Below, piece by piece: positions 1-64,000 of a DNA stretch of 64,000 nucleotides. Under the pieces are notes generated by a model. That model worked only from the letters and a program-made list of their open reading frames with translations. It had not been told where the DNA came from and did no database searches. Position 1 is the first letter of the stretch, and the number at the start of each line of letters is the position of its first letter. The translations under genes and the position numbers were made by a program. The stretch is taken from assembly GCA_937929935.1 (NCBI GenBank), contig CALFUL010000011.1, positions 62,001-126,000 on the forward strand, given 5' to 3'. Source of the DNA: an uncultured Flavobacteriaceae bacterium (GTDB taxonomy: Bacteria; Bacteroidota; Bacteroidia; Flavobacteriales; Flavobacteriaceae).

Positions 1-246
1 CTCAAATGAACTTCTTTGATTTTCATAATGTAAATCGCCCCAATCTTTAATTTCATGTATTTGAAAAACATCAAACTGTGCTTCATTTTGCAAAATTCGA
101 GCATTCCAAATGTGATGCGCATTTAAAATATGACTGAATAACTCTATGCTCTTTTCAGGCACCTGATCTAACTCATTAAATACCTCAATAAGCTTTTTGT
201 TACAATAAAAATTGTAATCGAATAACTGGTTAAAAAAAACCTTCAC
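1..246 (-). CDS. DinB-family protein, C-terminal part outside window
   Basis: The 82 visible codons read as a DinB/YfiT-like four-helix-bundle protein whose C-terminal part lies beyond the left edge. FSHILNAHHIWNARI (about residues 37-51) looks like the first metal-histidine helix of the family. DinB proteins are metal-binding and some are thiol-dependent transferases, so only the family can be stated. The start is GTG at 244-246, chosen because no ATG is visible in this frame downstream of the preceding gene. That gene (278..1282) ends 31 bases before this start on the same strand, so the two are probably cotranscribed. Confidence 0.65.
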   Translation of the reverse strand, partial: MKVFFNQLFDYNFYCNKKLIEVFNELDQVPEKSIELFSHILNAHHIWNARILQNEAQFDVFQIHEIKDWGDLHYENQRSSFE

Positions 247-277
247 TTGGTAAACTTGTTTTTGATTAAAAAGACGA

Positions 278-1282
278 CTATTTAAGCTTTTCTGATGCCA
301 TTATGATCAGGTTTTTTGTGGCCAAGATACCTTCTTCTTCGCCTAAAACACTTCCTTCATATTCAACACCAATATATCCAGAATACCCTGCATCCTTAAC
401 AATTTGAAGCATTTTAGTATAATCGATATTAGTTTCATTACCCGCTTCATCAAAATCATGAGCTTTTGCACTAACTGCTTTTGCTCTTGGCATCAATTCT
501 GCCACTCCTTTATAGATGTCATACATTTCAGCACAGCCAGCTGCATAATCTTTTGGGTCTTTTCTTTTCATACAAAAATTACCAAAATCAGGCAGGGTAC
601 CGCAATTATCCATATTAACCATCTCCATTACTTCTGCTAACATAGCTCCGTTTGAAGATAGTCCCCCATGATTTTCAACAATGATATTAATGTTTTTTGT
701 TTTGGCATAGGTCGCTAATTTTGTAAGACCATCAACTGAATTTTTCTTCCAATTTTCTGGCACATCACTACCTGCTAAATTTACACGTATCGCATGACAA
801 CCTATTGCCGCGGCAGCATCAACCCACTTAAAATGTCTTTGAACAGCTTCATCTCTTTCTTTCGCATCATCAACCGCCAGATTACCTTGCCTATCAATCA
901 TGATTAAAACATTTTCCATTCCATGTTTATCAGAAGCAGCCTTTGTTTTCTCTATAAATTTTGCCATTGCTTCAGGCGAGTATTCATTATTAGGTAAATC
1001 AGCCGGATATAGTTGACTCACATATTCAAGGCCCGTAAACCCCCAATTTTTAGCTTTTTCTGCAAAAGTATATGGGTCAACACTATCAAATCTTATCATT
1101 TGATTTATAGACCATTGCGCTAGAGAAAGTTTGACATCAGCTTCTTGTGAATCTTTCGTCATTGAAATACGCAAATCATCTGTTGTATCCTTTTTTACCT
1201 TCTCTTTACAAGAAGAAAGTAATAAAAAGACGAGTACAAGTACTCCTGACACGCTGTTTAGAATGAGGTTCTTTGTTTTCAT
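278..1282 (-). CDS. Sugar phosphate isomerase/epimerase-like lipoprotein (xylose-isomerase-like TIM barrel)
   Basis: This is a 334-residue exported TIM-barrel protein of the AP-endonuclease-2/xylose isomerase-like superfamily, whose members isomerise or epimerise sugars and inositols using a bound metal. A lipoprotein signal runs to LLSSC, with the anchoring Cys at residue 25. Barrel strands with likely metal ligands include VENHGG (about residue 204) and GVEYEG near the C-terminus. The start is ATG at 1280-1282; a reading starting at 1336 would add 18 residues ahead of a good signal peptide. It is divergent from the GMC dehydrogenase operon at 1412, which suggests a shared sugar substrate. 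Substrate is unknown. Confidence 0.8.
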   Translation of the reverse strand: MKTKNLILNSVSGVLVLVFLLLSSCKEKVKKDTTDDLRISMTKDSQEADVKLSLAQWSINQMIRFDSVDPYTFAEKAKNWGFTGLEYVSQLYPADLPNNEYSPEAMAKFIEKTKAASDKHGMENVLIMIDRQGNLAVDDAKERDEAVQRHFKWVDAAAAIGCHAIRVNLAGSDVPENWKKNSVDGLTKLATYAKTKNINIIVENHGGLSSNGAMLAEVMEMVNMDNCGTLPDFGNFCMKRKDPKDYAAGCAEMYDIYKGVAELMPRAKAVSAKAHDFDEAGNETNIDYTKMLQIVKDAGYSGYIGVEYEGSVLGEEEGILATKNLIIMASEKLK

Positions 1283-1411
1283 ATGATTTATTATTTTATT
1301 AAAAAATGAAAAGGCTAAATCGATATAGTTAGCCAACCCATAAAACTAAGGTAAATAAATGTAGAAAATTAAATCTTAATTTAATAAATTTAGAGAGTAA
1401 ACAATTAGTAA

Positions 1412-3130
1412 ATGAGTAAATTTTATTATAACAACGAACAAGAATCGTATGATGCGATTGTTGTTGGAACAGGAATCAGTGGAGGCTGGGCAGCTAAAGA
1501 ACTTTGCGAAAGCGGATTAAAAACTTTGGTTCTAGAACGAGGACGAATGGTTACTCATAGAGAAGATTATGATACAGCCAATTTGGATCCTTGGGATTTA
1601 CCTAATGGTGATCAACCCTCTCAAGAAATTATTGCCAATCAAGAAAAACAAAATAGAACAGGATATACCACCAGACCTTCAAGTAATAAATGGTTTGTGA
1701 ATGATTTGGAACACCCTTACAATGAAACAAAACGTTTTGATTGGATGCGTGGGTATCATGTAGGTGGCCGATCACTGCAATGGGGTCGACATAGCTATAG
1801 ATGGAGTGATATTGATTTCAAAGCCAACTTAGGTGATGGCCATGGTGTTGATTGGCCAGTACGTTATAAAGATATTGCGCCTTGGTATGACAAGGTTGAA
1901 TCTTACATTGGAGTTACCGGAGAAAAATTAGGCCTTCAACAATTACCAGATGGTCAGTTCGAACCTGCTTTAGAACTTAATTGTGTTGAAAATCATGTTC
2001 GTGAAAAAATTTCTGAAAATTTTGATGGCCGTGTAATGACTTCAGGTAGGGTTGCACACATAAATAGTGATAAGCAATTTGATGGCGACAATCGTTCTCG
2101 CTGCCAATATAGAAATAGATGTATACGAGGGTGTCCTTTTGGGGCTTACTTCAGTAGTTTATCTTCAACCCTACCTGCTGCTGAAGCAACGGGCAATATG
2201 ACTTTAAGAGTTGATTCTATAGTTCATGAAGTTATTTATGATGCTGACACCAAAAAGGCAACTGGAGTAAAAGTGATAGACCGCCTGACCAAAGAAACTT
2301 ATGAGTTCAAAGCAAAAGTAATTTTTCTTTGTGCTTCAGCCGTTGCATCAACTTCAATATTAATGCAATCTAAATCTGACCGCTTTCCTAACGGAATGGG
2401 TAATGATTCTGACCAGTTAGGAAGAAATATCATGGATCATCATTTAGGTGTTGGTGCTTCAGGTAAATTCGATGGCTTTAGCGATAAATATTATAGTGGA
2501 AGAAGACCTGGTGGAATATACCTGCCACGTTTTAGAAACCTAGGTGGAAAAAGTAATAGAACCGATTATAAAAGAGGCTTTGGCTATCAAGGTGGAGCTG
2601 GAAGAGGTAATTGGGAAGATTCTGTATCTGAATTATCACATGGTGCAGCACTTAAAGACGCTATTCTTAAACCAGGCGGATGGACATTTGGTATGGGTGG
2701 TTTTGGAGAAGTACTGCCTTATCAAGACAATAGATTCACACTTGATTATGACAAGGTAGATAAGTGGGGATTACCAACAGTAACTTTCGATGCAGGATTT
2801 AAAGATAATGAATTGAACATGCGCAAAGACATGATGCAATCTGCAGTTGATATGTTGACCGCGGCCGGACTTCGTGATGTGGAGCCTTTTGATAAAGAAA
2901 CCGCTCTTGGTTTAGGTATTCATGAAATGGGTACAGCGCGAATGGGTAGAAATAGAAAAACTTCGGTTTTAGATGGTAATAATGCTTTACACGATGTACC
3001 AAATGTATATGTGACCGATGGTTCTTTTATGACTTCGGCAAGTTGTGTTAACCCGTCTTTAACGTATATGGCATTTACTGCCAGAGCTGCAAATCATGCA
3101 GCCAATGAACTTAAAAAAGGAAATATATAA
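1412..3130 (+). CDS. GMC-family FAD-dependent oxidoreductase
   Basis: This 572-residue GMC flavoprotein probably oxidises a sugar or polyol. YDAIVVGTGISGGWAAKEL (about residues 13-31) is the FAD-binding Rossmann glycine motif and VLERG follows at the end of the next strand. The C-terminal GMC domain carries HEMGTARMG and a final VTDGSFMTSASCVNPSLTY segment, which holds the catalytic Asn. A Cys-containing stretch, CIRGCPFGAYF, lies near residue 238. No signal peptide is visible; by family such subunits can be exported together with a Tat-signal small subunit. The stop codon overlaps the start of that subunit (3130) by one base, giving translational coupling. Members include glucoside 3-dehydrogenase and gluconate 2-dehydrogenase large subunits; the exact substrate is not readable here. 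Confidence 0.88.
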   Translation: MSKFYYNNEQESYDAIVVGTGISGGWAAKELCESGLKTLVLERGRMVTHREDYDTANLDPWDLPNGDQPSQEIIANQEKQNRTGYTTRPSSNKWFVNDLEHPYNETKRFDWMRGYHVGGRSLQWGRHSYRWSDIDFKANLGDGHGVDWPVRYKDIAPWYDKVESYIGVTGEKLGLQQLPDGQFEPALELNCVENHVREKISENFDGRVMTSGRVAHINSDKQFDGDNRSRCQYRNRCIRGCPFGAYFSSLSSTLPAAEATGNMTLRVDSIVHEVIYDADTKKATGVKVIDRLTKETYEFKAKVIFLCASAVASTSILMQSKSDRFPNGMGNDSDQLGRNIMDHHLGVGASGKFDGFSDKYYSGRRPGGIYLPRFRNLGGKSNRTDYKRGFGYQGGAGRGNWEDSVSELSHGAALKDAILKPGGWTFGMGGFGEVLPYQDNRFTLDYDKVDKWGLPTVTFDAGFKDNELNMRKDMMQSAVDMLTAAGLRDVEPFDKETALGLGIHEMGTARMGRNRKTSVLDGNNALHDVPNVYVTDGSFMTSASCVNPSLTYMAFTARAANHAANELKKGNI

Positions 3131-3780
3131 TGGATAGAAGAAAAGCACTCAAAAACATGGGCTTGGCATTGGGGTATACCGTTGCCACACCAACATTGAT
3201 TGGAATAGTTCAAAGTTGTAAAGAAGAAACAGCAATCAAATGGGTTCCTGAATTTCTATCCAGTAGTGAAAGTAACTTAGTTATACATTTAATTGATATT
3301 ATTTTACCAAAGACAGATACTCCATCTGCTTCTGAGGTTCAGGTGCACCAATTTATTGATCGTTTTGCAAAACAAGTTATGCCAGCTGAACAACAAAATT
3401 TCTTAAAAATGGCTATGGGTCATTTTATGAATAAAGCAAAGAGCACTAGCGGAAAAGAAAATGCTGATGATATGACTGCTGAAGATTTAGAACCAGTCTT
3501 AGCTACTGCTTTAAAAGTTGTTTCTAAGGAACAGGAGGAAAGCCACGGCAAAGCTGTTCAGGCCTATAACGAAGCTACAGCTGCAGGAAATGAGGCCACT
3601 TTAGATGCTGATATAGCTAGTAGAGCTTTTGCCAATAATTTAAGAGGAATGACCATTTGGGGATATAAAACTTCTGAATATGTAGGCGAAGAAGTTTTAG
3701 CCTATTTACCAGTGCCAGGCAAATACGTTGCCTGCGGTGATACTGAAGAACTTAGTGGAGGCAAAGCTTGGTCTTTATAA
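3130..3780 (+). CDS. Gluconate 2-dehydrogenase subunit 3 family protein (Tat-type signal)
   Basis: This 216-residue small partner subunit of the GMC dehydrogenase starts on the last base of that gene. The N-terminus MDRRKALKNMGLALGYT carries twin arginines followed by a hydrophobic segment, as in Tat-exported redox subunits, and a Cys (QSCKEE) near residue 31 could be lipidated. The body matches the gluconate 2-dehydrogenase subunit 3 family: a helical core containing IDIILPKTDTPSASEV, ending with a conserved IWGYKTSEYVGEEVL-like segment. In characterised systems this subunit is needed for maturation or export of the flavoprotein. The downstream TIM-barrel gene begins 13 bases later, so this is one operon. 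Confidence 0.85.
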   Translation: MDRRKALKNMGLALGYTVATPTLIGIVQSCKEETAIKWVPEFLSSSESNLVIHLIDIILPKTDTPSASEVQVHQFIDRFAKQVMPAEQQNFLKMAMGHFMNKAKSTSGKENADDMTAEDLEPVLATALKVVSKEQEESHGKAVQAYNEATAAGNEATLDADIASRAFANNLRGMTIWGYKTSEYVGEEVLAYLPVPGKYVACGDTEELSGGKAWSL

Positions 3781-3793
3781 TTAAATAAACACT

Positions 3794-4714
3794 TTGAAAA
3801 GACGACAATTCATACAAAATACTGCATTAACAGGTGGTGCCTTGGCTACTGGGTTGTTTTCTTATTCAAAGAATTCATCTACTCAAAATCAAGCGCACTC
3901 CTTCAATTTAAAATACGCACCTCATTTAGGTATGTTTAAACATCATGCTGGCGAGAATAGTATAGACCAATTGAATTTCATGGCTGATGAAGGTTTCAAG
4001 GCTTTTGAGGACAATGAAATGCGAAACCGTCCAATTGAGGTTCAAAAAAATATGGCTGCTACCATGCAAAAGCGTGGTCTTGAAATGGGTGTTTTTGTTG
4101 CCCATGAAATATATTGGGGAAAACCCAATCTAGCCTCTGGTAATCTTGAAAAGCGAGCAGAATTCTTAGATTATATTACAAAGGCTGTAGGGGTTGCCAA
4201 ACGTGTAAATGCTAAATGCATGACCGTTGTGCCTGGCCATCTTGATTTAAGACAGTCTATGGGCTATCAGACTGCGCATGTAATTGAATCTTTGAAACAA
4301 GCAGCTGCCATTCTTGAACCCAATGATTTAACAATGGTTTTAGAACCATTAAACTTTAGAAATCACCCGGGGCTTTTCTTAACTGGTTCTCCACAAGCTT
4401 ATGAAATTTGTAAAGCAGTTGACTCGCCTTCATGTAAAATTCTATTTGATATTTATCATCAGCAAATACAAGAAGGAAACCTGATTCAGAATATGACGGC
4501 CGCTTGGGATGAAATCGCATATATTCAAATAGGCGATAACCCAGGTAGAAAAGAACCAACTACAGGAGAAATTAACTATAAAAATGTATTTAAATTTATA
4601 CATGAGAAGGGCTTTAATGGCATTTTAGGTATGGAACATGGAAATTCAAAACCTAATAAAGAAGGTGAACGCGCCGTCATTAATGCCTATAAAGAAGTAG
4701 ATTCTTTCTTTTAG
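3794..4714 (+). CDS. Hydroxypyruvate isomerase/sugar isomerase-like TIM-barrel protein with Tat-type signal
   Basis: This 306-residue protein of the xylose-isomerase-like TIM-barrel superfamily is closest by eye to hydroxypyruvate isomerase-like proteins. MKRRQFIQNTALTGGALATG is a Tat-like signal with twin Arg, predicting export of a folded, metal-loaded enzyme. MVLEPLNFR, ILFDIYHQQ, IQIGDNPGR and GMEHGN are the Glu, Asp/His, Asp and Glu/His strands expected to hold the metal. The start is TTG at 3794-3796, 13 bases after the subunit-3 gene, and no ATG fits. As the third gene of the operon it plausibly acts on the product of the GMC oxidation step. Substrate unknown. Confidence 0.8.
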   Translation: MKRRQFIQNTALTGGALATGLFSYSKNSSTQNQAHSFNLKYAPHLGMFKHHAGENSIDQLNFMADEGFKAFEDNEMRNRPIEVQKNMAATMQKRGLEMGVFVAHEIYWGKPNLASGNLEKRAEFLDYITKAVGVAKRVNAKCMTVVPGHLDLRQSMGYQTAHVIESLKQAAAILEPNDLTMVLEPLNFRNHPGLFLTGSPQAYEICKAVDSPSCKILFDIYHQQIQEGNLIQNMTAAWDEIAYIQIGDNPGRKEPTTGEINYKNVFKFIHEKGFNGILGMEHGNSKPNKEGERAVINAYKEVDSFF

Positions 4715-4789
4715 TTTTCTAATTCAGACATTTTTAGCACCAGTAATTTACTATTTACTTGATTTTTACAAGTTAAAGCACCAAAAAAG

Positions 4790-4833
4790 TGCAATTCATC
4801 GATGATTTTTTATAAGAAAATACAGTTCATCGA
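4790..4833 (+). promoter_or_regulatory. Paired direct repeat TRCANTTYATCGA, LytTR-like site
   Basis: Two perfect copies of the 13-base motif stand in direct orientation 31 bases apart: TGCAATTCATCGA (4790-4802) and TACAGTTCATCGA (4821-4833). The second begins 85 bases before the small peptide start at 4906. ACAGTTCAT fits the published LytTR half-site pattern [TA][AC][CA]GTTN[AG][TG]. The same motif lies at the same distance before the other two tiny peptide genes. No LytTR regulator is in the window, so the binding protein is inferred. Confidence 0.5.
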
Positions 4834-4905
4834 ATTTATTAGCTCTTTTCGATATACTACACAATACCCATGTAAGATATAGTCAAAAGAGTTCGTTGTA
4901 ACTAT

Positions 4906-5070
4906 ATGACGCCTTACATATATACCATATTAGCCTACGTTCTACTTATGCTGACCGCTAAAGTTGTATTTAGATATCACGAATTCAAAAAAGCTGGCAA
5001 ATCATTATTTCCTCAAAAGGAATTTAATTGGTCTAGCGTAAAAGAAGGAGTTTTAAGCTATTTATTTTAG
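4906..5070 (+). CDS. Small single-span membrane peptide, 54 aa (family member 1)
   Basis: This small ORF encodes a 54-residue peptide. It opens with MTPYIYTILAYVLLMLTAK, a single hydrophobic span with Tyr at positions 4 and 11, followed by a basic tail (FRYHEFKKAGK) and a C-terminal extension ending in SYLF. I do not recognise a described family. Its N-terminus has the same layout as the peptides at 5231 and 41186 (M-x-x-Y-[IL]-x-x-[IL]-x-x-Y). All three have the motif TRCANTTYATCGA about 85 bases upstream, which is the main argument that they are real genes. It lies alone between the sugar operon and the next tiny gene. Confidence 0.5.
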   Translation: MTPYIYTILAYVLLMLTAKVVFRYHEFKKAGKSLFPQKEFNWSSVKEGVLSYLF

Positions 5071-5123
5071 AGACACTACATCTTTAGTAAGCCAGCTTAA
5101 AAAGTGAAAAAATCAATAAAAGT

Positions 5124-5157
5124 TACGTTTTAGCGGATTATTATTGCACTTTATCGA
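5124..5157 (+). promoter_or_regulatory. TRCANTTYATCGA motif with imperfect upstream copy
   Basis: TGCACTTTATCGA (5145-5157) begins 86 bases before the small ORF start at 5231. A 10-of-13 match, TACGTTTTAGCGG, starts at 5124, exactly 21 bases upstream, about two helical turns. This is the second of three such sites in the window. Confidence 0.45.
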
Positions 5158-5230
5158 TATTTCTTTCGTATTTTTATAATAGAAGGAAACTATTTCCGTT
5201 TTATAAACGTAAATATTAAAAGACTGAGAT

Positions 5231-5314
5231 ATGGAAAAGTATCTAATTATATTATTACTCTACATTGTAGCTTACGTTTTTTCTCTTGTAGTTAAGCCGT
5301 TTAGCGAGAAGTAA
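5231..5314 (+). CDS. Tiny single-span membrane peptide, 27 aa (family member 2)
   Basis: This 27-residue ORF, MEKYLIILLLYIVAYVFSL followed by VVKPFSEK, is almost entirely one transmembrane helix with a short charged tail. Its size resembles KdpF- or CydX-type auxiliary subunits, but no kdp or cyd gene is near, so function is not assigned. It shares the M-x-x-Y-[IL] start, Tyr at position 11 and the upstream motif with the peptides at 4906 and 41186. A hairpin terminator at 5370-5403 closes the unit, 55 bases past the stop. Support is comparative within this window only. Confidence 0.5.
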   Translation: MEKYLIILLLYIVAYVFSLVVKPFSEK

Positions 5315-5369
5315 TTTTTTGCACTTGTTCAAAGTAATTTTAAATGCTTGTTTTAAATCATTTAAAATC

Positions 5370-5403
5370 AAAAAACCCTGATAATTAGTTATCAGGGTTT
5401 TTT
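5370..5403. terminator. Bidirectional hairpin terminator
   Basis: A 15-bp perfect inverted repeat (arms 5370-5384 and 5389-5403, loop TTAG) has a T-run on either strand. It sits between the plus-strand tiny peptide gene and the end of nrdA on the minus strand, so it can terminate both. Confidence 0.85.
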
Positions 5404-5426
5404 GGTTATTAAGGTAAGCGTTCTTT

Positions 5427-7919
5427 TTAAGAGCCACACATCAAACAATCATCATCAGCTTGACCTTCTTTTGCTCTCGCAATCATTTCTTTCATCTCTT
5501 GCGGTGTCATCGGCTGAACATCTGTTTCTGTTTGAGCAGCAACAGGTGTTGTTTCAACTTTAATATTCGCGGCAGCCTCTGCCGTCTTTTTAGGTGTTGC
5601 AGCTATTACTTCAGCTTCAGCAGCAACACTCACAGGCACCTCTTTCTTTTTAGTGTTGTCAAGGGTAAACTTAATCGCATCAACAGCTGCTTTAGTTCTT
5701 AAGTAATACATACCCGTTTTCAAACCACTTTTCCAAGCATAAAAATGCATTGATGTTAATTTTGAGTAATTAGCATTTTCCATGAAAAGATTTAATGACT
5801 GACTTTGGTCAATAAAATATCCTCTTTGACGACTCATGTCAATGATGTCTTTCATGCTTAATTCCCAAACAGTCTTATAGAGTTCTTTAATATCATCAGG
5901 AATAATATCAATATGTTGAATTGATCCGTTAGCGCGCATCAATTCTTGTTTTAAACTCTCATTCCAAAGACCAAGTTGTACTAGGTCTTCTAAAAGATGT
6001 TTATTTACTACAATAAACTCTCCTGAAAGTACGCGACGCGTATAAATATTAGAAGTATACGGTTCAAAACACTCATTATTTCCTAATATTTGAGAGGTAG
6101 AAGCTGTTGGCATAGGTGCAACCAATAAAGAATTTCTAACCCCGTTCTTTTTTACTTCTTTACGAAGTTTACCCCAATCCCATCGGCCAGATAATTCGTC
6201 ATCCTTAATGTTCCAAAGATTATGTTGAAACTCACCTTTTGAAATAGGTGACCCTTCATAAGAAGAGTATGCACCTTCTTCTTTAGCTGCTTCCATTGAC
6301 GCGGTAACTGCTGCAAAATAAAGTGTTTCAAAAATCTCTTGGTTCAATTTTTTTGCTTCGTCACTTGTAAAAGGCAAACGCAACATGATAAAAGCATCAG
6401 CCAAACCTTGCACCCCTAAACCAATTGGTCTGTGTCGCATGTTTGAGTTTTTAGCTTCTATTACCGGATAGTAATTTCTATCAATTACTTTATTTAAGTT
6501 TTTGGTAACGCGTTTTGTTACTTTAAACAATTCTTTATGGTCAAATTCGCCGTTCTTTATGAACATTGGCAACGCAATTGATGCTAAGTTACACACCGCT
6601 ATTTCATCAGGCGAGGTGTACTCCATAATTTCGGTACATAAATTTGAAGAACGAATGGTTCCTAAATTTTTCTGATTACTCTTACGGTTCGCTGCATCTT
6701 TATACAACATGTATGGCGTACCTGTTTCAATCTGAGATTCTAATATTTTCTCCCATAATTCACGGGCCTTTACTGTTTTTCTGCCTTTTCCTTCATTTTC
6801 ATATTTCAAATAAAGCTTTTCGAATTCTTCACTGTGATTTGTGAAAAGTCCGGGGCATTCATTTGGGCACATAAGCGTCCATTCTGCATTCGCCTCAACA
6901 CGCTTCATAAACAAATCAGAAATCCACATGGCATAAAACAAATCACGTGCACGCATTTCTTCTTTACCATGATTCTTTTTTAAGTCTAAGAATTGGTAAA
7001 TATCTGCATGCCAGGGTTCCATATAAATAGCAAAACTACCTTTACGTTTTCCGCCACCTTGATCTACATAACGTGCCGTATCATTGAAAACTCTAAGCAT
7101 GGGTACTATACCATTTGAGGTTCCGTTAGTACCAGCAATATATGACCCTGTAGCACGTATATTATGTATAGATAGCCCAATACCACCAGCTGACTGCGAA
7201 ATTTTGGCAGTGCTTTTTAAGGTGTCATAAATACCGTCAATACTATCATCTTTCATGGCTATTAAAAAGCATGATGACATTTGAGGTTTTGGCGTACCTG
7301 AGTTGAAAAGCGTTGGTGTTGCGTGTGTAAAATATTTTTTAGACATCAACTCATAGGTTTCAATGGCTGCATCTAAATCATCTAAATGAATACCTATTGA
7401 AACACGCATCAACATATGCTGTGGACGTTCAGCAATTTGCCCATTTATTTTTAACAAATAAGAACGTTCTAAAGTTTTAAAACCGAAATAGTCGTAGCCA
7501 AAATCGCGGTTGTATATAATAGTTGAATCTAATAGATCAGCATTATCTTGAATTACTTTGAAAACTTCATCTGAAAGTAAGGGCGCTTTTTTACCTGTTC
7601 TTGGATTAACATACAGGTATAAATCCTCCATAGTTTCTGAAAACGACTTCTTTGTATTTTTGTGCAAGTTTGAAACGGAAATTCTTGCAGCCAACTTAGC
7701 GTAATCAGGATGCGATGTTGTCATCGTAGCTGCAATTTCAGCAGCAAGGTTATCTAATTCTGAAGTGGTTACCCCGTCATACAAGCCTTCAATAACTCGC
7801 ATAGCAACTTTTAATGGATCTACTAGGCTATTAAGGCCATAGCATAATTTTCGAACTCGAGCTGTAATCTTGTCGAACATGATTAGCTCTTTTCTTCCGT
7901 CTCTTTTTACTACATACAT
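5427..7919 (-). CDS. nrdA: Ribonucleoside-diphosphate reductase, alpha subunit (class Ia)
   Basis: This 830-residue catalytic subunit of aerobic ribonucleotide reductase makes dNDPs from NDPs. Residues 1 to about 95 form the ATP-cone ([19 protein letters not shown]). [11 protein letters not shown] contains the active-site Asn-x-Cys-x-Glu triad, [17 protein letters not shown] is a conserved active-site loop, and the C-terminus ends in CLMC, the redox Cys pair that re-reduces the site. Between the barrel and the tail is a roughly 75-residue Ala/Glu/Thr-rich linker, longer than usual. It lies 109 bases downstream of nrdB on the same strand, a likely operon. Start ATG at 7917-7919. Confidence 0.97.
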
Positions 7920-8028
7920 TGGCTACAGTTGTTTTTAGTGGTACGTTGATTAGGTCAAGTAAAATACTTAACTATTAAATTTTAAATACTAAAACCTTAG
8001 TAGGTGAAGGTTTGAAAGCAATTGGGTT

Positions 8029-9009
8029 CTAGAAATCAGCGTCGAAGCTAATTTTCTGAGCGTCTTCATCTTTATTCATTACCCCTGCTTTTTGGTATTC
8101 AGCAACTCTTTTTTCAAAGAAATTGGTTTTACCCTGAAGGGATATCATATCCATAAATTCAAATGGATTGGTGGCGTTATAAACTTTATCACATTCTAAT
8201 TCTACCAACAGTCTGTCAGTAACAAACTCTAAATACTGGGTCATTAGTTTCGAATTCATACCAATCAAACTTACCGGAAGTGATTCAGTAATAAATTCGC
8301 GTTCAATATCAAGAGCATTTGTCAAAATTTCAGTAATACGCTCTTTGGGTACTTTGTTTATTAAATGTTTGTTATGCAAATGAACTGCATAGTCGCAGTG
8401 CATACCTTCATCTCTTGAAATTAATTCATTTGAGAATGTAAGGCCAGGCATTAAACCTCTTTTCTTCAACCAGAAAATAGAACAGAAGGCACCAGAGAAG
8501 AAAATACCTTCTACTGCTGCAAAGGCAATAAGACGCTCAGCAAAACTTGGAGAGTCAATCCAATTTAGTGCCCAATCAGCTTTTTTCTTGATTGCTGGGA
8601 AATTTTCTAAGGCTTTAAATAAAATATTTTTCTCTTTTTCATCTTTCACATAGGTGTCTATCAAAAGAGAATAGGTTTCAGAATGAATGTTTTCCATCAT
8701 GATTTGAAAACCATAGAAAAATTTAGCTTCGGCATATTGTACCTCACTAACAAAATTTTCTGCTAAATTCTCATTTACAATACCGTCAGAAGCTGCAAAG
8801 AATGCAAGAATGTGCTTAACAAAAAAGCGCTCATCTTCATTCAACTTATTATTCCAATCGTTTAAATCTTCACTAAGGTCAATTTCTTCAGCAGTCCAAA
8901 AACAAGCCTCACATTTTTTATACCAATCCCATAAATCATCATGCTTGATTGGAAAAATCACAAAACGATTTTCATTCTCTGCTAAAATGGGCTCGATGGC
9001 TGTTGACAT
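8029..9009 (-). CDS. nrdB: Ribonucleoside-diphosphate reductase, beta subunit (class Ia)
   Basis: This 326-residue di-iron, tyrosyl-radical subunit is the partner of NrdA. Metal ligands are visible in order: the Asp/Glu region WTAEEIDL (about residue 38), ENIHSETY (Glu, His and the radical Tyr four residues after the His), EGIFFSGAF and [12 protein letters not shown]. The last residues (SFDADF) form the acidic and aromatic tail that docks on NrdA. It is the first gene of nrdB-nrdA. Upstream (9010-9225) I see no convincing -7 box or NrdR-box pair. Confidence 0.97.
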
Positions 9010-9225
9010 AAGATTGTACGATTTATACTGTTAAAAAAATATTCGAGTTTTACTTGACGCCTCGGACAAACAAAGATGTGAAAACATGATCGATCTAGAA
9101 AGGCTGTTTGATGATTATCACCACAAAGTTTTTAACACGATCTGTTGAAATGTAGGTTCACAAGGTGGATTCATTACGCTTGAGCGAATAAAGAATTTTT
9201 TATAAAAATTTCATTGAAGTTCAAC

Positions 9226-9272
9226 AAAAAAAATAAACCAAAAAGTATGTTTTAAAATATACTTTTTGGTTT
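9226..9272 (-). terminator. Strong minus-strand terminator
   Basis: Arms 9235-9248 and 9259-9272 form a perfect 14-bp stem (AAACCAAAAAGTAT and its complement) with a 10-base loop. On the minus strand it is followed by eight T (9226-9233). It must end a transcript coming from 9273 upwards, not nrdB. Confidence 0.75.
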
Positions 9273-9494
9273 GATATTTTATGCTATAAATTGGTTTACT
9301 AAAAATAATGATTAATTAGATTTTAATTGAAGATCTCAATTGTAATATGACACCGCCAAACCGTACAATCTTTCTGATACATCTTATAAAGATTATAGTT
9401 GTAATGCTTACTAGGTAGTTCCCCCGAAACCTAATTTAAGCAACAACAAGAGCAAAAATTGCTTTTATTGCCTTTTAACAACTATTCATCAGAA
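9226..9494 (-). ncRNA. Candidate structured RNA ending in a strong terminator
   Basis: On the minus strand a TAAATTTG -7 box at 9501-9508 would start a transcript near 9494 that ends about 270 bases later at a strong terminator. Between them lie several inverted repeats, the clearest being TAGGTTTCGGGGGAACTACC, a G-rich hairpin at about 9411-9432 within otherwise AT-rich DNA. No convincing ORF is present: ATG-initiated frames stop within a few codons. It could instead be a structured 3' UTR of the DUF3109 gene. I could not match it by eye to RNase P, tmRNA, SRP or 6S RNA. Confidence 0.35.
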
Positions 9495-9500
9495 AGGTAT

Positions 9501-9508
9501 CAAATTTA
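9501..9508 (-). promoter_or_regulatory. Possible -7 box TAAATTTG
   Basis: An exact fit to the Bacteroidota -7 consensus TAnnTTTG on the minus strand, just upstream of the candidate RNA at 9226-9494. No TTG at -33 is evident. Confidence 0.35.
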
Positions 9509-9935
9509 TATAAGAGTTACCTAAGATTGTACCTAATGGAATGGCAGTTTCATATTATTCTATATAATTAAATCTCTTACATTGAACTTCTTCAAATTAA
9601 AAATAAAATTTATTAAAAAAATCTAAAAAAGATACCTAAAAATTGTTAAAAAAACAAAGGCAATCTTACAGATTTTTTAATTTTGTCATGAAAACACAGG
9701 GGAGAATTTAACTTTTCAAAACAATCTATGTAAGATTTTTAATTTTCTGTATACAGAAATTAAATAACGAATATCGTAATATTCTAGTAAATATATCATG
9801 AAAAGTTAGAGATAAATTAAAAATTTATCAAAAAACAATTTAAACTTGTATGACTAAGAAATTTAATTGGGTGTATTCAAAAAAAATAGTTTATTAGTAG
9901 CCTGAGTTTGCCAATGAATTAATAACCTTATTACA
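9509..9935. other. AT-rich gene-free stretch with inverted repeats
   Basis: About 430 bases without a credible ORF on either strand. It contains two AATCT-n-AGATT inverted repeats (9663-9675 and 9723-9737), a perfect 16-bp palindrome TTTCTGTATACAGAAA (9744-9759) and a plus-strand TAATTTTG box (9678-9685). These could be operator sites, but no gene starts close by. The stretch may represent a decayed locus. Confidence 0.4.
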
Positions 9936-10502
9936 TCATTTAAAATTAACGGCTGCTATTTCTAATTCTTGATACCATGCGGCACCAAACTTTCTTATGA
10001 GCGCTTCTTTTACAAATTTATAGACAGGAACCTTCAATTCTTCACCCAAAGCACAGGCAGGGTCACATATCTCCCATTTATGATAATTGACTGCGGTAAG
10101 CTCAGTATATTCTTTTACTCTAATAGGGTATAAATGACATGAAACGGGTTTTTTGAAGCTAGTTGCACCTTCATTATATGCCTTTTCAATTCCGCATTTC
10201 GCTTTTCCATCCTTAGAAAAAATAACATACGCACATTCGCTACCGTTGACCAAAGGTGTTTCCCACTCACCATCTTCACCTTTAACAAATGCACCTTGAC
10301 TTTCAATGGCATCAATACCCTCTTGCCTTAAATAAGGCTTAACATCTTGATAGGTATTAACGAGCTCTTGAGTTTCTATTTCTTCTAAAGGTGCGCCCGC
10401 GTCGCCATCAATACAACAAGCACCTTTGCATGCTGTTAAATTACACACAAAATCATTTTCAATAATTTCTTCTGAAACAATGGTTTTTCCTATCTGAAAC
10501 AT
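9936..10502 (-). CDS. DUF3109 family protein, Cys-rich
   Basis: This 188-residue protein of the DUF3109 family is conserved in Bacteroidota and related to YkgJ-like zinc or iron-sulfur cluster proteins. Conserved cysteines occur in CNLTACKGACCIDGDAG (about residues 20-36), CGIEKAY, CHLYPIRV and EICDPACALG, consistent with one bound metal cluster. Biochemical function is unknown. A TATCTTTG -7 box lies 20 bases upstream of the ATG (10500-10502). The gene is divergent from the MarC gene at 10621. Confidence 0.85.
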   Translation of the reverse strand: MFQIGKTIVSEEIIENDFVCNLTACKGACCIDGDAGAPLEEIETQELVNTYQDVKPYLRQEGIDAIESQGAFVKGEDGEWETPLVNGSECAYVIFSKDGKAKCGIEKAYNEGATSFKKPVSCHLYPIRVKEYTELTAVNYHKWEICDPACALGEELKVPVYKFVKEALIRKFGAAWYQELEIAAVNFK

Positions 10503-10521
10503 CTCTCTTAATTGTATGATT

Positions 10522-10529
10522 CAAAGATA
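10522..10529 (-). promoter_or_regulatory. -7 box TATCTTTG for the DUF3109 gene
   Basis: An exact TAnnTTTG match on the minus strand, 20 bases before the start codon. No clear TTG is seen at the -33 position. Confidence 0.5.
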
Positions 10530-10596
10530 CTTCAAACCTTTGAATTTAAACTTTTGGTTTGTTTCATATTATATTTCTACATCTTGAATTTCAACG

Positions 10597-10604
10597 TAAC
10601 TTTG
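10597..10604 (+). promoter_or_regulatory. -7 box TAACTTTG for the MarC gene
   Basis: An exact TAnnTTTG match 16 bases before the ATG at 10621, giving a very short leader. The -33 element is not clear. Confidence 0.5.
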
Positions 10605-10620
10605 CAAAAAACTTAAAATT

Positions 10621-11211
10621 ATGAATGTTGATTTCAATTTTGACTTAAGGCAAATACTTACATCAAGTATGATTCTTTTTGCCGTGATTGATATTGTAGG
10701 AAGCATACCCATAATAATTGGCCTAAGAAATAAAGTGGGTCATTTGCAATCTGGAAAAGCTTCGTTTGTAGCTGCTTGTATAATGATTGCCTTTTTATTT
10801 GTGGGTGAAGAAATTTTAAACCTCATTGGTATTGATGTAAATTCTTTTGCCGTTGCAGGTGCAATTGTCATTTTCTTTTTGGCCATTGAAATGATTTTAG
10901 GTATTACTCTTTATAAAGATGATCAACCAGAAAGTGCCTCAATTGTACCCATAGCTTTTCCGCTCATAGCTGGTGCAGGTACTATGACTTCACTTTTATC
11001 TTTAAGAGCAGAATACTATGTTGAAAATATAATTATCGCCATTATTGTAAATATTATTTTTGTTTATCTAGTTTTAAGATCATCAAAGCGAATAGAGAAA
11101 ATACTAGGCAAAAACGGAATTAGTATTATTCGAAAGGTATTTGGCGTAATTCTTTTAGCAATTGCAGTAAAACTGTTTGCTACAAATATTAATGCCCTTT
11201 TAAGGGCGTAA
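10621..11211 (+). CDS. MarC-family integral membrane protein
   Basis: This 196-residue inner-membrane protein has about six hydrophobic spans. Family features include FAVIDIVGSIPIIIGL near the N-terminus, the mid-protein FFLAIEMILGITLYK and the PIAFPLIAGAGTMTSLL loop, typical of MarC/YchE proteins. MarC proteins were first linked to multiple antibiotic resistance, but that role is doubtful and the transport substrate is unknown. A small membrane protein follows 13 bases later, probably in the same transcript. Confidence 0.85.
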   Translation: MNVDFNFDLRQILTSSMILFAVIDIVGSIPIIIGLRNKVGHLQSGKASFVAACIMIAFLFVGEEILNLIGIDVNSFAVAGAIVIFFLAIEMILGITLYKDDQPESASIVPIAFPLIAGAGTMTSLLSLRAEYYVENIIIAIIVNIIFVYLVLRSSKRIEKILGKNGISIIRKVFGVILLAIAVKLFATNINALLRA

Positions 11212-11224
11212 TTTATGTATAACC

Positions 11225-11431
11225 ATGAATAAATATTTATTATTCTTTTTGTTAATTCTGGCAACTACTCTTATCGTGTATAACACTACAGCTGTAGATT
11301 TTCAAAACCCTTTTGAAGGTGAAAGCATCGTGGCACTTATTTGTATTGTTGCCTCTTTATGTGCTATAGTACTTTTGCTGGTTTTTTCGACTTCGAAGAA
11401 AATTCAAGATAAAATGAATCGAGGCAACTAA
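11225..11431 (+). CDS. Small two-span membrane protein, 68 aa
   Basis: This 68-residue protein has two hydrophobic helices (YLLFFLLILATTLIVYN near the N-terminus and VALICIVASLCAIVLLLVF further on) joined by a polar loop, with a basic C-terminus (TSKKIQDKMNRGN). I do not recognise a family. It follows the MarC gene by 13 bases and overlaps the convergent S41 protease gene by four bases at their stops, so it is probably a real gene in the MarC transcript. Confidence 0.65.
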   Translation: MNKYLLFFLLILATTLIVYNTTAVDFQNPFEGESIVALICIVASLCAIVLLLVFSTSKKIQDKMNRGN

Positions 11432-13032
11432 TCAATTTCATGATTTATAGTTGGGTTTTCAATTTCTAGAATTTTATTGAGCATGGGGTCTGCTTTGCTC
11501 TTGATTTGCGCATGCGCATTCTCATCAAATAGCTGTTCAGCTAGGGCAGCTTTTAAATACAGTTTTATATCGTCTTCATATGCATAGAAATCAATTCTAA
11601 ATTTTCTAAAAACCAAATAATCAATAAACTGCTCAAAAACTACATCATCAATTGTGAAATTTTCATTGAACTCTTGTTTCGAAAGGTCAGCATACCTTTT
11701 GCGATCTTTATCTAAGTGCTCAAAAATGAAAAAAGAAATATACCCACTGCTATCTAGAGTTTCTATAGCCTCTTCTTCATTTGAACCAATAGGAACAAAA
11801 ATATCAGGTATAATACCGCCCCCCCCGTATACTATTTTGCCAGCCGGGGTTTTAAATTTTAAAGAATCTGCTACTTTAATACTATCAACTGACTGCAATT
11901 CGCCATTCAAGTACCTTTCTGTAAATTTTTGGTAATAATCTTTACTGCCCTTCTTATAATTTCTTTGAATACTCCGCCCTGTTGGGGTATAATATCTTGA
12001 GACGGTTAATCGAACTGCCGATCCATCTCCTAATTCCATTTCTCTTTGCACTAAACCTTTACCAAAAGAACGGCGCCCTACAATGGTGCCAATGTCATTA
12101 TCTTGAAGCGCACCCGCTATAATTTCACTTGCTGAGGCTGATCGTTCATTTATGAGAACATATACCATTTTGTCTTCAAACTTTCCGCCGTCAGTTGCAA
12201 AGGTTTTTTTTATTTTCCCATTCTTATTTTTCGTGAAAAGAATCAACTTTCCGTCTATTAAAAATTCATCAGCAATTTGCTCAGCAACGCCTAGATATCC
12301 GCCGGGGTTATCTCTTAAATCTAAAATCAATTTTTTAGCCCCGTCTTTTTGTAATTGGGTTAAGACAGATTTGAATTCTTTATAAGTAGATTCTGCAAAA
12401 CGATTAATCTTCATATAGGCCAATTCATTGGTCAACATAAAACTTGACTGAACGCTTTTAATAGGAATTATATCGCGAACTACAGAAACATCAAAAATTC
12501 GATTTTCTGATTTTCTGTAAACCTTTAGTTTGACCTTGGTGCCTTTGGTTCCTTTTAGTTTTTGAACAATATTATCATTGATGGCTTTTTCACCATAAAG
12601 CGTATCACTATCAGCCATTAAAATACGGTCTCCGGGTAGTATTCCTTTTTTAAAACTTGGCCCATTGGCAATAGTTTGAATGATGGTAATGGTGTCATTA
12701 TAGGGTCGAAATTGAATGCCAACCCCTACAAAATCGCCTTTCATATTTTCAGCAACCTCAGACATTTCGTCTTTTGGGATGTACACCGAATGCGGGTCTA
12801 ACTTTTCTAAAATATCATTTACCGTAACGTCAACAATACTATCCGTATTAATTTCATCAACATATTCATAATCAATGTAATCAATCAAACGGTTAAGTTT
12901 ATCCTTTTTAGAATTGGTGGTAAATAATTTTTCTGGGGTGTCATTAAAATTCAATTTTCCGCCCACAAATACACCAATTGCAATAGCAGCAGCAAGTAGG
13001 GTAGGCCATAAAAATTTGAATTTCTTAGACAT
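11428..13032 (-). CDS. S41-family C-terminal processing peptidase
   Basis: This 534-residue tail-specific protease is anchored by an N-terminal membrane segment (LLAAAIAIGVFVGGKL, about residues 13-28) and faces the periplasm. A PDZ domain (about residues 95-175, with GVGIQF and LPGDRILMADS) precedes the catalytic core. The nucleophile is the Ser within SASASEIIAGAL and the general base is the Lys in RRSFGKGLVQ. It cleaves proteins from their C-termini. The start lies 16 bases past the stop of the dCMP deaminase gene, so the two are cotranscribed. Confidence 0.92.
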   Translation of the reverse strand: MSKKFKFLWPTLLAAAIAIGVFVGGKLNFNDTPEKLFTTNSKKDKLNRLIDYIDYEYVDEINTDSIVDVTVNDILEKLDPHSVYIPKDEMSEVAENMKGDFVGVGIQFRPYNDTITIIQTIANGPSFKKGILPGDRILMADSDTLYGEKAINDNIVQKLKGTKGTKVKLKVYRKSENRIFDVSVVRDIIPIKSVQSSFMLTNELAYMKINRFAESTYKEFKSVLTQLQKDGAKKLILDLRDNPGGYLGVAEQIADEFLIDGKLILFTKNKNGKIKKTFATDGGKFEDKMVYVLINERSASASEIIAGALQDNDIGTIVGRRSFGKGLVQREMELGDGSAVRLTVSRYYTPTGRSIQRNYKKGSKDYYQKFTERYLNGELQSVDSIKVADSLKFKTPAGKIVYGGGGIIPDIFVPIGSNEEEAIETLDSSGYISFFIFEHLDKDRKRYADLSKQEFNENFTIDDVVFEQFIDYLVFRKFRIDFYAYEDDIKLYLKAALAEQLFDENAHAQIKSKADPMLNKILEIENPTINHEID

Positions 13033-13048
13033 TATTTATTGATAAGAA

Positions 13049-13480
13049 TTAAGATTCTATATGAGGTAAATGTTCGAGTTCAATACCTGCTTTTTCTAAA
13101 AATTTTAAACCTGAATCATCTTTGTAAGCATTTTGAAATACGACTCTTTTGATGCCTGATTGATGAATTAACTTACTGCATTCACGACAAGGTGAAAGTG
13201 TTATGTATAAGGTTGCCCCTTGACAACTCTGTGTTGATGCCGCTACTTTAGAAATAGCATTAGCTTCAGCATGTAAAACATACCATTTGGTGTACCCATC
13301 TTCATCTTCACAAAAATTTTCAAATCCAGTAGGTGTACCGTTGTACCCATCTGAGATAATCATTCTATCTCTCACAATGATGGCACCCACCTGCTTACGT
13401 TCACAATAAGACAACTTGCCCCATTCTAAGGCCATTCTTAGATACGCCTTATCATATTTTGTTTGCTTTGTTTTTTTCAT
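13049..13480 (-). CDS. dCMP/cytidine deaminase-family protein (ComEB-like)
   Basis: This 143-residue zinc-dependent deaminase has the CMP/dCMP deaminase signature: HAEANAI (about residues 71-77) supplies the His ligand and catalytic Glu, and SPCRECSKLI (about 95-104) the two Cys ligands. It most likely converts dCMP to dUMP for dTTP synthesis. NGTPTGFENFCEDEDG is a conserved substrate loop of the ComEB type. It lies 16 bases upstream of the S41 protease gene. Confidence 0.9.
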   Translation of the reverse strand: MKKTKQTKYDKAYLRMALEWGKLSYCERKQVGAIIVRDRMIISDGYNGTPTGFENFCEDEDGYTKWYVLHAEANAISKVAASTQSCQGATLYITLSPCRECSKLIHQSGIKRVVFQNAYKDDSGLKFLEKAGIELEHLPHIES

Positions 13481-13561
13481 CTGCTTTCATGATGCTCAAA
13501 AGCTAAGATACCGCTTTGAAAAATTCATGCCACACCAATAAAGTTAAATTTAACAGTGTCT

Positions 13562-14146
13562 TTACCAAGCAAACGTGTCAATTAACATGGGTATTGTAAT
13601 GAGCATGATTAAAATAGACCCTACTAACAGGTATGACGCGTGCTTGATTTTGAATTGTACTTGAAGAAGATAGGCGAGGCACAAACTAATAATAACAATT
13701 AACACTTGCGAAATTTCTATACCCGCGGCAAAACCAAAAAGTGAACTGATTTTATTTTCTTGACCTGTCATCATCATTTTGAAATAATTACTGAACCCAA
13801 ACCCGTGAATAAGTCCAAAAAAGCTAGTGGCAAAAACATGTAAAGCAATACTCTTATGTTGTATTGCAGCCTTTGAATAATTAATATTAAACAAGGCGGT
13901 TAACAAAATGGTTAAAGGAATTAAGAATTCAATTAGGCTGACATCCATCACCAAAATATTGAAAGCAGACAGATATAGTGAAAAGCAATGTGCGATGGTA
14001 AAAATGGTGGCTAACAGTACCACTTTTTTCCAACTTTTAAAGGTAAAAGGAAGTGCTAATGCCAACAAAAACATAATGTGATCGTATGCATTAACATCAA
14101 GCACATGTTGCAATCCAATTTTTAAATAAAACAGAAATTCACTCAT
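13562..14146 (-). CDS. HupE/UreJ-family membrane protein
   Basis: This 194-residue polytopic membrane protein opens with FYLKIGLQHVLDVNAYDHIMFLLAL, carrying the His-x(n)-Asp-His pattern typical of the HupE/UreJ family. A second His-rich motif, FGLIHGFGFS, lies near residue 112. HupE and UreJ are proposed nickel or cobalt permeases, but no urease or hydrogenase gene is visible, so metal transport is a family-level guess. It starts two bases after the DjlA-like gene ends, so it is cotranscribed with it. Confidence 0.8.
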   Translation of the reverse strand: MSEFLFYLKIGLQHVLDVNAYDHIMFLLALALPFTFKSWKKVVLLATIFTIAHCFSLYLSAFNILVMDVSLIEFLIPLTILLTALFNINYSKAAIQHKSIALHVFATSFFGLIHGFGFSNYFKMMMTGQENKISSLFGFAAGIEISQVLIVIISLCLAYLLQVQFKIKHASYLLVGSILIMLITIPMLIDTFAW

Positions 14147-14148
14147 AA

Positions 14149-14886
14149 CTATGACAACCCTCTTTCTTTTTGAATAGTTTCATACGCCTTTTGAACCTTT
14201 TTAAACTTTTCTTCTGCGCCTTTTTTAATGGCTTCATTTTCAGTGTTTACACGGTCAGGGTGGTATTTTTTTGCCATGGTACGATATGCTTTTTTCACTT
14301 CATTATCAGTAGCTGTTTTTTGAATTTCTAAAATTTTGTACGCGTTATCGGCTGATTTAATGAACATCGCTTTTATGCTTTCAAAATCAGCGCCAGTTAC
14401 TCTCAAATAACGTGCTATTTCTTGTATCTTAATGATTTCAGAGTTTCTAACTACGCCATCAGCTTGGGCAATACCAAAAAGAAAATGTAGTAGCTGAAGG
14501 CGAACTTCATATCGTGTTCTTTGGTTCAAGTACGTGCAAATATGCTGTGCTGAAATTTCTCTTTTTTTGTTGATATCATTGAAGGTGCGAAATATAGCAT
14601 TTGCTTTTTCTTTGCCATAGGTGCTCACAAAATATTGTCGAACATAATCCATTTCTGATTGACTCACGTGACCATCAGCCTTAATAACTATTGAGCACAG
14701 CGATAATAAATTCAACTCAAAATCTGCCGGAGAAACACTTTGACGGGTCATGTCTTGAAAGACACTTTGCCCATTTCTGCCGCTACCCATTTGACCATCT
14801 AGCAAGGTGCCCACCAAATAGCCAACAATGGCACCAGGAAACCTAAAAATAAAATACCCAAAAAAAGCTGCAATCCATTTGAACAT
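14149..14886 (-). CDS. TerB/DnaJ-domain co-chaperone, DjlA-like
   Basis: This 245-residue protein has a short N-terminal hydrophobic glycine-rich segment (FFGYFIFRFPGAIVGYLVG), a TerB-like helical domain (about residues 50-165) and a C-terminal J domain (about 178-245). The J domain includes the HPD loop (KYHPDRVN) that stimulates DnaK ATPase. This order matches DjlA, a membrane-anchored DnaK co-chaperone. The downstream HupE-like gene follows immediately. Start ATG at 14884-14886. Confidence 0.85.
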   Translation of the reverse strand: MFKWIAAFFGYFIFRFPGAIVGYLVGTLLDGQMGSGRNGQSVFQDMTRQSVSPADFELNLLSLCSIVIKADGHVSQSEMDYVRQYFVSTYGKEKANAIFRTFNDINKKREISAQHICTYLNQRTRYEVRLQLLHFLFGIAQADGVVRNSEIIKIQEIARYLRVTGADFESIKAMFIKSADNAYKILEIQKTATDNEVKKAYRTMAKKYHPDRVNTENEAIKKGAEEKFKKVQKAYETIQKERGLS

Positions 14887-14993
14887 ATAAAATGGTTTTT
14901 ATCAAATATAAGTCCCAACTTTAAGTCGTACAAGAAAGAACTTAGATCATCTAAAGGAAATGTTATTTTTAGCATCTCAATCAACAAATTAAG

Positions 14994-15001
14994 TATCTTT
15001 G
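14994..15001 (+). promoter_or_regulatory. -7 box TATCTTTG for bacilliredoxin
   Basis: An exact TAnnTTTG match 29 bases before the ATG at 15031. No TTG is seen at the expected -33 distance. Confidence 0.5.
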
Positions 15002-15030
15002 ATACTGATTTAATTATAAAATATAAGACT

Positions 15031-15441
15031 ATGTACCCTGCGGAATTAGTAAAACCAATGAGAGAAGATTTAAGTTCAGCCGGTTTTGAAGAATTATTTA
15101 CTGCTGAAGCTGTTGAAAAAGCAATTAATCAAGACGGTACAACACTTGTGGTTGTAAATTCTGTTTGTGGTTGTGCTGCAGCAAATGCAAGACCCGCTGC
15201 AAAAATGAGCTTGCAAAATGAAAAGAGTCCTACACATGCAGTAACTGTTTTTGCAGGTGTTGACACTGAGGCGGTTAACGCTGCGCGTAATATGATGATT
15301 CCATTTCCACCGTCTTCGCCATGTATGGCTTTATTTAGAAATGGTGAATTGGTTCACATGATTGAACGCCATCATATTGAAGGTAGGCCCGCTGAAATGA
15401 TTGCAGAGAATTTAACAGAAGCATACAATGAATTTTGTTAA
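15031..15441 (+). CDS. BrxA/BrxB-family bacilliredoxin
   Basis: This 136-residue thioredoxin-like protein of the YphP/YqiW family carries the CGC active-site motif in VNSVCGCAAANARPA (about residues 46-60). In Firmicutes these enzymes remove bacillithiol from S-bacillithiolated proteins; here the same fold may act on bacillithiol or other thiols. Downstream are a dispersed repeat and a hairpin terminator, so the gene appears monocistronic. Confidence 0.9.
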   Translation: MYPAELVKPMREDLSSAGFEELFTAEAVEKAINQDGTTLVVVNSVCGCAAANARPAAKMSLQNEKSPTHAVTVFAGVDTEAVNAARNMMIPFPPSSPCMALFRNGELVHMIERHHIEGRPAEMIAENLTEAYNEFC

Positions 15442-15462
15442 TTGTTTTCTTAAAGTAAACTA

Positions 15463-15553
15463 CCTTCAGGAAAGCCCATTAGGAATTAAAAAGAAATTCA
15501 ACATTAATTTCGGCGCTAGCTTTGGAGCATTAAAATCTCGAGTATCGAGTAAA
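15463..15553 (+). repeat. Dispersed repeat, copy 1 (~91 bp)
   Basis: It matches the element at 32901-32985. The core 15501-15553 is the same length as 32933-32985 and identical at 46 of 53 positions, and the preceding 38 bases align with small gaps (shared AAGC, AGG, ATT blocks). It contains the CTCGA-GTA-TCGAG hairpin. Both copies are intergenic. Confidence 0.7.
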
Positions 15554-15563
15554 TAATATTGTT

Positions 15564-15589
15564 AAAACCGCATCTTAAGATGCGGTTTT
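15564..15589. terminator. Palindromic terminator between bacilliredoxin and plsC
   Basis: A perfect 26-bp palindrome (AAAACCGCATCTT and its complement) runs into a T-run on the plus strand. It lies 122 bases past the bacilliredoxin stop and just 13 bases before the plsC start. Confidence 0.75.
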
Positions 15590-15602
15590 TTACTTTTGTG
15601 AC

Positions 15603-16340
15603 ATGCAAAAAATACTCGCATACCCTTTAAGTATTCTTTACCTGATATTTTTCGGGTTAACCTTAGCTGTTTTTCATCCAATACAAATCATTTGTTATAA
15701 TTTATTTGGCTATGCAGCGCATGGTAAAAGTGTTGCACTCTTAAACCTTTGTTTAATGCGTTGCACGCATTTTTTAGGAACTACCTACAATTTCAAATTT
15801 GAAGAAAAACTTCCTTTAAATCGCCCTTTAATTATTGTGCCTAATCATCAAAGCATGCATGATATACCGCCAATTATATGGTTTATGCGTAAGTATCACC
15901 CTAAATTTGTGAGCAAAAAAGAACTAGGGCACGGGTTTCCAAGTGTGTCATATAATTTAAGGGTTGGTGGATCTGTTTTAATTGATCGCAATGATAAAAA
16001 ACAAGCGTTGAGTGAAGTCATTAAATTGGCACAATATATTGAAAAACACAAGCGCAGTGCAGTCATTTTTCCGGAAGGAACTCGAAGCCGAGATGGCAAA
16101 CTAAAACCATTTAAAACAACGGGCTTAAAACTACTACTAAAAAATGCTCCTTCAGCCCTCGTGGTTCCGGTAAGCATTAACAATTCATGGAAAATGCTGA
16201 AATACGGAAAATTTCCTAACGGCCTAGGCAATCATATTACCTTTACTGTGCATCCTGCTATAGAAATTACAGACAATTTAGAAGCGGTTGTAGCACAAAT
16301 TGAAAATAAGGTTAAAAGCGGCCTAACTTCTTCAAAATGA
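15603..16340 (+). CDS. plsC: 1-acyl-sn-glycerol-3-phosphate acyltransferase
   Basis: This 245-residue lysophosphatidic acid acyltransferase makes phosphatidic acid for membrane lipids. Motif I appears as NHQSMHD (about residues 80-86; the usual NHxxxxD) and motif III as FPEGTRSRDG (about 157-166). Two N-terminal hydrophobic segments anchor it in the inner membrane. The stop overlaps the start of the HD-hydrolase gene by four bases (ATGA). Confidence 0.9.
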   Translation: MQKILAYPLSILYLIFFGLTLAVFHPIQIICYNLFGYAAHGKSVALLNLCLMRCTHFLGTTYNFKFEEKLPLNRPLIIVPNHQSMHDIPPIIWFMRKYHPKFVSKKELGHGFPSVSYNLRVGGSVLIDRNDKKQALSEVIKLAQYIEKHKRSAVIFPEGTRSRDGKLKPFKTTGLKLLLKNAPSALVVPVSINNSWKMLKYGKFPNGLGNHITFTVHPAIEITDNLEAVVAQIENKVKSGLTSSK

Positions 16341-16996
16341 CAAATGAGAACATTATAATCGCCACTATTGCCTTTGTAAAAGAGACCTTAAAAGATGCCG
16401 AAGGCGGGCATGATTGGTTTCATATTGAACGTGTTTATAAAAATACGCTCCTGATAGCTAAAGAAGAACACGTAAATGACTTGGTAGTTAAACTAGCGGC
16501 TTTACTTCACGATATTGCTGATGCAAAATTTCACAATGGCGATGAAACCATTGGGCCCCGTGTAGCTAGAACCTTTTTAAATTCAGTAGGTGTAAAAGAT
16601 GCCATTTGTCATCATGTTATCAAGATTATTGAAAACATTTCTTATAAATCGAGCCTCGAAAAAAAAGAGAATCGGTTTACTTCAAAAGAACTTGAGGTAG
16701 TTCAAGATGCTGATCGGTTAGATGCCATTGGTGCCATTGGCATAGCAAGAGCTTTTAATTATGGTGGATTTAAAAATAGGGCACTTTACAATCCTGAGAT
16801 TCTGCCTAACTTAAATATGACCAAAGAAGAATATAAAAAGTCAAAATCACCTACCATCAATCATTTTTATGAAAAACTATTACTTCTCAAAAACAAAATG
16901 AATACTGCTACTGGCACAAGATTAGCTGTTCAAAGACATCAATTCATGCTTAATTATCTCGAACAATTCTTACAAGAGTGCGAAGGAAAATGTTAA
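16337..16996 (+). CDS. HD-domain phosphohydrolase (YedJ-like)
   Basis: This 219-residue metal-dependent hydrolase of the HD superfamily has conserved residues in order: HDWFHIERVYKNT (first His), LLHDIADAKFH (the HD pair) and VVQDADRLDAIGAIGIARAF (last Asp). It resembles YedJ-type proteins, which hydrolyse nucleotides or other phosphoesters; substrate unknown. Translation is coupled to plsC through an ATGA overlap. Confidence 0.88.
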   Translation: MTNENIIIATIAFVKETLKDAEGGHDWFHIERVYKNTLLIAKEEHVNDLVVKLAALLHDIADAKFHNGDETIGPRVARTFLNSVGVKDAICHHVIKIIENISYKSSLEKKENRFTSKELEVVQDADRLDAIGAIGIARAFNYGGFKNRALYNPEILPNLNMTKEEYKKSKSPTINHFYEKLLLLKNKMNTATGTRLAVQRHQFMLNYLEQFLQECEGKC

Positions 16997-17105
16997 TTGT
17001 TTTCGACAAAATGTTGAAAAGTTTAACAAGTAAGATATAGTGTTTGCATTTTTTCAGCGTTATTAAAGGGTAGTCCCATTTCTTTAATTTCAAATACACC
17101 TATCT

Positions 17106-18383
17106 ATGTTTCCCCTATTAAATCGTTTAATAGCGTTCATTTCTATGTTCAGCTTTTTTATTTTCTTTTTGTTTTCATGCTCTGCAGATGCAGAACAAAC
17201 TATTGTTGATGAAGAAATAGCTGAAACGGAGGTTCTCGAAGAAATTAATGAATCGGAGACGCTAACTGATGAAAATGCTACTTCAACAGCTGAAGTACCT
17301 GAAGAATCAGAAGTTAAAGCAGAAGAAGAATCAGAAACAGATGAATCAACATCGACTACTTCAAAAACTCAATTGTCAATTGTTGGACAACAATTTTACA
17401 TTAACGGTAAATTGACTTATGAAGGCCGTTTTTGGCATGGCAGAAAAATTGAAGGATTGCTCATGAATTCTAGAATGGTACAAGGTATTTTTGACGATAC
17501 AAACAGTGCCACCCGACAACAATTTGCATATCCAGATACCAACACATGGGATGCAGATCGAAATACTGATGAATTTATTGCCCAAATGGCAGAATGGAAA
17601 AGTAAAGGTTTATTATCCTTTACACTTAATTTACAAGGTGGTAGCCCTACAGGGTACGGTAATAAACAAGCTTGGGTTAATTCAGCATTTGACGCTTACG
17701 GAAATATCAAGTCTAGTTACAGAAAACGTTTAGAGCGTATTTTAGATGAGGCTGACAAGTTACAAATGGTTGTCATTTTAGGATATTTTTATTTTGGCCA
17801 AGATCAAGAGCTAAGTAGTGAACAGTCAGTGATCAATGCCGTTGATAACATTACCTATTGGATACTTGAAAAAAGGTATGAAAATATATTAGTTGAAATA
17901 AACAATGAATGTAATCTAGAGTTTTACGATCATGCTATTCTTGGTGAACATCGTATACACGAATTAATTCAACGCGTGAAAAACATTCAAAGAGATGGTA
18001 AACGTCTCTTAGTAAGTACAAGCTACTCTGGCGGTTCTACGCCGTCAAAACAAGTTATTCAAAATTCAGATTACATTCTTTTGCATGGCAACGGAGTAAA
18101 TGAACCAAGTAGAATGCGTGACATAATTACCCGAACCAGAAATGTCGCGGGTGGTGAGAATAAACCAATCATCATCAATGAAGATGACCACTATGATTTT
18201 GATCAAGCTGACTACAATTTTTTGGCTGCCGTTGATGGTTACGTTTCTTGGGGCTTCTTTGATTATCGCAAACAAAGTGAAACTTTTGAACAAGGCTTTC
18301 AATCAGTACCTGTTGATTGGGGAATTAATTCAGATAGAAAAAGAGACTTTTTTGACAAACTTCAAGAAATAACGGGATATTAA
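17106..18383 (+). CDS. Putative glycoside hydrolase-like TIM-barrel lipoprotein with acidic linker
   Basis: This 425-residue lipoprotein has signal FFIFFLFSCS with Cys near residue 25. Residues about 26-85 are a very acidic Glu/Thr/Ser linker that would hold the domain off the membrane. The rest looks like a GH-A clan (GH5-like) TIM barrel: GRFWHGRKIEG, FTLNLQGGSPTGYG, VVILGYFYFGQDQE, VEINNECNLEF (candidate acid/base Glu), LLHGNG and IIINEDDHYDFD (candidate nucleophile Glu on the next strand), then YVSWGFFDY. The family number is not certain. It precedes an exported Gfo/Idh/MocA protein, which fits sugar catabolism. Confidence 0.6.
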   Translation: MFPLLNRLIAFISMFSFFIFFLFSCSADAEQTIVDEEIAETEVLEEINESETLTDENATSTAEVPEESEVKAEEESETDESTSTTSKTQLSIVGQQFYINGKLTYEGRFWHGRKIEGLLMNSRMVQGIFDDTNSATRQQFAYPDTNTWDADRNTDEFIAQMAEWKSKGLLSFTLNLQGGSPTGYGNKQAWVNSAFDAYGNIKSSYRKRLERILDEADKLQMVVILGYFYFGQDQELSSEQSVINAVDNITYWILEKRYENILVEINNECNLEFYDHAILGEHRIHELIQRVKNIQRDGKRLLVSTSYSGGSTPSKQVIQNSDYILLHGNGVNEPSRMRDIITRTRNVAGGENKPIIINEDDHYDFDQADYNFLAAVDGYVSWGFFDYRKQSETFEQGFQSVPVDWGINSDRKRDFFDKLQEITGY

Positions 18384-18461
18384 TTCAGCTATTTCGTTTG
18401 TAAAGCTTCTATATACTCAAACATTTTTTCTGTATCTTCAAAGCATTAAAAAGCTTTATAA

Positions 18462-19886
18462 ATGCAAAGAAGAAAATTCATTAAGAAATCAGCTGCGGCG
18501 TCAGCAGCGTTTTCAATTGTACCTAGTTTTGTTTTAGGAAAAAATCATGTGCCGCCAAGCGACACCGTATATATGGCAGGCTTTGGTGCTGGCGGACAAG
18601 GCGCCGGAGATATTCAAGCCCTTTACGATACCGGAAAAGTAAAGTTTGTTGCCCTATGCGACGTTGATGATCGAAGAGCATCTGGCACCTATGCAAAGTT
18701 TCCGAAAGCTCAAAAATTTAAAGATTTTAGAAAATTATATGACAAGCATGTCAAAGATATTGATGCCATTGTTGTGGCCACACCCGATCATATGCATGCC
18801 TCAATCGCATTACCTTTTATTCGAGCGAAAAAACATGCTTATGTTGAAAAACCTTTGACACATAATATTCATGAAGCACGCCTAATGACTCAAGTTGCCG
18901 CAGAAAATGGTATCGTGAGTCAAATGGGTAACCAAGGTGCTTCAGCAGATGGCAGTAGAGAGGCTAGAGAACTTATTGAATCAGGAATCATTGGTAAGGT
19001 CTATAAAGTTGATTGTTGGACCAACAGACCTGTTTGGCCACAAGGCATTCCTGTGCCTACAGAAAAACAAGCTGTACCTGAAGGATTGGATTGGGATTTA
19101 TGGTTGGGCGCGGCTGCCAATAGAGATTACAATGCTGCCTATTTACCATTCAAATGGCGCGGCTGGTGGGATTTTGGAACAGGGGCTTTAGGTGATATGG
19201 GATGCCATATTATGGAAACACCTTTTAGTGTTCTTGATCTTGGGTACCCAACTGAAGCAGAAGCAAGCTGTACCACTAATTGGGTAGGTGATTTTGTTGA
19301 AGCTGATTATAATCAATCATGCCCTTCTTCTTCATTAGTACGTTTAAAATTCAAAACAGAAAAGCACGGCGATATTGCATTGAATTGGTATGATGGCGGA
19401 ATTATGCCTGATTTACCAGATGAATTAAAAGACGGTGAAACAATGGGCGCTGGTGGCGGAGGCTCTATCTTTTATGGTTCAAGAGGTATCTTAATATGTG
19501 ATGTCTATTCAAGAAATGCACGTATTGTGCCTTCAAATACTATGAAAATGATTACCCCTCCTACGCCCTATTTAGAGCGTATACCGGGCGACACTTCTGG
19601 TCATAAAGCCAATTTTGTAAATGCTTGTTTAAATGGCACAAAGGCATCTTCAGACTTTAGTAAATCAGGCCCGCTAACTGAAGCTGTTTTAATGGGCAAC
19701 CTTGCCATAAGAGCATTTCAAATGAAAGAATTCAAACCAGGTAAAAAAGCTGGAGATTGGGATCCTTTTCAGTACCCAGGGCGTCGCAAATTAATGTGGG
19801 ATGGGGCGAATATGAAAGTAACCAATTGGGATCAAGCCAATGAATGGGTTAAAGGTTCTTACCGTAAAGGTTGGGAATTAAGCTAA
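18462..19886 (+). CDS. Gfo/Idh/MocA-family oxidoreductase with Tat-type signal
   Basis: This 474-residue NAD(P)-dependent sugar oxidoreductase is predicted to be exported. The N-terminus MQRRKFIKKSAAASAAFSIV is Tat-like. A Rossmann fold follows (GFGAGGQGAG, ALCDVDDRR) with the family motif AYVEKPLTHN (about residue 128). RGWWDFGTGALGDMGCHIM contains the C-terminal catalytic His region. Exported members can use a tightly bound cofactor on glycosides. The gene lies 78 bases after the putative glycosidase lipoprotein, probably in the same transcript. Confidence 0.85.
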   Translation: MQRRKFIKKSAAASAAFSIVPSFVLGKNHVPPSDTVYMAGFGAGGQGAGDIQALYDTGKVKFVALCDVDDRRASGTYAKFPKAQKFKDFRKLYDKHVKDIDAIVVATPDHMHASIALPFIRAKKHAYVEKPLTHNIHEARLMTQVAAENGIVSQMGNQGASADGSREARELIESGIIGKVYKVDCWTNRPVWPQGIPVPTEKQAVPEGLDWDLWLGAAANRDYNAAYLPFKWRGWWDFGTGALGDMGCHIMETPFSVLDLGYPTEAEASCTTNWVGDFVEADYNQSCPSSSLVRLKFKTEKHGDIALNWYDGGIMPDLPDELKDGETMGAGGGGSIFYGSRGILICDVYSRNARIVPSNTMKMITPPTPYLERIPGDTSGHKANFVNACLNGTKASSDFSKSGPLTEAVLMGNLAIRAFQMKEFKPGKKAGDWDPFQYPGRRKLMWDGANMKVTNWDQANEWVKGSYRKGWELS

Positions 19887-19891
19887 CTATT

Positions 19892-21463
19892 TTATTTTGA
19901 ATCCTTTGTTTCAAGGGGGCTAAAAGCTACATTAATTAATTGCTTTTTGTTCCCTCTTTTAGCATAGAATAACAATTGATTCTTATTTTTATCAATCACG
20001 GGTCTTGAAACCATAACAGGCAAACGCACTTCTTTGTCATCAATTAGCTTTTTATAAGAAAGGTCGCCATTGCTGTTGGCCTTAATTACAAAAACATTAG
20101 GGTTTCTACTAAACCCTTGTTTAAAAAGAATACGCTCTTTACCTATTTTTTGCGGATTCTCTCCTGAATTGATAAAAAAGTACATGTCATTTTCATGACC
20201 AAAAGCTGTATATGAAGCATAAGCTTCATCGCCTTGAGTAACCTCTGCTTTATTAATATTTCTTGCCCAAACTAAGACACCGCTAGCATTCATTCTAGCA
20301 CATACAATATCATTATAGTGATAACGCTGAATCTTTTTAGTAGCACCATCTCCGATATCTTCTCCGGTTGTCACAAAATACTCTTCTGCGCTAAAGATGA
20401 TATCTTTATTGGGTGTGATATGAATATCTTTAAAAATTAGATTTTTAATTTTAGCATCAACCTCACGTCCAAATTTATCTTGCATAAATTGTGTTGAAAA
20501 TTCATTGTACTTTTTTGATAAAATGCTCAAGCTATTAGAGTTCATCTTGAAATACGCCAAGCCATTGTAACGATTATCTTTTCTATCTGAATAAAAGCCA
20601 ACAGCCACTATATCATTATCAATGAGAATAGGCTTTAAAGATTCAGGATACCTGCCTTCATCAGCAAATTTTTGGGTTGCAACACCACTACCATCAATCT
20701 TAACTAATTCATATTGAAACTTTCTTTCTTTAACTGTAATACGCTTTTTCTTAAAAAAAGCTTTTCCCATTAAATAAACGGTATTCAAATCTTTTGATGT
20801 AGCAATATTTTCAAAAGCGTAATTTTTTTCAGTAATATGACTGCTAAAGTCATATTTGAAGCGTTGATTTAAACTCGTATCATAAAGAAAAACCTTATAT
20901 TTTTCTTCTTTTCTTTCGCGATGGTGCACTGTAATTGCAAAAGCAGTTTTTTCATCATTAAAATGAACGGCAGTTGTAAAACCATTCTTGAAATTTCGTT
21001 CATACTTGCTAAAAGCTAAAGGGTTGTCAACCATTTTTGAAGGAATTGAAAGAATGACCTTTTGAGAAAAATTAAATTCAGCTATTGAACTTTGATGCGC
21101 TACATATTGATAGGTTTCTTTTTGAATGTCATAAACTAATTCTAGTAAATTTAATTGTCCGTTTTTTATAAAACCGCCAATCATATTTTCGCCAGCATAC
21201 TTATAATTGAAATCTTTTTTAAGGCTCATATCCATATTATAAATTTCAATAAAATGCCCTTTTGGCCGCAATGGCATACCCCCGTAGTAGGTTCTCACAA
21301 GAACCGTTTCATTACTATCAGTTTGTTCAAGAGAAAGTACGGTTGAAAATTTATGCCTATCAGCATATTTTTCACCTAAAGAATAGTTTACAGGAATTTG
21401 CGCAAACGCAAAATATGAAGCAACAAGAAAAAGTGCTAATGTTAGTAGCTTAGAAGAATTCAT
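19892..21463 (-). CDS. Exported protein of unknown function, 523 aa
   Basis: I do not recognise this protein. It has a cleavable signal peptide (LLTLALFLVASYFAFAQ, cleavage probably after Ala-Gln near residue 22) and a mature part rich in beta-strands with repeated Tyr/Lys/Asn-rich turns, suggesting a beta-propeller-like secreted protein. It ends 6 bases from the convergent Gfo/Idh/MocA gene and starts 23 bases after the enoyl-CoA hydratase stop, so it may be transcribed with that gene. Homologues are likely confined to Bacteroidota (inference). Confidence 0.7.
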   Translation of the reverse strand: MNSSKLLTLALFLVASYFAFAQIPVNYSLGEKYADRHKFSTVLSLEQTDSNETVLVRTYYGGMPLRPKGHFIEIYNMDMSLKKDFNYKYAGENMIGGFIKNGQLNLLELVYDIQKETYQYVAHQSSIAEFNFSQKVILSIPSKMVDNPLAFSKYERNFKNGFTTAVHFNDEKTAFAITVHHRERKEEKYKVFLYDTSLNQRFKYDFSSHITEKNYAFENIATSKDLNTVYLMGKAFFKKKRITVKERKFQYELVKIDGSGVATQKFADEGRYPESLKPILIDNDIVAVGFYSDRKDNRYNGLAYFKMNSNSLSILSKKYNEFSTQFMQDKFGREVDAKIKNLIFKDIHITPNKDIIFSAEEYFVTTGEDIGDGATKKIQRYHYNDIVCARMNASGVLVWARNINKAEVTQGDEAYASYTAFGHENDMYFFINSGENPQKIGKERILFKQGFSRNPNVFVIKANSNGDLSYKKLIDDKEVRLPVMVSRPVIDKNKNQLLFYAKRGNKKQLINVAFSPLETKDSK

Positions 21464-21486
21464 AAGTAGGTTTTTTAGGAGATATG

Positions 21487-22269
21487 CTATTCGCCTGGAA
21501 ATTCAGCCTTTCGCTTATTTAAAAAGGCGGTTGTTCCTTCAATAAAATCATCGGTTCCAAAACACGCACCGAAACTATTTATTTCAACAGCATATCCGTT
21601 ACTATCATGTTTAAAACCAGCATTTACCGCTTTTATTGCATGCTTTATTGCCACAAGTGAATTATTCGATATACGACCCGCTATTTTTTCACAATAAGAA
21701 AGTAAATCTTCTAGTTCAACCACATGATTAACCAAGCCATATTGTGTTGCTTTTTCAGCATCAATCATACCTGCGGTCATAATCATTTCCATGGCGCGCC
21801 CTTTGCCTACTAATTGTGGTAAACGTTGCGTACCTCCGTAGCCTGGTATAACGCCCAGAGAAACTTCCGGAAGCCCCATTCTTGCATTACTACTCGCTAC
21901 TCTAAAATGACACGCCATAGCGAGTTCTAAACCTCCACCTAAAGCAAAACCGTTGACTGCTGCAATTACGGGAGTACTCATATTCTCGATAAAATCAAAT
22001 AATAATTTTTGTCCTTTGGCAGCCAATTGACCCCCTTCTGATTCACTAAAATTTGCAAACTCAGAGATGTCTGCTCCTGCAACAAAAGCCTTTTCGCCAC
22101 TGCCTGTCAAAATAATGACCTTGATTTCTGAATCATCATTTAAATCACTAAACGCTTCATGAAGCTCTTGAATGGTGGCTTTGTTTAAAGCGTTTAATTT
22201 TTTAGGACGATTAATAGTAACTGTTGCTATTTGATTTTCTTCTTCAACTAATATGTTCTGGTAGCTCAT
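21487..22269 (-). CDS. Enoyl-CoA hydratase/isomerase (crotonase) family protein
   Basis: This 260-residue crotonase-fold enzyme hydrates or isomerises acyl-CoA thioesters in fatty-acid or amino-acid breakdown. Oxyanion-hole segments are FVAGADISEF (about residues 62-71) and FALGGGLELAMACHFR (about 107-122). LPEVSLGVIPGYGGTQRLPQ holds the second catalytic Glu position. The usual pair (Glu in LELAM and Glu in LPEV) is present, so hydratase activity is likely. The first in-frame ATG (22267-22269) is used. Confidence 0.9.
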   Translation of the reverse strand: MSYQNILVEEENQIATVTINRPKKLNALNKATIQELHEAFSDLNDDSEIKVIILTGSGEKAFVAGADISEFANFSESEGGQLAAKGQKLLFDFIENMSTPVIAAVNGFALGGGLELAMACHFRVASSNARMGLPEVSLGVIPGYGGTQRLPQLVGKGRAMEMIMTAGMIDAEKATQYGLVNHVVELEDLLSYCEKIAGRISNNSLVAIKHAIKAVNAGFKHDSNGYAVEINSFGACFGTDDFIEGTTAFLNKRKAEFPGE

Positions 22270-22353
22270 GTTTTTTGATTTTTTATCTCTTGTGAGGTTT
22301 TACCCATTATTTAACTCCCCTTAGATGAGAAGTGATTGCCAAGAATATTCTTA

Positions 22354-22704
22354 TTATTCAGGTTTCAGTTTGACATTGATAATATTTTTTTTACTGCTAA
22401 TATGACCTGATTCATGAACTTCTAAATAACCTTTAAAATTCGCGATAACCTCTATGAAAGCTCCTTTCTCAAATGTAACCAAGTATTTTCCTTCGTTATC
22501 CGTTTTTACTCTTTTAATTTTTTTATCAGTATAACTTTGGTCTATACTATCTCCATAAATCCAACAAATAATTTCAATCTCAACGTCTTTTAATGGCTTC
22601 TTTGTTGATGAATCTAAAACCGAACCGCTGATAGTTATATTCTCAATATCATTTTGACAAGAACTAACTAAAACTGCGACTAAAATCAATATTATTCTTT
22701 TCAT
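22354..22704 (-). CDS. Small lipoprotein with carboxypeptidase-regulatory-like domain
   Basis: This 116-residue lipoprotein has signal ILVAVLVSSC (Cys at residue 16), and the mature part is a single beta-sandwich of the CarboxypepD_reg-like type: ISGSVLDSSTKKPLKDVEIE, DNEGKYLVTFEKG, then IIVKLKPE-like ending strands. Such domains usually front TonB receptors or act as small surface lipoproteins; standing alone, its role is unknown. A GC-rich palindromic fragment lies 84 bases upstream (22788-22822). Confidence 0.7.
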   Translation of the reverse strand: MKRIILILVAVLVSSCQNDIENITISGSVLDSSTKKPLKDVEIEIICWIYGDSIDQSYTDKKIKRVKTDNEGKYLVTFEKGAFIEVIANFKGYLEVHESGHISSKKNIINVKLKPE

Positions 22705-22787
22705 TACAGCATTTTTTTATTCCCTTGAACAAATATTTAGGTTTCGTTAAGCTTATTGCATTCTGAAATAGTCTAACAGTTAAAAAC

Positions 22788-22822
22788 ACACCCCGGCTGC
22801 GCCACCCCTCTCAAGAGGAGAA
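22788..22822. repeat. GC-rich palindromic repeat fragment
   Basis: CACCCCTCTCAAGAGGAG with the preceding CCCCGGCTGCGC stands out from the AT-rich surroundings. It resembles one arm of the element inside ileS (46379-46462: CGACCCCTCCAAAGGAGGGG). It appears to be a partial or degenerate copy of the same class of palindromic element. Confidence 0.45.
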
Positions 22823-22826
22823 AACT

Positions 22827-23744
22827 TTAAATTGACCAAACTCCTTTACTTATAGGTACTACTTGACCCCCAACTTTCAAATCATATTGGGTATTGTATA
22901 CCGACCCATCTAAATACAAAATAGATTTTCTGTTCATTTCATACCCTTGTTCTACTACAGCAGAAATTTTATCGTTTTCATACTTCAACAAATAGGCTAG
23001 TAAACATCCGTTAGCACTACCGGTTGCTGCGTCTTCCCAAATTGACCCATCTTCTAAAACAAACATTCTGGCATGAAAATTATTTTCTTGATCTACTGTT
23101 TCACGAGTTACGAAAAACAAGGAAGTTGACAAGCCCAATTCGCTATTCTCTTTATAAAGCTTCTGTTCTTTTAAAAATTGTTCAACTTTATCAGTATTCA
23201 ATTTTACATTGGCTATACTTTTTAGGTCTTTTAGAAAAATAATCAAATACGGTAGGCCTGTATTTACCTGTTGAATAGGTTTTGAAAAATCAAACTCATC
23301 TAAAGAAATGTCTAAGGCCTCAGAAAGAACTTGTGCATCAAATATTTCTCCAAAATATGGTTGAGCTTGTTGCATGGTAAACCTACTAGCGTCTAAATTT
23401 TTTGGATTATTTATTTCAACTGGGATGTCGCCTTTTTTAAGTCTTAAAATAAGGTCACTATCAGGTTCTTTAAGCAGTTTTTTAGCCACAATATATGATG
23501 TGCCCAAGGTAGGATGCCCAGCAAAAGGCACTTCATACTCTGTTGTAAATATGCGCACGCTAAAACTACCGTCATCATTTTTTGCTGTGATAAATGAACT
23601 TTCAGCAAAATTAATCTCACGCGTAATTTGTAACATTTCTTGCCCTGAAAGCTGCTGCTTTAAATCAATAAAAACCGCTAATTGATTTCCGGCGTATTTT
23701 TCTTCTGCAAAAACGTCAACGATATAAAAATCAAGTTGCGACAT
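22827..23744 (-). CDS. PhzF-family isomerase/epimerase
   Basis: This 305-residue protein has the duplicated diaminopimelate-epimerase fold of the PhzF family. Family signatures are GNQLAVF (about residues 19-25), INFAESSFI (catalytic Glu about residue 46), VPFAGHPTLGTSY and, in the second half, EDAATGSANGCLLAYLL. PhzF itself isomerises a phenazine precursor, but most family members have unknown substrates and no phenazine genes are visible. It starts 4 bases after the stop of the upstream histidine kinase gene, so the two form an operon. Confidence 0.9.
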   Translation of the reverse strand: MSQLDFYIVDVFAEEKYAGNQLAVFIDLKQQLSGQEMLQITREINFAESSFITAKNDDGSFSVRIFTTEYEVPFAGHPTLGTSYIVAKKLLKEPDSDLILRLKKGDIPVEINNPKNLDASRFTMQQAQPYFGEIFDAQVLSEALDISLDEFDFSKPIQQVNTGLPYLIIFLKDLKSIANVKLNTDKVEQFLKEQKLYKENSELGLSTSLFFVTRETVDQENNFHARMFVLEDGSIWEDAATGSANGCLLAYLLKYENDKISAVVEQGYEMNRKSILYLDGSVYNTQYDLKVGGQVVPISKGVWSI

Positions 23745-23748
23745 AATA

Positions 23749-25212
23749 CTAATTCACAGATTCATTTTCTTTGGGTAGTAGTACCGTAAAAACAGTACCC
23801 ATATCTTTTTGTGAGTTAAATTCAATTGATCCTTTATAGGTTTCAACAATATTTTTAACCATTCCTAAGCCAAGCCCCATTCCGCTTGATTTTGTAGTAA
23901 ATTTGGGTTCAAAAATCTTTTCTTTATAGGTGTCAGAAATACCAATGCCATTATCTGTAACGTTTATCTTCACATACTTACCTTCAGATGATACTGAAAC
24001 TACAATGTTAGGAACAGCAACTTCAGGTACCGCTTGAATGGCGTTCTTAACTAAGTTAGTCACTACTCGAATTAATTGAGTGCGATCCAATTTGGCAATG
24101 ATCGATTTTTCTTCAGCGACAAAATGAATGTACTTTTCAGTAAAAATATCGAGCGCCAACTTGACTATTTCAACTACGTTAAGCGTTTCATTTTGTTGTG
24201 CTGGCATTTCTGCAAAATTTGAGAATGCACTGGCAATATTACTCATTGTATCTATTTGCTGAATCAGCGTTTTAGAGTACTCGCTTATTTTGCTCTCAAT
24301 ATCAGGGTCATTCACATCAAATTTACGCTCGAAACTCTGCACGCTTAAACGCATAGGTGTCAACGGATTTTTAATTTCATGTGCCACTTGCTTCGCCATT
24401 TCACGCCAGGCTTGCTCACGTTCGCTTCGTGCCAATTTTCCTGCACTTTGCTCTAATTCATCAATCATCGCATTATATGAGTCTACCAACCTTCCTACTT
24501 CTAAACTTGGATTCTTGATGTGAATTTTTTCATTGCTTTTAGTCAAATCAGTCTTGCTCATCATCTCTGAAACCGTTTGCAATGATCGAGTTATATATTT
24601 TGAAATAAAATAGGCGAGCCCAATTGCCGTGAATAGCATTAATAGGTACACCCCTGCTAAACGAATCAAAAATTCACGAAGTTCTTTTTCATTAAAGGAG
24701 TTGTCTTCAAAGTACGGAAGATTTAATATTCCAATTGGTTTAAACTTACCATCATTGATATAGGTATAAGACGCTTTATACTTCTCACCCGCTGTTGAAT
24801 TTTCTTCAACAAAGCGTCTCTCAGCACTAGCGCTTAACTTATTTAAAACCTCAGCATCTAAACAATTTGAAATTGAATCTTTTTCTAATTTAGGACGTGA
24901 ACTTTTGATGAGTTCTCCTTGAAGATCATAAATATTGAAATTGACATTTTGAACATCAGCAATTTCAAATATTTCATTCATGAAAATTAATCCTAAATTT
25001 TCAGTGGTTTGCGGATATGTAGTTTCTTTAAGCGTGTAATCAACACTTTGTTTGATCTGTTCTTCTTTTCGCTCTAATCTATTTTCATGATAGTCTTGTG
25101 ATTGTTCTCGATACTGATATATGGTAACACCAGCTATTAATACTGAGGCAATCAGCACTAATAAAATCATGTAGAAAAAAATTCGCGAACTAAGAGATGA
25201 AATTTTAAACAA
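23749..25212 (-). CDS. Membrane sensor histidine kinase (NtrY-like), no adjacent response regulator
   Basis: This is a transmembrane two-component kinase. A TM helix near the N-terminus (MILLVLIASVLIAGVTIYQY), a periplasmic sensor region and a second TM helix (VYLLMLFTAIGLAYFIS) are followed by a HAMP-like linker, a HisKA domain with HEIKNPLTPMRLSV (phospho-His) and a HATPase domain (NLVKNAIQA, VTDNGIGIS, SSGMGLGLGMV). The open frame extends to 25242, but a TATCTTTG box at 25231-25238 lies inside that extension, so I place the start at the TTG at 25210-25212 (487 residues). An ATG at 25168-25170 is also possible. Confidence 0.85.
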   Translation of the reverse strand: MFKISSLSSRIFFYMILLVLIASVLIAGVTIYQYREQSQDYHENRLERKEEQIKQSVDYTLKETTYPQTTENLGLIFMNEIFEIADVQNVNFNIYDLQGELIKSSRPKLEKDSISNCLDAEVLNKLSASAERRFVEENSTAGEKYKASYTYINDGKFKPIGILNLPYFEDNSFNEKELREFLIRLAGVYLLMLFTAIGLAYFISKYITRSLQTVSEMMSKTDLTKSNEKIHIKNPSLEVGRLVDSYNAMIDELEQSAGKLARSEREQAWREMAKQVAHEIKNPLTPMRLSVQSFERKFDVNDPDIESKISEYSKTLIQQIDTMSNIASAFSNFAEMPAQQNETLNVVEIVKLALDIFTEKYIHFVAEEKSIIAKLDRTQLIRVVTNLVKNAIQAVPEVAVPNIVVSVSSEGKYVKINVTDNGIGISDTYKEKIFEPKFTTKSSGMGLGLGMVKNIVETYKGSIEFNSQKDMGTVFTVLLPKENESVN

Positions 25213-25230
25213 GGGTCTATACTTTGTACT

Positions 25231-25238
25231 CAAAGATA
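25231..25238 (-). promoter_or_regulatory. -7 box TATCTTTG for the histidine kinase gene
   Basis: An exact TAnnTTTG match on the minus strand, 18 bases before the TTG start proposed for the kinase. A TTG occurs upstream but at a long spacing (25 bases). Confidence 0.4.
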
Positions 25239-25357
25239 ACAATAATGGCTATGCGATAAATTTCAAGAAATGAAATTTAATAGTGCCATCTATACGTTTA
25301 CTGTTGGTAGAAATAGTTGCAAATATCAGACCATTTATTTCTATTCAATTTTAAATT

Positions 25358-25906
25358 TTACGCTTCCGGATTCTTACTCCTTAAACGTTTATACAAACGT
25401 ATGCCCAACATTAAGAGTATTCCTAGAAGAAAAATTCCGACTACGCCAAAAATCCAATTTATAGCACTTTTTAAAACCACTAAGAAGATTACAGCAAAAA
25501 GAATGATGGTGGCGCCTTCATTCCAGATGCGCATGTAGTTCGACGTATACTTTATTTCATCGCGCTGTAACTCTTTATAAATTATATGATTTCTAATGTG
25601 ATAGATCCAAAGTAAAACAACAAAGCCTAGTTTTACCTGCATCCAAGGTTGATAAATTAGTCCGGAATTCAAATGCAATAGTACCAAAGCAAAAAGTGTA
25701 CATAAAATCGCAGAAGGCCATGTTATGATATTCCATAACCGCTTGGTCATTAATTTCAACTGCTTACTTAGTATTTCTAGTTCAGGAGATGGTTTTTTAG
25801 AAGCTTCAATATGATAAATGAATAACCTTGGAATATAGAATAGGCCTGCAAACCAAGTTACCACAAAAATGAGGTGCAAGGCTTTTATGTAATAATAGTA
25901 TTGCAT
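25358..25906 (-). CDS. hemJ: HemJ/CopD-family protoporphyrinogen IX oxidase-like membrane protein
   Basis: This 182-residue membrane protein has four or five helices. YYYIKALHLIFVVTWFAGLFY carries the conserved His near residue 11 followed by Trp, and PWMQVKLGFVVLLWIYH carries the conserved Lys and second His region, both hallmarks of HemJ (UPF0093), the oxygen-independent protoporphyrinogen oxidase of heme synthesis. RIWNEGATIILFAVIFLVV follows. The ATG at 25904-25906 is preferred over an in-frame TTG three codons upstream. Confidence 0.82.
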   Translation of the reverse strand: MQYYYYIKALHLIFVVTWFAGLFYIPRLFIYHIEASKKPSPELEILSKQLKLMTKRLWNIITWPSAILCTLFALVLLHLNSGLIYQPWMQVKLGFVVLLWIYHIRNHIIYKELQRDEIKYTSNYMRIWNEGATIILFAVIFLVVLKSAINWIFGVVGIFLLGILLMLGIRLYKRLRSKNPEA

Positions 25907-26024
25907 GAGTGGCAAATTTAGGGCATTTCAGAGAAAGTACAATGTACATTGTATTCTATCAATAGTTGGTGGCTATAAACAGAGATTTTAGGCGAAAAAT
26001 TTATTATGAGAAGGTATAAAGCAG

Positions 26025-26348
26025 TTAGTAATTTGCTATGTAATCAGGAAGTACCACATTTTTAATTTTAGCCTTGGCTTGCATGGTTGAAATCAGGGGG
26101 CCAAGACTATAGTAAAACGTTTTAGAAACTATTTTTCGAGGTACTTTGTATATTGCTTCATCTTTAATAAAATAATAATGTAAATGTGTTGTTTCAATTG
26201 GATATCTTGAAAAAGCCACATCTCTTTCAGTTGCGAAGTCTAAATATGCCGAAAAATCTTCGTTTTCTGCTATTACCAACATTAATTTTCTTTGATTCTC
26301 AGCATCAACTTTTGGCTTATAAATACGCTTATTTATTTCAATTAACAT
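26025..26348 (-). CDS. Hypothetical protein, probably the C-terminal half of a frameshifted gene
   Basis: This 107-residue ORF starts at ATG 26346-26348 and overlaps the stop of the preceding ORF (26338..26565) by 11 bases. It has no signal peptide, begins abruptly with MLIEINKRIYKPKVDAEN and reads as the continuation of the exported protein encoded upstream in the other frame. YLDFATERDVAFSRYP and IYKVPRKIVSKTFYYSLGPL are its recognisable stretches, but no family is recognised. It may be one half of a broken gene or a translationally coupled second gene. Confidence 0.5.
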   Translation of the reverse strand: MLIEINKRIYKPKVDAENQRKLMLVIAENEDFSAYLDFATERDVAFSRYPIETTHLHYYFIKDEAIYKVPRKIVSKTFYYSLGPLISTMQAKAKIKNVVLPDYIANY

Positions 26349-26565
26349 TATATGATAAAAATAAATTTTCCTTCCCTTTACCCTCCTTTTCAAATAACTT
26401 GAAAGGAAGATTAAAATTGGTTGTGTTAACATTATACCCCCTAATAAAACCCTCAAATACTTCACCACTAGCAACCGTAATTTTACAGGGTGTTCTATTT
26501 TTTTGGGCTTTTATTGAAGTTGTCATAAAAACCATCAAAACAAAAAAGGTGATATACTTTTTCAA
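26338..26565 (-). CDS. Short exported protein, probably the N-terminal half of a frameshifted gene
   Basis: This 75-residue ORF has signal peptide KKYITFFVLMVFMTTSIKAQ followed by KITVASGEVFEGFIRGYN, the opening of small Bacteroidota proteins that have a strand-turn start with a Gly-rich 'EGFI' segment. It ends at a TGA (26338-26340) inside the start of the next ORF. The start is TTG at 26563-26565, eight bases after the DUF1080 gene ends, so it is in that operon. A single-base indel near 26340-26400, which has several short A/T runs, would join it with 26025..26348. Confidence 0.5.
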   Translation of the reverse strand: MKKYITFFVLMVFMTTSIKAQKNRTPCKITVASGEVFEGFIRGYNVNTTNFNLPFKLFEKEGKGKENLFLSYNVN

Positions 26566-26572
26566 TCTAAAA

Positions 26573-27205
26573 CTATTCTGACTTAACCAATTCTGTAATC
26601 AGAAGATTACGCCAATTGACTTTAATACCTCCGCCATCATGTATTTGAAGCGCTATACCCCCTTCACCTTGCCCAATTTTGGCATCAGTGAGGGTAATCA
26701 TTTCATTACCATTTAACCATGACGTTATGGTATCCCCATTGACTCGAATTTTCATGGTGTTCCATTCGCCCATTTTCAAAGCTTTATCTTTTTCAGGATC
26801 TGGTTTGATGAGCCAACCACGGCCATAAGATTCATATACGCCACCTGTATCATTACCCGGAGGTGCTACCTCAACTTGCCAACCACTTACTTTAGTGCCT
26901 TCAACTGTTGAACGAATAAAAATTCCGCTATTTCCGTTTGCTTCTTGTTTAAAGTCTACTAATAATTCAAAGTTTTTGTAGTGCTTATTTGTTCCTAAAT
27001 ATCCGTATGCCTTATCGGGCCCACTTTCGCAAACTAAGATTCCGTCTTCTACATACCATTTTTCAGTTCCGTAGATAGTCCATCCATCTAAATTCTCTCC
27101 ATTAAAAAGTGATTGCTGCTTTACTGTTTCAGTATTAGTTTGAGACGTTGTTTTACAAGAAACAAGAAAGAGGGTTAGTACTGCACTAATTACATATTTT
27201 TTCAT
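26573..27205 (-). CDS. DUF1080 (3-keto-disaccharide hydrolase) family lipoprotein
   Basis: This 210-residue lipoprotein has signal VISAVLTLFLVSC (Cys near residue 17). The mature part is the DUF1080 concanavalin-like domain: FNGENLDGWTIYG, SGPDKAYGYLGT, FELLVDFKQEANGNSGIFIR, GTKVSGWQVEVAP, WNTMKIRVNGDTITSWLNG and GGIALQIHDGG. The family includes 3-keto-disaccharide hydrolases that cleave oxidised glycosides, which fits the GMC dehydrogenase and Gfo/Idh/MocA genes elsewhere in the window (inference). Catalytic residues are not well enough known to check. Confidence 0.88.
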   Translation of the reverse strand: MKKYVISAVLTLFLVSCKTTSQTNTETVKQQSLFNGENLDGWTIYGTEKWYVEDGILVCESGPDKAYGYLGTNKHYKNFELLVDFKQEANGNSGIFIRSTVEGTKVSGWQVEVAPPGNDTGGVYESYGRGWLIKPDPEKDKALKMGEWNTMKIRVNGDTITSWLNGNEMITLTDAKIGQGEGGIALQIHDGGGIKVNWRNLLITELVKSE

Positions 27206-27282
27206 TGTTGTAGTTTTTAAAGTAACACCCGTTCAGGGTAAAAATTTCTATAATCTCTTTAAGTAGAGGTTTACCTATTCTT

Positions 27283-27723
27283 TTAATTAAACCATTGCCC
27301 GTAAGGAATTCGGCTAAGAATCAAAAGCAAACCTAGGCCATAAAAAATGGCAATACTTTTAAATTTCTTTTTACCCTCAATAAATTTTTTGTGACGTGAC
27401 CAGCCAATGGTTATTAAAACAATGGCTATAATATTTGTAAAAGGATGTTCAACTGCCAGCAAACGAGATGCAGCATTTAACCCACCCATGCCTAATTCTT
27501 GTATGGCATTTAATCCGCTTGGTGAAACAAAAAATAACACTAACCCAACAAGCAACATGATGTGAGAAAGAATAAGCGCAAATAAGCTCAGTCTAAAATC
27601 TTTTTCAGGGGTAAACATTTTATTGCTAAATAAACCTCTTAAAGCATTGATAACGGCTAAAATGAGAATGGCTAAAGCAACGTACGCAATATATGAGTGA
27701 ATGGTTTGAATAGTTTGGTACAT
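27283..27723 (-). CDS. Four-helix membrane protein of unknown function
   Basis: This 146-residue inner-membrane protein has four hydrophobic helices (IAYVALAILILAVINAL, FALILSHIMLLVGLVLFF, FTNIIAIVLITIGWSRHK and a last one ending LLLILSRIPYG). His residues near positions 9, 53 and 92 lie in or by the helices and could ligate heme, but this is a guess; I do not recognise the family. The ATG is at 27721-27723 and the downstream DUF1080 gene is 77 bases away. A terminator separates it from the TonB receptor gene (27820). Confidence 0.65.
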   Translation of the reverse strand: MYQTIQTIHSYIAYVALAILILAVINALRGLFSNKMFTPEKDFRLSLFALILSHIMLLVGLVLFFVSPSGLNAIQELGMGGLNAASRLLAVEHPFTNIIAIVLITIGWSRHKKFIEGKKKFKSIAIFYGLGLLLILSRIPYGQWFN

Positions 27724-27766
27724 GATATCTTTTATTTAGAAATTAAATGTAGTGAATTTTGAGAAT

Positions 27767-27798
27767 AAAAAAACCCTGCCGATTGGCAGGGTTTTTTT
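27767..27798. terminator. Hairpin terminator of the TonB receptor gene
   Basis: Arms 27767-27780 and 27785-27798 (AAAAAAACCCTGCC and its complement) enclose loop GATT, with a T-run on both strands. It follows the receptor stop by 21 bases on the minus strand. Confidence 0.85.
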
Positions 27799-27819
27799 AT
27801 TTAGGTTATGCTTAGTTTA

Positions 27820-30800
27820 TTAGAAACTATAACGTAGCCCTATTTGTGCTTGCCATCTTGATGATTGTAATCCAAAATCATCAAGTTCAACTAAATTTGG
27901 ACTTCCATCTGCATTAACAACACCGTCATTAACACTAAAAACAGGAGTGTCACCATTAGATACCGTTTGTAACGGACTAACATTTCTTCTGATAAATTTT
28001 CTTTGACCCCATTCAGAGTTTAGAAGATTTGTGAAGTTGAATATATCAGCAGATAATTGAAATGTATGTTTTTTGTCACCTACGTTAAAAGAGAAGTCTT
28101 GTAATACTTTTAAATCTACAATATGACTCCAAGGCCCTCTAACTGCATTTCTTTCAGCGTAACCACCTCTATTTTCATCTAAATAGTCAGCACTATTAAT
28201 GAACGTATCTAAACGCTGCCATTGCGCATCTTGCTCAGCTGCGTCGCCTGATAATTCAATTTCAGAAGCTGAAGCAGGAATGTAAATTAATGCATTGTCT
28301 CTAGAATCATCATTGAATAAATCTCTACCTTCTCTATATGTAAAACTATAAGGTCCGCTTTGTGAACCGTCATACGTTAAACCAAAAGTGGTGCTAATTT
28401 TTTCGTTCCATTTTAACTGATAAGAGAAGTTTCCGAAAATTCTATTACCCAATGCAAAATCAGAGCGAGAAAGAGGAATGTTTGAATTCTTACCGTTAAC
28501 GGTCTGAATATTTCTCCATTGTGAACTGTTTTGAGAAGAGGTGCCATCAAAAACTTTGTTTGACTCACCAAAAGTATAAGATACTTGACCTGAAAAACCA
28601 TTTGCATAAGGCTTCTTCAAACTAAATGTTACGTTAGTTGCATTACCTTCATTGGTATTTGAAGCTAAAATAATTCTACCGTAGGTATCATCAATTTCAT
28701 CTCCTCTATCATAAAAAGGACGATTATCAGCACCTTGGTAGTTACCAATTGGGCCTTTAATGTTTAAATTTTCATAATAAATATCTGAGATTACATCAGT
28801 ATACAAGAAATCTGCAGAAGCGATCAGATCCCACCAAGGTAGTTTTTGATCTATTGCAATATTATACTTTGTAACCTGTGGTAGTTTAAAATCTTCAGCT
28901 AGTAAATCAATATTACCACCAACACCTCCTGATCCAGGAGTAACATTTTCAAATTGGTTGTTCACGTCAGGCTCAAAAGCTTGACCTGCACCAGGGCCAA
29001 AAAATGTAGCGTCAAATGTAAATCCGCCCGTAACACCATTGTTATTATAACTTCCGCCTGGCCATACTAATGGCAATCTAGAAGTAAAAACTCCTACCCC
29101 ACCACGAACTTGTGTTGTTCTATCACCTTTAACATCCCAGTTAAAACCAAGTCTAGGTGCAAAATGAGTAATACCCTTAATACCTTGACCTACTTGAGCG
29201 CCTTGTAAATCTTTACCTTCTGCTTCAAGCAAACCTATTGTACGTGTATTGAAATCATCATTTACAGACCCATCAGCCCAGTAAGGTATATCAACTCTAA
29301 CTCCTAAGCTAGCTTTGAAATTATCGCTAACTTGAATATCATCTTGTACGTAAAAACCAGCTTGAAAAGTTTTAAAATCAGCAGAACCAGCTGACTCATC
29401 ACCGTTAATACCGTTACCCACTAAAGAATATCCGTGTTGGTATACATCTGCAATTTGTCCGGTTAAGAATTGATTTAAACCAGATGATGTTAAATCTCCG
29501 TTACCATCAAATTGATCTTCAAACGTATAGTCTCCGAAGTTAAAAGCAAAGAATAAGTTTTTGACACTAGCAAATTCAAGGTTAGCTCCTATCGTTATCG
29601 CATGTTTACCAGAGTTAATTTCAAAATTATTAGTAATAGTTGTTAAGTCAGTATTCAACAGATTCGCTGTTGAAAATGGTTCAGAACCAAAAGATATAGT
29701 TCCGCCCCCATCTTGAATATCTACAGTAGGAAATTCTTGACCTGAAGGATCACGATCATCTCTAACAGCTGTGTAAGTAAAAATAAAATTGTTTGAAAAT
29801 TTACTACCAAAATTAGAATTCAATTCTATCGCTGTTGAATTTGTGTTTGATATAAAAGCCTCAGAACCATTGATAAATCCAATATTTCTATTGCCTGAAC
29901 TTCTTGCTTCTAAATTATCAGCTCCGACATACCCATGACGTAATGATAATTTATGATTGTCATTAATATTCCAATCTATTTTGGCTGTTATTTTATTACT
30001 CTCTAAAGTTCTGGTATTGTTATTAAAAATACCTGGATCATACCCGTAAGTTGATTGTAAAAAACTACTTAGGCTTGCTAAGTCAGCTTCTGAAGACCTA
30101 CCTGTATAATTACTAAAATTAAAAGGTTGAGGCACTTCTTCATCTTGACGTTCATAGTTCAAAAAGAAAAAGAGTTTGTCTTTAACAATTGGCCCACCTA
30201 TTCTTACACCGTATGTGGTTGCATTAAAATCAGCAACTTTAGCTCTTTCTTCTCCGTCACCTACTAAAGAAGGTGGTGTTTTACCAACCAAACTTTGATT
30301 TCTAGAAAAACCGTAAACAGAACCTTCAATTTCATTAGAACCTGAACGCGTTACTGCATTAATTGAACCCCCTGAGAAACCAGATTGGCGTACATCAAAA
30401 GGAGCAATGTTTATTTGAAAAGATGCAATTGCATCAACAGAAAAAGGATTCACACCTGTTTGACCACCATTGGTGCCAGAACCTGCCAAACCAAAAACAT
30501 CATTATTAGCGGCGCCATCAATATAAATGGCATTATATCTATTGTTTTGACCTGCTAGTGAAATTGAAAAGCCATCATTACCCTCTGTAATTTGTGCTTG
30601 AGGTGTTATTCTAACAAAATCAGCAATTGACCTAGAAGCAGCAGGTAATGTAGCAATATCTCTTGCCGAAACATTGGTTTCAGTTCCTGTTTTATTGTTG
30701 CCAGCAGCCGTTACAACTACTTCATCTAGTGCTGTTGAAGATTCAGACATTTTTGAATTGATTCTTGCTCTTTGTCCTAAATCAAGATAAACACCTTCTC

Positions 30801-31068
30801 TCTTATCAGCATTAAAACCAACATAAGAAATGGTAATGGTATATGGACCACCAACTCGCAGACCAGATAGACGATAATACCCGTCAAAATCTGTTATTGC
30901 GCCGTAGGTTGTTCCTGATGGCGTGTGTAGCGCTACAATGTTAGCTCCTAGGAGAGGCTCTCCTACATTATCTGTTACCTGACCCCCGATTGAAGCTGAG
31001 GTTACCCCTTGTGAAAATGCAACGGCAGTCATTAGAAACACGACCATTGCGATGTAGATTTTTTTCAT
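27820..31068 (-). CDS. TonB-dependent receptor with carboxypeptidase-regulatory-like domain (Oar-like)
   Basis: This outer-membrane receptor of 1082 residues has a signal peptide (IAMVVFLMTAVAFSQ) from the ATG at 31066-31068; an in-frame ATG at 31122 would add 18 residues before it. The CarboxypepD_reg-like domain (about 25-105: SIGGQVTDNVGEPLLGANI, FDGYYRLSGLRVGGPYTI) is followed by the plug (LDEVVVTAAGNN, RSIADFVRITP, GSINAVTRSGSNEIEGSV) and a large beta-barrel ending QIGLRYSF. No SusD gene is adjacent. Barrel strand LDFFLFLNYERQDEEVPQ-like segments match Oar-type receptors of gliding bacteria. Ligand unknown. Confidence 0.92.
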   Translation of the reverse strand: MKKIYIAMVVFLMTAVAFSQGVTSASIGGQVTDNVGEPLLGANIVALHTPSGTTYGAITDFDGYYRLSGLRVGGPYTITISYVGFNADKREGVYLDLGQRARINSKMSESSTALDEVVVTAAGNNKTGTETNVSARDIATLPAASRSIADFVRITPQAQITEGNDGFSISLAGQNNRYNAIYIDGAANNDVFGLAGSGTNGGQTGVNPFSVDAIASFQINIAPFDVRQSGFSGGSINAVTRSGSNEIEGSVYGFSRNQSLVGKTPPSLVGDGEERAKVADFNATTYGVRIGGPIVKDKLFFFLNYERQDEEVPQPFNFSNYTGRSSEADLASLSSFLQSTYGYDPGIFNNNTRTLESNKITAKIDWNINDNHKLSLRHGYVGADNLEARSSGNRNIGFINGSEAFISNTNSTAIELNSNFGSKFSNNFIFTYTAVRDDRDPSGQEFPTVDIQDGGGTISFGSEPFSTANLLNTDLTTITNNFEINSGKHAITIGANLEFASVKNLFFAFNFGDYTFEDQFDGNGDLTSSGLNQFLTGQIADVYQHGYSLVGNGINGDESAGSADFKTFQAGFYVQDDIQVSDNFKASLGVRVDIPYWADGSVNDDFNTRTIGLLEAEGKDLQGAQVGQGIKGITHFAPRLGFNWDVKGDRTTQVRGGVGVFTSRLPLVWPGGSYNNNGVTGGFTFDATFFGPGAGQAFEPDVNNQFENVTPGSGGVGGNIDLLAEDFKLPQVTKYNIAIDQKLPWWDLIASADFLYTDVISDIYYENLNIKGPIGNYQGADNRPFYDRGDEIDDTYGRIILASNTNEGNATNVTFSLKKPYANGFSGQVSYTFGESNKVFDGTSSQNSSQWRNIQTVNGKNSNIPLSRSDFALGNRIFGNFSYQLKWNEKISTTFGLTYDGSQSGPYSFTYREGRDLFNDDSRDNALIYIPASASEIELSGDAAEQDAQWQRLDTFINSADYLDENRGGYAERNAVRGPWSHIVDLKVLQDFSFNVGDKKHTFQLSADIFNFTNLLNSEWGQRKFIRRNVSPLQTVSNGDTPVFSVNDGVVNADGSPNLVELDDFGLQSSRWQAQIGLRYSF

Positions 31069-31200
31069 TTGTTTGAGTGTTATATTAGTTCTTATTTTAA
31101 ATTTCAAAATATCATTAGACACCTAAATTACTTTCTGGTATTTAAAAAATTGAGAAGAACTAAATTAATAATTTGTTGTTATTTACAAATGAAAACCTAA

Positions 31201-31208
31201 CAAAGTTA
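31201..31208 (-). promoter_or_regulatory. -7 box TAACTTTG for the TonB receptor gene
   Basis: An exact TAnnTTTG match on the minus strand, 132 bases before the receptor ATG, which implies a long 5' leader. No TTG is seen at -33. Confidence 0.4.
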
Positions 31209-31241
31209 TTAGAGGTTGTTAAGAAATGTGAAGCTCATGAA

Positions 31242-32879
31242 TTAACTCTTGAAATATTTCAATAAATGCAAGGTTGAACCATCATGGTTACTCATTTCTG
31301 AACTATTGATGTCTTTCAAAGTAGTTCCTGCTAATTGTTTTCCTAATTCAACGCCCCATTGATCATAGCTAAAAATATTCCAGATTATCCCTTGAACAAA
31401 AATTTTGTGTTCATAGAGGGCAATTAATGACCCAAGAGATTGGGGTGTTAATGAATCAATCAAAATTGTATTGGTGGGCTTGTTGCCTTCAAATACCTTA
31501 AAAGGAAACAATTTTTGCGATTCTATTTCAGACATATTCTTAGCCGCTAACTCGGTCTTAACTTCTTTTTCTGTTTTGCCATTCATCAATGCTTCAGTTT
31601 GCGCAAAGAAATTAGCCATCAATTTGTTGTGATGATCACTATCGCCGTACAAAGAGTTTTTAAACCCGATGAAATCAGCCGGAATCAACTTAGTGCCTTG
31701 GTGAATTAATTGAAAAAAGGCGTGTTGAGAGTTAGTACCTGGTTCTCCCCAAATTATTGTGCCTGTTTGGTAGTCAACCTTATTTCCGTTTCGATCTACA
31801 CTTTTGCCATTACTCTCCATAATACCCTGCTGTAAATAAGCAGAAAATCTTGATAAATATTGAGTGTAAGGTATAATGGCTTCGGTCTCAGCACCATGAA
31901 AGTTATTGTACCATATGCTCAACAAAGCTAATACTACCGGTATGTTATTGTCAAAATCAGTAGTTTTAAAATGCTCATCCATATCATTAGCGCCCTCAAG
32001 AAGCTTATCAAAGTTCTCATACCCTACGGCCAAAGCAATTGACAGACCTACGGCACTCCATAAAGAGAATCGACCTCCTACCCAATCCCACATCGGAAAA
32101 ACATTTTCGCTCGCAATACCAAACTCTGCTATTTTCTCAGTGTTGGTTGAAACCGCAGCAAAATGTTTAGCAATGTCTTCTTGCTTTGCATCCTTTAAAA
32201 ACCACTTTTTAATTGTGGTTGCATTGCTCAAGGTTTCTTGGGTTGTAAACGTTTTTGAAACCACTACAAATAAAGTAGTCTCACGGTTTAAATTTTTGAG
32301 TACCTCTTGTACATGATCCCCATCCACATTACTTACAAAATGTACATTTAAATGGTTCTTGTAAAACTTAAGCGCTTCCGTAACCATTGCCGGACCCAAA
32401 TCTGAGCCGCCAATTCCTATATTCACAACATCTGTAAAGGGTTTATTGGTATGCCCTTTTTTATCGCCATAAATAACGGCTTCAGTAAATTTTCTAATAT
32501 GATCCTTTACCTGATAAACCTCATCGACAATATTCTCGCCATCAACCAAAATTTTATCATTACGTTTTGCTCTAAGTGCAGTATGTAAAACCGCTCTGCC
32601 TTCAGTTTGATTAATAGTCTTGCCACCAAAATAATGTGAAATAGCATCCTTTAGTTTGACTTCATCAGCCAACTTTAATAGCAATTTTAAAGTCTCATCC
32701 GTAATTTGATTCTTTGAAAAATCAACTAAGAAATCATTCCATTTAATTGAAAAATCTTGAGCACGATTTTCATTTTTTTCGAATAATTGTTTTAGATGGA
32801 TGCCATTGAATTCAGATAAATGTTCTGCCAACGCCATCCAAGCGCCAGTACTTTGCGGATTTATATTTGGTAATGCCAT
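31242..32879 (-). CDS. pgi: Glucose-6-phosphate isomerase
   Basis: This 545-residue cytosolic enzyme interconverts glucose-6-phosphate and fructose-6-phosphate. Both PGI signatures are present: [20 protein letters not shown] (about residues 265-284) and [19 protein letters not shown] near 475-493 with the following [21 protein letters not shown] and [14 protein letters not shown] add the active-site residues (catalytic Glu and His). Length matches the bacterial and eukaryotic long form. Upstream lies the second copy of the dispersed repeat. Confidence 0.97.
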
Positions 32880-32900
32880 ATTTAATTTTTAAGTAAATAA

Positions 32901-32985
32901 CCTCGGAGCAAGCTTACAAGGCATTTAAAGGAACATTAATTTCGACGCAAGCATCGAAGCATTTAAATCTCGATTATCGAGTAAA
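32901..32985 (-). repeat. Dispersed repeat, copy 2 (~85 bp)
   Basis: The partner of 15463-15553; the 53-base core 32933-32985 is 87% identical without gaps. It contains hairpins TTCGA...TCGAA and CTCGA-TTA-TCGAG. It lies 21 bases upstream of the pgi start codon, within its leader region on the opposite strand sense. Confidence 0.7.
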
Positions 32986-33059
32986 CGGAAGATTTTTATG
33001 CCAGACACAAAAATAATCAATAACAATTACATGAGTTGAAAAAAAAGATGCGCTACTTT

Positions 33060-34361
33060 TTAGTCATTCATGACTACTTCATCAGCCTTTTGCTCAGGCT
33101 CTTCTTCAATTTTAACGGGGTAAGCAATACAATCTATTTGTCTTTTCAAAGGGTCTATGTAATCAAAATAATCAGGCTGTAAAGTTTCGGCTAAAGGTTC
33201 AGCCTGGGGTAGTTCTTCTCTCAGGGGATCTACTTGTCTGCCGTTTTTCCAGAAACGATAACATACATGCGGACCACTTGTATTACCTGTCATACCAACC
33301 CAACCTATTACATCGCCTTGTTTGACACGGTCGCCTTGTCTCACTTTTTGCTTTTTCATGTGAAGGTATTGTGTACTATAGGTGCTATTATGACGAATTT
33401 TTACATACCTACCATTGCCCCCTTTTCTTGTCGATTCTGAAACAATACCGTCAGCGGTTGCTAAAATAGGGGTGCCAACACGAGCAGCATAATCTGTACC
33501 TCTATGTGGGCGTACTCTATTGCCATAGTATCTTATTCTTCTTCTTAAATTGTATTTTGATGATAAACGCCCATATTCAACCGGCATTCTTAAAAATGTT
33601 CTTCTTAAATTATTTGCTTCATCATCAAAATAATCAGTCAAGCTTTTTAATGAATCGTTCTCATAAGCGAATGCATAAAACTCTTTTCCGGCGTGGTTAA
33701 AGTAAGCAGCTTCTATTTCTTCTGATCCGGCATAAATGGTGTCATTAACATACTTTTCTTTATAAAGCACCTTAAAACTATCGCCTTCTTGAAGGCCTAC
33801 AAAATCAACAGTCCATGCATAAATATTGGCAAAATCATGGGTAACGGCGTAATCAACCCCTTGTTCATCAAACACCAATGATAAAGAAGACCCATTTTCA
33901 ATCACACCTGCGACTTCTTTGTCTTTAAAAGATACTTTTCGTTTTTTAGTATAGGCATTTACGCTATCTCTAAAATCAACAACCGTATAATTAACAAGAT
34001 CGTTTTGATAAATGAAAACTTCAGCTTTTTCTGTGGTATCTTTTGACTTTAAAATGGTGTAAGGCTTACCAACACGAATTTTTCTGACATCAAAAGTATC
34101 TCTGAAATCTGAAGAAAGTTTGACAATTTTTGGGTAATCAACTTTATTGTCAGTCATTAATTCTCCGAAACTATCGCCATATTTAATGGTATCATGCGCT
34201 ACCGTAAATTCATCAGTGTCAAACCCAAAAAGCGTTGGCTTTTTTTCGATTGTATTTATCTCTGTTGTCAAATCATTAGACTCTTCAGAAGATTTTTTGA
34301 CGTCATTTTTACATGATGACACCAAACAAATAGTAAAAATTAGGCCCCAGATCTTCATCAT
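33060..34361 (-). CDS. M23-family metallopeptidase lipoprotein (LytM domain)
   Basis: This 433-residue exported peptidoglycan hydrolase or regulator has lipoprotein signal IFTICLVSSC (Cys about 17). An N-terminal region of about 270 residues resembles OapA/Csd3-type inhibitory domains. The LytM domain follows at about 280-390: RPHRGTDYAARVGTPILA (zinc His and Asp), YSTQYLHMKK and GNTSGPHVCYRFW (HxH-type ligand reduced to PHVCYR). The C-terminus is acidic. ATG at 34359-34361 overlaps the stop of the upstream dioxygenase gene by four bases, so the two are translationally coupled. Confidence 0.85.
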   Translation of the reverse strand: MMKIWGLIFTICLVSSCKNDVKKSSEESNDLTTEINTIEKKPTLFGFDTDEFTVAHDTIKYGDSFGELMTDNKVDYPKIVKLSSDFRDTFDVRKIRVGKPYTILKSKDTTEKAEVFIYQNDLVNYTVVDFRDSVNAYTKKRKVSFKDKEVAGVIENGSSLSLVFDEQGVDYAVTHDFANIYAWTVDFVGLQEGDSFKVLYKEKYVNDTIYAGSEEIEAAYFNHAGKEFYAFAYENDSLKSLTDYFDDEANNLRRTFLRMPVEYGRLSSKYNLRRRIRYYGNRVRPHRGTDYAARVGTPILATADGIVSESTRKGGNGRYVKIRHNSTYSTQYLHMKKQKVRQGDRVKQGDVIGWVGMTGNTSGPHVCYRFWKNGRQVDPLREELPQAEPLAETLQPDYFDYIDPLKRQIDCIAYPVKIEEEPEQKADEVVMND

Positions 34362-35338
34362 TTCTTATCAAAAACATTTTGAGGATTAAAGATATGATCT
34401 ACCCATTGTTTTCCCCAATCATTTAACTCTTCTTTGGTATATATTTCCGGAAAAAAAATGACCTTCTGAAAACTAGGGGGTAAATATTGTTTCCAATTTG
34501 TGCCTCCAGTTGATCCAACTTGCTCCTTTTCTTTGGCTAAATATCTATGTGCTGACCCCATATGCATCAAAGGCCAATTAACGTTTGCATTTAAATCTAA
34601 AGTTTTTAAAGATTCTATAAGTTTTTCATTGCCTTTATCTTCAGCATTTAGTTGAAGGTATTTATCATAGATGGTATTGTTCTTTACCTGTTTGGCAATT
34701 CGCACCAAACGCGGCGTATATCTATATTCAAACTGCTTAAGGGTCAAAGTTTTTTGACCTGAAGAAACATCAGTAGCTCCTTTTTTCCAATAGATATTTT
34801 CATATAAAACCTCAATTGTATGATCAGCTGAAAATTGTTCACGCTCAGAAAGATGTACTAAATTTTCTAAAGCCGTTGAATAAATCTCTATCATTCTGTA
34901 TTGCACTGATTGAAAACCACTTGCTGGCAACAATGCCATTCTGTATTTCAAAAATTGCTCACGCTCCATACCTTTAATCATGATGCTAAAAGAAGATATC
35001 AGAGTCTGGTAATAACTGTTGATGCGCCTTACTTTTTCAATAAAAAAATCTACATTCTGTGACTTATCATCAACCAATTGCTTTTGCTCATGTAAAATGA
35101 GTTTAAAATAAAGCTCAGTTATTTGATGATACATGATGAAAATCTCTTCATCAGGAAAATAAGTACGTGGCTGTTGCAGACTTAACAGGGTGTCGAGATT
35201 AATATAATCCCAATATGTTAAGTAGCGTTGGTATAAGAGGCCATCAAGATATGAACTAAGATTTTGACCCGAGTCTTTATATTTTTCTTCTAGTTTTAAT
35301 ATTTGGGAATCAATCTGCTCTTTGTTCTCCATGTGCAT
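34358..35338 (-). CDS. Tryptophan 2,3-dioxygenase family protein
   Basis: This 326-residue heme enzyme family opens the indole ring of tryptophan to N-formylkynurenine. Family motifs are YHQITELYFKLILHEQKQL (heme-pocket and substrate region, about residues 75-93), GFQSVQYRMIE, and HRYLAKEKEQVGSTGGTNWK near 285, with GGTNW in place of the usual GTGGS-type loop. Start is either of two near ATGs (35336-35338 or two codons on). No kynurenine-pathway neighbour is visible; instead it is translationally coupled to an M23 peptidase, an odd pairing. The promoter box at 35398 is followed by an inverted repeat. Confidence 0.85.
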   Translation of the reverse strand: MHMENKEQIDSQILKLEEKYKDSGQNLSSYLDGLLYQRYLTYWDYINLDTLLSLQQPRTYFPDEEIFIMYHQITELYFKLILHEQKQLVDDKSQNVDFFIEKVRRINSYYQTLISSFSIMIKGMEREQFLKYRMALLPASGFQSVQYRMIEIYSTALENLVHLSEREQFSADHTIEVLYENIYWKKGATDVSSGQKTLTLKQFEYRYTPRLVRIAKQVKNNTIYDKYLQLNAEDKGNEKLIESLKTLDLNANVNWPLMHMGSAHRYLAKEKEQVGSTGGTNWKQYLPPSFQKVIFFPEIYTKEELNDWGKQWVDHIFNPQNVFDKK

Positions 35339-35351
35339 GCATTCTATTTCA

Positions 35352-35383
35352 GTTGTTTACATTAAAATGTTATGATAAACAAC
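35352..35383 (-). promoter_or_regulatory. Inverted repeat GTTGTTTA-N16-TAAACAAC, operator-like
   Basis: An 8-bp perfect inverted repeat flanks an inner ACATTAAAATGT palindrome. It lies between the -7 box at 35398-35405 and the dioxygenase start codon, the usual place for a repressor or attenuation element. Confidence 0.4.
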
Positions 35384-35397
35384 AAAAATCGCTTGCT

Positions 35398-35405
35398 CAA
35401 AATTA
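35398..35405 (-). promoter_or_regulatory. -7 box TAATTTTG for the dioxygenase operon
   Basis: An exact TAnnTTTG match on the minus strand, 60 bases before the ATG. No clear -33 element. Confidence 0.4.
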
Positions 35406-35460
35406 CGGAAAGATTTTGAAACTAAAGTTGATGAATCAATCAATAAAATAAGGGTGTAGC

Positions 35461-36312
35461 CTAGTCAACAATAATTTTAAACTGATGCTTTAGGCCATTA
35501 TATGCATCTAGGTCAGCTTTTATAGCGCCAACCGCCAAATCAGCACTTATTCTAATTGGTATTCTATTATCATCAGCTGAAACCCATAATGAAAGACTTT
35601 CTTTTTCTTTAAAGATACGACCAGATTGAACTATAGGTCTAAATTTATAGCATTCAACTTTACCAAATTTTGTTTTTAAAATTTCGGTTCCTAAATATTT
35701 TAATTTAAAATCAAAAACACCATCATCATCAAACAACATTTTCAAGTTTACTGCTTTACCTTCTACTAGATCTTCAGGTATGTAGTTATTTCTTAAATAA
35801 TAAAAAGCAGAAATTAAATCTTGAATACTATCTTTTAATTCAAAATCTTTTTTCTTTTTGTTCTTCTTATCATTTAAGACTGCCTTTTCTTCTTTGTAAT
35901 CAAAATTGATTTCTACGTCTTTAGTGTAGCCTCCTTCATTAATTTTTCTTACAAATTTATATGGCTTACCGTCTTCTTTACTAAAGTAACTTTCATAGGT
36001 ATCATCAACTTTAAAAAACCAACTCGCAAAACCAGTAGTTTTACCATGACCTACTACATGATATACTGATTCATCATTTAATTCGGCATTTTTAACCTGA
36101 AGTGTAGCGTAACTGGCATTAAGAGGGCCATAATGGAGCCTGAATTTTAACCATTCGCCTGGCATAAAGGCTGATTCTCCTCTAACTGTATTCTTTTTCT
36201 TGCTTTTGGTATTAATCTTAGTTGTATTTACGGCTAAGTCATTTGAATAGCTCTGTTGAGCATTTAAAGAAATTGCTATGAATATAAAGATTAGTAAAAT
36301 TAATTTCTTCAT
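35461..36312 (-). CDS. DUF3108 domain-containing exported protein
   Basis: This 283-residue exported protein has a signal peptide (ILLIFIFIAISLNAQQ) and a DUF3108 beta-sheet domain: FMPGEWLKFRLHYGPLNASYA, KVDDTYESYFSKEDGKPYKF, KFRPIVQSGRIFKEKESLSL and WVSADDNRIPIRI. DUF3108 proteins are periplasmic and of unknown function, with a fold like LolA/LPS-transport proteins in some reports. The gene is alone, 122 bases after the dioxygenase start region. Confidence 0.85.
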   Translation of the reverse strand: MKKLILLIFIFIAISLNAQQSYSNDLAVNTTKINTKSKKKNTVRGESAFMPGEWLKFRLHYGPLNASYATLQVKNAELNDESVYHVVGHGKTTGFASWFFKVDDTYESYFSKEDGKPYKFVRKINEGGYTKDVEINFDYKEEKAVLNDKKNKKKKDFELKDSIQDLISAFYYLRNNYIPEDLVEGKAVNLKMLFDDDGVFDFKLKYLGTEILKTKFGKVECYKFRPIVQSGRIFKEKESLSLWVSADDNRIPIRISADLAVGAIKADLDAYNGLKHQFKIIVD

Positions 36313-36467
36313 GGCGTTATAGATTTGTACTAAAATTACATTATATGTCGTAAAACTTAGTAAAGGTTATAATTACATTAACAATTTTTATTCCAAAGTA
36401 TTGCATGACAACCTCATGATTAAAAATGTTTTTGTACAACCAAGAAAAGAAAAATTTAGAACATGTC

Positions 36468-36573
36468 AATAAAAAAAGCCCAGTTTTAAACTGGGCTTTT
36501 CCTAAATAACCAACCAAACTTTAAAAGTTATGAAAAACATTACTTTAAAGTAGTAAGGGAACCACCCCTTACA
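36468..36573 (-). ncRNA. Candidate small RNA, ~100 nt, with promoter box and terminator
   Basis: On the minus strand a TAAATTTG box (36578-36585) is followed within seven bases by GTAAGGGGTGGTTCCCTTAC, which forms a 7-bp hairpin at the very 5' end. Two short palindromes follow (ACTTTAAAGT at 36542-36551 and one at 36517-36529), then a 10-bp terminator stem (36474-36500) with seven T. No ORF is on this strand. The plus strand carries only a 7-codon ATG ORF at 36530-36553. The tight promoter-hairpin-terminator packing suggests a dedicated small RNA. Confidence 0.55.
36474..36500. terminator. Terminator hairpin of the candidate small RNA
   Basis: AAAAGCCCAG and CTGGGCTTTT enclose a TTTTAAA loop. 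The minus strand runs on into seven T; the plus strand T-run is shorter. Confidence 0.75.
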
Positions 36574-36577
36574 CGGT

Positions 36578-36585
36578 CAAATTTA
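36578..36585 (-). promoter_or_regulatory. -7 box TAAATTTG for the candidate small RNA
   Basis: An exact TAnnTTTG match placed so that transcription would begin at the GTAAGGG hairpin. No TTG is visible at -33. Confidence 0.45.
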
Positions 36586-36747
36586 AGTCATAGTTTATCT
36601 TAGAAAGGTGTTTTAACTTACTTTAACTAAGTTCTTAACAGAATTTTATTATCTCAACCCAAAAATTAAGAAAACCTTAATAAATACTGAAAATTATAAG
36701 TTTGTTCATTAATTAAAAAGGTTCAAAAAAACTACAACATCATCTTT

Positions 36748-39015
36748 TTAAAACCAATACCCAAGACTGATAAAAAAATTATTGCTTTTTCCTTCTGGGC
36801 TCCATGCATAAAATGCTTGAACCGGACCAAGAAAAGATTCAAGACCATACCCCACAGCATATCCTGAAAAATTAGGAGTTGTAAACCAATCGCCCGTTCT
36901 AAATAAGTCATCATCAACAATGGCAACATTGGCAGCAAATAGAATATGATTCTTTCTTATAAACTCATAGTCAAATCTACTATACGCTTTAACGTAACTA
37001 TTACCTGGCAGTGCTAAAAAATCATACCCAAAGAAAGGAACAAAATTATTGATAAGATTATTACCATATCCTCCTAACGCAAAGTCAAATGAAGTTACTT
37101 GTGAGGTACCCAACTTAAAACCGCCTTCTGTTTCTAAATTCAAAGAAATATTTTTTAAAATAGGAAAAGCCATCCCCATTCGTGCCTTGGCAACTGCAAA
37201 CTGCTTAAAATTATCATTAAAATCAGATGAAAACGCATAAAAATTTACCTGTCCGTCAAAGAACAAGCCTTTTGTGGGGTAGTATCGATCATTGTATGTG
37301 TCTAATTTAAGTTGACCAAAAGCACTGTAATAATTGCTTTTTTCAAAAAACACCCTATCATTTTCAATTCTTGCACTTTGATTATTAATTTCATCGCCTT
37401 GGGCAGTAAGTGTGCGGGTACTGTACTTTAAATATTTTTGTTCAACCCCTAAGGTAATAGCAAATTCTTCTTTGAAACCCGTTTGCACATAGATTTGATT
37501 GGTAAAATCGCTAACCGCGAAATTTATGTTTCGCAATGAAACTCCTGGTGGTTGTTCAAAATTGGTAGTAATAAGCGCAAGGTCAATTTCTCTCTCAAAA
37601 TCATTAAACCTTGAGTTAACACCAAAACTCCAATAAGAACCTTTGTCAATGTAATACTGATAATTGTATCTTAAATTGTCACCTAAAACAAGGTCTAAAG
37701 AAGAAACATCATCACGTGTCAAAAGGTTTTTTCTTGTCATATTAAGTAAGGCTGCACTTTTATATAAATCATCATAATGTGCCCCTATTTTTAAAAAGGT
37801 GCGATTTGGAGTTTCTTTTAATTTTAAAAGCAAATCTTCTCCATGACCATTATTAATCATTTCATATTTAATAGTCTTAAAATTTCCAGTTGCGCTTAGA
37901 TTATTAATTCCTTGTTGAAATTTTTCAAAAGTAATTTTCTGACCTAATTCAAACCTGAGCTTACCTTTTATGTAACCACGAGAATAGTTTTCAAGGCTGT
38001 CATTTATAATTAAGTGATTAATTACCAAAGTGTCTTGAGGAGAAACAGTTTGAACTTTTTCTTTTCTTATATTTTGAAACCTAGATACTTTTTTAAGCTC
38101 ATCTAACTGTTCTTTTGCGGCAATTTCTCCTGATTCAAAAATTTCTGAATACAATTGAAAATCAATTAATGAAAATTCAGAAATATCAGGCTGAATGTAA
38201 ATATCTGTTTTCATTGATTTACTCTGCATATCATTAGCTGTTCTGTAGTTGTTGATCTGTTCTAAAATCTGCAAAGCTGAAGAAAGCTCCTCTTTAGGCA
38301 ACAATTCAACCTGAACATCAGACCCGATAATAACATCAGCCCCCATCGCTCTTACTTCATCAATTGGATAATTATTTACAATACCCCCATCAATCAAAAT
38401 AGTATCATCAATTATGGTGGGTTCAAAAAGAGACGGCAGGGCAGAACTTGCCGCAACAGCTTTTGGCAAATAGCCCTCTTTAAGAACAACTTCTTTACCG
38501 CTCTCGGCATCTGTTGCAACACATAAAAACGGAATGGGTAATTTATCAAACTCTTTCACATCTTTTACATGATATAAAAAACGCGCTAATAAATTATACA
38601 CATTTTGACCGCCAGAAAAAGCCTCAGGTGTGCTGACCTTAAATTTATCAAAAGGAAGCGTCAGTGCATAACGCTCATCATTTTCTTTCTCATAAAAAGA
38701 TTTTGAGCTTCTTGGTATGTCATCTTGAATAAGAGCAGCGAAGTCTAGATTTCTAAACAAAGAATCTAGCTGAGTAGCTGAGTAACCCGATGCATATAGT
38801 GAGGCTACAATAGCCCCCATGCTTGTACCCCCTATATAATCAACTTTAACCCCTGATTCTTCAATAACCTTTAAAACGCCTATATGAGCCATGCCTTTAG
38901 CACCACCTCCGCTTAAAACAACACCAACTTTTAGGCGTTCATTGTCATTTGATACCTGACTAATTACAGCCTGAAACAAGAAAAGAAAAAAAATAAAATT
39001 TATCTTTTTAAACAT
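36748..39015 (-). CDS. Outer-membrane patatin-like phospholipase
   Basis: This 755-residue protein combines a patatin phospholipase with a C-terminal beta-barrel. A signal peptide (FFLFLFQAVISQ) leads to the hydrolase: the oxyanion loop GVVLSGGGAKGMAHIGVLK (about residues 31-49), the nucleophile GGTSMGAIVASLYASGY (Ser about 65) and the Asp in DGGIVNNYPIDEVRAMGADV (about 210). A POTRA-like region (about 330-420) and a BamA/FhaC-type barrel ending SLGYWF follow, the layout of PlpD-type class Vd autotransporters. It lies 21 bases after uvrC, in one transcript. Confidence 0.92.
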   Translation of the reverse strand: MFKKINFIFFLFLFQAVISQVSNDNERLKVGVVLSGGGAKGMAHIGVLKVIEESGVKVDYIGGTSMGAIVASLYASGYSATQLDSLFRNLDFAALIQDDIPRSSKSFYEKENDERYALTLPFDKFKVSTPEAFSGGQNVYNLLARFLYHVKDVKEFDKLPIPFLCVATDAESGKEVVLKEGYLPKAVAASSALPSLFEPTIIDDTILIDGGIVNNYPIDEVRAMGADVIIGSDVQVELLPKEELSSALQILEQINNYRTANDMQSKSMKTDIYIQPDISEFSLIDFQLYSEIFESGEIAAKEQLDELKKVSRFQNIRKEKVQTVSPQDTLVINHLIINDSLENYSRGYIKGKLRFELGQKITFEKFQQGINNLSATGNFKTIKYEMINNGHGEDLLLKLKETPNRTFLKIGAHYDDLYKSAALLNMTRKNLLTRDDVSSLDLVLGDNLRYNYQYYIDKGSYWSFGVNSRFNDFEREIDLALITTNFEQPPGVSLRNINFAVSDFTNQIYVQTGFKEEFAITLGVEQKYLKYSTRTLTAQGDEINNQSARIENDRVFFEKSNYYSAFGQLKLDTYNDRYYPTKGLFFDGQVNFYAFSSDFNDNFKQFAVAKARMGMAFPILKNISLNLETEGGFKLGTSQVTSFDFALGGYGNNLINNFVPFFGYDFLALPGNSYVKAYSRFDYEFIRKNHILFAANVAIVDDDLFRTGDWFTTPNFSGYAVGYGLESFLGPVQAFYAWSPEGKSNNFFISLGYWF

Positions 39016-39036
39016 ATAAATTATTAGTCTAAAACA

Positions 39037-40824
39037 TCAGTGAAATGTTTCATATACTTTTTTTGCCTTTGAAAAACCAATAATTTCAGTTAGCTTTTCT
39101 AAGGAAGCCTCTTTGATTCTTTTTACTGATTTAAAGTGCTTCAATAAATCTTGCATTGTTTTTTTACCAATACCATTTATTTCTTCTAATTCAGAGGTCA
39201 ATGCCCCTTTACTCCTTTTTTGTCTGTGAAAAGTAATACCAAAACGATGCGCTTCATTTCGCAGTTGTTGAATTATTTTAAGGCTTTCAGATTTTTTATC
39301 TAAATATAAAGGAATAGGGTCTTTTGGAAAATATATTTCTTCTAAACGTTTAGCAATGCCAATTATGGCAATTTTACCTCTAAGACCTAATACATCTAAA
39401 CTTTTTAATGCTGATGACAATTGCCCCTTTCCGCCATCAATAACAATGAGTTGTGGTAAAGGCTTCTCTTCTTCTTTTAGTCTTTTATAACGTCTAAAAA
39501 CAACCTCTTCCATAGAAGCAAAATCATCAGGGCCTTCAACCGTTTTTATGTCAAATTTTCGATACTCCTTCTTTGATGGTTTGCCATCTTTAAAAACCAC
39601 ACACGCCGCTACCGGGTTGCTTCCTTGTAAATTACTATTATCAAAACATTCTATATGACGTGGCTCTTCAGAAAGTCTTAAGTCTATTTTCATTTGCGCC
39701 ATGATTCGATTCGCATGTCGGTTTGGATCAATAATTTGTATTTGCTTAAATCGGTCTTGCCTAAAAAACATAGCATTCCGTTTTGAGAGGTCTATAATTT
39801 TCTTTTTATCACCTAACTTCGGAATAGTTAGTTTAATATGTGGTTGCACAATTACTTCAAAAGGAACATAAATTTCTTTTGAATTTGATTGAAAACGCTC
39901 TCGTAATTCAACAATCGCGAGTTGCAAAAGACTTTCATCAGTTTCATCGAGCTTCTTTTTTATTTCTATAGTTTGAGAACCAATAATTGACCCGTGTGAA
40001 ATTTGTAAATAATTCACATAGGCAAAAGCCGCATCAGAGATAATTGAAAAGACATCAACATCATCAATTTTAGGATGCACTATAGTTGATTTTGACTGAT
40101 ACTTACTTAGTATGTCAACTTTCTCTTTAATCAATTGCGCCTCTTCATATTTCATTTCATCAGCCAACATTTTCATTTGATTTTTAAAATATTGAAGTGA
40201 TGATTTGAAGTTACCTTTTAAAATGTGACGTATATCATTAATCTGTTGGTCATAATTTTCAGAGGTTTGTTTTGCTACACACGGAGCCTTACAATTACCC
40301 AAATGATATTCAAGACATTCTTTATATTTTTCTGCTTTTATTTTTTCTTCGGATAAATCATAGTTACACGTTCTAAGTGGGTAAACACTCTTAATTAAAT
40401 CAAGTAAAATACGAACGGTCTTTTGATTGGTATACGGACCAAAATATTCAGAACCATCTTTTATGAATTTTCTAGTTTGAAATACTCTCGAAAAACGCTC
40501 TTTTTTAATGCAAATCCACGGATAAGATTTGTCATCTTTCAACAATACATTATACCTAGGTCTATGTTTTTTGATCAAGTTATTTTCAAGTAGTAAGGCA
40601 TCTGACTCTGTAGCCACCACTATATGGTCAATACGATGTATCTTTTTGACCAACACTCTTGTCTTACCATACTCATGCTTTTTTGTAAAATAAGAGTTTA
40701 CTCTTTTTTTAAGATTTTTTGCTTTGCCCACATATATAATCTTTTCATCAACATCATGAAAAAGATATACCCCCGGGTTTTTGGGCAAAGTACTTAATTG
40801 TATTTCAATAGATATTTGGGTCAT
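39037..40824 (-). CDS. uvrC: Excinuclease ABC subunit C
   Basis: This 595-residue dual-incision nuclease of nucleotide excision repair carries the GIY-YIG domain at the N-terminus (PGVYLFHDVDEKIIYVGKAK, about residues 15-34), a UVR motif near 200-240, the RNase H-like C-terminal nuclease (RHIECFDNSNLQGSNPVAAC, DGGKGQLSSAL) and a helix-hairpin-helix end (LEEINGIGKKTMQDLLKHF). Full length. The 361 bases upstream to the next gene hold a TAACTTTG box and the regulatory motif of the tiny peptide at 41186. Confidence 0.97.
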   Translation of the reverse strand: MTQISIEIQLSTLPKNPGVYLFHDVDEKIIYVGKAKNLKKRVNSYFTKKHEYGKTRVLVKKIHRIDHIVVATESDALLLENNLIKKHRPRYNVLLKDDKSYPWICIKKERFSRVFQTRKFIKDGSEYFGPYTNQKTVRILLDLIKSVYPLRTCNYDLSEEKIKAEKYKECLEYHLGNCKAPCVAKQTSENYDQQINDIRHILKGNFKSSLQYFKNQMKMLADEMKYEEAQLIKEKVDILSKYQSKSTIVHPKIDDVDVFSIISDAAFAYVNYLQISHGSIIGSQTIEIKKKLDETDESLLQLAIVELRERFQSNSKEIYVPFEVIVQPHIKLTIPKLGDKKKIIDLSKRNAMFFRQDRFKQIQIIDPNRHANRIMAQMKIDLRLSEEPRHIECFDNSNLQGSNPVAACVVFKDGKPSKKEYRKFDIKTVEGPDDFASMEEVVFRRYKRLKEEEKPLPQLIVIDGGKGQLSSALKSLDVLGLRGKIAIIGIAKRLEEIYFPKDPIPLYLDKKSESLKIIQQLRNEAHRFGITFHRQKRSKGALTSELEEINGIGKKTMQDLLKHFKSVKRIKEASLEKLTEIIGFSKAKKVYETFH

Positions 40825-40914
40825 TAAATTGAGAAGGAGATACTTTTTGTATTCAAGGTTAAATTACTGCGTTTTTATAAAACCAAAAGATTTTAATGCC
40901 GATTTAACGTTGTT

Positions 40915-40922
40915 CAAAGTTA
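40915..40922 (-). promoter_or_regulatory. -7 box TAACTTTG for uvrC
   Basis: An exact TAnnTTTG match on the minus strand, 90 bases before the uvrC ATG. The rest of the 40825-41101 gap is AT-rich with no credible gene. Confidence 0.4.
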
Positions 40923-41101
40923 TTTGACATATTATTTTCTTGGTTTTTTGTAAGTTAATTTTTATAAAGCAGTTAAATTGTATTTCGAGATAGAAAAAAA
41001 TGTAAAAAAAGCGTCATTTTTATAGAATTAAACAATCAATTGATTTTCAATTAATTGAGCTTAAATTAAAGAGCCATTTCTTAAAAATATCAATAGAAGT
41101 G

Positions 41102-41135
41102 TGCATTTCATCGATAAAATCATACATTTTATAGG
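41102..41135 (+). promoter_or_regulatory. TRCANTTYATCGA motif with imperfect downstream copy
   Basis: TGCATTTCATCGA (41102-41114) begins 84 bases before the tiny peptide start at 41186. An 11-of-13 match, TACATTTTATAGG (41123-41135), follows exactly 21 bases downstream. This is the third site of the set at 4790 and 5124. Confidence 0.5.
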
Positions 41136-41185
41136 ATTTGATTCAAAATTTTGTATATATTGTTCCTCCTAAAATACCTCAAAGA

Positions 41186-41272
41186 ATGGATACATATATT
41201 ATAACTTTAGCCACTTACTTGATCCTAATGCTTTTCTGTAAAGTATATTACAGTATCAGTATGAAAGAATAA
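41186..41272 (+). CDS. Tiny single-span membrane peptide, 28 aa (family member 3)
   Basis: This 28-residue ORF, MDTYIITLATYLILMLFCK followed by VYYSISMKE, is one hydrophobic helix with Tyr at positions 4 and 11 and a short polar tail. Its layout matches the peptides at 4906 and 5231, 36 kb away, as does its upstream motif at -84. The folate cyclo-ligase gene starts 43 bases downstream on the same strand and may be cotranscribed. No described family is recognised. Confidence rests on the three-way pattern. Confidence 0.5.
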   Translation: MDTYIITLATYLILMLFCKVYYSISMKE

Positions 41273-41315
41273 GATTTCTGCCTCTTTATCTTATCGTAAT
41301 TAGTTAACAATAGAT

Positions 41316-41891
41316 ATGTTGAAAAATGACTTACGAATAAAATATAAGGAGCTTAGAGATACTATATCTCCGCAAAAACGTTTGCACCTTAGCTTAACAA
41401 TAGCCAACAAACTTCTAGAACTACCTGTTTGGCATTCTGAATATTACCATATTTTTCTGCCCATTGTCAATAAAAAAGAAGTTGACACCTCTTTTATACT
41501 TTCAATTTTACAAGGCAAAGACAAAAATATTTTACTACCAAAAGTAGATGGCAAAAACACATTAAAGCATTTTTTGTTGACTGACAACACCAAATTAGCT
41601 GCTAATAAATGGGGTATCCCTGAGCCCATAGATGGTATTGAAATAGATGTGACTAAAATAGAAGTTGTTTTTGTGCCTCTTTTAGCTTTTGATAAAAAAG
41701 GAAATAGAGTAGGCTACGGCAAAGGGTTCTATGATACTTTTCTTTCTAGCTGCAAAGAATCAGTACTCAAAATAGGCTTGTCTTTTTTTGAAGCTGAAGA
41801 CAACATCAAAGATATTATACCTGAAGATATTTCGTTAGATTACTGTGTAACGCCAGATAAAACTTATTCGTTTACTAGGCCTAATTCTTGA
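41316..41891 (+). CDS. 5-formyltetrahydrofolate cyclo-ligase family protein
   Basis: This 191-residue enzyme of the methenyl-THF synthetase family recycles 5-formyl-THF to 5,10-methenyl-THF with ATP. Family motifs are FLPIVNKKEVDTSFI (about residues 47-61), KWGIPEPIDGIEIDVTKIE, and VPLLAFDKKGNRVGYGKGFY (about 122-141) with the GYGKGFYD nucleotide-binding loop. It overlaps the convergent lspA gene by 28 bases at the 3' ends. Start ATG at 41316-41318. Confidence 0.92.
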   Translation: MLKNDLRIKYKELRDTISPQKRLHLSLTIANKLLELPVWHSEYYHIFLPIVNKKEVDTSFILSILQGKDKNILLPKVDGKNTLKHFLLTDNTKLAANKWGIPEPIDGIEIDVTKIEVVFVPLLAFDKKGNRVGYGKGFYDTFLSSCKESVLKIGLSFFEAEDNIKDIIPEDISLDYCVTPDKTYSFTRPNS

Positions 41892-42544
41892 TTTTCTAAT
41901 ACTTCTGCTTCATTTGAAGCTTCTTCTTTTTTAGAAAATGCTTTTTTATTAAAGAACAATAAAATACCCACTCCCGTACTTATAGCCGTATCGGCAACAT
42001 TAAATACAGGGTCAAAAAAACTGAGATCTTTACCGCCAAAATAAGGCACCCATTCAGGCCAAGTTGTATCAATTAGCGGAAAATAAAGCATGTCAACTAC
42101 TTTGCCATGAAACAATGAACCATAAGGGTCATCAGAAAAAAGCGTAGCCACTTGACCACTACTATGATCAAACAAAACCCCATAAAAAACAGAATCAATA
42201 ATATTACCCAAAGCGCCTGCAAATATTAAAGAGACTGCAATAATTAAAGTGTTTGATGATTTTTGGCGAATTGTATCATATAACCAATACGCAATACCCG
42301 TTACAGCAATTAATCTAAAAACAGTCAAGATCAGTTTACTTGTAGATTCTGAAATGGGCAAAAAATCACTCAGCTTAGCACCCCAAGCAGCACCAGGATT
42401 CTCTATAAATAAAATCTTAAACCAATCAAAAACCTCTACAGCGCCACTAATGCCTAATACAAAATGCGTTTTGATGTATATTTTGCTAATTTGATCAATC
42501 AGCAATATGGCCACTATTAGTAGTATAGACTTTTTTACGTTCAT
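41864..42544 (-). CDS. lspA: Lipoprotein signal peptidase (signal peptidase II)
   Basis: This 226-residue aspartic membrane protease cleaves lipoprotein signal peptides after lipidation, and is required for the many lipoproteins here. DQISKIYIK (about residue 16), ENPGAAWG, GALGNIIDSVFYG with the first catalytic Asp, and FNVADTAIS with the second Asp are present. The start is the ATG at 42542-42544, directly before MNVKKSILLIVAILL; an in-frame ATG 11 codons earlier (42577) would add a non-hydrophobic extension. It has a longer, charged C-terminal tail than usual and shares its last 28 bases with the convergent cyclo-ligase gene. Confidence 0.95.
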   Translation of the reverse strand: MNVKKSILLIVAILLIDQISKIYIKTHFVLGISGAVEVFDWFKILFIENPGAAWGAKLSDFLPISESTSKLILTVFRLIAVTGIAYWLYDTIRQKSSNTLIIAVSLIFAGALGNIIDSVFYGVLFDHSSGQVATLFSDDPYGSLFHGKVVDMLYFPLIDTTWPEWVPYFGGKDLSFFDPVFNVADTAISTGVGILLFFNKKAFSKKEEASNEAEVLENQELGLVNE

Positions 42545-42578
42545 TTTTAAATCAATAGATGTGGCAAAAATAGACATA

Positions 42579-43202
42579 TTATTCGACTCTTTTTAACACT
42601 ATATTGCCTGTAACAGTGCTTAAAATATAATGGTTACTTCCTGTTTGAAATGAATCGCCTTTTACGCTGCCAAATTTGCTTTTAGCCTCTACCGCTGCAT
42701 CAATAGCATTCAAAGTTATGTTTCCGCTTTGGGTTTGAATTGTAGCTTTTTCAGACATAGTATTCAGTTCGCACCAGCCATCATTAAGGGTAATATTTAA
42801 TTCATCATAAACGCCATGAACATGTAAATTGCAATCGTTACCATAAAGCTGCACTTTACTGTTTTTAGGTAATAGAATACGTAAGGCAATTGAAACTACT
42901 TTATGAGCACTTAATTTGTCATTTGGGTTTATAAAATCATGGTTAAACCCAGCATCAACATTAATGGTTCTACCATTTTTTTGAACGCTTACTTGTAAAT
43001 CATTTTGATATTCGCCTTCTATTTTTGCCGTTACATTCATTTCATCAGCATCATGCGTGTCTAAATAAATTTCAAAACAATTACTTGCATCAATTGAAAT
43101 CAATGAAATTGACTGACTAACAATAGATTTTTTAACTACTTTTTGTGCCTGTGATTGATGAACCATTAGCATCACCACAATGGCGCCCAAAAAATTCTTC
43201 AA
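42579..43202 (-). CDS. DUF4097-like exported beta-helix protein
   Basis: This 207-residue exported protein has repeated short beta-strands (VQLYGNDCNLHVHG, ELNTMSEKATIQTQSGNI, IDAAVEAKSKFGSVKG, TVTGNIVLKRVE), as in DUF4097/GIN-domain adhesin-like proteins of unknown function. The open frame extends to 43304, but that part overlaps the TraR gene and contains its terminator hairpin. The TTG at 43200-43202 gives a clean signal peptide (KNFLGAIVVMLMVHQSQAQ) just after the terminator and is chosen. lspA follows 34 bases later. Confidence 0.75.
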   Translation of the reverse strand: MKNFLGAIVVMLMVHQSQAQKVVKKSIVSQSISLISIDASNCFEIYLDTHDADEMNVTAKIEGEYQNDLQVSVQKNGRTINVDAGFNHDFINPNDKLSAHKVVSIALRILLPKNSKVQLYGNDCNLHVHGVYDELNITLNDGWCELNTMSEKATIQTQSGNITLNAIDAAVEAKSKFGSVKGDSFQTGSNHYILSTVTGNIVLKRVE

Positions 43203-43211
43203 AATTGAAGC

Positions 43212-43252
43212 TAAAAAAAAGTTCACTTGTCTAAAAAAGACCAGTGAACTTT
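43212..43252 (-). terminator. Terminator between TraR/DksA-like and DUF4097 genes
   Basis: Arms 43218-43227 and 43243-43252 (AAAGTTCACT and its complement) carry a 4-bp inner stem, followed on the minus strand by an eight-T run. It lies inside the extended DUF4097 frame, showing that the upstream start cannot be used for efficient expression. Confidence 0.75.
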
Positions 43253-43278
43253 GTATGGGTTTAGAAAAATTCAAAACG

Positions 43279-43662
43279 CTATTTCTGCATATTCTTTGCT
43301 TCAATACTTAAGGTTGCATGAGGCACTAATTTTAAGCGTTCTTTATTAATGAGCTTTCCGGTTACACGACAAACACCGTACGTTTTGTTTTCAATTCGTA
43401 ACAGGGCATTTTTCAAGTCTCTAATAAACTTTTCTTGTCGAATTGCCAGTTGGGTATTCGCCTCTTTGCTCATTGTTTTTGAACCTTCTTCAAAAGCTTT
43501 AAATGTTGGTGAAGTATCATCAGTACCGTTATTACCGTCATTCATATAAGCACTCTTCACAAGTTCTAAGTGTACTTTTGCTTTTTCAATTTTTTCTTCA
43601 ATAAGCGTTTTAAAACCTTGTAGGTCTTTATCTGAATATCTAACTTTAATGTCTTTAGCCAT
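43279..43662 (-). CDS. TraR/DksA-family protein lacking the zinc-finger cysteines
   Basis: This 127-residue Bacteroidota DksA-like protein acts on RNA polymerase in the stringent response by family. An N-terminal helical coiled coil (about residues 1-95) is followed by YGVCRVTGKLINKERLKLVP and a last HATLSIEAK segment. Only one Cys remains where most DksA proteins have four; this degenerate finger is usual in Bacteroidota. It lies four bases after the ileS stop on the same strand. Confidence 0.88.
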   Translation of the reverse strand: MAKDIKVRYSDKDLQGFKTLIEEKIEKAKVHLELVKSAYMNDGNNGTDDTSPTFKAFEEGSKTMSKEANTQLAIRQEKFIRDLKNALLRIENKTYGVCRVTGKLINKERLKLVPHATLSIEAKNMQK

Positions 43663-43666
43663 TTTA

Positions 43667-46600
43667 TCAGTGTTTTGAAATAAATAATTTTGTTTTCACA
43701 TTATCAAAAGCAATTTCAGTGCCGTTATTTAAATCTTCTACAAAAACCAGTTCTGCGGTAAGCGTTTCAGTTTTAATATACTCTAAATTCTGCTCAACTG
43801 CTTTTTCTATAATGCCGTCTTTTACTACTTTAATTATAATTTTATCAGTTACTTCTAAACCAGAATCTTTTCTTAAATTCTGAATTCTATTTACCAATTC
43901 ACGTGCAATTCCTTCTTGTTTCAGTTCTTCGCTAATAGAAACATCAAGTGCAACTGTTAATGGTCCTGATGATGCAACTAACCACCCTTCAATATCTTGA
44001 GAAGAAATCTCTACATCTTGAACTTCTAATTTAATAGTTTTATTATCAATTTCTATAGATATTTCGCCCTCTTGTTCGATTTTCTGGATGTCTTCCTGAC
44101 CAAACTTCGAAACTTCAGCTGCAATCGCCTTCATTTGATTGCCATATTTAGGACCTAAAACCTTGAAATTTGGCTTTATTTGCTTTACCAAAATACCTGA
44201 AGCATCATCTAAAAGCTCAATTTCTTTGACGTTAACTTCTGATTTAATTAAATCAGCCACAGCTTCAATGGCTTTCTTTTGCGCATCATCTGAAACAGGA
44301 ATCATAATCTTCTGCAAAGGCTGACGTACTTTTATCTTTTCTTTCTGACGGATGGATAACACCAACGATGAAATGATCTGTGCCTTCTGCATTTTTTCTT
44401 CTAATTCAGCATCAAATAACTTTTCATTATATACTGGAAAATCAGCTAGATGTACACTTTCAAAAGCTTCCTTTTGTGTTGTTGCCATCAAATCAAGATA
44501 AAGTCGATCCATGAAAAAAGGTGCAATTGGCGCTGCCAGTTTTGCTACATTTTCTAAACATGTGAATAAGGTTTGATATGCTGAAATTTTATCTTTTTGG
44601 TAATCACCTTTCCAGAAACGTCTTCTACACAAACGCACATACCAATTACTTAAATTTTCTTGTACAAATTCAGATATAGCCCTTGCTGCTTTAGTGGGTT
44701 CATATTCTGCATACGCCTCATCTACATTTTTAATGAGCGAGTGCAATTCAGAAAGAATCCATCGATCAATTTCGGGGCGTTCATCTATGGCAATTTCGCT
44801 TTCTGAATAGTTAAATTCATCAATATTAGCATATAATACCATGAAAGAATAGGTGTTGTAAAGGGTGCCAAAGAACTTTCTTTTTACCTCAGCGATACCA
44901 TCAATATCAAACTTTAAATTATCCCAAGGGTTAGCATTTGAAATCATATACCAGCGGGTGGCATCAGCACCATGGGCATCCATTGTCTCAAAAGGATCGG
45001 TCGCATTGCCTAATCTTTTTGACATTTTCTTTCCTTCTTTGTCTAAAACTAATCCGTTAGAAACAACATTTTTATACGCCACAGAATCAAAAACCATGGT
45101 CGCAATAGCATGCAGTGTATAAAACCAACCGCGTGTTTGATCCACACCTTCAGCAATAAAATCTGCCGGAAAAGTTTGGCCTTTATCAATCAAATCTTGA
45201 TTTTCAAAAGGATAATGCCATTGCGCATAGGGCATTGACCCACTATCAAACCAAACATCAATCAAATCACTTTCACGCTTCATAGGTTTTCCTGACTGAG
45301 AAACAAGGGTGATTTGGTCAACTATATTTTTATGTAAATCAATTTTTTCATAATTCTCTTCAGACATGTCGCCTACCACAAAATCTTCGAAAATATCTTT
45401 CTCAAGGATGCCTGCAGCCATAGCTTTTTGCATTTCAGACTTCAATTCTGCCACAGAACCAATCATCATTTCTTCAGTACCATCTTCAGTTCTCCAAATT
45501 GGTAACGGAATACCCCAATACCGTGAGCGAGATAAATTCCAGTCATTAGCATTAGCCAACCAATTGCCAAAACGCCCTTCACCTGTTGATTTAGGTTTCC
45601 AATTAATGGTCTGGTTTAAGGCAAACATTTTGTCTTTGACATCAGAAATTTTAATGAACCAAGAGTCTAACGGATAATACAAAATTGGTTTGTCAGTACG
45701 CCAGCAGTTTGGATAACTGTGTACATACTTTTCAACCTTAAAAGCTTTATTCTCTTCTTTTAATCGAATCGCTATTTCAACATCTATAGAACGTTCAGGT
45801 GCTTCGCCATCATCATAATATTCATTCTTCACATACTTGCCAGCCCATTCTTTCATTTCAGGTCTGAACTTACCCTGCAAGTCAACCAATGGAACAGGAT
45901 TACCGTTATCATCTAATACTAATAATGGCGGAATTTCTGGTACAGCCTGTTTCGCTACCAATGCATCATCAGCACCAAAAGTTGGTGCTGTATGAACAAT
46001 ACCTGTACCATCTTCAGTGGTTACAAAATCTCCGGCAATGACACGAAATGCGTTTTCAGCATTTTGATAAGGTTGCACATAATCAATTAATTGTTCGTAT
46101 TTAATACCAACTAAATCTTTTCCTTTACATTCTTTTACAATGAAATAAGGAATCTTTTTGTCTCCAGAAGCATATTTTAATAATACTGATTTGTTTTCAA
46201 CTTCATTATACTTACCTGCAAATTGTTTAGCTACCAAATTCTTTGCTAAAACAACATTCATTGGTTTGAAGGTATATTGATTATACGTTTCTACTAATAC
46301 ATAGTCAATCTTAGGCCCTACGGTCAAGGCTGTGTTCGATGGCAATGTCCAAGGGGTAGTGGTCCAAGCTAAAAAATAGGCCTCCCCCGACCCCTCCAAA
46401 GGAGGGGAGAGCTCAAATGCATCCCATATAGATTTACCCCCTTTGGGGGCTAGGGGGCTCTTAAATTGAGCTGTAACTGTTGTGTCAGTAACATCTTGAT
46501 AGGTGCCTGGTTGATTTAATTCATGAGAACTTAAACCTGTACCAGCTTTTGGCGAATAGGGTTGAATGGTATATCCTTTATAAATCAGTCCTTTATCATA

Positions 46601-47098
46601 TATCTGTTTCAAGAGCCACCAAACCGTCTCCATGTATTTAGACTTATAGGTAACATATGGGTCATTCATATCAACCCAATACCCTACTTGTTCAGTCATG
46701 TTATTCCAAACATCAGTATAGCGCATAACCGCTTTTTTACAGGCTGAATTATACTCTTCAACTGATATTTTTTTGCCAATATCTTCTTTGGTAATACCCA
46801 ACTCTTTTTCAACGCCTAGTTCAATAGGAAGTCCGTGGGTATCCCAACCAGCTTTTCTTTGAACTTGAAAACCTTTCATGGTTTTATAGCGTGGAAAAAT
46901 ATCTTTGATGGTACGTGCCATTACATGATGAATACCTGGCATACCATTCGCTGAGGGCGGCCCCTCAAAAAACACATAACGCTCTGCACCTTCACGAGAA
47001 GAAACACTTTTTTTAAAAATGCCCTGTTTTTTCCAATGCGCAAGAATTTCTTCGGCGACCAATGGCAAGTTCAATCCTTTATATTCTTGAAATTTCAT
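43667..47098 (-). CDS. ileS: Isoleucyl-tRNA synthetase with an in-frame palindromic insertion
   Basis: This 1143-residue class I synthetase attaches isoleucine to tRNA-Ile. The HIGH motif is in GMPGIHHVMARTIKDIF (about residue 52), the KMSKR loop in KEGKKMSKRLGN, and WFDSGSMPYAQW marks the core. Residues 214-240 (from SPLAPKGGKSIW through PPLEGSGEA) sit between QFK and YFLAWTTTPWT in the editing domain and are encoded by a GC-rich palindromic repeat; the flanking sequence is otherwise normal. TraR/DksA follows. ATG at 47096-47098. Confidence 0.97.
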   Translation of the reverse strand: MKFQEYKGLNLPLVAEEILAHWKKQGIFKKSVSSREGAERYVFFEGPPSANGMPGIHHVMARTIKDIFPRYKTMKGFQVQRKAGWDTHGLPIELGVEKELGITKEDIGKKISVEEYNSACKKAVMRYTDVWNNMTEQVGYWVDMNDPYVTYKSKYMETVWWLLKQIYDKGLIYKGYTIQPYSPKAGTGLSSHELNQPGTYQDVTDTTVTAQFKSPLAPKGGKSIWDAFELSPPLEGSGEAYFLAWTTTPWTLPSNTALTVGPKIDYVLVETYNQYTFKPMNVVLAKNLVAKQFAGKYNEVENKSVLLKYASGDKKIPYFIVKECKGKDLVGIKYEQLIDYVQPYQNAENAFRVIAGDFVTTEDGTGIVHTAPTFGADDALVAKQAVPEIPPLLVLDDNGNPVPLVDLQGKFRPEMKEWAGKYVKNEYYDDGEAPERSIDVEIAIRLKEENKAFKVEKYVHSYPNCWRTDKPILYYPLDSWFIKISDVKDKMFALNQTINWKPKSTGEGRFGNWLANANDWNLSRSRYWGIPLPIWRTEDGTEEMMIGSVAELKSEMQKAMAAGILEKDIFEDFVVGDMSEENYEKIDLHKNIVDQITLVSQSGKPMKRESDLIDVWFDSGSMPYAQWHYPFENQDLIDKGQTFPADFIAEGVDQTRGWFYTLHAIATMVFDSVAYKNVVSNGLVLDKEGKKMSKRLGNATDPFETMDAHGADATRWYMISNANPWDNLKFDIDGIAEVKRKFFGTLYNTYSFMVLYANIDEFNYSESEIAIDERPEIDRWILSELHSLIKNVDEAYAEYEPTKAARAISEFVQENLSNWYVRLCRRRFWKGDYQKDKISAYQTLFTCLENVAKLAAPIAPFFMDRLYLDLMATTQKEAFESVHLADFPVYNEKLFDAELEEKMQKAQIISSLVLSIRQKEKIKVRQPLQKIMIPVSDDAQKKAIEAVADLIKSEVNVKEIELLDDASGILVKQIKPNFKVLGPKYGNQMKAIAAEVSKFGQEDIQKIEQEGEISIEIDNKTIKLEVQDVEISSQDIEGWLVASSGPLTVALDVSISEELKQEGIARELVNRIQNLRKDSGLEVTDKIIIKVVKDGIIEKAVEQNLEYIKTETLTAELVFVEDLNNGTEIAFDNVKTKLFISKH
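46379..46462. repeat. GC-rich palindromic element translated inside ileS
   Basis: An 84-base region is built of two hairpin arms: CCCCTCCAAAGGAGGGG (46390-46406 region) and CCCCCTTTGGGGG (46437-46449 region), with outer GGCCTCCCCC and GGGGGCTC as inverted ends. It encodes 27 residues in frame without a stop and lacks coding constraint typical of IleRS. A related fragment lies at 22788-22822. Confidence 0.75.
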
Positions 47099-47285
47099 AG
47101 TGTAGTTCTGCGCTATTATTAAAGGCTGCGAAATTAGTAATTTTCATTCAAATAAGTCATTAAACACCCGTAAACCCTTATGATTCATCTTTTTGATATA
47201 AAAAAATTCGACTAATACTTACGTTTTATCAACCCCTCAATAAGATTTGTTAACAAATAGAATCCAAAATAAGCATTAATACGTA

Positions 47286-47293
47286 TATATTTG
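47286..47293 (+). promoter_or_regulatory. -7 box TATATTTG for the repeat lipoprotein
   Basis: An exact TAnnTTTG match 30 bases before the ATG at 47324. The nearest TTG upstream (47247) is too far for -33. Confidence 0.5.
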
Positions 47294-47323
47294 CGATAAG
47301 TATAAACACTAAAACAAAACATT

Positions 47324-47734
47324 ATGAAAAAATTAATTTTAAGTTCTATTTTAATTCTTGCTTTTACCGTATCAACTGTTTCATGTAGAGAAGCTGCTGA
47401 TAAAGCAAAAGAAGCTACTGAAGCTGCTGCTGATGCTGCAGGCGAAGCTGCTGACGCTGCTGGTGATGTCGCTGGTGATGCTGTTGACGCTGCAAAAGAA
47501 GTGGGTTCTGATGCTGTTGATGCTGCGAAAGAAGCGGGTGAAGGTGCAATGGACAAAGCAGGAGATGCAATGGACAAAGCAAAAGAAGCTGGATCTGATG
47601 CAGTAGATAAAGCAAAAGCAGTTGGATCTGATGCTGTTGATAAGGCTAAAGAAGCTGGTTCTGATGCAGTAGATAAAGCAAAAGCGGCTGGATCTGATGC
47701 TGTTGATAAAGCTAAAGATGCTGTAAAGCAATAA
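47324..47734 (+). CDS. Ala/Asp/Lys-rich repeat lipoprotein
   Basis: This 136-residue lipoprotein has signal ILILAFTVSTVSC (Cys about 21). The entire mature part is helical low-complexity sequence ending in four perfect-length 11-residue repeats GSDAVDKAK(A/E)x, a LEA-like amphipathic pattern. Such proteins may form coiled coils or protect membranes under stress, but function here is unknown. A hairpin terminator follows the stop by 22 bases and a TATATTTG box precedes the start, so the gene is a monocistronic unit. Confidence 0.85.
   Translation: MKKLILSSILILAFTVSTVSCREAADKAKEATEAAADAAGEAADAAGDVAGDAVDAAKEVGSDAVDAAKEAGEGAMDKAGDAMDKAKEAGSDAVDKAKAVGSDAVDKAKEAGSDAVDKAKAAGSDAVDKAKDAVKQ
47591..47722 (+). 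repeat. Four tandem 33-bp repeats with 66-bp higher order
   Basis: Units start at 47591, 47624, 47657 and 47690. Units 1 and 3 use one codon set (GATGCAGTAGATAAAGCAAA) and units 2 and 4 another (GATGCTGTTGATAA), so the array arose by duplicating a 66-bp dimer. It is in frame with the lipoprotein gene. Confidence 0.85.
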
Positions 47735-47756
47735 AAGGTACTTACTTACAATATTG

Positions 47757-47782
47757 AAACCCTAACCTAACGGTTAGGGTTT
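47757..47782. terminator. Terminator after the repeat lipoprotein
   Basis: AAACCCTAACC and GGTTAGGGTTT enclose loop TAAC, followed by a T-run on the plus strand. It also faces the end of the convergent TonB receptor gene. Confidence 0.85.
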
Positions 47783-47790
47783 TTTTGTGC

Positions 47791-50202
47791 TTAAAAACGA
47801 TACCCCAGTCCTAAAATAAGATTAGTACCAGGCGCTACAATACCCGAAGAATAGGTGCGGTATCTCTGATTGGTAATATTCTCTATACTCAATGAAATCT
47901 TTATTGCATCATTCAAAGTATATTGAGACCTGAGATTTAAGGTATACCATGAGGGCGAAAAAGGATTTCCGTCTGAATCAATAGCGTAAATATATTCTTT
48001 ACTACGCTCAGAAATCGCCAAATCATCAAACAAGATTTCTCCGTTATAATTTAAAAAAAGGGCTGTTCTCAGTTTTTGATTTTTCCATATTAAATGAAAA
48101 TCAGCAAAAGTTGGTGCAACATGCCTGCCAGGCGATTCAGTACCATCTTCTTCTTCTTCAACACCTTCAGTTATGGTTAGATTTGTTGCAATAGAAAGGC
48201 GATCTGATACAAAAGCCTCTGCGCCAAATTCAAAACCATAAACAAAAGCTTTAGCAGCATTTTGTATTGCCTGTACCCTACTTAATTCGCCGTTATATTC
48301 AATTTCAGATTCCCCCTCAAAAAGAAAATCTCTTCGCACCAAAGCATCAACCAAATAGGTATAAAAAGCACTGCCTTTGAGCACCACTTTATCTTTAAAA
48401 TTTTTGCTAATTCCAAATTCAGCATTGTACGCGTATTCTGGTTTTAAATCATTATTAGGTACTACTACTGCACCTGGTTCAGAATCAAAAATTTTACCAA
48501 TATCATCAATATTAGGAGAGCGAAAACCTGTAGATGTATTTGCGGTAATTTGAAGGTTTGCCTGCGGAAACCAACTAACACCAAAACTTCCGGTAAGGGC
48601 GCCATTATTTAGTTTCGCCTCATCAAACGGAAAAGCAAAAAAGGTTTTATCAAAAACAGCATCAACCCATACATGACTATATCGAAGTCCGGAAAGTACC
48701 GTAAAATTAGGTTTTGCTTTATACTCGCCACTCAAATAACCTGCAACCGTTTGCCATGTTGAACCGTCAGGGTAACGTGATACCGCATCAGAAACTATAT
48801 TGGTTTCAATATTTGTTTGACTACCCTCAGACCGCACCTTATTAAAAACATATTCTCCGCCATAATACAATCTCAAATTACCAATCTTTTTATTTTCAAA
48901 ATCAACATTGGTTGATAGTGCATCTACTTTTTCTTTGGTTGAAAAACGATCAATAGCACCAAAATTTCTGTCATTTCTACTTTCTTCAAAATATTGATAA
49001 GCAGTTGTTACTTTTAAACCATCATAAAACTTTCCTTTTCCCTTTTTATAAACTTGTAAATTAGTCATAAACCACTTTTGAGGCCCATAAAACCACTCAG
49101 CAGAACGCAAGCCATCTTCATCACTGTTGGGTCTTATTAAACGGTCATATCGCGAATAATCAGACGTTTCAGAATAATGGGTGTTTAAATTAAACAACCA
49201 ATTATTACTGGGCTTAAAAGCAATTTTTTGCATAAAACTCATTTGATTGTACCCTGTAGGCATCTGCTCTCTTGGGTTAGCATTGGTTACTAATACATCT
49301 TCTGAATTAATTCTGTCAACATAGGTATTGCGTAAATAAGAATCCGGACCATGTTTGCCCATAGTAAGATTGCCAAAATCATTGTAGGTTACATTGGTTA
49401 AAAATGCCCATTTCTTCTTACCTAAATTGATATCAGTATGAATAGTATTTTCAGAATTCGCCGTTGAAAGTCTATAATTCAAATTTCCATTAATTGATAG
49501 ATTTTCATCATCTGAAAATTCAGGTTTTTTGGTATAAAAATTCATGACGCCGCCCATTGCATCACTACCATAAATAACCGTACCCGGACCAAAAATAACC
49601 TCTGTGTTTTTTACTGTAAAAGGATCTATAGAAATGACATTTTGCAAATTTCCGCCTCTGAAAATTGCATTGTTCATACGCACCCCGTCAACTGAAAGCA
49701 ATAATCTATTTGTTGAAAACCCTCTAATCATTGGGCTGCCGCCGCCCAATTGACTTTTTTGAACAAAAACCTTACCGCTACTTTGCAATAAATCAGCTGA
49801 TGTTTGCGGGTTATTAAACGCTATTTCACGCGCATCAATTGAAACTATTTTATGCGGAATATCTTTCTTTTGTTGCTCCCATTTAGAAACTGACATCACA
49901 ATCTCATCTAATTGTTGCGCCTTTAAAAGAAGGTAAATCTTGTTGCCTTGTTTAGCAATACTATTTTTGGTAGCTTTTCGAATTTCATAGCTAATATGCT
50001 GAAAGTTCAAGCGTTCATTTTTATCAAAAACTGATAAATCACACTTGCCGTCAAAATCAGAAAGTGCTGTTTTTGTTTTATCATTATTGTAAACCGCTAC
50101 ATTAGAAATTGGTTCTCTTGTATCTAAATCTAGTACGGTTATTTCTTGTGCAGAAATAACGTTTGTCATTATTAGAAATAGACAAAGAATTAAACGTCTC
50201 AT
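47791..50202 (-). CDS. TonB-dependent receptor (FepA/FhuA-like size)
   Basis: This 803-residue outer-membrane receptor has a signal peptide (LILCLFLIMTNVISAQ), an N-terminal CarboxypepD_reg-like domain (TVLDLDTREPISNVAVYN, about residues 20-100), a plug (LDEIVMSVSKWEQQ, GKVFVQKSQLGGGSPMIRGF, GGVMNFYTKKP) and a barrel ending TNLILGLGYRF. The plug sequence SPMIRGFSTNRLLLSVDGVR resembles heme, cobalamin or siderophore receptors. The ATG at 50200-50202 leaves a one-base gap to recO; another in-frame ATG at 50220 would overlap it. Ligand unknown. Confidence 0.9.
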   Translation of the reverse strand: MRRLILCLFLIMTNVISAQEITVLDLDTREPISNVAVYNNDKTKTALSDFDGKCDLSVFDKNERLNFQHISYEIRKATKNSIAKQGNKIYLLLKAQQLDEIVMSVSKWEQQKKDIPHKIVSIDAREIAFNNPQTSADLLQSSGKVFVQKSQLGGGSPMIRGFSTNRLLLSVDGVRMNNAIFRGGNLQNVISIDPFTVKNTEVIFGPGTVIYGSDAMGGVMNFYTKKPEFSDDENLSINGNLNYRLSTANSENTIHTDINLGKKKWAFLTNVTYNDFGNLTMGKHGPDSYLRNTYVDRINSEDVLVTNANPREQMPTGYNQMSFMQKIAFKPSNNWLFNLNTHYSETSDYSRYDRLIRPNSDEDGLRSAEWFYGPQKWFMTNLQVYKKGKGKFYDGLKVTTAYQYFEESRNDRNFGAIDRFSTKEKVDALSTNVDFENKKIGNLRLYYGGEYVFNKVRSEGSQTNIETNIVSDAVSRYPDGSTWQTVAGYLSGEYKAKPNFTVLSGLRYSHVWVDAVFDKTFFAFPFDEAKLNNGALTGSFGVSWFPQANLQITANTSTGFRSPNIDDIGKIFDSEPGAVVVPNNDLKPEYAYNAEFGISKNFKDKVVLKGSAFYTYLVDALVRRDFLFEGESEIEYNGELSRVQAIQNAAKAFVYGFEFGAEAFVSDRLSIATNLTITEGVEEEEDGTESPGRHVAPTFADFHLIWKNQKLRTALFLNYNGEILFDDLAISERSKEYIYAIDSDGNPFSPSWYTLNLRSQYTLNDAIKISLSIENITNQRYRTYSSGIVAPGTNLILGLGYRF

Positions 50203-50203
50203 A

Positions 50204-50923
50204 TTAATTGAAAACTTCATTTAGAACTGCCAAAGATTTCGGTTTACGAAACCCTTGAAGTTGTAATTCAAAATAGAGCATTAAAGACTGCAAGAGTTCT
50301 TGCCTACTATTTTTACTCATTTTAATGCTATCTATTGTATCAAAATTTGTGCCTAAGAAGGTTCTAAAATAAATAAGATTTTTTTCAGACAAATTTGGGT
50401 TGAGCGTTAAGGTGTTTGTAAACCTTCCTTCAAGCAAATCAAAATACTTAGCCTCTAGATTTTTAATGTCAGGGTAAAACCCTAAATACTTTGTCAATTT
50501 TAGCAAGAAAAATAAATGAAAATTTGCAACTTTATCATTGGTATCTAACCACTGCAAGGCAATGGTGACAAAATCAAACAAATGATTATTCTGTTCCTCT
50601 TCATGAATACTATTGGCCAAGGTTTCAGCCAAAAAAAGTGTCATCGCATTTTTTGAAATATCAGTATGTAAGGTTTGATAATGATAGCTAACCTTTGCTT
50701 CACGAATTTGCTCTAAGGTGCCTTTGTTTTTATGATGTGCAACCAATTCTAATTGCGTTAAAGGCTGAAAATAGGCGGTTTTTAACTTTCCTTTTTTTGA
50801 AGCCAAAACCCCTTTCAACAAGTATGATTTTAGTCCGTCAGATGACGTGAAAGCTTTGACAATTAAACTTGTATCACCATACTTTAAGGCCTTTAGTACT
50901 ATGGCTTTGGTGGTTACTTGCAT
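50204..50923 (-). CDS. recO: DNA repair protein RecO
   Basis: This 239-residue RecFOR-pathway protein loads RecA on gapped DNA by displacing SSB. The N-terminal OB fold carries TKAIVLKALKYGDTSLIVKA and SSDGLKSYLLKG (about residues 5-40); the rest is helical, without the usual zinc-binding Cys cluster, as in Bacteroidota. The next gene (TonB receptor) begins one base after its stop. A TATCTTTG box lies 21 bases before the ATG. Confidence 0.9.
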   Translation of the reverse strand: MQVTTKAIVLKALKYGDTSLIVKAFTSSDGLKSYLLKGVLASKKGKLKTAYFQPLTQLELVAHHKNKGTLEQIREAKVSYHYQTLHTDISKNAMTLFLAETLANSIHEEEQNNHLFDFVTIALQWLDTNDKVANFHLFFLLKLTKYLGFYPDIKNLEAKYFDLLEGRFTNTLTLNPNLSEKNLIYFRTFLGTNFDTIDSIKMSKNSRQELLQSLMLYFELQLQGFRKPKSLAVLNEVFN

Positions 50924-50943
50924 TTAGGCTAATCTGTTTACTA

Positions 50944-50951
50944 CAAAGATA
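50944..50951 (-). promoter_or_regulatory. -7 box TATCTTTG for recO
   Basis: An exact TAnnTTTG match on the minus strand, 21 bases before the recO start. A TTG lies 29 bases upstream, longer than the usual spacing. Confidence 0.45.
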
Positions 50952-51017
50952 CGTTGAAAAAAAAATCAGAGAATGATTTTCAAGACATGAAATGAAGCAA
51001 CTCGAAATTTTAGACCA

Positions 51018-51956
51018 TTATAATTTGTATTCTGTGTATAAACTGAGAATCGTGTCGCCAATTTTTTTAGAATAATGATGGCGATCTAACCAAAAGCAAT
51101 CATCATTTTGAATTAAATAATTCTCAAAGGGTACAAGAATGGGTAATTCTTCATTTTTCATAACCCCAATCATTTTGTTGAATTGAACAAGCCTTTCTGT
51201 AGATTTTGAATAATTTTCTTTTGAAGTAGGATGCGCTAAAAAGACCAGATTGATTTCAAGTTTTTCACAAAGCTTCTGAAGCTCTTTAAATATTTTTAAT
51301 TGGGATGAAAAACCAACTGACGGAATCGAAATTTGATCAGAATTTAGCACTAATACTGGCTTTTTATCTAATTCACAATTTGAAGGATGCGCATTTTTTG
51401 CATAGTAATTTCCGTCTTTAAATACATCATGAACAATGTGTTTTTTAGAGGTGTCAACCTGCTGCATCTTTTTAAAAGAAATAGGCAAGAACAAATATTC
51501 CCAGTTAACTTTTTTCTCTTTTAAACTGATAAATTTTCTTGAAGCTTGATTTTCATGCGCACTGGTTCTTTCATAAATAGCACCATCATCTAAGGCAATT
51601 ACCAAATTTTTAATCTCAATATTATGTTTTAAAAATCGAAGTATGTCATCATAAAATTCTTCAGGCGTGCCCAATGAATAGGTCATATTATACCATTTTT
51701 CATCTGTAGTATTCAGTTGATTAAAATGAAGCGCTCCACCTTTTGAATTTGAAAATAGAAAACTGTTATAGATACTCGCATTATCTAAAACATGCTGTAC
51801 TTTCAAACTATGCTCGTTAGGTCGAATACCAATAAATTCTTTTCTGTTGCCTAAAATACCATAGGGATCATAGTTATAATTAAAAACTCCTGTTGCTATA
51901 AAATACAAGAGTATTATACTGGCGTAAAACGCTATGTTTCTAAGAAAAGATTTCAT
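51018..51956 (-). CDS. Membrane-anchored partner of an O-acyltransferase (hydrolase-like)
   Basis: This 312-residue protein has one N-terminal anchor helix (NIAFYASIILLYFIATGVF) and a periplasmic domain. SFLFSNSKGGALHF and LVIALDDGAIYER resemble the Ser-containing and Asp-containing loops of SGNH-type partners (AlgJ/AlgX, DltD-like), and DRHHYSKKIGDTILSLY near the C-terminus supplies an Asp-x-x-His motif. It directly follows the MBOAT gene with no gap, the usual pairing for exopolysaccharide or cell-wall O-acetylation. Catalytic assignment is inference. Confidence 0.65.
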   Translation of the reverse strand: MKSFLRNIAFYASIILLYFIATGVFNYNYDPYGILGNRKEFIGIRPNEHSLKVQHVLDNASIYNSFLFSNSKGGALHFNQLNTTDEKWYNMTYSLGTPEEFYDDILRFLKHNIEIKNLVIALDDGAIYERTSAHENQASRKFISLKEKKVNWEYLFLPISFKKMQQVDTSKKHIVHDVFKDGNYYAKNAHPSNCELDKKPVLVLNSDQISIPSVGFSSQLKIFKELQKLCEKLEINLVFLAHPTSKENYSKSTERLVQFNKMIGVMKNEELPILVPFENYLIQNDDCFWLDRHHYSKKIGDTILSLYTEYKL

Positions 51957-53399
51957 CTAAAATTGAAAATAAATAAACTGTCCTGAACTTAAATTTAAAC
52001 TGACTAAATACACCACAATAAGAATACAAAAAGCTTCGCCTACACGTATAAATCGCTTGTCATATTTTTTTAACTTACTAAAACGTAGTCGCTCATCGTC
52101 TTTGAAAATCCAATCGATCAATAGTAGTGCTCCAACACTGTATAAACCGCTTTTATAGATAGGCGGAAAATCAAAAGATGTAAACATCAGCGTCAAATAA
52201 TCAATGGCCTGGGTCACATTTTTACTTCTGAAAAAGACCCAAGCTAAAACTACCGCCAAAAAAGTGCTCAGCATTTGTAAAAGTTCTATGAAAGAGGGCA
52301 GCATTTTGTGCTGGGCTACACTAGTCTTTGTGTGTTTTCTATTGCGACCTAAAAGATATATCGGAACAAATAAAGCTGCATGAATAGCCCCCCAAACAAT
52401 AAAGGTAAAATTCGCCCCGTGCCAAAAGCCACTCACTAAAAAAATAATAAAAATGTTACGTAATGACAACCACTTTGAGCCTCTAGAGCCTCCTAAGGGA
52501 ATGTATACGTAATCTCTAAACCAAGTCGATAATGATATATGCCAACGCCTCCAAAACTCGCCTATGTTTCTTGAAAAATACGGAAACTTAAAATTGGACT
52601 TTAGCTCAATTCCTAAAAGTTTTGAAACGCCAATAGCCATATCAGAATAACCGCTAAAGTCACAATAAATTTGAATTGCAAAGTATAAAGCCCCCAGCCA
52701 TAAAACGCCTCCGCCAAAATCAGTATAGTTATTGAAAATATCATCTACTTTTAAGGCAAGCGTATCTGCAATCACTACTTTTTTGACCAAGCCCCAAGCT
52801 ATTAGTCGCAACCCTTGTATCGCTTTTTCTTTATTGAAATTGCGTTTTTGAAGAATCTGAGGTAATAAATTAGTGGCTCTTTCAATAGGCCCTGCTACCA
52901 ATTGCGGAAAGAAGGCTACAAAAGTGGCAAAAGAAATAAAATCTGAGGTGGGTTTTAAATTGTTTCTATAAATATCAATGGTATATGACATGGTTTGAAA
53001 CGTGTAAAACGATATACCTACAGGCAAAATTATTTGCAAAGACCAAGTACTTTGAGTTTCATACCCTAAGGCATGGGTCAAGTCAACCCATGAATCAACA
53101 AAGAAATTAAAATATTTAAAGAACCCTAAAATGCTTAAATTGAATAAAATACTTCCCCATAATAACAGCTTTCTTTCTCTTTCTTTTTTTGATTTATAGA
53201 GCGCTAATCCTATATAATAATCAACTAGGGTAGAAAGTAAGATGAGTGTAAGAAAACGATAATCCCACCATCCGTAGAAAACATATGAAGCGATTAATAA
53301 AAATGCATTCTGCCATTTCAATTTTGAATGAAAAACAAACCAATAGCCCACAAAAAATAGGACAAGAAAAACAAGAAATTCAATAGAATTGAAAAGCAC
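51957..53399 (-). CDS. MBOAT-family O-acyltransferase (AlgI-like)
   Basis: This 480-residue polytopic membrane acyltransferase moves acyl groups across the inner membrane to an exported polysaccharide. The N-terminus LLFNSIEFLVFLVLFFVGYW starts like AlgI (initiator GTG at 53397-53399). GEFWRRWHISLSTWFRDYVY and IPLGGSRG are the signature, and the invariant His is in SGFWHGANFTFIVWG. The next gene is its periplasmic partner. The 112 bases before it hold a terminator that ends the transcript upstream. Confidence 0.92.
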   Translation of the reverse strand: MLFNSIEFLVFLVLFFVGYWFVFHSKLKWQNAFLLIASYVFYGWWDYRFLTLILLSTLVDYYIGLALYKSKKERERKLLLWGSILFNLSILGFFKYFNFFVDSWVDLTHALGYETQSTWSLQIILPVGISFYTFQTMSYTIDIYRNNLKPTSDFISFATFVAFFPQLVAGPIERATNLLPQILQKRNFNKEKAIQGLRLIAWGLVKKVVIADTLALKVDDIFNNYTDFGGGVLWLGALYFAIQIYCDFSGYSDMAIGVSKLLGIELKSNFKFPYFSRNIGEFWRRWHISLSTWFRDYVYIPLGGSRGSKWLSLRNIFIIFLVSGFWHGANFTFIVWGAIHAALFVPIYLLGRNRKHTKTSVAQHKMLPSFIELLQMLSTFLAVVLAWVFFRSKNVTQAIDYLTLMFTSFDFPPIYKSGLYSVGALLLIDWIFKDDERLRFSKLKKYDKRFIRVGEAFCILIVVYLVSLNLSSGQFIYFQF

Positions 53400-53462
53400 C
53401 TGGGTTCAAAGCTTTAATTATGTTGCTAAAGCTAGTTTAAAAATAACAGTATAGCCAACAAA

Positions 53463-53490
53463 AAAGGCTAGTGATTTATCACTAGCCTTT
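53463..53490. terminator. Terminator between gdhA and the MBOAT gene
   Basis: AAAGGCTAGTGA (53463-53474) and TCACTAGCCTTT (53479-53490) form a 12-bp stem with loop TTTA and short T-runs either side. It ends gdhA on the minus strand. Confidence 0.8.
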
Positions 53491-53511
53491 AATTACTTTC
53501 AAGATAAATGC

Positions 53512-54867
53512 TTAAATCACACCTTGTGCTAGCATAGCATCAGCAACTTTTACAAAGCCTGCGATATTCGCTCCTTTGACGTAGTTACAATACCCATCTT
53601 TTTCTTTACCGTATTGAATACATGAATCATGAATATCTTCCATGATGGCTTTCAATTTCTCATCAACCTCTTCACGGGTCCAACTGATACGCAATGAATT
53701 TTGAGACATTTCTAAACCAGAGGTTGCAACGCCACCTGCATTTGATGCTTTACCTGGAGCAAACAAAATTCTAGCCTTTTCATACTCGTGAATTGCATCA
53801 GGTGTTGAAGGCATATTAGCACCTTCAGCTACACAAATACATTTATTTTTCAATAATTTTTTAGCATCTGCACCATTTAACTCATTCTGAGTTGCGCATG
53901 GTAATGCGATATCACATTTTACTTCCCAAGGTGTTTTTCCTTTTACAAACTTGGCAGATTTATATTTCTTAGCATATTCAGAGATACGTCCTCTTTTATT
54001 ATTTTTCAAATCCATCACATAGGCTAATTTCTTAGCGTCGATACCTTCACTATCAAAAACATAACCTTGCGAATCAGAAAGGGTTAATACAGTAGCGCCT
54101 AATTGCAGTGCTTTTTCAGCTGCAAATTGTGCAACATTTCCTGAACCTGAAATAACTACTTTTTTTCCTTCGAAACTAGTGCCAATAGTTTTCAGCATAC
54201 TTTGTGCAAAATACACCGTACCGTAACCTGTTGCTTCAGGGCGAATTAAAGAACCGCCCCATGAGCGGCCTTTACCTGTTAATACTCCTGTAAACTCGTT
54301 TCTAATTTTCTTATACATACCGAAAAGAAAACCAATTTCTCTTCCTCCTACACCAATATCACCAGCAGGTACATCAGTATTTGGGCCTATATGACGACTT
54401 AATTCAGACATGAAAGCATGGCAAAAACGCATTACTTCATCATCTGTTTTGCCTTTAGGGTCAAAATCAGACCCTCCTTTACCACCACCCATAGGTAGTG
54501 TAGTTAAACTATTTTTGAATACTTGCTCAAAAGCTAAAAATTTCAAAATACTAGCATTTACTGAAGGGTGAAAGCGCAAGCCTCCTTTGTAAGGGCCAAT
54601 GGCAGAATTCATTTGAATTCTATAGCCGCGATTAACATGAATCTCTCCTTTATCATCGATCCAAGAAACGCGAAATGAAATCAGCCTTTCTGGTTCAACC
54701 ATGCGCAGTAAAATATTCTTACCACTATAAATCTTTTTTCTAGCGATATACGGAATAACTGTTTCAGCTACCTCTTGTACTGCTTGAATGAATTCAGGTT
54801 CATGTCCATTTCTGGTTCTGACCTCATCCATAAATCCATCTATCTTTTTTTGCATTTTTGCGTCCAT
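53512..54867 (-). CDS. gdhA: NADP-dependent glutamate dehydrogenase
   Basis: This 451-residue hexameric enzyme makes glutamate from 2-oxoglutarate and ammonium. GGLRFHPSVNASILKFLAFE, then PMGGGKGGSDFDPKGK with the catalytic Lys, and DVPAGDIGVGGREIGFLFG are the active-site segments. The Rossmann part has VISGSGNVAQFAAEKALQLG, and Ser at the end of the second strand rather than Asp favours NADP. Length fits the class I bacterial type. A TAATTTTG box lies upstream. Confidence 0.96.
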   Translation of the reverse strand: MDAKMQKKIDGFMDEVRTRNGHEPEFIQAVQEVAETVIPYIARKKIYSGKNILLRMVEPERLISFRVSWIDDKGEIHVNRGYRIQMNSAIGPYKGGLRFHPSVNASILKFLAFEQVFKNSLTTLPMGGGKGGSDFDPKGKTDDEVMRFCHAFMSELSRHIGPNTDVPAGDIGVGGREIGFLFGMYKKIRNEFTGVLTGKGRSWGGSLIRPEATGYGTVYFAQSMLKTIGTSFEGKKVVISGSGNVAQFAAEKALQLGATVLTLSDSQGYVFDSEGIDAKKLAYVMDLKNNKRGRISEYAKKYKSAKFVKGKTPWEVKCDIALPCATQNELNGADAKKLLKNKCICVAEGANMPSTPDAIHEYEKARILFAPGKASNAGGVATSGLEMSQNSLRISWTREEVDEKLKAIMEDIHDSCIQYGKEKDGYCNYVKGANIAGFVKVADAMLAQGVI

Positions 54868-54938
54868 AAATTCTGGAATATTTTATTAGTATCTCTAGTT
54901 TTAATTAAGATAAAATTATTGAATATTAGATTTAACGG

Positions 54939-54946
54939 CAAAATTA
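54939..54946 (-). promoter_or_regulatory. -7 box TAATTTTG for gdhA
   Basis: An exact TAnnTTTG match on the minus strand, 71 bases before the gdhA ATG. No clear -33 element. Confidence 0.4.
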
Positions 54947-54996
54947 TAGTATTCCTATAATTTAACCCACATTTTTTTAAATAATTGATAAAGTTC

Positions 54997-56151
54997 TTAT
55001 TGAATAGCCTGTTCAAGATCAGCAATCAGATCATCAGCATCTTCAATTCCTATGCTTAATCTGATTAAAGAATCAACCACGCCACTTTTTAGTCGTTCTT
55101 CTTTCGGAATGCTCCCGTGTGTCATACTAGCTGGGTGGCCAGCTAAAGATTCAACGCCACCTAAAGATTCAGCCAGCGTGAATAATTCAAGTCTTTCTAC
55201 AATTTTTATGGCTTCTTCATAACTGCTTCCCTTCGGAATAAAAGAAATCATCCCTCCAAAATCATTCATTTGATTTTTTGCAATTTCATGGTTTGGGTGA
55301 TCTTCAAAACCAGGCCAATACACTTTTTCTATTTTAGGATGTTTCGCAAGATATTCTGCTATAATTTTTCCGTTTTCACAATGCCGTTGCATTCTTACAT
55401 GAAGGGTTTTTATACCGCGTAGGGTTAAAAAACTATCCATTGGGCCACAAACCGCGCCACTAGCATTTTGAATAAAATAAAGCTGGTCAGCCAATTTTTT
55501 ATCATTAACAATCAAAGCCCCTACTAAAACATCACTATGCCCCCCTAAATATTTGGTGGCCGAGTGCATGACAATATCTGCCCCTAAATCTAAAGGCACT
55601 TGCAAATATGGTGTTGCAAACGTATTATCAACTGCCACTAAAATCGAATGCTGCTTTGCAATAGCTGCTATGGCCTTAATATCTAAAATATTCATCATTG
55701 GGTTGGTTGGTGTTTCAACCCAAATGAGTTTTGTGTTTTCAGTGATGTGGTCCTTTATGTCATCCGCATTTTGCATGTTGACAAACTGAAATTTGATATT
55801 GTATTTTTCAAAAATCTGTTTGAACAAACGATAGCTTCCGCCATATAAATCATTGGTCGATAACACCTCATCACCCGGATTCAATAATTTTATAATGGCA
55901 TCAATAGCGGCCATACCACTGGCAAATGCCAGGCCATATTTGCCATTTTCAATACTAGCCAAAGATTTTTCTAAGGCCTCTCTTGTTGGGTTTGCACTTC
56001 TAGAATACGCAAAGCCCTTATGACCCCCAGGCGTAGTTTGGGCATAGGTAGAGGTTTGATAAATAGGAGGCATCACGGCCCCGTACCCAGCGTCAGGTTT
56101 TTGACCCCCGTGAATTGTTTTACTATTGAATTTTAGCTTTTTTTCGCTCAA
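54997..56151 (-). CDS. Cystathionine gamma-synthase/gamma-lyase family PLP enzyme
   Basis: This 384-residue Cys/Met metabolism PLP enzyme has VNPTRE-like substrate loop SRSANPTREALE, the PLP Lys in MHSATKYLGGHSDV (about residue 200), and the SLGGVESLAGHPASMTHGSI end segment. It fits cystathionine gamma-synthase or gamma-lyase; the two cannot be separated by eye. The start is TTG at 56149-56151: stop codons lie just upstream in frame and no ATG fits. A strong promoter sits 19 bases before it, so the leader is short and no SAM riboswitch fits. Confidence 0.9.
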   Translation of the reverse strand: MSEKKLKFNSKTIHGGQKPDAGYGAVMPPIYQTSTYAQTTPGGHKGFAYSRSANPTREALEKSLASIENGKYGLAFASGMAAIDAIIKLLNPGDEVLSTNDLYGGSYRLFKQIFEKYNIKFQFVNMQNADDIKDHITENTKLIWVETPTNPMMNILDIKAIAAIAKQHSILVAVDNTFATPYLQVPLDLGADIVMHSATKYLGGHSDVLVGALIVNDKKLADQLYFIQNASGAVCGPMDSFLTLRGIKTLHVRMQRHCENGKIIAEYLAKHPKIEKVYWPGFEDHPNHEIAKNQMNDFGGMISFIPKGSSYEEAIKIVERLELFTLAESLGGVESLAGHPASMTHGSIPKEERLKSGVVDSLIRLSIGIEDADDLIADLEQAIQ

Positions 56152-56169
56152 AACGTGTCTTTATCAATA

Positions 56170-56200
56170 CAAATGTATAGTTATCTTTGATGGCAAGCAA
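56170..56200 (-). promoter_or_regulatory. Promoter TTG-N20-TACATTTG for the cystathionine gamma-synthase-like gene
   Basis: Both Bacteroidota elements are present on the minus strand: -33 TTG at 56198-56200 and -7 TACATTTG at 56170-56177 with a 20-base spacer, 19 bases before the TTG start. It overlaps the divergent TATCTTTG box at 56182-56189. Confidence 0.65.
56182..56189 (+). promoter_or_regulatory. -7 box TATCTTTG for the DUF3298-like lipoprotein
   Basis: An exact TAnnTTTG match 38 bases before the ATG at 56228. It overlaps the minus-strand promoter, so the divergent genes probably cannot be fired at the same instant. Confidence 0.5.
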
Positions 56201-56227
56201 TTTCCCAACTTTGAACTAAATACCTAA

Positions 56228-56965
56228 ATGAAAACATTTTTTTACACCAGCTTGATTTTTCTTTTTTTCTACGGATGCCAAAAAGAAGACAAGCTTAGTT
56301 TTGAAATACAGATTATTGAAAATGAAAATTGCGAAGATTGTCCAAAAGTTTTTATTGAAATGCCCAAGGCTTTAGAACAAAATCAACTTTCTACAGCCAT
56401 CAATACCGCTCTAAAAGAAGAGGTTATTTCATTACTTTCTTTTGATTCAGATGAAGATATTAATTCAGTTCAAAAAGCCATAAAGTCATTCAATCAAGAA
56501 TATACTGAATTACAAAAATTGTATACTGATGAAACTGCTGATTGGGAGGCTGATATAAAAGGTGTCATTTCTTTCGAAGACGAACAATACATTACTATTG
56601 TAATCAATTCACATCTTTTTACAGGTGGAGCTCACGGCTATACTTCAACACGGTTTTTAAATTTTGACAAACTTGGCGGCACAGAAATGGACAATAATGA
56701 ACTTTTTGAAAGCCCTTCAGCGTTTTCAAAATACGCAGAAAATCTCTTTAGAAAAGCAGAAAAAATTCCTGAAGATAAGCCTATCAACCACACGGGCTTT
56801 ATGTTTGAGCGTGATTCATTTCATCTGCCTGAAAACATCGGATTTACTGAAAAAGGGCTGAAACTGTTATACAACCCTTATGAAGTAGCATCGTTTTCTG
56901 ACGGCATCATTGAAATAGATATTCCGCATTCAGAAATCAAAAAATATTTGGTTCAAAAACCTTAA
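56228..56965 (+). CDS. DUF3298/DUF4163-like lipoprotein
   Basis: This 245-residue lipoprotein has signal FFYTSLIFLFFYGC (Cys about 17). The mature part has a DUF4163-like region (about residues 35-110) and a DUF3298-like C-terminal domain: ITIVINSHLFTGGAHGYTST, FNFDKLGGTEMDNNELF, FHLPENIGFTEKGLKLLYNP and VASFSDGIIEIDIPHSEIKK. Related to RsiV-type lysozyme-binding extracytoplasmic domains, but without a membrane anti-sigma part. Function unknown. It ends 9 bases from the convergent DinB gene. Confidence 0.82.
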   Translation: MKTFFYTSLIFLFFYGCQKEDKLSFEIQIIENENCEDCPKVFIEMPKALEQNQLSTAINTALKEEVISLLSFDSDEDINSVQKAIKSFNQEYTELQKLYTDETADWEADIKGVISFEDEQYITIVINSHLFTGGAHGYTSTRFLNFDKLGGTEMDNNELFESPSAFSKYAENLFRKAEKIPEDKPINHTGFMFERDSFHLPENIGFTEKGLKLLYNPYEVASFSDGIIEIDIPHSEIKKYLVQKP

Positions 56966-56974
56966 GTTTTGAAT

Positions 56975-57436
56975 TTATCTCTTCAAAGCCCTTAGTAATG
57001 CGAGAACGCTACCCAAGTGAAGGCCTTCATGATATAAGTTAAAGCTAATTGCCTCATCAATAGAGTGTAAGGTTACATTCGCGCTGGTTGTATATTCTTT
57101 AAATTCAGAGAATGTTCCGGTTTCATAATCTTTGATGGCGTCTTCAACCGTTGAGAAAATCAATTTCTTAACCGCTTCAATTTCTTTGTCAGATGCTGTG
57201 CCATCAGGGGCGGTTCCTTTCTTGAATTTAGTAATCAATTCTTTACTCATCTTTGTTTGAACACCAGATAAACCATACATCAAACCTTGCTGAGTTGCCA
57301 CAATATGAGCAATATTCCAATATATATTATTGTTAAATCCTTCAGGAATTTTTAATAACATCTCTTTAGGTGTGTTCTTCAGAATTAAATAAAGGGCTTT
57401 ACGTGTTTGTAAAGTTTGTTCTAAAACTATTTTCAT
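56975..57436 (-). CDS. DinB-family protein
   Basis: This 153-residue DinB-superfamily protein has the first metal-His in NIYWNIAHIVATQQGLMYG (about residue 45), and the other two His in FNLYHEGLHLGSVLALLRAL near the C-terminus, spaced as YHxxxHLG. By family it binds a metal and may be a thiol-dependent transferase. The ATG at 57434-57436 is used; an ATG three codons earlier (57445) is possible. A second DinB protein is at the left edge of the window. Confidence 0.85.
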   Translation of the reverse strand: MKIVLEQTLQTRKALYLILKNTPKEMLLKIPEGFNNNIYWNIAHIVATQQGLMYGLSGVQTKMSKELITKFKKGTAPDGTASDKEIEAVKKLIFSTVEDAIKDYETGTFSEFKEYTTSANVTLHSIDEAISFNLYHEGLHLGSVLALLRALKR

Positions 57437-57539
57437 AAATAACATCTTTTAGGAAGATTAAAATTACTGCTTTTAAAGAGAAAATGGGTTTCTTTGCTAT
57501 CAGTTTCTTTAGTGTATTCAAATACTAAAAAAAACAATT

Positions 57540-57890
57540 ATGAAGATATACCACCTTAGCACCTGCGATACATGCCAACGCATTATTAAAGAATTAGAAT
57601 TGCCTAAAGGTTTTGAATTTCAAGACATCAAAACAGAAGCAATTACCCCATCACAAGTTGAAGAAATGAAAGCTCTTTCAGGAAGCTATGAGGCATTATT
57701 CAGCAAACGTGCACGCTTATATCGTCAAAGAGGTTTGCATGAAAAACAACTATCAGAAACTGACTTTAAGAATTTAATTCTTGAACAGTATACCTTTCTT
57801 AAAAGACCGGTTGTTCTATTTAACAATCAAATCTTTGTGGGCAATAGCAAAAAGGTGGTTGAAGCTGCCAAACAAGCCATTCATTCTTGA
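57540..57890 (+). CDS. ArsC/Spx-family thioredoxin-fold protein
   Basis: This 116-residue protein of the arsenate reductase (ArsC/Spx/YffB) family carries the CxxC motif in HLSTCDTCQRIIKELELP (about residues 5-22) and the C-terminal KRPVVLFNNQIFVGN loop with the conserved cis-Pro. Whether it reduces arsenate or acts like YffB is unclear, and no ars operon is near. It overlaps the DMT permease gene by four bases (TTGA). Confidence 0.85.
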   Translation: MKIYHLSTCDTCQRIIKELELPKGFEFQDIKTEAITPSQVEEMKALSGSYEALFSKRARLYRQRGLHEKQLSETDFKNLILEQYTFLKRPVVLFNNQIFVGNSKKVVEAAKQAIHS

Positions 57891-58780
57891 AAACAAGAAC
57901 CTTAGCCATATTAGCGGCCTTAGGGGCAACTACGATTTATGCCTTAAATCATACCATAGCAAAAGGGGTCATGCCTAATCACATTCAACCTTACGCCCTT
58001 GTTATGCTCAGGGTCATTGGGGCATGTGCCTTGTTTTGGATTGCATCTTTTTTTGGTCCGAAAGAAAAAATTGAAAAAAAAGACTTTTGGCGGTTATTGA
58101 TTTGTGCTTTATTGGGTATGGGGTTCAACATGCTTTCTTTCTTTAAAGGCCTTTCTCTAACCACCCCTATCAACAGTTCAGTTATTGTAACCTTAACTCC
58201 CATTTTTGTGCTTATTTTTTCAGTAATCATCATTAAAGAAAAGGTTACTTCAAGAAAAATTATTGGCATTCTATTAGGGTTCATTGGTGCGATATGCCTT
58301 TTGCTTTTCGGACAAGAAATACGAAATGATGCACCAAATATTTTGCTTGGTAATTTCTATGTTTTGATGAATTCATTTTTATACGGCACCTATTTGGTAC
58401 TTGCTAAAATTCTCATTCAAAAGTATCATCCGTTTACATTTATGAAATGGTTGTTTTTATTGGGAATCTTTATATGTCTTCCTTTCGGTTATCAAGAAAT
58501 GACACAAGTTGATTGGCTTCATTTGCCTTTTGATGCCCTCTGGCGTATTGGTTTTGTTATTTTAGGAACTACTTTTTGCACCTACCTATTTAATATTTTC
58601 GCACTTACCCAACTAAAAGCATCAACCCTTAGCACATTTGTATATGTGCAACCGCTCATTGCTATTGTTTTTGCTGTAGTTACAGGAAAAGATCATTTAA
58701 CAACCGTTAAACTCATAGCAGCTTCTTTGGTTCTATTAGGAGTTTATTTGGCGAGTAGAAAGCACAAAGTACACCCCTAA
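57887..58780 (+). CDS. EamA/DMT-family transporter
   Basis: This 297-residue inner-membrane protein has ten predicted helices in two EamA repeats (about residues 5-140 and 150-290), as in RhaT/YdcZ-like metabolite exporters. PSTNxP-like loops and VTLTPIFVLIFSVIIIKEKV and VYVQPLIAIVFAVVTGKD are typical end-of-repeat segments. The TTG start at 57887 overlaps the preceding ArsC-like stop. Substrate unknown. It ends one base from the convergent PLP gene. Confidence 0.88.
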   Translation: MKTRTLAILAALGATTIYALNHTIAKGVMPNHIQPYALVMLRVIGACALFWIASFFGPKEKIEKKDFWRLLICALLGMGFNMLSFFKGLSLTTPINSSVIVTLTPIFVLIFSVIIIKEKVTSRKIIGILLGFIGAICLLLFGQEIRNDAPNILLGNFYVLMNSFLYGTYLVLAKILIQKYHPFTFMKWLFLLGIFICLPFGYQEMTQVDWLHLPFDALWRIGFVILGTTFCTYLFNIFALTQLKASTLSTFVYVQPLIAIVFAVVTGKDHLTTVKLIAASLVLLGVYLASRKHKVHP

Positions 58781-58781
58781 T

Positions 58782-60605
58782 TTAAAGTTGCGCCACAAAT
58801 TCTGAAAACACCTCTTTGTGCAACTCCAGGTCTAAATCAGGAGAAACTGAAACACGAGCTATATAGTCTTTGTCACCTTCTTTTGTGGTGCCTTGAGTAG
58901 ACGTTGCAGGTATGGTCCAATAGCATCCTTTTAATTGGCCATAACTTACACAATACTTGCTTTCTTTCGGAATTTTTGTAATCATCAAACTAATTAATTT
59001 GTGATTCAATTCTCTTTTATACGCCTCTTTTTCTTCAGCGGTATTTCCTTTAGTAGGAAGGTCTAAAGAAAATACTGAAGGGGTAAAACCTTGATTGGCT
59101 AATTCTTCTGAAACAAAATTAATCTTTGCAGTAGGCAAACTTGTTTGAATATGGTTAACAAATTCGCGAGTGTTTTGATAGGCATCTTTAATACGTGACA
59201 ACATTGAAGGCAATTGCTTGGCCAAAATTTCATATTGTAAAGATGTCGCTTCATTATCACAGAGCTCTAAATGCATTTCTATTTTTTGCATCAAACGTTC
59301 TGTTTTCTTATTTCCAACTACATAACCGGCGGTGCATTTTCCACCACTCGGAAATTTAGATCCACTGGCATATGATAAAGTTCGCACTGAAGAAAGTATT
59401 TCGCCATCGCCTAAAAAGTGCAGATTAGGGCAAAAGGTTTGGTCTAAAATAAAAACAGGGTCAATGGCTATTTCGCCTTCTGAAGTTTTGCGTTGCGTGC
59501 TTAAGGCTGCCTCTAAAGCAATCATATCTGGCACCTCAACTCTTGGGTTTGTTGGTATTTCAGCAATAATATATGGCACGGCGTCTTCATCAGCCATTTG
59601 CTTGAGCACCTTTGTTACACTTTGCACCATATCATTTTTACCATCAACAGGCAAATCAACTACGGCTACATTGTCAAGACATGCTGCAACACGTCGCGCT
59701 TGATCATTAGTACCCCCATAGCAATTTGGTGGCACAATGAATTTAATGGCTTTTCCTTTATGGTTTTCTTGTGCGTCATGTATCAACCCCATCATAATGG
59801 CATATTGAACTGAGAGTCCGCTTGAACCCACAACCGCTTTGGTTGGCGCTTCAGTAATCTTAGCAATGGCTTCAATCACAGCTTTTTTGTTTGCTGAACT
59901 ATCTTGATGGGTAACAGGCTTATTATTAACCATTTCTTGCAAGGCAAGTAAACAATTTGCCGGTGACATGGCAATTGTTTCTCTTCTACGTACATGCTGA
60001 ATTTCTGAAATATATTTTTCATTATGCGAACCATTTACAAGCAGAATACTTCCTAATTGCGCATGGGTATTTAAGAAAAAGTCAACTGAAGATTCCTTCT
60101 TGAAATGATTCAAGCTATCTTCTTGCGAAATGAAAACTGTACTCCCCTCAAAAGAAGGAATGTCATCCATAGAAATTACTTGATGTAACTCAAAATCATA
60201 CCCATATATATTTTTGATAAGCGCTTCATTTATAAAATGTGGTGGCTCGCCTGTAAAAACTATTTGCGTCTTTTTATGTAAAAAAAGATTTTTTCTAAGG
60301 ATGGCTAAAAGCGGTGTGGTCTTCGACGAAAAGCTGATGACTTGCGTTGCTTTTAATTTGTTCTTCTTAGCAACTGCCCATTCTAAAACACAAGACAACG
60401 GATGCCCTAAACGCACGTAGTCATATGCCGTTGGTAAGGATGCCAATGCAGCCATATCTGAATTAGAAGTGCTCGCCAATTTTTCAAAGGCTTCAACAAA
60501 CTCGGTTTTTGCCAATGCTTCGTTGTAAATATCCAAGCGATGCGTGGTTAGGTTTAACCAATCAGCAGGCATATTTTCGAGTACTTGTTTTAGGTTATTC
60601 AGCAT
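58782..60605 (-). CDS. Long Cys/Met-metabolism PLP-dependent enzyme (cystathionine gamma-synthase-like)
   Basis: This 607-residue PLP enzyme has an extra N-terminal region of about 200 residues before the aminotransferase-like core. The PLP Lys is in SYASGSKFPSGGKCTAGYVVG, and VDPVFILDQTFCPNLHF has the Asp that holds the pyridine nitrogen; NPRVEVPD is the substrate loop. The start is ATG at 60603-60605, one base after the ASCH gene stop. The open frame continues to 60938 but only through a shadow of that gene. The layout recalls fungal-type long cystathionine gamma-synthases (family inference), so substrate remains unsure. Confidence 0.7.
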   Translation of the reverse strand: MLNNLKQVLENMPADWLNLTTHRLDIYNEALAKTEFVEAFEKLASTSNSDMAALASLPTAYDYVRLGHPLSCVLEWAVAKKNKLKATQVISFSSKTTPLLAILRKNLFLHKKTQIVFTGEPPHFINEALIKNIYGYDFELHQVISMDDIPSFEGSTVFISQEDSLNHFKKESSVDFFLNTHAQLGSILLVNGSHNEKYISEIQHVRRRETIAMSPANCLLALQEMVNNKPVTHQDSSANKKAVIEAIAKITEAPTKAVVGSSGLSVQYAIMMGLIHDAQENHKGKAIKFIVPPNCYGGTNDQARRVAACLDNVAVVDLPVDGKNDMVQSVTKVLKQMADEDAVPYIIAEIPTNPRVEVPDMIALEAALSTQRKTSEGEIAIDPVFILDQTFCPNLHFLGDGEILSSVRTLSYASGSKFPSGGKCTAGYVVGNKKTERLMQKIEMHLELCDNEATSLQYEILAKQLPSMLSRIKDAYQNTREFVNHIQTSLPTAKINFVSEELANQGFTPSVFSLDLPTKGNTAEEKEAYKRELNHKLISLMITKIPKESKYCVSYGQLKGCYWTIPATSTQGTTKEGDKDYIARVSVSPDLDLELHKEVFSEFVAQL

Positions 60606-60606
60606 A

Positions 60607-61146
60607 CTATTTTTTTGTCCAGATGGTTTCAAAGGTTTCACAAACAATAAGCATTTCTTCTGTTGGTTTATCTCCACTTTCTTGCATCGCACTTTCGAAA
60701 AAGTCCCAATGTGATTTTCTCCATTTTTTGAGCGGTTCAACATTAGTTCCCATATCCATTGCTGCATAGATTTCTGAAATTTGATTAAAGGCAATGGTGT
60801 CAACTTTTTTAATCTCAATGATTGCTTTTGCTTTACCGTCAAAATCAGTAATGATATGTTTTGTTGTAATTTTTGGCAAGTCAGCATTCGCCTCTTTATA
60901 CCAAGCGTACAAACCTGAACCCGCTTTCTTTTTCTCATTCAAAACTAAATTTGCTAAGCGATTGGCATCTTCTTTATTATTATGAAAAAACCATGATTCT
61001 GGCATTTCATCGTTTTTGAATTCAGGGTTAGCCTTGATATAATTAACCCACATTTCAGAAACTGATTTGTCAATGCTGTTTTCAGTTTTAGTTTCGCTTT
61101 TACAACTAAACAATAGTAAGATTAGAAAAGTTGTTATTTGTTTCAT
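60607..61146 (-). CDS. ASCH-domain lipoprotein
   Basis: This 179-residue protein has a lipoprotein signal (TTFLILLLFSC, Cys about 15) followed by an ASCH domain (about residues 30-175): ESWFFHNNKEDANRLANLV, KKAGSGLYAWYKEANADLP, HIITDFDGKAKAIIEIKKV, WRKSHWDFFESAMQESGDKP and MLIVCETFETIW. ASCH domains normally bind RNA or nucleic acids in the cytoplasm, so an exported lipoprotein version is unusual. The following PLP gene starts one base after this stop. Function unknown. Confidence 0.8.
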   Translation of the reverse strand: MKQITTFLILLLFSCKSETKTENSIDKSVSEMWVNYIKANPEFKNDEMPESWFFHNNKEDANRLANLVLNEKKKAGSGLYAWYKEANADLPKITTKHIITDFDGKAKAIIEIKKVDTIAFNQISEIYAAMDMGTNVEPLKKWRKSHWDFFESAMQESGDKPTEEMLIVCETFETIWTKK

Positions 61147-61262
61147 TTTTTTGATATTTAACCCCCCTGTAGTACTATATTAAGGTCAAAAAACTTATCG
61201 ATAATAGTCCTTATTACCTGCTTGTTTTTCTTTGCTGAAAGTTACTAGCCTTTGCAAATCTA

Positions 61263-62318
61263 TCAGAGTATTAATTCTTTTAACATTTTTTTTATGTCTA
61301 AATGTTTTGCTTTTTGTACAGATTTTGAGTTCATTGAAACCATATGAATCCAATTCAAAATTTTTTTGTTTTCTGATGTCTTTTCTTTCCAATATTCAGA
61401 TAATTCTAAAGAAGAGGTATTTAGTAAAATTTCTAGAACATTTTCTATATTTTTAAATAAATTTATATAGACTTTTGGGATGTTTTTATAGACTTTATCT
61501 TTTATAATAAATGCTTCTTGTCCGCCAGCAGAAAACAAATCTCTTACATTCGGACAAACAACTGCTTGTCGTGTTACAAGCCAAATTGCAAGACGAGCAA
61601 ATTTATCCCCTCGGTTACTAAAAACCTCTGGAAAATAAACCATAGCCTTATTTTTAGTTTCCTGTTTCTCTTTTAAACTTAAGTTATTCCAAATGTTAAT
61701 GACAAGATTACTGGATTGTTCTGTATCTTGAATCCACCACAAATCCTGTCCAGGTTTTAATTTACTTTTATAATAATCTGTAATTGATTTAATTGGGTTT
61801 CTCTTTTGACGCAAAGTATCATAAGGTGTGTTGATTTTATCAAAAATCGTTTTGCCTTGTTCCAAGTTCATATCTATTAAATATCTTGGCGAATGCGTAA
61901 CAACAACTTCGGATAAGCATTCTTCATATGCTCGACATTTAAATTCAATTGGTTTACCTAATTTTCCAAAAAGCATGAAAATTCGCTCGACATCAGCCAC
62001 CCTTGTCGATTCTAAAACACTATTTCCAGTAGTTTTCCAATGGTTTTTGGTTGTAGTTTTAACTTCAATTCCATAAAAGTCATTAGCAACTATATCTGGA
62101 AATTTTTGTCCTCCCCATTCTACAATTGTTCCTTCGAAATTTGTGCCTACGGCTAACTCTGACATTAGCCCACAAACATAAGGTTCAAGTTTGTTGCCCC
62201 TTAATTGCTCAATCTTTTTTGGTGATTTCTTTGCGTGAACATTTAATTCAACAATTGTAGAATCTAATAAAGCGTTGAACTCATCTTTATGTGGTTCTGA
62301 ATTAACTGATACTACCAT
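61263..62318 (-). CDS. Type II restriction endonuclease-like protein (PD-(D/E)XK)
   Basis: This 351-residue protein is placed as the nuclease of the R-M system. GGQKFPDIVANDFYGIEVKT (about residues 70-89) is a PD-(D/E)XK active site (D, then E-x-K), followed by TTKNHWKTT. WWIQDTEQSSNLVINIWNNL and the C-terminal helices likely bind DNA. Its start overlaps the methyltransferase stop by one base (TAATG), giving coupling so that methylase is made first. Recognition sequence unknown. Partial similarity to other nucleases cannot be judged by eye. Confidence 0.72.
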   Translation of the reverse strand: MVVSVNSEPHKDEFNALLDSTIVELNVHAKKSPKKIEQLRGNKLEPYVCGLMSELAVGTNFEGTIVEWGGQKFPDIVANDFYGIEVKTTTKNHWKTTGNSVLESTRVADVERIFMLFGKLGKPIEFKCRAYEECLSEVVVTHSPRYLIDMNLEQGKTIFDKINTPYDTLRQKRNPIKSITDYYKSKLKPGQDLWWIQDTEQSSNLVINIWNNLSLKEKQETKNKAMVYFPEVFSNRGDKFARLAIWLVTRQAVVCPNVRDLFSAGGQEAFIIKDKVYKNIPKVYINLFKNIENVLEILLNTSSLELSEYWKEKTSENKKILNWIHMVSMNSKSVQKAKHLDIKKMLKELIL

Positions 62319-63676
62319 TATTTTTTAAAATATAAATCCCAAACATTTTCTATTCTCTTTGCTAAATTGTATGCCAGTAGTGGCGGAACAGCATTGCCAA
62401 TTACTTTATAAGCCTTAGATGGACTTACCAAATATGAACCTTTCCTACCTTGTTTGTTTGCGATTACAAATTCATAATCAGGCGGAAAAGTTTGAATTAA
62501 AGCACACTCTCTTGGTGTCAAACGTCTCTCTTTAAGTCCTTTAGAAAGTTCTTCGGTTAATATTCCTCCGTTCTTTTTCGATAATCTTCTAAACTCAATA
62601 TTTCCGTGATGTTCTGCCCTAATTGTAGGGCTAATTCCATCTGGTTTTATTTCTATTTGACCTTGACAATGTTTACCCATAAATTTCGCTTTTGAGTAAA
62701 ATTGTTGAGATAAATCTTTTGATTTTTCAGGCTCTTTAATATTAGAGAAAAGCTCTTTTAAATCTACGTGACGTTTTAAATCTTCTCCATCTGTTGTGTA
62801 AGCGTGAGTTGGTTTTGGGTACGGATTGTATTTGTCTGAAATAATTTCCTTTTCTAATTGCTCAAGAGCTGATTTTTTTAATGCTGATTTCTTGATTCCA
62901 ACAAAGAAAACTCGTTCTCTTGATTGTGGAACACCATAATCTGCTGCGTGCAAAACACGAGGATTTAAAACTAAATATCCATTGTCTCCAGCGGAAGAAA
63001 AGTCACTTTGAATAATATCTTTTACATTAGATAGGTTAACTAAACCTTTAACATTTTCTGCAATGAAAATTTTTGGTTGAGTAATCTCAATAACTTGTTT
63101 CATCCACATATAAAGCTGACCACGAGTTTCCTCGGTTGCTGTACTTTTTGTATTAAATTCTCCTTTATGATTTTTGTGTGAATCAAAACCGTTTCGTTTT
63201 CCTGCAATGCTAAAATCTTGACAAGGAAAACCACCAGTTACAATGTCTATTTTTTTAGGAAAAACCTTTGTTCCACTTTGATGCAGTTTTACCAAATCGA
63301 CTATGCTGTCTGTTTGGTAATCTTCTGCGTTGTGTCCTCTTTTTGAAAAATAGTTTACCCAAGCGTTTCTTGCATCTTTTAAAATGTCATTTGCAAAAAC
63401 TGTTTTAAAGCGTGTTTTTGAGAGTTTTACAAAGTTATTTTCAAGTTCTTTGTTTATAAAATCAGGGTTTAAAATCTCGTTTACAGACGATTTTAAAACT
63501 GAAAAATCTCCCTCAAAACCTAAATCCATTCCTCCACAACCAGAAAACAAGGAAAGCATATTTAAGGTAGATTTTCCTTTTTGCTCTTTCTTTTCTGATT
63601 TTTGGTAGAATTTTACAGTCAATTGAGGTTCCTCAACTATGCTTGTATTTTCTTTATCAGTTATTAATGTTCGCAT
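62318..63676 (-). CDS. DNA (cytosine-5-)-methyltransferase
   Basis: This 452-residue C5-cytosine methyltransferase is the protective enzyme of the R-M system. Motifs in order: I, LSLFSGCGGMDLGFEG (about residues 41-56); IV, TGGFPCQDFSIAGKRNGF with the catalytic Cys of PCQ (about 155); VI, IFIAENVKGLVNL; VIII, QSRERVFFVGIK; and IX/X, VIGNAVPPLLAYNLAKRI. The target-recognition region lies between about 290 and 390. The first 40 residues are an extra Lys/Glu-rich stretch. HTH regulator upstream, nuclease downstream. Confidence 0.93.
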   Translation of the reverse strand: MRTLITDKENTSIVEEPQLTVKFYQKSEKKEQKGKSTLNMLSLFSGCGGMDLGFEGDFSVLKSSVNEILNPDFINKELENNFVKLSKTRFKTVFANDILKDARNAWVNYFSKRGHNAEDYQTDSIVDLVKLHQSGTKVFPKKIDIVTGGFPCQDFSIAGKRNGFDSHKNHKGEFNTKSTATEETRGQLYMWMKQVIEITQPKIFIAENVKGLVNLSNVKDIIQSDFSSAGDNGYLVLNPRVLHAADYGVPQSRERVFFVGIKKSALKKSALEQLEKEIISDKYNPYPKPTHAYTTDGEDLKRHVDLKELFSNIKEPEKSKDLSQQFYSKAKFMGKHCQGQIEIKPDGISPTIRAEHHGNIEFRRLSKKNGGILTEELSKGLKERRLTPRECALIQTFPPDYEFVIANKQGRKGSYLVSPSKAYKVIGNAVPPLLAYNLAKRIENVWDLYFKK

Positions 63677-63678
63677 AG

Positions 63679-63987
63679 TTAGTTTTGAATTGGATGTGAT
63701 TTTAAATATTTGATTTTTTTCTCTGCTACTTTTAGCACTTTACTTGCACAATCTTCATCTACAATTTCATAAGCAATTTTGTCGCTTATAAATTGTATTA
63801 AAAGTTCGTCTTTATCGAGTTTTAATATTTCTGCAAGTTTGTCCAACATTTCTTTTGTTGGTTTTCGCTCGTTTCTTTCGATTTTACTCAATATTGCTTG
63901 GTCGATATCGACATAAGCTGATACATGTCTTAAAAAAAGTCCGAGAGCTTGTCTTTTATTTCGTAAGATTTGTCCGATTGTTTCCAT
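63679..63987 (-). CDS. HTH (XRE-family) regulator, C-protein-like
   Basis: This 102-residue XRE-type regulator has the helix-turn-helix SAYVDIDQAILSKIERNERK (about residues 24-43) with the usual IxxILxxLxLxxDxL core after it. It is the size of restriction-modification controller (C) proteins and its stop lies two bases before the methyltransferase start. Its own promoter would lie at or beyond the right edge of the window, where C-boxes cannot be assessed. It could be an autoregulator of the R-M operon. Confidence 0.85.
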   Translation of the reverse strand: METIGQILRNKRQALGLFLRHVSAYVDIDQAILSKIERNERKPTKEMLDKLAEILKLDKDELLIQFISDKIAYEIVDEDCASKVLKVAEKKIKYLKSHPIQN

Positions 63988-64000
63988 TTTGAATATTGTT

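Follow-up and report, generated by a model that had tools for sequence, protein, structure and literature searches.

Several very small bacterial membrane proteins, such as KdpF, CydX and AcrZ, act on a larger membrane partner; like MgtS, they are too small for many gene callers, a common one of which has a 90-nt floor. Others, such as TisB and Ibs, are the small hydrophobic toxins of type I toxin–antitoxin pairs, and such toxins typically lack a single copy, fixed synteny and strict sequence conservation. Regulators of the LytTR type bind to direct repeats of 9 bp separated by a 12-bp spacer, as given in the extract of PMC2766830, and the AlgR box is CCGTTCGTC in the extract of PMC4064291. 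The window studied here, the whole 64,000-nucleotide stretch that was analysed, comes from an uncultured Flavobacteriaceae bacterium and holds three ORFs, at 4906–5070 (P1), 5231–5314 (P2) and 41186–41272 (P3), whose products of 54, 27 and 28 residues are those that a sequence-only reading had listed. They share with KdpF, CydX, AcrZ and MgtS a length of 25–55 residues and one hydrophobic helix, but lack a credible Pfam or NCBIfam match and a recognised adjoining partner gene, and carry a conserved Tyr/Lys pattern of their own. They are three membrane micropeptides kept in many marine flavobacteria and so far undescribed in Pfam, NCBIfam and the PDB, their membrane location being predicted from hydrophobicity. 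P2 and P3 measure 84 and 87 nt, stop included; they fall below the floor of that gene caller, and genes kept in 30 genera (P3, E < 1e-6) may therefore lack annotation.

P1 and P2 occupy a gap with a xylose-isomerase-like TIM-barrel gene on one side and nrdA, facing them, on the other; a terminator-like hairpin closes this gap. Its features are as follows.

4790..4802, plus strand: distal TGYANTTCATCGA site of P1, starting at −116 from the ATG
4821..4833, plus strand: proximal site of P1, TACAGTTCATCGA, starting at −85
4846..4860, plus strand: inverted arm TTTTCGATATACTAC, facing the proximal P1 site (by eye)
4873..4897, plus strand: putative P1 promoter-like element, TAAGAT-N15-CGTT (by eye)
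4906..5070, plus strand: P1 ORF, 54 residues, predicted single-pass membrane peptide with a polar C-terminal tail
5145..5157, plus strand: TGCACTTTATCGA site before P2, found here and unconserved in relatives
5187..5215, plus strand: P2 promoter-like element, an AAAC box (by eye) plus CGTAAATA
5231..5314, plus strand: P2 ORF, 27 residues, predicted single-pass membrane peptide
5369..5404, no strand assigned (listed on the minus strand): terminator-like hairpin in the P2–nrdA interval

The neighbours of P1–P2 vary between genomes, unlike those of P3: nrdA does not adjoin the pair in L066, L067, L069 and L085, and in L081–L083 and L085 it lacks the GMC and gluconate-dehydrogenase genes beside it. 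Because the neighbouring genes change, P1–P2 is a unit of its own, and membership of either peptide in the GMC/gluconate dehydrogenase or nrd genes is ruled out. In L061, L063, L066, L068, L074 and L078, an inserted gene of 454–469 residues, which by eye resembles tryptophan synthase beta, lies upstream of the pair.

P3 lies 43 bp before the gene for 5-formyltetrahydrofolate cyclo-ligase (5-FCL) in the window, with a divergent uvrC on one side and, on the other, 5-FCL and then the gene for signal peptidase II (lspA), which is convergent.

41102..41129, plus strand: P3 direct repeat, its halves TGCATTTCATCGA (41102) and TACATTT (41123) being spaced by 21 bp
41186..41272, plus strand: P3 ORF, 28 residues, predicted single-pass membrane peptide
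41316..41891, plus strand: 5-FCL (Pfam PF01812)

uvrC, 5-FCL and lspA are constant neighbours of P3, and the order uvrC/P3/5-FCL/lspA is kept in 30 of 30 fetched loci, the window's own included. P3-less genomes were compared at the same place: setting aside 3 of 26 genomes without 5-FCL and 3 of the 23 loci without a readable 5-FCL start, all 20 readable loci (16 from Flavobacteriaceae and 4 from other families of the order, where absence rests on a single locus analysis) have 5-FCL with neither a same-strand motif (≤2 mismatches; the motif is described below) nor, by eye, a P3-like ORF upstream. The 5-FCL start taken in one P3-less locus (L290) is doubtful, and one has a two-mismatch motif match on the opposite strand before 5-FCL. 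Since P3-less loci are without both motif and peptide, site and P3 come and go together; thus the two do not simply belong to 5-FCL. Could P3 instead be a leader ORF for cis regulation of 5-FCL, by translation coupling or attenuation, with no function as a peptide? Its place directly before 5-FCL in all 30 fetched loci, at a few tens of bases wherever the start was read (an internal start was taken in L195), would suit such a leader. P1 and P2 precede no fixed gene, however, P3 residues are conserved up to the C terminus, and no Rfam family matches the P3 locus at E ≤ 1, which together make a leader quite improbable.

The three ORFs are almost certainly real genes. Relatives of P3 were found, one match each, in 32 of 199 Flavobacteriaceae genomes at E ≤ 0.01, of which 31, from 30 genera, match at E < 1e-6 with frame and residues kept; the other 167 have no match. 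Of the 14 genus genomes, the own one among them, 13 hold an intact P3; the fourteenth locus (L105) starts inside P3, with the tail alone visible by eye. Of the 199 family genomes, 19 have a P2 match at E ≤ 0.01 and 13, the own genome among them, have one at E ≤ 2.2e-8; two of the weaker matches, inside frames of more than 600 residues, are doubtful. P2 also occurs in 28 named loci from Maribacter, Zobellia, Pricia, Euzebyella and uncultured relatives. In a P1 search across 59 genomes, 24 had a match at E ≤ 1, and chance surely accounts for many of the weak ones; a relative is present in all 14 genus genomes, own included, with the 13 others at E values from 4e-11 to 0.026. A P1-like ORF is readable in 12 of those 13 loci (G011 has no ATG at the expected start), and P2 lies beyond P1 in 12 of 13, the contig ending first in L020. 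Differences at codon positions 1/2/3 are 0.31/0.21/0.62 for P2 (39 sequences), 0.24/0.10/0.53 for P3 (12 of 13 sequences, the thirteenth being excluded for its different length) and 0.31/0.17/0.48 for P1 (first 24 codons, 5 of 18 sequences); these third-position-biased changes match those of coding DNA. P1, P2 and P3 are thereby directly shown to be conserved coding genes. That the ORFs arose by chance, with the upstream motif alone being real, would fit peptides so short that no annotation or profile names them. P3, though, keeps frame and residues across those 31 genomes and 30 genera and changes mainly at third positions, and we give chance next to no weight. The sequence-only reading had called chance ORFs unlikely and proposed looking for small ORFs in related Flavobacteriia: the relatives exist, the absence of conserved ORFs that would have counted against it was looked for and not found, and orthologues, synteny and coding-type substitution show that it had understated its case.

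All three peptides have Tyr at positions 4 and 11, behind the starts MTPYI (P1), MEKYL (P2) and MDTYI (P3), and each has one hydrophobic stretch, with a polar tail in addition in P1; the common N-terminal pattern, Tyr 11 and single hydrophobic stretch noted earlier are evident in the translations. Relatives extend these to MxPYxYxIxAYxxLMLxxKxAF... for P1 (window sequence and relatives), M[DE]KYxIILxIYxxAYxFSxxxKPYxEK for P2 and MDxYxITxGTYLILMLFxKVYYAVAxKE for P3. All three alignments have an invariant Tyr 11; Tyr 4 is invariant in those of P2 and P3 and frequent in P1. Leu 14, which is nearly invariant in P1, and Lys 19 are common to P1 and P3, and Y11 and K19 are invariant in 19 P1 sequences. 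Profile comparisons align P1 with P3 (probability 91–94%) and P2 with P3 (93%) from residue 1, and 0 of 150 column shuffles reach either score; P1 against P2 gives 9–14%, and 3 of 150 shuffles do as well as the comparison at 13.7%. The three peptides probably form one family. Conservation on one helical face, which helix packing would lead one to expect, is weak (p = 0.02 for P1, 0.06 for P2 and 0.49 for P3), in sequences chosen with patterns that fix some positions.

Searches named no described family. Pfam at E ≤ 10, with the window's P1, P2 and P3 plus two relatives, returned only EMC6 at 0.031, below the cut-off, for a P1 relative; 13 A4 members had no Pfam match, and 14 A2 members gave only PGA2 at 0.19 and a plant domain at 0.35. 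NCBIfam had no match to the peptides, PDB profile searches found no credible relative (one chance match, E 0.93), and phage records, compared with the DNA around P3 only, held no credible match. Among the papers that literature searches listed, titles and abstract openings describe neither the peptides nor the motif, which is no proof of absence. Pfam includes models for KdpF and CydX, so the earlier view that the peptides are not such a described subunit stands for P1–P3 and for the A4 and A2 members, none of which has a Pfam profile match; partner-complex genes of the KdpF/CydX type are likewise not recognised among the neighbours of P1–P2 or P3. Related to one another by the P1–P3 and P2–P3 profile matches, and matched to no described family, the peptides are both related and undescribed, as had been suggested.

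The same results bear on two alternatives. Accessory subunits (KdpF-, CydX- or CcoQ-like) that belong to a known respiratory or transport complex and have diverged too far for a profile to recognise would be of the same size class, with a single helix, and might retain a conserved Tyr and Lys as these peptides do; the lack of a credible Pfam, NCBIfam or PDB match, of any such gene recognised beside P1–P2 or P3, and of a P3 match in 167 of 199 family genomes, unlike core respiratory subunits, makes this distinctly unlikely. Type I toxins of the TisB or Ibs kind are less probable still. Peptide size and hydrophobicity fit, and the ohsC antitoxin RNA matches weakly at 5339–5407 (plus strand), after P2 (27.2 bits against a cut-off of 50, E 0.077). 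The same hairpin also weakly matches many unrelated Rfam families, though, nothing in Rfam reaches the gathering score at the P1–P2 locus or E ≤ 1 at P3, and one copy per genome, fixed P3 synteny and strict conservation are unlike such toxins; we regard a toxin as very improbable.

A TGCAnTTyATCGAT site precedes all three ORFs in this window, and the shorter GCAnTTyATCGAT occurs 10 times in the own genome against once for the reversed pattern. The TGYANTTCATCGA motif, TGYAnTTCATCGA, occurs 261 times in the 14 genus genomes against 6 for the control (summed table), and 177 against 8 in 20 further chosen family genomes (summed), where 98 matches fall in 8 genomes with P3 and 79 in 12 without it. 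Because it occurs in genomes with and without P3, the motif is older than the peptides. Before P3, it is found with ≤1 mismatch in 35 of 40 distinct upstream regions and with ≤2 in all 40, starting 69–87 bp before the start codon; before P1, the figures are 12 and 16 of 18, with the best site at −85/−86 or −115/−116 in 14 of 18. Before P2, by comparison, only 1 of 39 distinct regions has the motif at ≤1 mismatch and 3 at ≤2. Shuffled controls give 0.000–0.001 at 1 mismatch and 0.010–0.017 at 2; the pattern that picks upstream regions did not capture P3 in L193 or P1 in L016, L020 and L022.

The P3 promoter shows a direct repeat. A second half (≤1 mismatch) stands at +21 in 19 of 35 sites and at +20 in 3, so that 22 of 35 have the LytTR geometry; a lesser peak lies at +41 (7 of 35), and, each site being counted once, 13 have no recognisable second half at 20–21 bp. 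Among 97 other sites, a sample from fetched loci and not all motif matches, the second half is at +20 in 18 and at +21 in 3 (other offsets 0–5), leaving 76 without one at 20–21 bp, again each counted once. A second half at this distance equals the published LytTR geometry, to the extent that the extract of PMC2766830 describes it, and the sites are in this respect like those of AlgR, AgrA and SilA, direct repeats with a period of about 21 bp (PMC2766830, in extract). The core variant CAGTTCATC is similar to the AlgR box CCGTTCGTC, from which it differs at two positions (PMC4064291, in extract). The consensus here is TGYAnTTCATCGA, the second half is present in part of the sites, and P1 has an inverted second arm. 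P1 carries two sites about 31 bp apart and, by eye, this inverted arm instead of a direct repeat: the opposite strand matches the motif at ≤2 mismatches in 0.72 of 18 regions, and proximal site and arm form a perfect inverted repeat in L017 (by eye). The TAAGAT-N15-CGTT element before P1 keeps its spacing in most relatives, also by eye. We consider it likely that a putative LytTR-type regulator acts on P1 and P3.

P2, though part of the set, has a predicted promoter of its own. Of 39 upstream regions, 30 carry CGTATA 25–36 bp before the P2 start codon, and an AATC/AAAC-type box (by eye) precedes it at a nearly fixed distance; in relatives the element reads as a TAATCTTTT-type box, then CGTATATA. 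Its layout resembles what we take to be an alternative-sigma (ECF-type) promoter. The strict element occurs only at P2 genes, in 4 of 14 genomes; a looser form has 9 matches against 7 for the control, of which 5 are at P2 genes by place, and no further genes with the element were found above control. Membership of P2 in an ECF-sigma regulon was accordingly rejected. The sequence-only reading had placed all three peptides behind one shared motif and under one regulator. The conserved site before P1 and P3 upholds this for those two; before P2 the motif is present in the own genome but in only 1 of 39 regions, and P2 has its own element. A single regulator for all three is ruled out because the P2 site is not conserved.

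The sequence-only reading had also offered signalling or membrane stress as a possible role; the other genes that are readable behind the motif point to the cell surface and exopolysaccharide rather than to stress. In the own genome and in G006, the sites stand before small lipoproteins, before lipoproteins whose start is of the CxKDSDL type (by eye) and before PKD- or Ig-domain proteins; in the own genome they also precede a polysaccharide-lyase-like protein (PF14099) and a DUF1800 protein, the latter with a look-alike (by eye) in G006. In G091, two sites lie before a CxKDSDL-type lipoprotein, near genes resembling nucleotide-sugar enzymes as read from sequence. Several sites precede no clear gene. 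Among the genus genomes (for example, L146–L178), TGYAnTTCATCGA resembles the mark of a regulon that spans the family and takes in surface lipoproteins, PKD proteins and genes linked to exopolysaccharide. To our knowledge, little is known about the control of surface polysaccharide genes in marine flavobacteria, and the motif offers a testable regulon there with a named candidate two-component system. A LytTR-type site before exopolysaccharide and surface genes is also a feature of the AlgR regulon of Pseudomonas (alginate), as far as the extract of PMC4064291 goes; the phylum differs, micropeptides are included here, and the likeness is one of gene type.

With ten LytTR proteins in the own genome, we name a candidate regulator only tentatively, at a little short of even odds: the LytTR protein whose gene adjoins that of a TPR/HisKA_2 histidine kinase (C10 in the own genome). 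The kinase gene follows the LytTR gene, as verified by Pfam in the own genome and G226 only, and the motif lies between them in both; the other nine of the ten own LytTR loci have no motif within the fetched 3.2–3.3 kb. Orthologues of the candidate (86–92% identity, E ≤ 1e-60) are present in 30 of 30 chosen genomes with P3 and in 0 of 14 without it. A site with ≤1 mismatch lies in the 700 bp after the gene in 12 of these 30 loci, always on the minus strand and never on the plus strand; at the same threshold and in the same interval, 18 of 30 have none. The genomes with P3 cluster in a 5-FCL tree (5 label changes against a shuffled mean of 14), itself poorly resolved, covering 48 of 67 loci and compatible with one origin as well as with several. 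Because of this clustering, the co-occurrence of candidate and P3 can be ancestry alone, and we do not treat the perfect match across the 44 chosen genomes as independent evidence. Some genomes that have neither P3 nor the candidate gene carry the motif too. Sites in two P3-less genomes precede TPR histidine kinases of another kind, with a clear HATPase domain and a HisKA domain just under the cut-off. LytTR genes 4.7–7.1 kb from P2, present in 11 of 28 named loci, were rejected as the candidate regulator, their best own match being L097 at 32–41%.

LytTR systems in Firmicutes are often paired with peptide signals. This association would favour reading P1–P3 as exported signalling peptides, and SilA–SilB with SilCR is a LytTR system with a peptide signal according to the extract of PMC2766830. 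Conservation covers the whole hydrophobic helix, however, with no variable part, and exported signals appear highly improbable.

Our preferred account is that P1, P2 and P3 would be conserved single-pass micropeptides of the inner membrane, with P1 and P3 transcribed from promoters that carry the TGYAnTTCATCGA site, mostly 70–116 bp ahead of the start codon. The 20/21-bp repeat, whose geometry is seen and whose binding we infer, would be where a dimeric response regulator of the LytTR type binds and activates; the LytTR protein beside the TPR/HisKA_2 kinase is the candidate for this role. The peptides would probably be made when the cell turns on a surface or exopolysaccharide programme, because the same sites precede surface lipoproteins, PKD proteins and the polysaccharide lyase. 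By analogy with KdpF, CydX and AcrZ, their most likely role would be to pack a helix against a larger membrane protein, as its accessory subunits or modulators, and we lean modestly towards such a partner-binding role. Taken whole, the account of inner-membrane micropeptides with an accessory role at an envelope partner, in which a LytTR regulator controls P1 and P3, seems to us evenly poised. A bolder version, in which the three paralogues, as a clade-wide set, would form the conserved inner core of a large LytTR surface/exopolysaccharide regulon of marine Flavobacteriaceae and feed back on the membrane-bound kinase or the envelope export machinery, is speculative and, in our judgement, rather unlikely.

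Further small ORFs and site arrangements were seen in passing. On the minus strand of L168 (G000:C15:31500-35500), at about 1533–1828 of the reverse complement, a hydrophobic 46-residue ORF is preceded by a perfect tandem TGTATTTCATCGAT pair with a 20-bp period, and is possibly a fourth micropeptide of the regulon; small lipoprotein-like ORFs of 46 residues also lie behind the motif in L170 and L151 (own genome and G006). Two motifs facing apart with 21 bp between them occur in L150 at about 2660–2710 (G006), at the 3′ end of a 632-residue gene resembling amidophosphoribosyltransferase, the only such context read, and facing-away pairs with the same spacing also occur in G001, G003, G012, G226, G091 and G068.
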